DNA of 24,894 nucleotides from a virus. The notes beneath the pieces were generated by a model. It did no database searches. It was not told where the DNA came from and saw only the letters and a program-made list of their open reading frames with translations. Shown here in pieces: positions 1 through 24,894 of this stretch (position 1 is its first letter; each line of letters begins with the position of its first letter). The stretch is from the IMG/VR virus record IMGVR_UViG_3300036670_000237, positions 1-24,894 of that record; one strand, 5' to 3'. The position numbers were made by a program, and so were the translations under genes.

Positions 1-1
1 G

Positions 2-74
2 AGCGAATAGACAGGATCGAACTGTCATTTCCAGATTGGAAGTCTAGAGTAATAAGCCATTATACGATATTCGC
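2..74 (-). tRNA. tRNA-Gly (anticodon UCC)
   Basis: A full cloverleaf can be drawn on the minus strand. The acceptor stem is GCGAATA/TATTCGC, the anticodon stem CTAGA/TCTGG closes the loop CTTCCAA (anticodon TCC), and the T arm is GACAG-TTCGATC-CTGTC. The discriminator base is U, as usual for bacterial tRNA-Gly. No CCA is encoded. It lies just downstream of the promoter at 121-178, which probably drives it. UCC reads the GGA codon, which AT-rich phages tend to favour. Confidence 0.93.
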
Positions 75-120
75 GTTTAGTATTATCAATATGTCAATTA
101 ACGTTTGTTTTTAATTATAA

Positions 121-178
121 GTAAATATAATCAAAATCTTTTAATCTTGAAAACTTTAAGTGTTAATTTTTTGTTAAA
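121..178 (-). promoter_or_regulatory. Repeated promoter, copy 1 (upstream of tRNA-Gly)
   Basis: Read on the minus strand: two TTAACA boxes 11 bp apart (172-177 and 161-166), 31 bp, then TATATTTAC (121-129). The last element resembles the Bacteroidota -7 element TAnnTTTG. A T-run sits about 20 bp upstream of it, where the -33 element would be. Eleven copies of this layout occur in the window, all on the same strand. Confidence 0.75.
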
Positions 179-261
179 GTTTCCATTTTGCATTTCCAAC
201 CGTTTGTTTTCCTTTCTACAGTCTTAAACAATTCTCTTAATAATCTTTCCTTTTCACACAT
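163..261 (-). CDS. 32-residue micropeptide behind promoter copy 2
   Basis: Short open frame starting MCEKERLLRELFKTVERK, 32 residues, highly charged, with two cysteines and a probable amphipathic helix in its first half. I do not recognise it. It is supported mainly by position: it begins about 23 bp after the -7 element of promoter copy 2 and no other gene is available to that promoter before tRNA-Gly. Its last codons and TAA stop lie inside the two TTAACA boxes of promoter copy 1, so coding and control sequence overlap. The transcript could instead simply run on into the tRNA, and the frame could be chance. Confidence 0.45.
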   Translation of the reverse strand: MCEKERLLRELFKTVERKTNGWKCKMETLTKN

Positions 262-283
262 ATTCTATTGTTTTTAATTATAA

Positions 284-341
284 GTAAATATAATCATTTT
301 ATTTGACTTATAAAAACATGTAGTGTTAATGTTTTGTTAAA
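284..341 (-). promoter_or_regulatory. Repeated promoter, copy 2
   Basis: TTAACA boxes at 335-340 and 324-329, 31 bp, then TATATTTAC at 284-292. It lies between tRNA-Cys and the 32-residue micropeptide. Confidence 0.75.
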
Positions 342-349
342 GTTATTAG

Positions 350-419
350 AGTTTCGTAGTGGAATCGAACCACTTCTGATAGGGTTGCAAGCTATCCAAT
401 CTCCAAGATTAAACGAAAC
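350..419 (-). tRNA. tRNA-Cys (anticodon GCA)
   Basis: Cloverleaf on the minus strand with acceptor GTTTCGT/ACGAAAC, D stem AATC/GATT and T arm AGTGG-TTCGATT-CCACT. The anticodon loop TTGCAAC gives anticodon GCA, and the discriminator is U, as expected for Cys. The anticodon stem ATAGC/CCTAT has a C-C mismatch at the pair closing the loop (31-39), and the D loop is short (5 nt). An alternative reading with a 7-nt loop CTTGCAA (Ala, TGC) breaks the anticodon stem and is less likely. No CCA is encoded. Confidence 0.85.
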
Positions 420-429
420 GTGTTAAATT

Positions 430-463
430 AAAAAAGGACCAATCAGTTTTGAGAGGTCCTTTT
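430..463 (-). terminator. Rho-independent terminator after the 48-residue ORF
   Basis: On the minus strand AAAGGACC pairs with GGTCCTTT around a loop of about 14 nt and is followed by T residues. It lies about 25 bp past the stop of the 48-residue ORF and about 10 bp before tRNA-Cys. Confidence 0.75.
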
Positions 464-487
464 GAATATTTATATGTTAATAGATTT

Positions 488-634
488 TTAACTCATATTA
501 ACTTTATGATTTTCAAAAGAACCATTGTGTTTCCATTCTCTAGTATAAAAGACACATGTTTGATCCCCTGTCGGTAAGGCTAGATTCATCTCAAGTAGAC
601 TAATATTCTGCGATATGATTTGCAATGTTTTCAT
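488..634 (-). CDS. Small hypothetical protein (48 aa)
   Basis: Frame of 48 codons beginning MKTLQIISQNISLLEMNL; I recognise no family. Three things support it: an ATG behind an A-rich leader of the kind seen before the other genes, a copy of the AGATATATAA motif 52 bp upstream (687-696), and a good terminator just after the stop (430-463). Together they make a complete transcription unit between the non-coding RNA region and tRNA-Cys. The start shares only MKT with T4-type capsid-targeting leaders and lacks the Phe-Phe spacing, so I do not place it in that group. Confidence 0.6.
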   Translation of the reverse strand: MKTLQIISQNISLLEMNLALPTGDQTCVFYTREWKHNGSFENHKVNMS

Positions 635-686
635 TTTAATTTGTTTAATTATATATAAGCTTTATTTTCTTATACATATTATATTA

Positions 687-696
687 TTATATATCT
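687..696 (-). promoter_or_regulatory. AGATATATAA motif (candidate late promoter)
   Basis: Exact copy of the 10-mer AGATATATAA, also found before the sheath, tube, tape measure and ATP-grasp genes. Here it lies 52 bp before the 48-residue ORF. Confidence 0.45.
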
Positions 697-829
697 TTTA
701 GTTTCAGCTAATTCACTATAAAAGAGCTTTATTTTTAATTTATTTTCAAAAGGTGTATTTCTTCACGAATTTAAATTATTTTATACTAGTTATATATAAC
801 TTTTTATTTTTGTTTCAATTACAATTAAT

Positions 830-1385
830 TTTTTAGCACCCACATCACTATCTCATCAACATTATAATGTTGAATCGTGTTTCACTACCTTTACGTTTTC
901 ACATATAGTCTAGTCGGTAGGGTCACGTAGTTAATTAGGTATCAGTAACTTTCCTATAAAGTGGTTCGAGTTTCTCCTATGTTACTAAAGATACTTTCTA
1001 CTTATCACACTTAACTACTTGCTGAGAACTCATTTGTGTTGTAAAGTCCATACTCTTGTGCTATCTTTCTAATGACTTGATGTCAAATTCTAATGCCAAA
1101 ATGGATACTCTTTCTCAAGGAGTTCAACACATCTAACATTACTGCTAGTATCTTTATGTAAATTAGTGCTCAATAACAACCTACGGGTTTTCTCAAGTTA
1201 ATTCACAAAGGCTTCAATGTTTAACCTTTATTAAAATTAAGTCTTCTGGAGCTTCACCAGCCTTCTATTATACATGTACCTCCTACTTTCAGCTTTTTGT
1301 GTGTTTCTCCTCACTTGTTAGTTTGTTTCGGTCAGTACGAGCTTTCTTACTTTGACTTGATTATATATTTGAATTTTTTAATTTG
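830..1385 (-). ncRNA. Candidate structured non-coding RNA A
   Basis: About 550 nt with no open frame over 40 codons and visibly more G and C than nearby intergenic sequence, a usual sign of structured RNA in AT-rich genomes. It starts just downstream of promoter copy 3. Its first part (1235-1362) shares a domain with RNA B. Further down, nested helices can be drawn around 890-935 (CGTG with CACG enclosing CTACC with GGTAG), and there is a perfect 18-nt palindrome at 856-873. Large phage RNAs near tRNAs such as GOLLD and ROOL are precedents, but I cannot assign it to a family. From about 700 to 830 I see only AT-rich sequence. The 3' end is uncertain. Confidence 0.55.
1235..1362 (-). ncRNA. 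Shared RNA domain, copy A
   Basis: Minus strand: an outer helix of AATCAAGTC (1362-1354) with GACTTAATT (1243-1235), 8 of 9 paired. Inside is AAGTCAAA, then AAAGCTCG, then GTATAATA, then GGCTGGTGAAGC, with hairpin CTGG-TGAAGCT-CCAG (1246-1260) joined by AAGAC to the outer helix. The same blocks in the same order occur in copy B at 14487-14597, while the segments between differ. Confidence 0.6.
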
Positions 1386-1403
1386 TTTTGTTTTTAATTA
1401 TAA

Positions 1404-1461
1404 GTAAATATAATCAAAACTTTTTAATCTTGAAAACTTTAAGTGTTAAAGTTTTGTTAAA
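1404..1461 (-). promoter_or_regulatory. Repeated promoter, copy 3 (drives RNA A)
   Basis: TTAACA boxes at 1455-1460 and 1444-1449, 31 bp, then TATATTTAC at 1404-1412. The end of the 136-aa gene reads through both boxes, so its stop codon lies inside the proximal box. The first thing downstream is RNA A, with no open frame. Confidence 0.75.
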
Positions 1462-1856
1462 GTTTTCTGATTGTTGTACCATTTAATAAACATTAATACT
1501 CCTAAGTAAACTGCTTCGATTTTAGACAAATCTGTTTTTCGATAGCCTATGTCTTCAAAAAACGGGTGATTAATAGTAACGATATTTCCTGTTATTTTAA
1601 AAGTATACCCTAATGATTCAATTTTTTCTACAACAGGCATTAACCAATCCCAGTTTTTATTAAAAGGTAAATCTTCTAATAAAAAATAAGGTTCATTGTT
1701 GTAATCACATACCTCGTCTCCTTCTAAAGTTACGATTTTTCCTTCATCCCATACCCAATCAGATTCATTTGAAGAATGATATTGCAAAGTTTCAAACTTT
1801 TTATTTTCAATCTTATAACCCATGAACTTAGCTATAATTTTTATTTTTTTTCCCAT
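1446..1856 (-). CDS. Hypothetical phage protein (136 aa)
   Basis: Soluble protein of 136 residues with no transmembrane segment and no motif I can name. The N-terminus is basic (MGKKIKIIAKF). The middle is acidic and aromatic, and the C-terminal half has an alternating pattern (ESLGYTFKITGNIVTI) that suggests a small alpha/beta fold. It is the last gene of the unit that starts at promoter copy 4 (108-aa protein, SWIM protein, two tiny ORFs, then this one). Its last codons, encoding KTLTKL, and its TAA are embedded in the TTAACA boxes of promoter copy 3. This makes it an accessory gene of unknown role, probably expressed early. Confidence 0.85.
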   Translation of the reverse strand: MGKKIKIIAKFMGYKIENKKFETLQYHSSNESDWVWDEGKIVTLEGDEVCDYNNEPYFLLEDLPFNKNWDWLMPVVEKIESLGYTFKITGNIVTINHPFFEDIGYRKTDLSKIEAVYLGVLMFIKWYNNQKTLTKL

Positions 1857-1917
1857 AATTCATTTAAAGGTTAAAGGTTATATTAATTTTCTGTCAAATT
1901 TTTATGATTGTTTTGTT

Positions 1918-2049
1918 TTAATACAAATTTTCTTTATAGTTTGTATATGAGAAATTAAACAATTCATCTAGATTGTTTGGATTAATATACATTCCTTTCA
2001 CGCAATGCGCGTCTGATCTATTTATGGTTGATCTTGTGTAAAATGACAT
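1918..2049 (-). CDS. Small hypothetical protein (43 aa)
   Basis: Frame of 43 codons beginning MSFYTRSTINRSDAHCVKG, polar and rich in Asn, Tyr and Ser, not recognised. It starts 15 bp after the stop of the 34-residue membrane peptide and has an A-rich leader. Its place in a unit of tightly packed small genes on one strand supports it being real. No other evidence. Confidence 0.55.
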   Translation of the reverse strand: MSFYTRSTINRSDAHCVKGMYINPNNLDELFNFSYTNYKENLY

Positions 2050-2064
2050 AGTTTATATTTTTAA

Positions 2065-2169
2065 TTAAATAATAAATGTAAATCCAATAAGTACTAATAA
2101 TGAAAGTATAGCAATTAATATGAATATATTGACTTGTCTCTGTATAAATTTCTTTTCTTCGGTATTCAT
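2065..2169 (-). CDS. Single-span membrane micropeptide (34 aa)
   Basis: A 34-residue frame with a charged, cytosolic-looking N-terminus (MNTEEKKFIQRQ) followed by about 20 hydrophobic residues ending in FTFII. This is the layout of a single-pass membrane peptide. It lies between the SWIM protein and the 43-aa ORF in the unit from promoter copy 4. Small one-span phage peptides can act in lysis control, superinfection exclusion or inhibition of membrane-bound defences. Nothing in the sequence tells which. Confidence 0.6.
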   Translation of the reverse strand: MNTEEKKFIQRQVNIFILIAILSLLVLIGFTFII

Positions 2170-2190
2170 TAATAAATTATTTGTTATAAC

Positions 2191-2544
2191 TTATACCTTT
2201 GATTTTTGGTTTGTTTCAATTTCCTTTATGTGCTTGCAATTTCCTCTTCTAAATGTAGAAGCAGGACAATTACAACTCCAATCGCCTTGTTTAAATTTTA
2301 CTAAATATTCTGATTTTCCATTTGATGAAGGTACTTTAAATTCAAGATCTATCTGGGACTTAGACGTAACCTCTAGGGCAATCTGTTTCTCTTTATATAT
2401 TATATCATCAGTATACTCGACATCCTCCCTTGTTGTTCCAGGATCAACCTGAATCCATCCTGGGCAGATATATGTCCCGCTTAATGTGTTAAATATTCCA
2501 AATGTCTTGAAAACTGGATCTCTTGGTATTTTATATTTTGCCAT
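2191..2544 (-). CDS. SWIM zinc-finger domain protein
   Basis: Protein of 117 residues. The C-terminal part has the SWIM pattern C91-x-C93 ... C103-x-H105 in WSCNCPASTFRRGNCKHI. SWIM fingers bind zinc and usually mediate contact with DNA or protein partners; they occur in transposases, helicase-related proteins and recombination mediators. The N-terminal 85 residues contain repeated beta-like stretches and no enzyme motif I know. It lies second in the unit from promoter copy 4, 28 bp after the 108-aa gene. Its role in the phage is unknown; DNA or protein binding is the most that can be inferred. Confidence 0.8.
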   Translation of the reverse strand: MAKYKIPRDPVFKTFGIFNTLSGTYICPGWIQVDPGTTREDVEYTDDIIYKEKQIALEVTSKSQIDLEFKVPSSNGKSEYLVKFKQGDWSCNCPASTFRRGNCKHIKEIETNQKSKV

Positions 2545-2572
2545 AATATTTTTAGTATGTTAGATTAACTAA

Positions 2573-2899
2573 TTATTCTTCGAACCCCCTAGAATGTACT
2601 ATAGTAACACCATATAATTCCTCATACTTTTTCTTAAAGCCAAATGGCATATATCGTACGTAATCTCCTTCAAATAACCATTTAATTGTTTTTTCACAAA
2701 CGTCATGTAGGGATTTATCACTACTTCGATTTGTTTCACCAAGATATGATGCGTTTTGCTGAGAATCCCAATCAGTCTGATATGATATTGTAATTCTTTT
2801 ACCCTTTGACATGTGAAATTTATATAATTTTCCGTCGATATTTATAAATCCTGGAATCATTTCAAATAATATGTTTGTATCTTTATTGAAATTAGTCAT
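2573..2899 (-). CDS. Hypothetical phage protein (108 aa)
   Basis: First gene after promoter copy 4; its ATG lies about 24 bp past the -7 element. The 108-residue product is soluble, with a beta-rich first half (GFINIDGKLYKFHMSKGKRI) and a more helical second half. It ends with the charged segment HSRGFEE. I recognise no family. The strong promoter and the terminator hairpin just upstream suggest an independently switched, probably early gene. Confidence 0.8.
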   Translation of the reverse strand: MTNFNKDTNILFEMIPGFINIDGKLYKFHMSKGKRITISYQTDWDSQQNASYLGETNRSSDKSLHDVCEKTIKWLFEGDYVRYMPFGFKKKYEELYGVTIVHSRGFEE

Positions 2900-2923
2900 A
2901 ATTGATTGTTTTAATTTGTATAT

Positions 2924-2981
2924 GTAAATATAATCAAAAAACTCTGTATTAAAAAATACAGAGTGTTAATTTTTTGTTAAA
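2924..2981 (-). promoter_or_regulatory. Repeated promoter, copy 4, with embedded terminator
   Basis: TTAACA boxes at 2975-2980 and 2964-2969, 31 bp, then TATATTTAC at 2924-2932. The spacer holds a 10-bp hairpin (2941-2964, stems ACTCTGTATT and AATACAGAGT) followed on the minus strand by six T. Termination of the upstream gene and initiation of the next are thus fused in one element. Confidence 0.8.
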
Positions 2982-2988
2982 GTTATGT

Positions 2989-3228
2989 TTAGTTGGGTTT
3001 TATTCTCCAATTACATAATTCACCATAATCGAAATTAGGTCTATCTACTTGATTATGTTTAATAAAATCATGCCATGGTTCGTTATGATGGTTTGATTGA
3101 ATGGTTTTACCGTTATTCCATGCATCAATTAACTCTTCTTTGGTTAAAACTCCATTTATTGATAATGAGAAAGATAATAAAGTACTACCCTTTCCTAGGG
3201 TTATTCCCTCCGGTGATGAATGTGCCAT
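2989..3228 (-). CDS. Hypothetical phage protein (79 aa)
   Basis: Product of 79 residues with no motif I can name. It has a Gly/Ser-rich N-terminus (MAHSSPEGITLGKGS), a likely helix around KEELIDAWNNGK and an aromatic, His-rich C-terminal half. It follows the 57-aa gene by about 40 bp and is the last gene before the combined terminator and promoter at 2924-2981, 8 bp past its stop. A spurious frame on the other strand overlaps it and can be ignored. Confidence 0.75.
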   Translation of the reverse strand: MAHSSPEGITLGKGSTLLSFSLSINGVLTKEELIDAWNNGKTIQSNHHNEPWHDFIKHNQVDRPNFDYGELCNWRIKPN

Positions 3229-3267
3229 AATTTTTTATTTAGTTATTTTTAAATTTTGTTTTTGTTT

Positions 3268-3441
3268 TTACGTAATTATTTTAATAAACTTCATATATGA
3301 TATACTCTTCCTATGAACTCTTTCTATTTTTGTTTCTCCACATTTACATTTTGTTACGATATAGTTAGTTTCATTTTCCATTGGAATATTATACAACGAG
3401 GTATCGAAATAGTGTTTGTGTTTATGTTTTTTGAACCACAT
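3268..3441 (-). CDS. Small basic protein with CxC motif (57 aa)
   Basis: A frame of 57 codons beginning MWFKKHKHKHYFDTS. The N-terminus is a Lys/His run, and residues 32-35 are CKCG, which could be half of a metal site if the protein dimerises; there is no second cysteine pair. It is the first gene after promoter copy 5, with its ATG 23 bp past the -7 element. Not recognised. Confidence 0.65.
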   Translation of the reverse strand: MWFKKHKHKHYFDTSLYNIPMENETNYIVTKCKCGETKIERVHRKSISYMKFIKIIT

Positions 3442-3463
3442 ATTATTTTGTTTTTAGTTATAT

Positions 3464-3520
3464 GTAAATATAAACAAAAAACTCCGCATTAAAAATACGG
3501 AGTGTTAACTTTTTGTTAAA
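3464..3520 (-). promoter_or_regulatory. Repeated promoter, copy 5, with embedded terminator
   Basis: TTAACA boxes at 3514-3519 and 3503-3508, then TATATTTAC at 3464-3472. The spacer is 30 bp rather than 31 because the loop of the embedded hairpin (3481-3503) is one base shorter. The stem carries CCG/CGG where copy 4 has CTG/CAG, so pairing is kept. A T-run follows on the minus strand. Confidence 0.8.
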
Positions 3521-3522
3521 GT

Positions 3523-4053
3523 TTATTTCTGATCAAATGTTGAAGTAAATAAGTCATTCAAATAAATAAACATTATAGACAGTTCATGTGATTGAGAATA
3601 GCCCAATGATGTAATAAAACAATCATTTTCTTTTTTATACATCTCGAACATTCTAGATCTTGTCATCTTTGAATATTGTACATTTGCAATTCTATCACAT
3701 AACTTTACGAACAAAGCATACTCTGTGCTTTTAATTCCTTCATAGTATTTATCGTTTGCTCGTTCCTTTCGTGTTTTACCCTTTTCATTTGAAACAGCAT
3801 AAATAATATCCGCTGCAACATGTCCTATCACATTTTTAACATCATTATATGATACTCTAGTATCTTCAATAAGATCGTGGCCATACGCTGCTAAAATAAC
3901 TGATTCTATGTCATTTGGATTGCGAACTAATTTTATAAATTGTTGAGCAGTATTAGCTACCATTCTTAAATGAAATTCATATGGTAAATACGTATCGTAC
4001 ATGTGATTAGTAGATCTATGTTGTTCTAAAATATATTTGATTTTGTCTTCCAT
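3523..4053 (-). CDS. MESH1-like HD hydrolase (putative alarmone hydrolase)
   Basis: A 176-residue HD-domain protein matching the hydrolase half of RelA/SpoT and the stand-alone enzyme MESH1. Visible metal and substrate residues are H28, H59-D60 (AAYGHDLIEDT, with E63-D64), and D120 with N124 in KLCDRIANV. The four-residue gap between D120 and N124 is as in MESH1. No synthetase or TGS domain is present, so it should only degrade. Family members remove 3'-pyrophosphate from (p)ppGpp; some instead act on NADPH or (p)ppApp. It is the only gene behind promoter copy 6, with a terminator on each side. It may keep the stringent response or a toxSAS-type alarmone low during infection (inference). Confidence 0.82.
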   Translation of the reverse strand: MEDKIKYILEQHRSTNHMYDTYLPYEFHLRMVANTAQQFIKLVRNPNDIESVILAAYGHDLIEDTRVSYNDVKNVIGHVAADIIYAVSNEKGKTRKERANDKYYEGIKSTEYALFVKLCDRIANVQYSKMTRSRMFEMYKKENDCFITSLGYSQSHELSIMFIYLNDLFTSTFDQK

Positions 4054-4077
4054 GATAATATGTTTTAATTTGTATAT

Positions 4078-4135
4078 GTAAATATAATCAAAAAACTCCG
4101 TATTAAAAAATACAGAGTGTTAAATCTTTGTTAAA
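4078..4135 (-). promoter_or_regulatory. Repeated promoter, copy 6, with embedded terminator
   Basis: TTAACA boxes at 4129-4134 and 4118-4123, 31 bp, then TATATTTAC at 4078-4086. The hairpin at 4095-4118 pairs ACTCTGTATT with AATACGGAGT through one G-T wobble, then a T-run. It closes the 2H phosphoesterase gene and opens the HD hydrolase gene. Confidence 0.8.
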
Positions 4136-4142
4136 TTTCTAT

Positions 4143-4685
4143 TTAAATGTTAATAGTATTTTTACTACCATCTGTCATTGAATAAACAATATGTGATGGA
4201 ATTAAGACATGTTCATTCTTATTAAACATTTCTACGTATTTTTTTCCCATACCTGATTTTAAATATGCAACAGTCATATGAGGATGATAATCAGGATAGT
4301 CTGTTTTATATGGAAGTTCACATAAAGATTTATTGGCGGCATGTAAATTATCTCCCTTAATATCAAATTTAAGTACATCAAACTCTTTGTTTTCAAATAA
4401 TGAAATGTTATGTGCGATACATTTACCAAAGTCAAACCCTTGTAATTTTACTTTAACAGTATTTAATGATACATCTGCATTCAGTCCATATAATAGAGTA
4501 CAATGTGATTCGGTTTCTAGACCATGACCTCCTCCTTCATCGGATTCAAATAGATCAGACGCTATTATTTCTTTATGAATTTGTGCCATTTTTGGAAAGT
4601 CAAAGTATAACATTGCACAATTAGCGCTATATGTTTGTTTTTTAGCCTCGTTCATAAATTCCTCAAATAATTTTATTTTTTTCAT
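4143..4685 (-). CDS. 2H phosphoesterase (LigT-like) with capsid-targeting leader
   Basis: 180 residues. Two HxT motifs define the 2H phosphoesterase fold: H61-C-T63 (ESHCTLLYG) and H136-M-T138 (DYHPHMTVAYL). Relatives hydrolyse 2',3'-cyclic phosphates or 2'-5' bonds in RNA, and phage Acb1, also a 2H enzyme, degrades the cyclic nucleotides of CBASS immunity. The protein begins MKKIKLFEEFMNE-A, a leader shared with the next three upstream genes and similar to the T4 capsid-targeting leader MKTYQEFIAE-A, cut after Glu by the prohead protease. I infer that it is packaged in the head and injected. It is the last gene of the cassette and is followed by a terminator. The substrate cannot be decided from sequence. 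Confidence 0.85.
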   Translation of the reverse strand: MKKIKLFEEFMNEAKKQTYSANCAMLYFDFPKMAQIHKEIIASDLFESDEGGGHGLETESHCTLLYGLNADVSLNTVKVKLQGFDFGKCIAHNISLFENKEFDVLKFDIKGDNLHAANKSLCELPYKTDYPDYHPHMTVAYLKSGMGKKYVEMFNKNEHVLIPSHIVYSMTDGSKNTINI

Positions 4686-4690
4686 TTGCC

Positions 4691-5062
4691 TTATTTTTTA
4701 TTAAGTTTCTTTCCCTTTTCAATAGCCCAATCAACTCCTTCATCTCCACCCCATAGTAACCAACTAACATATCCTTTATCAAGCCATGGTGTACTTTTAA
4801 ATTCAGGTGATATTGCTGAGTTTTTTCTATGTCTATTAAATGATGCCATTCGAGATACAACATCAGCAGATATCTTTTCTTTATTTGCTAATTGATTTGC
4901 TCGTTGCCATCCAACTACAGTACCGGCCTTTATTTCATCTCTACCATATTCATCGCGCCAATCAATTGCCATTTTTGCATTTTGAGATGCGGCAGCTGGA
5001 TAATCATTATATGTTTCCTCTGATTCGTTTAAAAACTCTTCAAATAATTTTATCCTTTTCAT
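4691..5062 (-). CDS. Putative capsid-targeted small phage domain protein
   Basis: The frame is open further upstream, but I place the start at the ATG encoding MKRIKLFEEFLNE-SEE because this matches the leader of its neighbours and leaves a 7-bp gap to the preceding stop. The 123-residue protein then has a domain with DWRDEYGRDEIKAGTVVGW, RANQLAN, MASFNRHRK and SWLLWGGDEGVDWA. I recall such a domain from many phage head-associated proteins, sometimes attached to prohead proteases, but no function is known to me. LNE at positions 11-13 fits the L/I-x-E cleavage rule of T4-type prohead proteases. It is probably an internal head protein (inference). Confidence 0.78.
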   Translation of the reverse strand: MKRIKLFEEFLNESEETYNDYPAAASQNAKMAIDWRDEYGRDEIKAGTVVGWQRANQLANKEKISADVVSRMASFNRHRKNSAISPEFKSTPWLDKGYVSWLLWGGDEGVDWAIEKGKKLNKK

Positions 5063-5069
5063 TAATGTA

Positions 5070-5525
5070 TTAATCTTTTTCAGGCTTCCATGGTAGTTTT
5101 TTGTCATGACCACCGTCTCTAACTTCTTTGGCTAAATCCTTATCTGCATTTCCCCATGTTCCTTTTCCTTTTTCTAAGAATGCATTTACTCTTGCATATC
5201 CCCATCCTTCTTGAGTCATTCCTGCATAGTGACTTGAATTCCATGCTCCCATTCCTCTTCGCATTACCGCTCTAATAATTCCAATAGGAACACCTGACGC
5301 TTTTGCCTTATTGTCTAATCCAGTATTAACCGCTGCGTTTGCGAGTTTTTCACGTGAAGTTGCCTTATCTTCCTTCTCACTAATAAAATCAGGATAGTTG
5401 TCATTTCCACAGTTATGGCAAATATATGGATCATTTCCACCTTCTTCTAATCTCCATTCCCACTTGCATTTATCACATGTTACTTGATTAACAGAAAATT
5501 CTTCAAATGTTTTAAATAGTTTCAT
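5070..5525 (-). CDS. Zinc-ribbon protein with phage-specific C-terminal domain
   Basis: 151 residues. The N-terminus MKLFKTFEEFSVNQ resembles the leaders of the adjacent genes, but the Glu expected at the cleavage point is missing. A zinc ribbon follows: C17-x2-C20 and C36-x2-C39, in TCDKCKWEW and YICHNCG. The remainder contains KASGVPIGIIRAVMRRGMGAW, then SSHYAGMTQEGWGYARVNAF and a KGKGTWGNADKDLAKE tail, a domain I recall as recurrent in large-phage proteins and of unknown function. It sits 12 bp after the ATP-grasp gene. Either it is a less processed head protein, or the zinc ribbon acts on nucleic acid after delivery. Both are inference. Confidence 0.75.
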   Translation of the reverse strand: MKLFKTFEEFSVNQVTCDKCKWEWRLEEGGNDPYICHNCGNDNYPDFISEKEDKATSREKLANAAVNTGLDNKAKASGVPIGIIRAVMRRGMGAWNSSHYAGMTQEGWGYARVNAFLEKGKGTWGNADKDLAKEVRDGGHDKKLPWKPEKD

Positions 5526-5537
5526 TCTTATTTTATT

Positions 5538-6482
5538 TTATTTTATTTCAAATCTTTCTGGATTTAAATCCAGTGTTTTATTATCCATATAATAACTTAA
5601 TCGAATTAATTCAGTATCTGATTTTTTGTCTATATCAGTTCCATAAAAGTCATTATATATTGTTCTGTATATTTGTATTGTTGAATCGTATGGCACTCCA
5701 GGTTGAGAATTACTTTCAATTATATATAGCTTTCCGGACTTGTCTTCCATTATGTCAAAACATATATAAGGAAGATCTGAAAATATTTTACCGAACCTAG
5801 ACACTAGTGTATTAAATTTTTCAGGAATTTTATTTACGTCCATTTTAATATACTTAAAATCCATTTGCTCATCCTTCTTTCCCTTTCCCGACTTTGCCTT
5901 ATCATTCATTGGTTCCCTTTCCATCCAAAAGAAAGGCTTACCTTTGAATGTAAATAACCTGTGCTCTGCTACCTTATCAATATACTCTGAGTAAACATCT
6001 AATTTTGTGTGATCTGCTGCATCCCATTCTGATTGATTTTTAAATATCTGAATGCCTATTCCTGAATGTCCCTTAGCAGGTTTGCCTATCAAAGGAAATC
6101 CTATTTCCAGGGCTTCTTCAGTGCCATGTACTGTTTTTGGAATATTTTCATCACCTTTAACCATCTTGTGAAATACTGATTTAGAACCAGATAATTTAAT
6201 AAATTCAGGTAAATTATATATATTTTCTTTCTTAATAAGTCCCTCATCTAATAGTTTCTGTGTAACTTCAGAATTGTAAGTTAACACTGGAAATTCAGGA
6301 TTAATATCTAAATCCTTATAATTTTCGAGTGTTACCTGAATAAAGAAATTGTCTCCTGCAAAATCCTTATACGACCACCATCGATGACCACTTGTAGGGT
6401 TAATTGTTAAGTATATTTTATATAGACTTGGAAAATTAGATTGCTCCGCAATAAATTGTTCAAATAATTTAATTTTTTTCAT
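5538..6482 (-). CDS. ATP-grasp (RimK-like) enzyme with capsid-targeting leader
   Basis: 314 residues. The leader MKKIKLFEQFIAE-Q keeps the IAE cleavage site of T4 internal proteins. The rest is an ATP-grasp domain. It has K134 in FPLIGKPAKGHSGIG with the Gly-rich loop, a hinge segment YSEYIDKVAEHRLFTFKGK, and Mg/ATP residues D243 (YICFDIMED), E256 and N258 (LYIIESNSQPG). ATP-grasp ligases join a carboxylate to an amine through an acyl phosphate; RimK adds glutamate to a ribosomal protein. If packaged and injected, it could modify a host protein at once, as the T4 head protein Alt does by ADP-ribosylation (inference). First gene of the cassette, 12 bp after the nuclease-like gene. Confidence 0.82.
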   Translation of the reverse strand: MKKIKLFEQFIAEQSNFPSLYKIYLTINPTSGHRWWSYKDFAGDNFFIQVTLENYKDLDINPEFPVLTYNSEVTQKLLDEGLIKKENIYNLPEFIKLSGSKSVFHKMVKGDENIPKTVHGTEEALEIGFPLIGKPAKGHSGIGIQIFKNQSEWDAADHTKLDVYSEYIDKVAEHRLFTFKGKPFFWMEREPMNDKAKSGKGKKDEQMDFKYIKMDVNKIPEKFNTLVSRFGKIFSDLPYICFDIMEDKSGKLYIIESNSQPGVPYDSTIQIYRTIYNDFYGTDIDKKSDTELIRLSYYMDNKTLDLNPERFEIK

Positions 6483-6485
6483 AGA

Positions 6486-6495
6486 TTATATATCT
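6486..6495 (-). promoter_or_regulatory. AGATATATAA motif before the ATP-grasp gene
   Basis: Exact copy of the candidate late motif, inside a longer AT palindrome (6492-6507). It ends only 3 bp before the ATG, which would give an almost leaderless transcript, so it may not be the working element for this gene. Confidence 0.3.
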
Positions 6496-6950
6496 TATAT
6501 ATAAGATGACGAAAGTTCCCTTAGATGATTTAATAATTTTATGTCTGTTATTTTATAAATAATCTTCATTCCTTCTTGTTGTCGTTTAACACCCATAACA
6601 GATCTGCCGCCATTGAACTTAATTTCATGTACCTTTGCAATATTAGGATCCATTTCAAAAATACAGCCAGAAAATTGGTCTTCTTTAGTCTGTAATGGAA
6701 CAGATAACCAATAGACTCGATGTGACTTTGTAATCTTATTATATTGATTATGTGGTATAGTAAACGAATCATAATAAAATAATGGAGCATTTGTCTTTAC
6801 TTCAACACTCATGCCATCTACTACCATATCCTTTATACTATCAAACACATCTAATGATTCTTCAACAACACATCCATGTTCCCTTAAATGTTTTGCAATT
6901 ATCTTTTCACCTAACATTCCTAATAGTATTTTTTTGTAATTTACATCCAT
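6495..6950 (-). CDS. PD-(D/E)xK nuclease-like protein
   Basis: 151 residues. E15 (LGEKIIAKHL) opens an N-terminal helix; the core reads D41-MVVDG-MSVEVKT with D45, E50 and K52. This is the acidic-hydrophobic-ExK arrangement of the PD-(D/E)xK superfamily, whose members cut DNA or RNA with Mg. FFYYDSF-type aromatic residues and an RRS/KRQQ basic stretch follow. The size resembles single-domain phage endonucleases and Holliday-junction resolvases, but I see nothing specific to choose between them. It has no capsid-targeting leader. It sits at the head of the 4.1-6.9 kb unit, below the terminator at 7016-7048. Confidence 0.65.
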   Translation of the reverse strand: MDVNYKKILLGMLGEKIIAKHLREHGCVVEESLDVFDSIKDMVVDGMSVEVKTNAPLFYYDSFTIPHNQYNKITKSHRVYWLSVPLQTKEDQFSGCIFEMDPNIAKVHEIKFNGGRSVMGVKRQQEGMKIIYKITDIKLLNHLRELSSSYI

Positions 6951-7015
6951 TTTTTTATATTTTAAAATATTTATTATAAGACTACTTATTTCATATATAG
7001 CCTCTACGTACTAAA

Positions 7016-7048
7016 CAAAAAAATGGTAGCTCATGAGCTACCATTTTT
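7016..7048 (-). terminator. Strong bidirectional terminator
   Basis: A perfect palindrome at 7021-7046 (core GGTAGCTCATGAGCTACC) flanked by A/T tracts, giving a T-run on either strand. It ends the RNA ligase unit. Confidence 0.85.
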
Positions 7049-7050
7049 AT

Positions 7051-7078
7051 AGATTCCCATTAATATTAATGGGAATCT
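7051..7078 (-). terminator. 28-bp perfect palindrome over the RNA ligase stop codon
   Basis: A perfect inverted repeat with arms AGATTCCCATTAAT and ATTAATGGGAATCT. The last codons of the RNA ligase (EDSH, stop) form one arm. It is followed within 10 bp by the terminator at 7016-7048, making a tandem pair. It could protect the 3' end, help termination or bind a dimeric protein. Confidence 0.55.
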
Positions 7079-8202
7079 TCTACATCATTTGCTTCACTAT
7101 AGCATAAATAGTCTGGATTAATAACCTTTGCTATTTTATTTCTTTCACCAGTATGATACTTAATTACAATGCCTTCATGTGGAACCTTTGTTCCTTTAAT
7201 AAAGTTTTTGAATGTAAATTCGTCTTGCACTGATTGAGACCAAAGGCCAGAGTGTAATACCTCGACATGTGGAAGATTAAACTCTTCATTTATTAAGAAT
7301 TCGGTGGTTTTTGGTGATAAATATTCTCCATCTCGTTTAATATCGAATGCAACAAATTGAGTATCTGTTAAACCGTATTCATAGTTCTTTTGAATACCTG
7401 CTCCATAAATTTCACCATAAATTACAATTCCTTCACCAATACTAGTGTGTATGTTTTTTGCATATTCCCAAAGACTTTCTTTAATCCCATACTGCTTTGC
7501 AATATTAGACCAAACATCAGTAGAATAGAAACCTTGTGAGTCACTTCCTTTTTCAACATTATGTGAACCATATACATACTCATATCCAATGAATTTATGT
7601 CCCGGAAATTTTAAGTATTTTTTAATATTATCCCATATAGATAATTTATTTTTTCTAACAATACCGAATCTCGCGTTTGTTCCGTGAATTTTTCTTGTAA
7701 TTTGAACTTCGTCTGTTTCGTTGAACATTCCATCCACATTTTTTAAATTTGGAAATTTGTAATAAACATGAAAGTTTTGATTGTCTCGATATTTAATTTT
7801 TCTACCTCCAGCAAGTTGAATTTGTCTAACAGGAGGCTCATATTTAGTAACACCTAACATTAACATCATATCAGTTCCAACTGGACAATTTTTTTCTAAA
7901 GACTGCGGTGCTAAATACTTAAATGGAATAAGAAGACACTCGGAGTATACTCCTCGTAACTTCACAGTGCGCACGCGGTTACCTTTTCTGAGATATGTAG
8001 TAACACCCATCAAATCTGAAAGTGCCTCAGGAATGACCGCATCGGTTGTTGCAACCACTATCTTATCACCAGTTTGAAATTCGTTTTTCTTAGTTACACA
8101 ACTCCAACCTCCGATTAATGCTAATTCAAGAAAATCAGCCCCTTTAATTTCATTAATTTCCGTAACTAAACCAACGTAACATACTGAATTTAAATTTTCC
8201 AT
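7066..8202 (-). CDS. RNA ligase of the DRB0094 (Rnl5) type
   Basis: 378 residues. The N-terminal part (about 1-120) fits the OB-like domain found before the ligase domain in Deinococcus DraRnl. The nucleotidyltransferase motifs are clear: motif I K171-IHGTN, motif III YGEIYG (262-267), motif IV EGIVIK (343-348), motif V KIAKVI (356-361). Enzymes of this family use ATP to seal 3'-OH to 5'-phosphate ends, with a preference for RNA at the 3'-OH side. It starts 2 bp after the preceding stop, in the unit driven by promoter copy 7. With the Pnk-type phosphatase (13543-13992) and the P-loop gene (8927-9348), it suggests repair of RNA cut by host anticodon nucleases (inference). Confidence 0.9.
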   Translation of the reverse strand: MENLNSVCYVGLVTEINEIKGADFLELALIGGWSCVTKKNEFQTGDKIVVATTDAVIPEALSDLMGVTTYLRKGNRVRTVKLRGVYSECLLIPFKYLAPQSLEKNCPVGTDMMLMLGVTKYEPPVRQIQLAGGRKIKYRDNQNFHVYYKFPNLKNVDGMFNETDEVQITRKIHGTNARFGIVRKNKLSIWDNIKKYLKFPGHKFIGYEYVYGSHNVEKGSDSQGFYSTDVWSNIAKQYGIKESLWEYAKNIHTSIGEGIVIYGEIYGAGIQKNYEYGLTDTQFVAFDIKRDGEYLSPKTTEFLINEEFNLPHVEVLHSGLWSQSVQDEFTFKNFIKGTKVPHEGIVIKYHTGERNKIAKVINPDYLCYSEANDVEDSH

Positions 8203-8204
8203 AT

Positions 8205-8681
8205 TTATTTATTTTTAACTATTTCTATTAATTTTTTAAGACATCCTAATCTAGCTTTTTCATAAGTTTTGTAATTTGTTCCGTAAGATTTACCAAGGTT
8301 ATCATATTTATGTATTATGTATCCTCCATAAAAATCTCCTAAATCTTTACTTCTTTTCAAAGGTAAAGATGATTCTAAATTATGATTTTTTCTAAACCAA
8401 TCAAAAGCTTGTTGGTAAAGTGGTGCTGTTACAGAATTAGATAGGATATACAATTCCCCACTTGTTCTGTCATTGTTTTTTAAATAAGAAAATAAAGAAT
8501 TTTTTACAGAACCATGTCCTACTAATTCACCGCTTATTTTTGATGAAAGTAAATTAAAATTAGTAAGTATTCCTTTTCTATTCTCATACTCTTTTTCAGT
8601 ATAATAAGCTAAACATTCTTTATCAAATCCTAATTCCTTTAAAGCTAATGCTTCTTTATAAGGCACAAATTCATTTTCCAT
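8205..8681 (-). CDS. Conserved hypothetical phage protein (158 aa)
   Basis: The N-terminus MENEFVPYKEALALKELGF and the segment TAPLYQQAFDWFRKNHNL recall small proteins common in phages of Bacteroidota, of unknown function. The C-terminal segment SYGTNYKTYEKARLGCLKKL also fits those. It lies between the 51-aa ORF and the RNA ligase with gaps of only 2 bp, so all three are co-expressed from promoter copy 7. No catalytic motif is visible. Confidence 0.8.
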   Translation of the reverse strand: MENEFVPYKEALALKELGFDKECLAYYTEKEYENRKGILTNFNLLSSKISGELVGHGSVKNSLFSYLKNNDRTSGELYILSNSVTAPLYQQAFDWFRKNHNLESSLPLKRSKDLGDFYGGYIIHKYDNLGKSYGTNYKTYEKARLGCLKKLIEIVKNK

Positions 8682-8683
8682 AG

Positions 8684-8839
8684 TTATCTTATTATTAATT
8701 CCATTGCAATGTTTCGTTGTCCTACTCCATCCTTTGTAATTTCAAAAAGTTTACTTATACCTGAGATTACAATATCTCTAATTAATTCTTCAATTGATCT
8801 AAATTCTTTAATGTAATCCGGAGAGTTTAAACTGTACAT
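8684..8839 (-). CDS. Small hypothetical protein (51 aa)
   Basis: Frame of 51 codons beginning MYSLNSPDYIKEFRSIEEL, predicted mostly helical, ending KDGVGQRNIAMELIIR. It starts 27 bp after the -7 element of promoter copy 7 and is followed by 2 bp and the next ATG. That packing, typical of this genome, is the main evidence. Not recognised. Confidence 0.7.
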   Translation of the reverse strand: MYSLNSPDYIKEFRSIEELIRDIVISGISKLFEITKDGVGQRNIAMELIIR

Positions 8840-8866
8840 TTTGTGTTTGTTTTAATTAGATATAAT

Positions 8867-8924
8867 GTAAATATAATCAATATATTGACCTATTAAAAAT
8901 TTAGAGTGTTAATACTTTGTTAAT
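8867..8924 (-). promoter_or_regulatory. Repeated promoter, copy 7 (RNA ligase unit)
   Basis: TTAACA boxes at 8918-8923 and 8907-8912, 31 bp, then TATATTTAC at 8867-8875. There is no terminator hairpin in the spacer. Instead it carries the palindrome TCAATATATTGA, also present in copy 9. Confidence 0.78.
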
Positions 8925-8926
8925 TT

Positions 8927-9286
8927 TTATAACTTAACTTCGAATCTTTGTTTCATTTTATCTAATGATTCCTGAGGAACATTATGTGAGTTTTTTCCAT
9001 CATGTCTATTTTCAACAATCAATGAATATACTACATATCCAAAATCCTTTGCCATATCATGATATGATTGCATTTCCCATTCCTGTGTAAATGTGTTTGA
9101 AACTACAATTCTAGAAGCCTTTGCTAGCATCGCCGCAACTGTATTTAGTTTACATGATTCATGTGCTAATTTTATTTTGGAAAAATCGAAAGAGTATACT
9201 CCATTTTCGTCAGTGAAGTATTGATCTGCCTCATAATGATAACCTCCAATTGATTTTGCTAGTGTTGTTTTTCCAGATCCTGTCAC
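8927..9286 (-). pseudogene. Polynucleotide-kinase-like P-loop protein, 3' reading frame
   Basis: From GTG at 9286 the frame encodes VTGSGKTTLAKSIGG, then a kinase-like body with IVVSNTFTQEWEMQSYH and IVENRHDGKNSHNVP, as in N4BP2/Pnk-like 5'-kinases. The strand before the P-loop (LFLLRGLP) lies in another frame, 9283-9348. Joining CCG (9286-9288) to GGA (9278-9280) restores the canonical GLPGSGKT; the actual sequence has five extra bases (TGACA, 9281-9285) that also form a stop. The rest of the gene shows no other damage. So this is a recent mutation, a recoding event, or a shortened product from GTG that lacks the first strand. See the matching 5' frame entry. Confidence 0.72.
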
Positions 9287-9348
9287 GGCAGCCCTCTTAA
9301 AAGGAAGAGTTCCTTAACGAGGGCTTTATTTGTTTTTGTATTGTTCAT
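9283..9348 (-). pseudogene. 5' reading frame of the P-loop kinase gene
   Basis: Starts ATG, MNNTKTNKALVKELFLLRGLP, stop TGA at 9283-9285. This is the expected N-terminus and first beta-strand of a Pnk-like kinase, ending in the middle of Walker A. The 36-bp hairpin at 9290-9325 lies inside it and ends just before the frame break. Confidence 0.65.
9290..9325. other. Long hairpin just upstream of the kinase frame break
   Basis: On the minus strand AGCCCTC pairs with GAGGGCT, and TTAAGGAA pairs with TTCC..TTAA, with a G and a TT bulge and a CTC loop: 15 base pairs in all. On the plus strand it is followed by TTATTTGTTTTTG and would look like a terminator, but no plus-strand gene precedes it. 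In the coding strand it may stall ribosomes at the frame break. Confidence 0.7.
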
Positions 9349-9358
9349 TATATTTATG

Positions 9359-9598
9359 TTAATTTTTCTGATTTTTAGATTTAAATCTTCTAGTTTCTGA
9401 CATTTGAGAATGTTTAGTCGATCTGCCTTTTACTCTTTCTCTCCATAATTTAAATGAGCTTTCCTTTAGATTGGTTCTCATTATCTTCCTAACATCATTT
9501 TCTTTAAGACCGAATTGAAAATCAATGGCATCAAATGGAGTTCTATCCTCCCATGCCATTTCAATTATTCTATCTATTTGCTCATTCGTGAATTGCAT
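9359..9598 (-). CDS. DUF2805/TIGR03643-type protein
   Basis: 79 residues from the ATG at 9598 (MQFTNEQIDRIIEMAWEDR). I choose this start because it gives a short 17-bp overlap with the preceding gene and puts the conserved block at the N-terminus. The sequence DRTPFDAIDFQFGLKENDV followed by KLWRERVKGRSTKHS matches the small family TIGR03643 (DUF2805), common in bacteria and of unknown function. It looks like a compact helical, HTH-like protein with a basic tail (SETRRFKSKNQKN), so nucleic-acid binding is possible. It follows the sigma factor and the 71-aa protein in one operon and may take part in transcription control (inference). Confidence 0.8.
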   Translation of the reverse strand: MQFTNEQIDRIIEMAWEDRTPFDAIDFQFGLKENDVRKIMRTNLKESSFKLWRERVKGRSTKHSQMSETRRFKSKNQKN

Positions 9599-9797
9599 GC
9601 TTTGTGATTTTGTATTGTGTTTTATAGTCTTCAATGAATCTTTCACCAATTCCTATTTCATCTAGAATAAATTGATCTGACAATAATGGTTTTCTCATTC
9701 CTATCTTTAGGATATTGTCAGGCGTTTTTTCATTTACAAAAACTGTCATATATCTTGTCTTTGATTTATCTGATTTTCGATAAACTACTACAATCAT
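9582..9797 (-). CDS. Small protein co-expressed with the sigma factor (71 aa)
   Basis: The ATG overlaps the end of the sigma-factor gene by one base, and the 3' end overlaps the DUF2805 gene by 17 bp. The product starts MIVVVYRKSDKSKTRYMTVF and has a beta-rich N-terminus and a helical, charged C-terminus (GERFIEDYKTQYKITKHAI). I do not recognise it. In T4 the late sigma factor gp55 works with the small co-activator gp33. A small protein translationally coupled to a phage sigma factor could play that role, but no sequence likeness supports this. Confidence 0.75.
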   Translation of the reverse strand: MIVVVYRKSDKSKTRYMTVFVNEKTPDNILKIGMRKPLLSDQFILDEIGIGERFIEDYKTQYKITKHAIHE

Positions 9798-10393
9798 TAT
9801 ATTGCCATTTTTTCAATAATCGATTTTCCTCGGTGGATTCTATTTTTAATTGTTTGTAATGGAAGGTTGTGCTTTTCGGCAATATCCTCATACTTCATTT
9901 CATTAATTAATCTATCAACAACGATACCTTTGTATAACACCTTCAATGAATCAATTGCATTTAAAACTTTACCGTAATTTTCCATTAGTTCGTTATCCTC
10001 ATCTAGATAATCTTGTTCGGTTTTCATTTCATAATCATCAAATGCGCCTTGCAATCCTGTTGTAAATTCACCTGCCTCATTAATTTCAACACCAAACTCA
10101 GAAAGAACATCAAGTGATGATTGTTTATTTCTATTTTTAATATGACCTAAGGCATCATTGAATCCAATGCGGTATAACCATGTGGTAATTTGATACTGAG
10201 GATCGTATTGATCAATTTTAGTCCACATTTTAGTTAAAGTATTTATAGAAATATCTTCTGCTAGCTCGCGATCTTTAACTATCTTATTTACATATGACGT
10301 TAACCCTGGTTTAATTTTATAAAATAAAGCAGTAAAATCTGCATCTGATCTGGTTAGTAAAAAATTCTCTGTTAATTCTCTGTAAGTTGCCAT
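9797..10393 (-). CDS. ECF-like sigma-70 family RNA polymerase sigma factor
   Basis: 198 residues. Region 2 is clear at about 41-89: DRELAEDISINTLTKMW, then YQITTWLYRIGFNDALGH. An acidic linker follows (about 100-140), then region 4 at about 146-197 with KYEDIAEKHNLPLQTIKNRI forming the helix-turn-helix. The layout is that of group IV (ECF) sigma factors, as found in phages where it replaces T4 gp55. It is preceded directly by promoter copy 8, so it should be made with the early/accessory genes and then direct late transcription. The likely target is the AGATATATAA motif before virion genes (inference). Confidence 0.88.
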   Translation of the reverse strand: MATYRELTENFLLTRSDADFTALFYKIKPGLTSYVNKIVKDRELAEDISINTLTKMWTKIDQYDPQYQITTWLYRIGFNDALGHIKNRNKQSSLDVLSEFGVEINEAGEFTTGLQGAFDDYEMKTEQDYLDEDNELMENYGKVLNAIDSLKVLYKGIVVDRLINEMKYEDIAEKHNLPLQTIKNRIHRGKSIIEKMAI

Positions 10394-10416
10394 AGATTTG
10401 ATTTGTTTATATATAT

Positions 10417-10474
10417 GTAAATATAATCATTTTATAATGTTATAAAAAATATTAATTGTTAAATTTATGTTAAA
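10417..10474 (-). promoter_or_regulatory. Repeated promoter, copy 8 (sigma factor)
   Basis: TTAACA boxes at 10468-10473 and 10457-10462 (the second continues with A instead of the usual C), 31 bp, then TATATTTAC at 10417-10425. It lies 23 bp before the sigma-factor ATG. Confidence 0.75.
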
Positions 10475-10993
10475 TTAAATAGTTATATCATTGAACAATT
10501 CTATTATTTTAATAACTTCAATTGGCTTAAATTCCCATAAGTCGCATGAGCAATTAATTATTTTAGTTTTGTGATTTGTTTTGTATTTTTTGACAGGTAT
10601 GCCTATGATTGAATATGATCCTTTTGATTTTCCTGGCCAGTCGGCCAAGGGCCAATATGACATCACTAGATTTTGATCAGAGTGTTCTTGAATTCCATTA
10701 TCTAACATGTGGAATCGATTAGATATTGCCATATTGATTTCTGAAACTGCATTATCATGTTCGCCTCTTATTACCATGATATCTCCATTTAGTTGAGACA
10801 TAGTTAAATCTGCAGTTTCAGGGTCCCATGCAAAATTACCTAAAACATATACTATGTCTTCTTTGTTGACGACAGAATTCCAAGCCTCTATCATTTGCAT
10901 ATCCATTTCTTCGACAGAATCGAATGGTCTTTTATATGACTTAATGGCAGATGGTCGACCGAATTGTTGATTTGATGTTACAAATACTTTCAT
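10475..10993 (-). CDS. Catalytically dead metallophosphoesterase homologue
   Basis: 172 residues that follow the calcineurin-like phosphoesterase scaffold from end to end but with the metal ligands replaced. Family TSDTHFG reads here TSNQQFG (D to N8, H to Q10). LGDF reads LGNF (N53). RGNHD reads RGEHD (E78, with H79 kept). SHYP reads SYWP (Y113). The last GHxH is GIPV (131-134). Scaffold residues remain: YKRPFDSVEEMD, DIVYVLG, MSQLNGDIMVIRG, DLWEFKPI. It should have no dinuclear metal centre and thus no phosphoesterase activity. The frame is intact, so the protein appears maintained for binding or structural use. It directly abuts the next upstream gene at 10994. Confidence 0.8.
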   Translation of the reverse strand: MKVFVTSNQQFGRPSAIKSYKRPFDSVEEMDMQMIEAWNSVVNKEDIVYVLGNFAWDPETADLTMSQLNGDIMVIRGEHDNAVSEINMAISNRFHMLDNGIQEHSDQNLVMSYWPLADWPGKSKGSYSIIGIPVKKYKTNHKTKIINCSCDLWEFKPIEVIKIIELFNDITI

Positions 10994-11524
10994 TTATATT
11001 ATAGTAAATTTTACGTTAAAATTATCCCACATGTTTTGTAGGAATTTTTTCTCATTTTCTAGAGAAGATCCATTTAATATCCTATGCTCTTTAGAATTAT
11101 CAACAAACATATAGATTACAAAATCATATGCAGTTGAATATATCATAGATTGGGCTATAGCTTCTTTCAATACTGAAAGGTTACCTCCTTCTATTGATTC
11201 GATTGCAATAATTACGCCATCACTTTCAATTGTCATTTTAGGTCTATTAGTAATTCCCATAAATCGAATATCCTTTACATTGGTATTGGAATTTCCTTCC
11301 CATTTAATCATAGTTCTTGATTTTTCTCTGGCAAGACCTCTACAAAACTTATGTTTTATCATAACAAACTCAGTTAAGACTAAAAGAACATGAGAGTAAA
11401 TGTCATTTTTTTTACTATCATGTCCTGATGTATTAATTGGTTTAGGAATATTAAATTTTAATATTCCTTCTTGAATAGCGTTAAGCAGATCTAATCTTTT
11501 TTTAGATTTACTTGCTAATTTCAT
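10994..11524 (-). CDS. Hypothetical protein, possibly a degenerate PD-(D/E)xK domain
   Basis: 176 residues. A basic N-terminus (MKLASKSKKRLDLL) leads to a core RPKMTIESDGVIIAIESIEGG (94-114). Its beta-hairpin with D102 and E109 resembles a PD-(D/E)xK nuclease core, but the ExK lysine is missing (E109-S-I). This is followed by the helix VLKEAIAQSMIYSTAYDFV and strand VIYMFVD, as in such folds. The resemblance is tentative. It ends exactly where the dead phosphoesterase begins, so the two are translationally coupled, and starts 4 bp after the coiled-coil gene. An inactive nuclease-like binding protein is one possibility. Confidence 0.6.
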   Translation of the reverse strand: MKLASKSKKRLDLLNAIQEGILKFNIPKPINTSGHDSKKNDIYSHVLLVLTEFVMIKHKFCRGLAREKSRTMIKWEGNSNTNVKDIRFMGITNRPKMTIESDGVIIAIESIEGGNLSVLKEAIAQSMIYSTAYDFVIYMFVDNSKEHRILNGSSLENEKKFLQNMWDNFNVKFTII

Positions 11525-11528
11525 AATA

Positions 11529-12044
11529 TTAGTTTGTTATGTCCTCGGTAGCGAGAGTAGGCTCAGAATCATTTTCGATTTTAAGGTCTAATTCCGCCAA
11601 TGTAACATGCTTTTCCTGAATAATCTTATTATCATCTGCCATTTCCCGAAGAGCATCTGATATCTGAGAACCTACATTTGTTAAAAGTCTAGTAAAATGT
11701 CTAGCAGCTTCAATACCATTTCCAGTAATGTTAGTTAGCACAGTGTATAGTGTGTTAATTTGTACACTATTCAGACCAATCTCTGTCAATGTTAACATGT
11801 CAACATTAGCCTTTAATTTCTTTTGATCAGAAATAGTATCATATAGATTAACTAAGAAAGCTGCGTTTTTAATATTCCAAGTGTAACTCTTGTCAATTTG
11901 CTTAAGAATAGCGTTGACGTTTCGTGTGCTTTCTAAATTCACTAAGTATAATTTAGCAGCCATATCAGTTTGTGCCTGATTAACTTCAGTTTCTAATTGA
12001 GTTCTTAAATCCTTTAGTTCAGTAATAGTTTTTGCTTTCGCCAT
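11529..12044 (-). CDS. Helical, probably coiled-coil phage protein (171 aa)
   Basis: The start MAKAKTITELKDLRTQLETEVNQAQ shows heptad-like spacing, and most of the protein is predicted helical, with hydrophobic blocks around AAFLVNLYDTISD and VLTNITGNGIEAARHF. The C-terminus is acidic. No family recognised. It is preceded by the sequence AATATATAATACC about 18 bp before its ATG, related to but not identical with the candidate late motif. It begins a run of abutting genes down to 10475, which suggests one transcript. Structural or scaffolding use is a guess. Confidence 0.75.
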   Translation of the reverse strand: MAKAKTITELKDLRTQLETEVNQAQTDMAAKLYLVNLESTRNVNAILKQIDKSYTWNIKNAAFLVNLYDTISDQKKLKANVDMLTLTEIGLNSVQINTLYTVLTNITGNGIEAARHFTRLLTNVGSQISDALREMADDNKIIQEKHVTLAELDLKIENDSEPTLATEDITN

Positions 12045-12071
12045 GTTATTTGTTTTAGGTATTATATATTA

Positions 12072-12551
12072 TTAAAAATCTTCATTAGTTATTTTACAGT
12101 CAAAGTTTAAAAAGTTTCCGAATTGTTCTTGATCTGCAGCTATTCTTCTTTCAATAAGATCATCCTTATCTCCACGTGAATCTAGTCTTTCTCTTCTAAC
12201 ACTCTCTGTTATTTCTAAATATACTACAAAAATTCTATTCCTATAATAAGGAGTAAGTAGTGTAACCGCATCTGCGTTTAATATTAAAACATCACATTTT
12301 TCAAATTCATCTTTAGTAATACCATACCTCCAACCATTGAAATTTTGAAATTCTACTAATTGATCAGTACTTACTAAAGCATCAAATTCAGCGTCAGTTG
12401 TAAAATAGTAATCCTTTCCTTCAGATTCTCCAGTCCTAGAAGGTCTTGTAGTACATGAAACGCCGAATGTGAGATTTTTGATTTCCATTCTTTTTCGTAA
12501 ATAATCCTTACCACTGGCAGCAGCACCTACTATTGCAATTTTTCCTTTCAT
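12072..12551 (-). CDS. Guanylate-kinase-like nucleoside monophosphate kinase
   Basis: 159 residues, shorter than cellular guanylate kinase (about 200). The P-loop is G9-AAASGKD (9-16). The GMP-binding signature is SCTTRPSRTGESEGKDYYF (32-50). LVEFQNFNGWRYGI (65-78) matches the LEWAxVHGNxYGT segment. RRERLDSRGDKDDLIERRI carries the lid arginines. The reaction is ATP-dependent phosphorylation of GMP/dGMP, supplying nucleotides for phage DNA synthesis. The serine or threonine usual after the P-loop lysine is aspartate (K15-D16). The start overlaps the glycosylase gene by 4 bp (ATGA), so the two are coupled. Confidence 0.88.
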   Translation of the reverse strand: MKGKIAIVGAAASGKDYLRKRMEIKNLTFGVSCTTRPSRTGESEGKDYYFTTDAEFDALVSTDQLVEFQNFNGWRYGITKDEFEKCDVLILNADAVTLLTPYYRNRIFVVYLEITESVRRERLDSRGDKDDLIERRIAADQEQFGNFLNFDCKITNEDF

Positions 12552-13342
12552 ATTGTTTGCTTTATTTGATTATCCCATTTTGGATTATACCAAAATCTAC
12601 GGTTATTCTTGTCGACTATATTTGACATAAGATGATTTGAATAGCATTTAAAAAACGAAGTATGCAATGAGTCTTCCCCGAATGGATTCTTCCAATCTCT
12701 AATACTTCCTCCACCTCTAATATATGCTAATGTTGGAATATCTTTACATAAATTCAATATGACGGGATATTGTGTAATTATTTCTCTAGCAGAAAGAAAT
12801 GGATTTGCCAAAGGTATTCTGTAGAGTATTTCTGCCCGCAAATAATTGCCGATTCCATTAAAGTATTTTTGATTCATTAACACTAAATGGATTGGTTTAC
12901 TAAATTCACTTTTATTTAAATTATCTGTTATATTTAACACAAATTTATTAAATTCAAGCGTAGGATCCGGGCCTCTGTTGTCTGACCATTCATTAGCTGG
13001 TTTCCACTTTCCAAATCTTCTAACATCTACAAAACTTAAAGTCTTTCCATTATCCGAATAAAACTTAAGATGTGCATGTGATGATTCTTTACCGGTTTCG
13101 GTTATTTGAAAATGACCTGCCATTCCCATATTCATTCGAATAGGAAATGCTACTTTACTATCATTTAAGTAAAGTAGCAATTCTTTTCCTCTACTCTCTG
13201 CACTGATTTTAAAGGTTTCAAATGGAGAAACAACTTCAATTCCCTTATGAATTGGATTTTTTGCTATTTTATTAAAGATTAGTCCCTCTGATACTTTGTT
13301 AATATACGAAGCTGTTAAGCGTAATTCTGCTAATTCTGGCAT
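12548..13342 (-). CDS. Fpg/Nei family DNA glycosylase lacking the zinc cysteines
   Basis: 264 residues. The catalytic N-terminus is MPELAEL (Pro2 nucleophile, Glu3). K53 in SRGKELL matches the conserved lysine of the N-terminal domain, and DVRRFGKW is also conserved. The helix-two-turn-helix lies at about 157-182 (QKYFNGIGNYLRAEILYRIP). The C-terminal finger normally has four cysteines ending in RSTYYCxxCQ. Here it reads NNRRFWYNPKWDNQ with a single Cys233, so the DNA-binding hairpin seems kept as a zincless finger, as in NEIL1. It should excise oxidised bases and nick the abasic site. It lies between a membrane protein and the guanylate kinase. Confidence 0.88.
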   Translation of the reverse strand: MPELAELRLTASYINKVSEGLIFNKIAKNPIHKGIEVVSPFETFKISAESRGKELLLYLNDSKVAFPIRMNMGMAGHFQITETGKESSHAHLKFYSDNGKTLSFVDVRRFGKWKPANEWSDNRGPDPTLEFNKFVLNITDNLNKSEFSKPIHLVLMNQKYFNGIGNYLRAEILYRIPLANPFLSAREIITQYPVILNLCKDIPTLAYIRGGGSIRDWKNPFGEDSLHTSFFKCYSNHLMSNIVDKNNRRFWYNPKWDNQIKQTI

Positions 13343-13344
13343 AT

Positions 13345-13530
13345 TTAATTAGATGCTTTAAATAATGCGGCTACAAACACATATAGGAATATAGGCCACA
13401 ATATTATCATTACTATTATATTAGTATTACTATATGTTGGATAATCAGGTTGCGATTTTATGATTTTATCTCTTGTTATTTTCATTAAAACTGAAAATAC
13501 AAATCCTATTATAAAATATGTTAATATCAT
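13345..13530 (-). CDS. Two-span membrane protein (61 aa)
   Basis: The first hydrophobic segment is ILTYFIIGFVFSVLM, then a charged loop TRDKIIKSQPDYPTYSN, then a second hydrophobic segment IIVMIILWPIFLYVFVAALF. It is a probable inner-membrane hairpin with both ends on the same side. It starts 12 bp after the phosphatase gene and ends 2 bp before the glycosylase gene, so it belongs to the unit from promoter copy 9. No family recognised; possibly a lysis or exclusion factor, with nothing to confirm it. Confidence 0.75.
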   Translation of the reverse strand: MILTYFIIGFVFSVLMKITRDKIIKSQPDYPTYSNTNIIVMIILWPIFLYVFVAALFKASN

Positions 13531-13542
13531 CTTACTTTTTTA

Positions 13543-13992
13543 TTAAAAGTTTCCTTCTGCAACTTGCATACAAGGTACTCCATTATCTCTCCACATTTTA
13601 ACAACCTTGTCTCTATCATCATATGCACATATAACATGGTGTCCTTCTTTGCGAAGATCTTCTAGCCAGAGTTTCTTTAGTATATTATCAGGTGTAAATG
13701 TTCCTGTTTTTCTCATCTTTAATTCATCCGGAAAAATTCCATGCTGATTTAACCAAACTACCGTTTCATTTCTACTAACTATATCCCTACCACTAAAAAT
13801 AACCATATTATATCCTACATTCTTAAGTGCCATAAACATAAGAATCACAGCTGCATTTGGCTTATCCATCTGGATGTTCTCAGGTGCAAAGAAAACCTGC
13901 CAATTTATTTTCCCATCTGGTTTTGTTGCTTTTGCCTTACGTTCATCTATATGTGCTAGAGTTCCATCTAGATCGAATATGATTGTTTCCAT
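13543..13992 (-). CDS. HAD phosphatase similar to the T4 Pnk 3'-phosphatase domain
   Basis: 149 residues. Motif 1 is D7-LD9-GTLA (IIFDLDGTLAHID), motif 2 is S67-GRD, motif 3 includes K106/K107 (NILKKLWLEDL), and motif 4 is D125-D126 in YDDRDKVVKMWRDNGVPC. The end MQVAEGNF closely parallels the T4 polynucleotide kinase C-terminus (WQVASGDF). T4 Pnk removes 3'-phosphates and 2',3'-cyclic phosphates from nicked RNA or DNA before ligation. Here the phosphatase is a separate gene, while a kinase-like domain sits 4 kb away at 8927-9348. Its start codon overlaps the preceding stop by one base. Confidence 0.87.
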   Translation of the reverse strand: METIIFDLDGTLAHIDERKAKATKPDGKINWQVFFAPENIQMDKPNAAVILMFMALKNVGYNMVIFSGRDIVSRNETVVWLNQHGIFPDELKMRKTGTFTPDNILKKLWLEDLRKEGHHVICAYDDRDKVVKMWRDNGVPCMQVAEGNF

Positions 13993-14207
13993 TATTTTGC
14001 TGTTTTTACGTTTGCTTTAAATAATATTGAAAATAGGAAGTTTAATCCTAATGCCTGCCAGAATGATATTTCATGTACTCCATCCACTGCTGTTAATAAA
14101 CATCCATTCCATAATAATTGTACTGGCCATGTACATATAACACATGCAAATAAAATAAGTGCTAAACCTGTGAAAATTACAACTAAACGTGCTCCTAATT
14201 TTTCCAT
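13992..14207 (-). CDS. Two-span membrane protein (71 aa)
   Basis: The N-terminal segment LVVIFTGLALILFACVICTW and a second hydrophobic stretch ISFWQALGLNFLFSILF are separated by WNGCLLTAVDGVHE and followed by a basic tail (KANVKTAK). Small membrane proteins with a FWQALGLNFL-like second helix are common next to accessory genes in phages, as I recall, but have no known function. It starts 2 bp after the 51-aa ORF and is coupled to the phosphatase by a one-base stop/start overlap. Confidence 0.75.
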   Translation of the reverse strand: MEKLGARLVVIFTGLALILFACVICTWPVQLLWNGCLLTAVDGVHEISFWQALGLNFLFSILFKANVKTAK

Positions 14208-14209
14208 AA

Positions 14210-14365
14210 TTATATTTTATTTTCGATATTAATATTATCTTCAATTAATAAGTATGCAATTTTTTCTAATTGAATAATTTTACCTGTTTTTACTAATTCA
14301 CTTATAAACTCTAACTGGGTTTGAGCAATTAGATTTAACGTTTGTTCCATGTAGATTAATTTCAT
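14210..14365 (-). CDS. Small helical protein (51 aa)
   Basis: Frame starting MKLIYMEQTLNLIAQTQLEF, almost wholly helical, with an amphipathic pattern through TGKIIQLEKIAYLLIE. A second ATG at residue 6 could be the true start. First gene after promoter copy 9 (ATG 25 bp past the -7 element), with a 2-bp gap to the next gene. Not recognised. Confidence 0.7.
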   Translation of the reverse strand: MKLIYMEQTLNLIAQTQLEFISELVKTGKIIQLEKIAYLLIEDNINIENKI

Positions 14366-14390
14366 AATATGATTGTTTTAATTTGTATAT

Positions 14391-14448
14391 GTAAATATAA
14401 TCAATATATTGAACTATTAAAAATTTAAAGTGTTAAAACTTTGTTAAT
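14391..14448 (-). promoter_or_regulatory. Repeated promoter, copy 9
   Basis: TTAACA boxes at 14442-14447 and 14431-14436, 31 bp, then TATATTTAC at 14391-14399. The spacer is nearly identical to that of copy 7. It drives the unit from the 51-aa ORF through the phosphatase and glycosylase. Confidence 0.78.
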
Positions 14449-14486
14449 TTTTATCTATTTAAATTGATTTTTTCATGAAAATAAAA

Positions 14487-14597
14487 ATGTATTAGTCTTC
14501 TGGGCTTCACCAGCCTATATTTATACGTCAGTCAGGGATTGACTGTAGCTTACCAGTTAAGGCGCAGCTTTCGAGCTTTTGACTTCGACTAATACAT
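14487..14597 (-). ncRNA. Shared RNA domain, copy B
   Basis: Closed by a perfect 11-bp helix, ATGTATTAGTC with GACTAATACAT. Within it, in order, are hairpin AGCT-CGAA-AGCT, hairpin CTTA-ACTGG-TAAG, hairpin CAGTCA-ATCCC-TGACTG, and CTGG-TGAAGC-CCAG (14500-14513) joined by AAGAC to the closing helix: a multi-branched, cloverleaf-like layout. The closing helix differs in sequence from copy A yet remains paired, which argues for selection on structure. It ends in a U-run. Confidence 0.65.
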
Positions 14598-14685
14598 TTT
14601 TTTATTAGATTGTTTTATTCTTTATTAAACTATCGACCCTTATTTCTTAAAGGCCAAATGAGGCTCAAACTCATGTAATCTATTA

Positions 14686-14746
14686 GTGGGTACAGAGGAT
14701 TCGAACCTCTTGTCTGTAGTGCTACGACTTTAACCGGACGTACCCA
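14686..14746 (-). ncRNA. tRNA-like element without a usable anticodon arm
   Basis: A 7-bp acceptor-like stem TGGGTAC/GTACCCA and a perfect T arm AGAGG-TTCGAAT-CCTCT, but only 29 nt between them instead of about 41. That insert folds as GTC-GTA-GCAC-TAC-A-GAC rather than an anticodon stem with a 7-nt loop, and there is no D arm. It cannot be a normal decoding tRNA. It is either a decayed tRNA or a tRNA-mimic inside RNA B. Confidence 0.6.
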
Positions 14747-14810
14747 GGCCTGCAGACCTGTTATAACTTATGCATCATCCTCAATGCTTCAACCCTTTGG
14801 CTATTACGGG

Positions 14811-14827
14811 TGCGGACTCGAACCACA
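14811..14827 (-). other. Isolated T-arm-like hairpin
   Basis: TGTGG-TTCGAGT-CCGCA on the minus strand has a typical tRNA T loop. No matching acceptor, D or anticodon arm is found next to it. Part of candidate RNA B or the trace of a lost tRNA. Confidence 0.4.
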
Positions 14828-15124
14828 TTAATCAGTTACCTATTTTTCAAACTTAGTTTTAGTTGCTTTCCTCGGCCGAGGTTCATAACTAATTTCCAGT
14901 ATCGCCACGTGGAGGCGTTTGATTGATACCATGAGCTTCGTTATTCTCCATTAGGAATTGACTCGTGTGCCTTAAACCCTTTTCGGATATTTTTTCATAC
15001 AGTACTTTAGCCTTATCTTAAGTTGACTATTTCTTGCTTATTATACAATTTATTTTAATTCATCATCTCCTACTGCCCGTTTAGATGCGTTTATGAATTT
15101 TTATTACTTGATCAATTATTATAT

Positions 15125-15182
15125 ATAAATCTAATCAATTTTGGGTTAATAAAGAAATAATTAGTGTTAAATTTTTGTTAAA
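15125..15182 (-). promoter_or_regulatory. Repeated promoter, copy 10 (drives RNA B)
   Basis: TTAACA boxes at 15176-15181 and 15165-15170, 31 bp, then TAGATTTAT at 15125-15133, the most divergent -7 element of the set. No open frame follows; RNA B does. Confidence 0.68.
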
Positions 15183-15195
15183 TTTTTGTTTTAAA

Positions 15196-15528
15196 TTAAT
15201 CATAATCACCTGGATGTTCTTTGGTATTTACATTATGATTTTGTATTAATTCTTCATCGTGACAATCACACAATCTCTTATCATTTAATTTGTTTTCATT
15301 TAAAAAAGAATATGTTTTTTCATTAACATACCATCGTAAATTCTCAGTTAAATCAGAATCATTATACATTATATTAAATCTATTTATTAGAACTCGACAT
15401 GAAGATAATTGATTTAAATTTATACAAGATTCAGTTATACTATTAATCCATATATAGCTTTGAAATCTTTCATATTTCATTTTATTTGAATTTTTAAATA
15501 GTATGTTCTTTTCGTAAGATATTGACAT
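15196..15528 (-). CDS. Hypothetical protein (110 aa)
   Basis: Starts MSISYEKNILFKNSNKMKYERF. Soluble, rich in Asn, Ser and Tyr, with four cysteines (residues about 35, 44, 87 and 89) that do not form a pattern I can name; CDCHDEELIQNH near the end might bind metal. It follows the 67-aa membrane protein by 2 bp, so both come from promoter copy 11. Its stop lies 14 bp before the distal box of promoter copy 10. Not recognised. Confidence 0.75.
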   Translation of the reverse strand: MSISYEKNILFKNSNKMKYERFQSYIWINSITESCINLNQLSSCRVLINRFNIMYNDSDLTENLRWYVNEKTYSFLNENKLNDKRLCDCHDEELIQNHNVNTKEHPGDYD

Positions 15529-15530
15529 AA

Positions 15531-15734
15531 TTATTTTTTTAGAAAGTTAATAACAGTAATAATAATCAGACAAATACTTGCAATTATTGATAATATTGCT
15601 ATTGTAAATCCAGGAGATTGAAATATCTGTAGTAAGATAAAGCATGCGCCTTTTATAATGTAGTTGATAACAACAGGTAATATTAACAAAGTAATAAATA
15701 TTGAAAGTGATATTAGAACGCTTCTTCTTTGCAT
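15531..15734 (-). CDS. Two-span membrane protein (67 aa)
   Basis: A basic start (MQRRSVLI) then the hydrophobic segment SLSIFITLLILPVVINYI, a short loop GACFILLQIFQSP, and a second hydrophobic segment FTIAILSIIASICLIIITVI ending NFLKK. The positive-inside rule puts both ends in the cytosol. First gene behind promoter copy 11, with the ATG about 24 bp past the -7 element. Function unknown; it could be a holin-like or immunity protein, but no lysis gene lies nearby. Confidence 0.75.
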   Translation of the reverse strand: MQRRSVLISLSIFITLLILPVVINYIIKGACFILLQIFQSPGFTIAILSIIASICLIIITVINFLKK

Positions 15735-15758
15735 GATAGTGATGTTTAATTGTTATAT

Positions 15759-15816
15759 GTAAATATAATCAATATATAGACATCTAGAAAATTTAGAGTG
15801 TTAAATCTTTGTTAAA
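15759..15816 (-). promoter_or_regulatory. Repeated promoter, copy 11
   Basis: TTAACA boxes at 15810-15815 and 15799-15804, 31 bp, then TATATTTAC at 15759-15767. It is the rightmost copy and marks the border between virion genes and accessory genes. The 86 bp to its right (15817-15902) hold nothing I can identify. Confidence 0.77.
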
Positions 15817-15902
15817 TTATCGAATTAAAATAGAGTGATATGAGTGACCTATTGGATATACTAAGTAAAAACTACATCTTTTATATTTCGATGCGTTACG
15901 CG

Positions 15903-16157
15903 TTACCTGGTAAATTCAGAATTACCAGGAGCAGTGCTACTAGTAGCACTGCCACCTGATGTAAAATATTCATTACACATTGGAGTCGTATATGGCATAT
16001 TAGGCTGTATCCATGGCAATATTGGAGTTACTGAAGGAGCTCCATATCTTATTTGTCCATATGATGTATGGCTATCCTTTAAAAGAATAACAGCCTCCTT
16101 CACTGTTATGTGTTTATTTTCTAGAAGAGTTTCGATTATAGATTCTTTAGTTTGCAT
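15903..16157 (-). CDS. Small protein after the tape measure gene (84 aa)
   Basis: The N-terminal 30 residues (MQTKESIIETLLENKHITVK...EAVILLKD) form two predicted helices like a small HTH or adaptor domain. The remainder is Pro/Ser/Thr/Gly-rich and probably unstructured, ending SATSSTAPGNSEFTR. It follows the tape measure gene by 58 bp and has TAGTATATAATATTC upstream, a relative of the candidate late motif. It is probably a late protein, perhaps a minor tail component; not recognised. Confidence 0.7.
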   Translation of the reverse strand: MQTKESIIETLLENKHITVKEAVILLKDSHTSYGQIRYGAPSVTPILPWIQPNMPYTTPMCNEYFTSGGSATSSTAPGNSEFTR

Positions 16158-16215
16158 GCGATATACTATTTTGAATATTATATACTATGTTATAAATATG
16201 TTTCACTACTTGATT

Positions 16216-18900
16216 TTATTGCTCTGTAATATCTATTATTTTCAATGGACTATCGAATCTTGCTTCCAAGTCCATAATAGCCTGAACAACTGACCGCATG
16301 TCCATTAATGGTTCTTTGTTGGCAGTAGAATTAGATTGAGAATTACTTGATGGTTTTTTGTTTGCTATCGATAAATTATCTTTAATTGTACTTAATGTTT
16401 TTCCAAACACATCAGTCGTATCAGCGACAGTAGTTCCTTGTTTATCAACTGATTTTTCTAGATTCGAGACAGTTCCGGCTAATTCCTTAACGGCTACCAT
16501 TAATTTTTCTGCAAGAACCGCCATAGCAGATTCTCCTCCATTTTTGGCTAAATCATCTAACGCTTTAAACATATTAGTGGTTGCATCAATCGCTTTAATA
16601 TTCATTATTTTACTTGCGTTTGCAATTCCAGTATACGAACCTGCGATACTTCTAAATGAATTTGCTTGACTTTTAAAATCACTAACATTAATATTGTTGT
16701 GCAATTTATCAAGTGAAGAAAGAACAGATATAACATGATCTGCTGAATTATTAATTAATTCAAATCCTTTTCCAACATTCATTAATGGTATTGATAGTTT
16801 TTGAACATCAGGTGCAATAACTGCAAGTTTTGCTAGTAAATCTATTGGATTTATTTTATCTTTACCAAAAAATTCTCCTATTCCACTCGCAATACCTCCA
16901 ATAGCGCTGCCTACTCCACTAATAATACTTGAACCACTTAATGCTGCTGTAAATACTAGCCATGCGCCACCTAATGCTGCAACACCAACAGCAAGTCCTA
17001 TCATATTTTCTATACCAATCTCATTTTTAAAACGGGCAAACACATCTACAATACCATTAACAGGCGCTAATAATATAGATGTAAATCCCTTTGCAACTGA
17101 ATTTAATGCTGGCATTACAGGTGCTAATTGTGCTAAAATATATCCAACCGCCACTAATGTAATCGCAGATACAATTATACCAAGTGCGCCTGCTAAAAAT
17201 CCAATAGGAGTTAATAAAGTAACAGCTGGAGCAAGTAAAACAATCGCAACTGCCATTGCGCCTAATGCGACAGCAGTACCTAATGTCCATTCAATTGGTG
17301 GTGTTATAAATTTAGAAGGAGCGTATGATAATATCCATGCCGTCGCAATAATTGCAAACGCAGTTACTACAATTCCAATAAGTGCTGTCCCTAGTGATGC
17401 TACTGATATATTACTTAACACTTTACTTGAAAGAAATAACACAGCTCCAAATAATATTAGTGCCGCTCCTGCCTTTAGTGTCCAATCATATTCTGGCGCA
17501 AAGTATTGCATTCCAGTTAATCCTTGAAAAATCCAAGCGGAAGCAAGAATACCAAATGCAATTACTGGAATTGCAACTGTCATGAATAATAATTCCTTAA
17601 TACCTAATCCTTTAATCGATTTAGATATTATATAGAATGGAATTGAGAATACTAATAGAGCAAATCCTGTTCTAAGAACCCATTCAGGCTCAGGTGAGAT
17701 GTATTCGATTCCACCTAGCCCTTGAAAAATAAACGCTACTCCAGTAATAGCGACTGCCATTAATGGTATTGCAATAGATCCAAATATAATATCCCGTAAA
17801 CTAGCTCCCTTTATTGCCTTCATAATAAAGAAAAAACCAATTGCAAATAATCCAATCGCAAATGCAGATTTTAAAACAAACATAGGGTCAGGTGAAGCTG
17901 GATTATTTGGTAATAATTCAAATGCATATGCTACTCCTGTGATTGCTACTGCGATTCCCGGAATAGCCAAAGAACCAAATATAATATTCTTTAGACTTGC
18001 TCCCTTGATTGCTCTCATGATAAAACTAAATCCGATCGCAAAAAGTCCAATCGCAAATGCAGATTTCAGGACAAACATTGGGTCAGGTGCAATAAGGTTT
18101 GATGGTAATAATGAAAATGCATAAGCGGCTGCCACTATTCCTAATGCAATTGACGCCATTGATAATGATATCATTGCTATTCTACCAAGTCCCTTTGCGT
18201 CCGCTGTTATTTTACCTTTTTCCAATGCAGCCGCTATTTGAGAAAAAGCAAAAGATACTGGAATAAATGAAAAACCGACAAGCAACGCTGTTGCAAACTG
18301 AGGAAGAGTTATTGTTTTAATTAAAGAAAGGATATAAGATGATGCCGTTATTCCTGCAGCCATGGCAACCATAGATAATGATACTTCACCTGCAACTTTC
18401 ATTGGATCTTGATTACCTAATCCTGCCCTTTTAGAAACTAATCTTGCAATTAATCCTCCACCTCGTAATGATTCTGCTATATCTGCAAATATTGGAGCTA
18501 TTATAATAAATATACCGGCAATCGCCAAAGCCGTCAGTAACTGAGGTATACTAACAGGACTCATTATATTTAATAAACCAGAAGCAGCAACTAGCGCTCC
18601 TGCCATTGCAACAATAGCAAACCCTGCTGAAATTCCTCCTATTAGTCCCGGTAATTTCATATTGCTTTTTGTTGAAGAATTATTAGAAGAGCCCTTTATT
18701 TGCTCTTTTAACATTTCTTTAATATCAATTAATAGTGTGGTTTGTTTTTTAAGTTCGGTAACGGTGTCGATACCACTCTTGTTAATACTAAGAACTACTT
18801 CACTTATATGAGTAAGAGCCTCAGATGTTGCCTCACTAGCAGCCTGTATTTTTAATAGCGGGTTTAATAGTATTGAGAGTTGTTTTGAATTATTAGTCAC
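16216..18900 (-). CDS. Putative tape measure protein with hydrophobic tandem repeats
   Basis: 894 residues. About 1-75 is helical and polar. About 80-600 is a series of hydrophobic hairpins, including five related units of about 65 residues, two nearly identical (DPMFVLKSAFAIGLFAIGF). About 690-894 is polar and helical (LSIPLMNVGKGFELINNS, KLMVAVKELAGTVSNLEKS). The order tube, chaperone with frameshift, then a long hydrophobic gene is the usual place of the tape measure gene in tailed phages. It sets tail length and enters the host membrane during DNA injection. At about 0.15 nm per residue it implies a tail near 130 nm (inference). An AGATATATAA motif lies 41 bp upstream. Confidence 0.75.
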   Translation of the reverse strand: MTNNSKQLSILLNPLLKIQAASEATSEALTHISEVVLSINKSGIDTVTELKKQTTLLIDIKEMLKEQIKGSSNNSSTKSNMKLPGLIGGISAGFAIVAMAGALVAASGLLNIMSPVSIPQLLTALAIAGIFIIIAPIFADIAESLRGGGLIARLVSKRAGLGNQDPMKVAGEVSLSMVAMAAGITASSYILSLIKTITLPQFATALLVGFSFIPVSFAFSQIAAALEKGKITADAKGLGRIAMISLSMASIALGIVAAAYAFSLLPSNLIAPDPMFVLKSAFAIGLFAIGFSFIMRAIKGASLKNIIFGSLAIPGIAVAITGVAYAFELLPNNPASPDPMFVLKSAFAIGLFAIGFFFIMKAIKGASLRDIIFGSIAIPLMAVAITGVAFIFQGLGGIEYISPEPEWVLRTGFALLVFSIPFYIISKSIKGLGIKELLFMTVAIPVIAFGILASAWIFQGLTGMQYFAPEYDWTLKAGAALILFGAVLFLSSKVLSNISVASLGTALIGIVVTAFAIIATAWILSYAPSKFITPPIEWTLGTAVALGAMAVAIVLLAPAVTLLTPIGFLAGALGIIVSAITLVAVGYILAQLAPVMPALNSVAKGFTSILLAPVNGIVDVFARFKNEIGIENMIGLAVGVAALGGAWLVFTAALSGSSIISGVGSAIGGIASGIGEFFGKDKINPIDLLAKLAVIAPDVQKLSIPLMNVGKGFELINNSADHVISVLSSLDKLHNNINVSDFKSQANSFRSIAGSYTGIANASKIMNIKAIDATTNMFKALDDLAKNGGESAMAVLAEKLMVAVKELAGTVSNLEKSVDKQGTTVADTTDVFGKTLSTIKDNLSIANKKPSSNSQSNSTANKEPLMDMRSVVQAIMDLEARFDSPLKIIDITEQ
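17280..18100 (-). repeat. Tandem repeats of about 195 bp inside the tape measure gene
   Basis: Units begin with a Pro-rich turn and an aromatic-x-Leu: APDPMFVLKS, SPDPMFVLKS, SPEPEWVLRT, APEYDWTLKA, TPPIEWTLGT. The first two are alike even in DNA, offset by exactly 195 bp (for example 17885 and 18080), so that duplication is recent; the others have diverged. Confidence 0.8.
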
Positions 18901-18941
18901 TCGACTTATTGTATTTTTTAGGATAATAAAATCTTATACGA

Positions 18942-18951
18942 TTATATATCT
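18942..18951 (-). promoter_or_regulatory. AGATATATAA motif before the tape measure gene
   Basis: Exact copy of the candidate late promoter motif, 41 bp before the ATG and directly after the terminator at 18956-18985, as expected for a new transcription start. Confidence 0.55.
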
Positions 18952-18955
18952 AAAT

Positions 18956-18985
18956 AAAAAAGGATCCTTTAAAGGATCCTTTTTT
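18956..18985 (-). terminator. Bidirectional terminator after the tail chaperone gene
   Basis: A 30-bp perfect palindrome with core GGATCCTTTAAAGGATCC and six A/T on each side. On the minus strand it lies 3 bp past the stop of the chaperone extension and ends in a T-run. Confidence 0.85.
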
Positions 18986-18988
18986 ATT

Positions 18989-19207
18989 TTACATTTTTGG
19001 CATTTTCATATTAGGTACCTTCATGTTCGGTACTTTCATGTTATTCATCATACCTGATGAGGCATCATTCTGGCCTTGATTCTGTTTATTCTCCTCCTTT
19101 AGATAATCTACTAAGTCCTTTACTAAATAATGGAATTCGTAATATTCTAAATTTTCAAGTTCGCTAGGTTGCATATGTAATTTAAGATAAATATGAAATT
19201 TTGTCTT
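18989..19207 (-). CDS. C-terminal extension of the tail assembly chaperone (+1 frame)
   Basis: Open frame that continues the chaperone in the +1 frame after CTT at 19209-19211. It encodes KTKFHIYLKLHMQPSELENL, then EYYEFHYLVKDLVDYLKEEN, and a tail with NMKVP repeated and MKMPKM. The first part continues the protein sense of the upstream gene better than its own stop does, and LxPSELxxLxYYEFxxLVxDL resembles the second half of tail chaperones. Internal initiation at the ATG at 19174 (61 residues) is an alternative, but it would leave KTKFHIYLKLH untranslated. In many tailed phages a low-level shifted product carries the domain that binds the tape measure protein. Confidence 0.7.
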   Translation of the reverse strand, partial: KTKFHIYLKLHMQPSELENLEYYEFHYLVKDLVDYLKEENKQNQGQNDASSGMMNNMKVPNMKVPNMKMPKM

Positions 19208-20159
19208 AAAGAAGTTCTCCAGTGATATTTTGAACAATGAAAAGAGATTTGATTCCGTCACGAAAACTAATAGGAACCTCCTCCTCATCGTCCCCTATAG
19301 TAACTAACATATTAGGCTGAACTCCTATTTTCATTTTTTCAGCTAATGTGTATATTAGATTATATTTATTACTTGACCATCCTGATAAATCTATTTCAAA
19401 ATCAAAAATAGTTTTATCATTAAATCCTCTCCAATCTTTATGTAAATATGGAATTATTTGTAGTACTGACTGATCTATTTTCTGTCCTTTTTGTTGTTTA
19501 TCCTTAATGTATGCTGTAATTTTTTGCATAACACCGATAGTTGGAGGTTTCATTTCGATAGTTCCAAATGATCGTGTTTCTATTAGAAATGACCTTACTA
19601 TATTATCGTAATATTTATCAAGTTCTACTGGTATTTTAAAATATTGGAAGTATTCTTTTTTAATCTCAATTTCATGTCTTCCTCCTTTCTTTGAAGTATG
19701 ATCTATTTTTAAATTAGATTCAGGCTCTGGAAATGTTAAATCTCTAATGGAAAGAATAATATAAAATCTATCCTCTTCTAAAATGTCCTTGTAGGATAAT
19801 CTAGTTGCAGCTGAAGTTATTCTAATACATGATTCTAGAATTTGATTTAGTTTTTCATCTATGTCTAACACATTAGTCTCGTCTATTGTTGAAAAGTGTC
19901 TTATTTCAGCTACCTTTGCTGATCTAATTGAAAGATCAGTTCCTACTGGATAGAACATACCACCTGATGGTAATGAAAGTAGTGGAATAGCGTGATATCC
20001 TAAATGAAAATCAGATGTTTCTGCCTTTTCACCAGAGTATTTATCCATATTAACTTTACCTAAATTAACAGGCACATCGTTGTATTTTTCTGATTTATTT
20101 TCAGTAGATTGAACTATGTTCTTATATTGTTCGTGTAAGTTTTCTTCTTCAGGATTCAT
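19206..20159 (-). CDS. Tail assembly chaperone / T4 baseplate-hub (gp26/gp51) family protein
   Basis: 317 residues in the zero frame. The N-terminal 45 residues are polar. Then comes the family signature PLLSLPSGGMFYPVGTDLSIR with VAEIRHFSTID and LDIDEKLNQILESCI, resembling the T4 gp26/gp51 baseplate-hub assembly proteins. The C-terminus GIKSLFIVQNITGELL stops at TAA 19206-19208. Its place between tube and tape measure genes is that of tail assembly chaperones (G/GT in lambda). The stop context CTT-TAA-G, with GGAG just upstream, resembles the prfB +1 frameshift site and leads into the 72-residue extension at 18989-19207, for a 389-residue product. Confidence 0.8.
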   Translation of the reverse strand: MNPEEENLHEQYKNIVQSTENKSEKYNDVPVNLGKVNMDKYSGEKAETSDFHLGYHAIPLLSLPSGGMFYPVGTDLSIRSAKVAEIRHFSTIDETNVLDIDEKLNQILESCIRITSAATRLSYKDILEEDRFYIILSIRDLTFPEPESNLKIDHTSKKGGRHEIEIKKEYFQYFKIPVELDKYYDNIVRSFLIETRSFGTIEMKPPTIGVMQKITAYIKDKQQKGQKIDQSVLQIIPYLHKDWRGFNDKTIFDFEIDLSGWSSNKYNLIYTLAEKMKIGVQPNMLVTIGDDEEEVPISFRDGIKSLFIVQNITGELL

Positions 20160-20162
20160 ATT

Positions 20163-20378
20163 TTATTTGTCTTTAAGTTTTTTAATGTCTAATTTTTTAA
20201 ATGGCTTTATTCCATTTGATTTTATTTCTATTTCTTCTCTAATTATATCTCTTATAAAAGCAGAAATAGAAATTGGTCTTTGTCCTGTTTCTATTGCTTC
20301 ATTAAGAATAATTCTATTAATTAATGTTACTTCTTCATCAGATAATAAAACTTGTAATTTTTTAGTTAATTTATCCAT
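20163..20378 (-). CDS. Ribbon-helix-helix-like small protein (71 aa)
   Basis: The sequence QVLLSDEEVTLINRIILNEA, then ISISAFIRDIIREEIE, has the strand-helix-helix pattern of RHH (CopG/Arc type) proteins, with a basic tail KPFKKLDIKKLKDK. Such proteins usually bind DNA as dimers and repress their own operon. Finding one between tail tube and tail chaperone is unusual. It could be a late repressor or a small structural protein with a look-alike fold. It ends 3 bp before the chaperone start. Confidence 0.65.
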   Translation of the reverse strand: MDKLTKKLQVLLSDEEVTLINRIILNEAIETGQRPISISAFIRDIIREEIEIKSNGIKPFKKLDIKKLKDK

Positions 20379-20425
20379 GTATATATTATATTATCATTAT
20401 ATTATGTTTTTGTTTCAAATAACAT

Positions 20426-20450
20426 GAGGGATACTTTTTAAATACCCCTC
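20426..20450 (-). terminator. Hairpin after the tail tube gene
   Basis: GAGGGGTA pairs with TATCCCTC (8 pairs, one G-T) around TTTAAAAAG, 15 bp past the tube stop. No clear T-run follows on the minus strand, so it may stabilise the abundant tube mRNA rather than terminate. Confidence 0.5.
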
Positions 20451-20464
20451 AATATTGTTAAATG

Positions 20465-21019
20465 TTATGCTAAAACTTCTTTCCAAACATCACATCTAAA
20501 TGTAACATCAATAGGAACTGGCTCTGATTCATTATAGTTTAATTCAACAGTAAATGGTAATCCAGATGTAATTTGACAATCTTCCAATGTTACTGTTCTA
20601 TATATGTCTCCGGCTCTATTAAATTGAACTATAACAATTGTTCCTACATAGTCCTTTTTAAGACCCATGGCTCCTGTTTGAGGATCATATCGTAGATTAT
20701 ACCATTGTCTTAATGATTTGTAAAGGTATGCCTGATTGGCTTCATTTAAGTTTAAAGAAAAGTTAATAGTAACATCAACTGCAGTTCCATCGGGAATTCC
20801 CGCAAAGGATCTAGTTGAATGTTTATATTTTTGCTCTACTGCTCCAATTTCTTTATATAGTTCTAATCCGCCGATAGAATTAACGTGTTGTAACATAAGA
20901 GGTGCATCTGCAACTCCGTTAGGAGGAAGGACAGTTACTTCGAATAAGTTAGCTTGAACTGGTTCGAAGTTTCTACCTTTTCTAGATGTTTGATCTTGTG
21001 AATAGTGTGGTAAACTCAT
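20465..21019 (-). CDS. 19: Tail tube protein (T4 gp19-like)
   Basis: 184 residues, close to the 163 of T4 gp19. It begins MSLPHYSQDQTSRKGRNFEP. QANLFEVTVLPP and APLMLQHVNSIGGLELYK are typical of the tube N-terminal strands; KHSTRSFAGIPDGTAVDVTI, then YLYKSLRQWYNLRYDPQTG, follow. The end contains the beta pattern VTFRCDVWKEVLA. Subunits stack as hexameric rings inside the sheath and form the DNA channel. It lies directly after the sheath gene, as in T4 (18 then 19), with an AGATATATAA motif 21 bp before the ATG and no Shine-Dalgarno sequence. Confidence 0.92.
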   Translation of the reverse strand: MSLPHYSQDQTSRKGRNFEPVQANLFEVTVLPPNGVADAPLMLQHVNSIGGLELYKEIGAVEQKYKHSTRSFAGIPDGTAVDVTINFSLNLNEANQAYLYKSLRQWYNLRYDPQTGAMGLKKDYVGTIVIVQFNRAGDIYRTVTLEDCQITSGLPFTVELNYNESEPVPIDVTFRCDVWKEVLA

Positions 21020-21040
21020 TATTTAATAGTTTTTGTTTTT

Positions 21041-21050
21041 TTATATATCT
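21041..21050 (-). promoter_or_regulatory. AGATATATAA motif before the tail tube gene
   Basis: Exact copy of the candidate late motif, 21 bp before the ATG, followed by an A-rich leader. Confidence 0.55.
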
Positions 21051-21110
21051 TATTAATTGAATTGAATTTATCTAGTAATTCTTCAAACAATAGTATGCGT
21101 TTCTCTTATG

Positions 21111-23390
21111 TTATAGGTTACCTGATTGAATTTCCCCTGTATTTAAAATTGTAGTTCTATGTACTACGATCTCTAATCCTTTAACTGGTTCTACAAATGT
21201 ATCTATAATACCAATATTGTTATCAATTACTTCGTTAGTATTATTAGTTTGATCCATTATGTTACTAAACTCATAAACTCCACCGTCTTGTTTAACTGAC
21301 TCCATAAAGGAATCCGCTAGAGTTTTAATTTCTAAACGAGTTTGAACGTTGTTAAATTCAAAAACATAATCCTTAAGTATGTTTGCCATTCCATCTTGAA
21401 TATAAATAAGTACTTCTCTAACATGTGCTGAAGAAAGTGCTGACTTAATCGTTTGTTGTGCTGTTTTATTACCTAAAATAGTTAATCCTGTTCCTCTTTG
21501 AAAAACAATAGGGTTAATACCAAATGGCTCTATGATATCTCTATCACTTTTGTCAAATGCATATTCAACTCCTTTAACATTATTTCCAGAAACAACACCT
21601 CGTCTTGGACCTGCAACAATTGACCAAGGAAGAGAACTTGTATACTTATCAATAAAATTATTTGAAACAGCGGCTGCTGCCGGAATAACAATATCCTTTC
21701 CGTTATCGCTAACAATTAATCCAGGACCATAGTAAAATGCATAATTTGCACCTTCCAATATACCGGGTAGTGTATAGATCTTTGTTGGGTTTTTATCTAA
21801 ATTTCCTCCTGTTGGAATAAATCTAGTTTGAAATACTCCGTTTTCATCGCTAAATGATGGATTTGAAGATTTTTTAAAGTCTTCAACTGTTGGTGCATTT
21901 AAGATAGCAGAAGCGTTTTGTCTGTCCTTTGCTAATTGAGAAAGATTTGATTTGTTATTTAATCCATTTATATCAAATGATTTAAATGTGTCAACTACAT
22001 ATCTGAAATCAATAGTGTCTTTGTCTACTAGTGCATCATATAATCCAACTCCCTTTGATAAAACATTTAAATAATCACTTAAGTTTTTAACTGTAATTCC
22101 TGCCTTTGATAAAACAAAAGTAGAATAAGTGGCAGAAGCGTTTTCAAAAGTTTTTATAATTTTGTTATCATATAGTGGCTCAACATCAGTTAACACAGTA
22201 TATGTTACATGTGTGTTATCTACTGCTTTAGACACTCTACTAACTCTAGCTAGTCTTCCAACGGTTGATGATTGTACTAATTCTCCATTTGAAATTTCAA
22301 ATACAGATGGTGCATCGGCACTTAGATATTTTACAACAAAATTAGTATTTCCTGTAGTATGATTGTATTCACCTTCATCATCTATTCCAAACTCAAATGT
22401 TCTTAGTCTATCATCTATTTTAATATTATGTGATAATGATGAGTATACATTACCAGCTTCACATACATGTCCTACGAAATCAACCACAGTTCCGTTGTCA
22501 TTCATTACCATGTCCTCGTCTACTGCACAAAATAAGCCTGTTCTTCTTGCTTCAGCGTTAATAATTGATTCTATATAAAGATTTCTTCCTTCGATATTTT
22601 TAAATCCAGGTAAAATAGAACCAGTGTACTGTGCTATTAAACTAACTTGTCTTAGGTTTGTAAACTCATTTAATTTAGTTTTGTCAATACCATCTACTGT
22701 AAAGTACTTTGAATATATTGGATCATTTGACATCTTTACCGCATCGAATTCTCCTCTAAAAACAAAGACATCTACCATAAAATCAGATACTCTGTCAAAA
22801 TCATTTAAATATTCAGGAACTAAACCTTCTCCATACCATTCTCTTGCTGTTAAATCAAACTCATTTACATTTGCTGCTTGTCTTACTATAATTGTAATTG
22901 AATCTTGTTTAATGTTAACAAAGTTTAAAATATGATTTTGATCATTTGCGACAGTCTTTAATGTTTCAGTGTCAGATGGAACCATAAACTTATCATTATC
23001 AAAGAATTTAGTATAGTCATCACTACCTTCTACGTTTTTCATATCAGGTATTGATCCATTTGTTGATAAACTTTGAAAGTTAGTAATATCTTCGTCTGCC
23101 GTAAATTTACCTAGGTTTAACGCTAAGATAGGACCTCTTGACAATGCGTCAAGACATGATCTATGGAAAAACATTCCATTTTTTTCTAATGTTCTATCAA
23201 TACCTCCAAACACGTTTTCCAATGTTTCTCTTGAATCAATTAAAACAGGTGTATTGTATGGTCCTTTTCTAGAGTGACCTACTACCAGTCTTAGAGTCTC
23301 TACGTTTATACTTGACGTTTGAGATTTATCAAACTCAAGTCTATAAACACCTGAGCTCTTAAAATTTAATAATTGTGGGCTAATTGCCAT
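21111..23390 (-). CDS. 18: Contractile tail sheath protein (T4 gp18-like)
   Basis: 759 residues, longer than T4 gp18 (659). The N-terminus MAISPQLLNFKSSGVYRLEFDK and VVGHSRKGPYNTPVLIDSRE, with FGGIDRTLEKNGMFFHRSCLDALSRGP, is typical of T4-type sheaths. The C-terminal polymerisation domain is recognisable in PFGINPIVFQRGTGLTILGNKTAQ, SALSSAHVREVLIYIQDGM and FVEPVKGLEIVVHRTTILNTGEI. The extra length probably lies in a variable surface domain (about 290-480). The sheath contracts to drive the tube through the host envelope. The ATG follows an A-rich leader with AGATATATAA 25 bp upstream. Confidence 0.94.
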   Translation of the reverse strand: MAISPQLLNFKSSGVYRLEFDKSQTSSINVETLRLVVGHSRKGPYNTPVLIDSRETLENVFGGIDRTLEKNGMFFHRSCLDALSRGPILALNLGKFTADEDITNFQSLSTNGSIPDMKNVEGSDDYTKFFDNDKFMVPSDTETLKTVANDQNHILNFVNIKQDSITIIVRQAANVNEFDLTAREWYGEGLVPEYLNDFDRVSDFMVDVFVFRGEFDAVKMSNDPIYSKYFTVDGIDKTKLNEFTNLRQVSLIAQYTGSILPGFKNIEGRNLYIESIINAEARRTGLFCAVDEDMVMNDNGTVVDFVGHVCEAGNVYSSLSHNIKIDDRLRTFEFGIDDEGEYNHTTGNTNFVVKYLSADAPSVFEISNGELVQSSTVGRLARVSRVSKAVDNTHVTYTVLTDVEPLYDNKIIKTFENASATYSTFVLSKAGITVKNLSDYLNVLSKGVGLYDALVDKDTIDFRYVVDTFKSFDINGLNNKSNLSQLAKDRQNASAILNAPTVEDFKKSSNPSFSDENGVFQTRFIPTGGNLDKNPTKIYTLPGILEGANYAFYYGPGLIVSDNGKDIVIPAAAAVSNNFIDKYTSSLPWSIVAGPRRGVVSGNNVKGVEYAFDKSDRDIIEPFGINPIVFQRGTGLTILGNKTAQQTIKSALSSAHVREVLIYIQDGMANILKDYVFEFNNVQTRLEIKTLADSFMESVKQDGGVYEFSNIMDQTNNTNEVIDNNIGIIDTFVEPVKGLEIVVHRTTILNTGEIQSGNL

Positions 23391-23415
23391 AATTTTAAGT
23401 GTTTTTTTTCTTTTA

Positions 23416-23425
23416 TTATATATCT
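23416..23425 (-). promoter_or_regulatory. AGATATATAA motif before the tail sheath gene
   Basis: Exact copy of the candidate late promoter motif, 25 bp before the sheath ATG and just downstream of the hairpin at 23443-23466. Confidence 0.55.
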
Positions 23426-23442
23426 ATGTTTATTTTGAAATC

Positions 23443-23466
23443 TTGCTTTAAATGAATTTAAAGCAA
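23443..23466 (-). terminator. Hairpin over the terminase stop codon
   Basis: TTGCTTTAAA pairs with TTTAAAGCAA around a 4-nt loop. The last Leu codons and TAA of the terminase are in one arm. No strong T-run follows on the minus strand. Confidence 0.5.
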
Positions 23467-24894
23467 ATCATAAATGTCGAATTGAAGTGAAGAATCTCCA
23501 CCTCCATTATCTTTATATAATACTTCTTCCATTAAGTCATGTATTTCAGGATCTATTACATCTAATAATTCCTCAACATAATCGGCATAATCAGTTGTTC
23601 CGAAAAATTCAGTTGCAGTAATACATGTCATTATAGTATCGTCCTTTCCCATTTGTGCCGCATAACTACCATTCTTTACCGTTCCAAATAAACTTGCCTC
23701 CTGTACTGTTGTTATTTCATTTATTTTAATTCTATTAATTTCTATAAGCTTTTTAAAATTTTGACAAAACACTGATTTATTATCTGATTTAAGCTTTAAT
23801 CCGGCCTTCGGAACCTTTGAATCATGTCTATGTTTAAATCTAAGAACCATTTCATCTTCAAAATCATTCCTTCCAGGAAACACTGTCGATAGGTATTGTA
23901 GTAGTATACTTCCATATGTATTGTACTCTATAATCATCTTAACGTTCTCAGGATTAAACACATCAATTGCTAGTGTATATAAAATTTTCGCGAAATCTTC
24001 AATAGGATGTTCATTACTTCTAAAAACAGCAATTTGGTTTATCTTAAAAAAATCATACATTGCGCCTGGGCTTATATAGTTTTCAATATCTTTGTTTGAC
24101 ATCGGTTCAACTTCAAAAATATTAACAACAGAATAGTCTCCTCCGTTTCCTTCGGCAATATCTACTGAAAATAAATAATATCTATCTGATTCGGCGGCGG
24201 CCTCTATGTCAAATCTAGGATCAAATCCAAGAAAACCTTCAACATCTATATGTATGTTTTCAAAATCCTCTAAGTCATGATATACAAATTTCTTTGCATT
24301 TTTTCTAATACTTTTCATTGTACCAGGACTTAGTAATAAACTCGATGAACTTGTAAATTCGTTACCATACTGTCTATTAAACGCGTCTTCAGAACCTAGG
24401 TTTCCAAGTTCTCTCTTATACCATTCATCGTCCCTGTCAGGATGTTGCCACCAATCAATTCGAGTTGCTTTATATTCATTGTTACCCTGTTCGGCATCTG
24501 CGAATATCTCATAAAACTTATTAAATCCATTGGGTGTGGATGTTATATTAATTCTAGAAATTTTAGATGCAGAAAGAGTAGGATATACGTTTTCATAAAA
24601 GGCGTCAACTATAGTAGGATGGACGTGAGCAAACTCATCAAGATATAAATTATGTATAGTGAATCCAATACCTGATTTTGCAGTAGTTGATTGTCCTACA
24701 AGACGGCATCCATTATCAGCACGGACATTCATTACATCATATTTGATGATACCTGGCTTCATGTAGAATGGAAGATTTTCAAGTACAACCTTAGCCTTAT
24801 CTATAATTTCCTTTGTTGATTCTGATTTGTTTGCAAGAAGTAATGTAGTTTTGTCATAATTAAAAACTAGGTACCATGCATTAAAAATCGAAGC
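23458..24894 (-). CDS. 17: Terminase large subunit (T4 gp17-like), partial
   Basis: The gene runs off the right edge; 478 residues to the stop are present and the frame is open from 24894, so the ATG at 24762 is internal. Visible ATPase parts are TTLLLANKSES, GQSTTAKSGIGFTIHNLYLDEFAH with the Walker B aspartate-glutamate, and the coupling motif NITSTPNG. The nuclease domain shows YYLFSVDIAEGNGGDYSV (first metal aspartate), MIIEYNTYGS (glutamate) and AAQMGKDDTIMTCITA (final aspartate). The N-terminal Walker A is outside the window. The protein pumps DNA into the prohead and cuts it. Order terminase, sheath, tube is that of T4 genes 17-18-19. Confidence 0.95.
   Translation of the reverse strand, partial: ASIFNAWYLVFNYDKTTLLLANKSESTKEIIDKAKVVLENLPFYMKPGIIKYDVMNVRADNGCRLVGQSTTAKSGIGFTIHNLYLDEFAHVHPTIVDAFYENVYPTLSASKISRINITSTPNGFNKFYEIFADAEQGNNEYKATRIDWWQHPDRDDEWYKRELGNLGSEDAFNRQYGNEFTSSSSLLLSPGTMKSIRKNAKKFVYHDLEDFENIHIDVEGFLGFDPRFDIEAAAESDRYYLFSVDIAEGNGGDYSVVNIFEVEPMSNKDIENYISPGAMYDFFKINQIAVFRSNEHPIEDFAKILYTLAIDVFNPENVKMIIEYNTYGSILLQYLSTVFPGRNDFEDEMVLRFKHRHDSKVPKAGLKLKSDNKSVFCQNFKKLIEINRIKINEITTVQEASLFGTVKNGSYAAQMGKDDTIMTCITATEFFGTTDYADYVEELLDVIDPEIHDLMEEVLYKDNGGGDSSLQFDIYDLL

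Follow-up and report, generated by a model that had tools for sequence, protein, structure and literature searches.

It is established that T4-like phages pack diverse anti-defence proteins by means of their capsid-targeting CTS (PMC9026906; PMC3012670). T4 genetics assigned targeting to CTS residues 4 and 7 and processing to residues 8 and 10, a Glu-to-Asp change in IPIII is reported to block cleavage alone, and the protease gp21 cuts by the rule L/I-x-E (PMC9026906). In SPN3US and phiKZ, head proteins are processed by a gp21-related protease before injection (PMC5694885). The polyvalent proteins of phages and conjugative elements carry disparate domains in one chain and are thought to be injected together with the DNA (PMC5512222). 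According to a 2026 review, Tad1 is the only anti-defence protein so far described in jumbo phages (PMC13282480).

The window (the whole stretch of DNA analyzed here) is a 24.9-kb IMG/VR viral fragment of a T4-related myovirus, an assignment supported by the tube, sheath, and T4-type terminase genes at 20465-24762. A cassette at 4143-6482 on the minus strand encodes four adjacent, unrelated proteins that share the leader MK-x-I-K-L-F-E-x-F-x-x-E. We confirmed all four ORFs and their leaders as the initial annotation had described them; genes bearing this leader are called tagged below.

5538-6482, minus strand: P1, tagged ATP-grasp-like protein, 314 aa; leader MKKIKLFEQFIAE, encoded at 6444-6482
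5070-5525, minus strand: P2, tagged zinc ribbon plus DUF5824, 151 aa; leader MKLFKTFEEFSVNQ, without Glu13
4691-5062, minus strand: P3, tagged small helical module (phrog_2859), 123 aa; leader MKRIKLFEEFLNE, encoded at 5024-5062
4143-4685, minus strand: P4, tagged Acb1-like 2H phosphoesterase, 180 aa; leader MKKIKLFEEFMNE, encoded at 4647-4685

The same annotation had named the attached cargo as an ATP-grasp enzyme, a zinc ribbon, a small phage domain, and a 2H phosphoesterase. The last could be refined to Acb1-like, and the zinc ribbon stands, joined in P2 by a DUF5824 domain (34 bits, cut-off 25). P1, which bears the leader in most relatives, is only a divergent ATP-grasp, with weak matches that all lie below Pfam cut-offs. 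P3 is a helical module with an AlphaFold model (pLDDT 89), for which a search of the PDB with that model found no structural relative; its start is best placed at an inner ATG (5062), the mechanical ORF beginning at a GTG (5113).

The x-E was said to be kept in three of the four leaders, and Glu13 is indeed present in P1, P3, and P4 and absent in P2, whose relatives keep FSANQ at this place. The next [LIVM]xE of P2 is ISE at residues 48-50 (5376-5384), between the zinc ribbon and DUF5824. T4 IPI likewise lacks an immediate Glu and has ITE at residues 17-19. Lacking Glu13, P2 would probably be cut later, as T4 IPI is, so the cutting after residue 13 that had been proposed for the cassette probably does not extend to this member.

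A 170-kb contig (G001, also L001) is near-identical across the cassette, with identities of 100% for P1 and 99% for P4. Megablast against GenBank phages matched nothing. Ranked by major capsid protein, the closest named records are a 462-kb metagenomic phage at 51%, the Prevotella Lak phages at 39%, and Tenacibaculum PTm1 at 30%; these capsid relatives suggest a host among the Bacteroidota.

Three related contigs (G001; G005, 236 kb; G010, 256 kb) contain 58 tagged genes, 13-26 per contig or about 6-9% of the genes of at least 60 aa, with the consensus M-K-[HK]-[IV]-K-L-[FY]-E-[QED]-[FY]-[IVL]-[NSTA]-E. In the strict subset, all 49 leaders have exactly 13 residues, and the bodies behind them are unrelated within each genome (18 families for 18 genes, 20 for 21, and 10 for 10). 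Relative entropy is 2-4 bits at positions 2-13, falls to 1.1 at position 14 (A, K, S, G), and is near background from 15-16 onward; conservation thus stops at residue 13-14. Because the strict pattern fixed some positions, leaders were re-selected on residues 1-10 only (n = 71). Positions 11 and 13, which unlike F/Y at 7 and 10 are not part of the selection pattern, then carried I/V/L in 57/71 and Glu in 58/71.

Over the three contigs, the motif follows the N-terminal Met in 57 of 1481 cases and an internal Met in 3 of 2774 (Fisher p 4e-23), and composition alone would give 0.57 N-terminal cases against the 57 observed. Within the window, the codon-degenerate leader pattern has two exact matches (P1 and P4), where dinucleotide shuffles give 0.00. 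Residues 1-16 of P4 are modeled as disordered (pLDDT < 50) and separate from the folded body. Outside this group, the leader was not found in 44.7 kb of PTm1 (part of the genome only), and 100 kb of the 462-kb phage LR756500 (also a part) gave three loose pattern matches, none in the consensus form.

The T4 CTS residues Tyr4, Phe7, Ile8, and Glu10 align with leader residues 7, 10, 11, and 13, and as a T4 control, the leader pattern also accommodates YQEFIAE of IPII and IPIII and FGSFLTE at the gp23 cut site. The leader could instead be an expression element governing ribosome access or timing, its protein sequence being incidental; several of its codons are rich in A, and Lys5 is encoded by AAA throughout the three contigs. 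However, F and Y exchange in the leader, Phe codons are freely mixed, and same-residue codons agree in 0.67-0.71 against 0.60-0.61 expected. Agreement so little above expectation indicates that leaders are held at the protein level and not by recent copying. Moreover, the leader ends at a protease-type site, and fusions have protein linkers with that same site in place of the leader. We find an expression element scarcely credible. Recent duplication of the leader as DNA was also considered and rejected, because the bodies are unrelated and the synonymous sites near saturation.

The initial annotation had proposed a search for further ORFs with this start, and such ORFs exist in large numbers. 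A DNA pattern scan across all viral contigs matched at least 120 stretches, and the 109 loci examined held at least 225 tagged ORFs in at least 99 body families. Few of these families match any Pfam or PHROG family, and most have no known function. Among the others are GNAT, zeta-toxin/AAA kinase, cytidylyltransferase, CHAP, and ATP-grasp families. A PADLOC search gave weak matches only. A Tad3-family protein is tagged in four contigs (G010, G011, G012, and G014), where a second SINE or SLNE directly precedes the Tad3 domain, and untagged in two (G013 and G019); Tad3 is a type I Thoeris inhibitor by Pfam name. We also looked for the basic character of T4's cargo and found that the net charge of tagged bodies does not differ from that of other genes. 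This likeness to the T4 internal proteins was rejected; basic charge is a property of T4's cargo and not of the CTS.

Tagged proteins might be packaged mainly as head or scaffold components, with injection and action on the host of minor importance. T4 IPIII influences head assembly (PMC9026906), and most of the at least 99 bodies match no known family. On the other hand, the bodies vary greatly between genomes and include enzymes and known anti-defence families, and P4 retains both catalytic HxT motifs. We judge this possibility unlikely, while granting it more weight than any other alternative considered here.

Two other huge phages have recurrent gene starts of another sequence. In G018 (loci L159-L175, e.g., 313405-318599), roughly 25-30 genes begin MKIIITESQ or MKILITENK, and in G017 (L176-L190, e.g., 84927 and 265274), seven genes have an MKLKNLLNE-type start. 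These are possibly lineage-specific leaders of the same kind.

For P4, the match to the Acb1 family (PF23474) reaches 29.9 bits against a curated cut-off of 27, and the HxT..HxT residues (H61, T63, H136, T138) are invariant in 30 aligned sequences. Among 2H enzymes, the P4 model (pLDDT 87) is closest in fold to 9q2g and 7t27, and its best matches comprise a phage anti-CBASS phosphodiesterase (9q2g), a cGAMP phosphodiesterase from a poxvirus, and Acb1 itself. By family and predicted fold, P4 is Acb1-like (anti-CBASS), and cleavage of CBASS cyclic nucleotides is inferred from this likeness. It shares with Acb1 of T4 (57B) and phage FBB1 the 2H fold, the HxT..HxT motifs, and the Pfam family, despite only about 16-18% identity to the solved Acb1. 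P4 is tagged, whereas T4 57B has no such leader, and this leader is also absent from the Acb1-like relatives in other phages; several of those begin instead with another short stretch that ends in L/I-x-E, e.g., MIKLKDLITE or MELNEQLTKIKTMMGINE. In T4 (NC_000866, 73591-74410; L315), the acb1 gene (57B) directly adjoins ipI, and its start, MMEFKDFS, faintly resembles the IPI start, MKTFKEFT. A literature search found no packaged Acb1 and nothing on Tad3 with Thoeris, subscription papers being largely outside its reach.

Absence of a gp21-like protease would have refuted the initial annotation. The window has no Peptidase_S77 match, which is uninformative because the fragment lacks the head region. 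A Peptidase_S77/gp21 homologue does score over the Pfam cut-off in the near-identical 170-kb contig and in 16 others. In the 170-kb contig, a 638-aa ORF (165751-167667) lying between the genes for portal and major capsid protein has this homologue as its N-terminal portion, and the remainder of this ORF is a scaffold with leader-like repeats, mostly at 14-residue spacing (YTNYLAE, YTEHLAE, YSEHIAE, YTEYLRE, YAEYVAE). The scaffold is the motif-richest protein in every contig tested (n = 7), with 7-8 leader-like motifs in six (G002, a near-duplicate of G001, included) and 3 in the remaining one. Motif density in these six is 11-13 per 1000 aa, against 0.1-0.4 elsewhere and a shuffle maximum of 2. 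T4 gp22 has many [LI]xE sites, and the aromatic repeat was not found in it; scaffold mimicry is therefore not established in T4 and so far specific to this lineage. Outside the head module, three contigs (G003, G004, G005) encode a second Peptidase_S77 paralogue of only 132 aa, e.g., G005 156286-156672 on the minus strand.

The small gene between portal and protease, in the same place as T4 genes 67 and 68, is itself tagged (G001, MKTIKTFEQFINSS; G005, MKIIKTFEEFTSS; G010, MKKLIKTFEQFIFE), without Glu13 in the first two. In the capsid propeptide, L-Y-E is conserved at the expected maturation cut, the cut itself being inferred. These observations bear on whether the leader might be an intracellular localization signal unrelated to the capsid, for a membrane, a replication compartment, or degradation. 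Such signals are also short, N-terminal, and common to unrelated proteins. They would not predict that the leader matches T4 CTS residues, that the scaffold carries the same motif, that a core gene between portal and protease is tagged, or that junctions lie at cut sites, and we regard a localization signal as very improbable.

P1, P3, and P4 of the window are each single-module. In relatives, cargo modules are fused, namely the zinc ribbon, DUF5824, a GNAT acetyltransferase, the P3 module, and two modules without a name. The P3 module occurs in 17 distinct contexts, and in 16 of them it starts right after [LIVM]-x-E-[AS], whether it is preceded by the leader (FLNE/S), the zinc ribbon (ILMQE/A, PSMNE/S), DUF5824 (ESLNE/A), or another segment (VVLE/S), the slash marking the junction. 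GNAT starts after [LIVM]-x-E in all ten of its contexts (FINE/GQ, ILGE/A, IMSE/A, KLAE/G). For the other modules, the counts are weaker and come from a wider scan window. Since P3 and GNAT follow either one with the same [LIVM]-x-E, leader and internal linker are, as far as sequence can tell, interchangeable and share a putative cut motif, as polyprotein cutting by the prohead protease would require. In unrelated phages, the P3 module is also fused inside proteins whose annotation is prohead protease, portal, or major capsid, which independently suggests that it travels with heads.

No tagged gene of the three contigs exceeds 314 aa, a length that 26% of the other genes surpass (p 2e-8); the wider scan includes a few of up to 371 aa. 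Tagged genes also adjoin one another, with 7, 14, and 7 adjacent pairs in the three contigs against 1.1, 2.2, and 0.7 at random (p <= 2e-4). The cassette is contiguous, as first described, but not isolated, being one among several tagged clusters. A promoter-like element, GATATATAA, lies directly upstream of it and recurs before tail genes:

6486-6494, minus strand: GATATATAA, directly upstream of the cassette (P1)
18942-18950, 21041-21049, and 23416-23424: further GATATATAA elements before tail genes

The window has 5 such elements against 1.3 expected. They precede sheath, tube, and tape-measure-like genes here and capsid and scaffold genes in relatives. The nearest element is of this structural type for tagged genes by 37 to 7 and for other genes by 245 to 272 (p 2e-6), and the trend is absent in the tagged genes of G010 alone (3 to 5). 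As GATATATAA was chosen after the sequences had been seen, this test is exploratory.

A dispersed intergenic repeat of ~85 nt has a promoter-like anatomy on the minus strand, with TTAACAAA, TTAACACT, often a small hairpin, and TGATTATATTTACAT. It precedes non-structural genes but neither the cassette nor the tail genes:

104-188, 267-351, 1387-1471, 2907-2991, 3447-3531, and 4061-4145, minus strand: copies of the 85-nt repeat
8865-8949, 10400-10484, 14374-14458, 15108-15192, and 15742-15826, minus strand: further copies of the 85-nt repeat

At 9797-10393, the window encodes a phage sigma-70 family factor whose regions 2 and 4 both exceed their Pfam cut-offs; it is a candidate for reading GATATATAA or the 85-nt repeat. 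The long tape-measure-like gene 16216-18900 contains two direct repeats of 195 nt each (17722-18111) that are 75% alike.

Our preferred explanation, which we hold with high confidence, is that the 13-residue leader is a T4-type CTS and belongs to an internal-protein system that huge phages have expanded into a modular cargo code. During head assembly, the F/Y-x-x-F/Y face of the leader would bind the scaffold core, itself bearing motif repeats at 14-residue spacing, and this binding would draw each tagged protein into the prohead. The scaffold-fused gp21-type protease would then cut after [L/I/V/M]-x-E, which would take off the leader and, in relatives, split chains of joined modules into separate proteins. 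Once released, these proteins would remain with the DNA, enter the next cell alongside it, and there disarm host defence and start the takeover before phage gene expression. Disarming host defence is a likely role because the cargo includes Acb1-like (window) and Tad3-like (relatives) proteins.

What we observed by computation is the shared leader with its boundary and number, the lack of relation among the bodies behind it, the presence of the protease, the repeats in the scaffold, the module junctions, the association with the promoter-like element, and the cargo families. Prohead targeting and L/I-x-E cutting are supported by the module junctions, scaffold repeats, size limit, and promoter type. 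In the absence of data on virion proteomes or cleavage, binding to the core, cutting by the protease, packaging into virions, injection, and action against host defence are all inferred. The suggestion that the cassette is packaged and delivered has thus gained support from the protease, the further tagged ORFs, the junctions, and the repeats, and remains an inference as to virions, cleavage, and injection.

A broader proposal could as easily fail as hold: that huge phages have a genome-wide cargo code, in which a leader mimicking one repeat of the phage's own scaffold loads dozens of unrelated, mostly unknown proteins, anti-CBASS and anti-Thoeris proteins included, with polyproteins cut in the capsid by a scaffold-borne protease and other lineages using other leaders of the same design. 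Should our preferred explanation hold, a sequence rule would sort about a hundred orphan phage protein families as packaged and injected, and anti-CBASS and anti-Thoeris proteins would arrive in the cell already synthesized, not produced once infection has begun. That explanation also yields a specific, testable model of the CTS, in which the leader mimics a scaffold repeat that carries its own cut site.

Compared with the literature searched, four features are new: the scale, the leader-like repeats of the scaffold, the cut sites at the joints between modules, and the presence of the leader on Acb1- and Tad3-like proteins. As in T4, with IPI, IPII, IPIII, and Alt, a short N-terminal leader stands on unrelated proteins and has an aromatic, an aromatic, I/V/L, and E at the same spacing. 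The gp21-family protease, the [L/I]xE rule, anti-defence cargo, and a promoter-like element common to internal-protein-type and structural genes are also shared. T4, however, has a handful of tagged genes against 13-26 per contig, and its cargo is basic; unlike T4, these phages have a protease fused to the scaffold, a scaffold with leader-like repeats, and modules joined by cut sites. The ejection proteins of SPN3US and phiKZ are likewise head proteins with propeptides cleaved by a gp21-related protease (cleavage being inferred here), but those propeptides are mostly longer than 100 residues against 13 in our leader. The fusions in relatives resemble polyvalent proteins in placing disparate domains in one chain, and differ from them in that the modules are small, meet at sites of the prohead-protease type, and occur now as single tagged genes, now as fusions.
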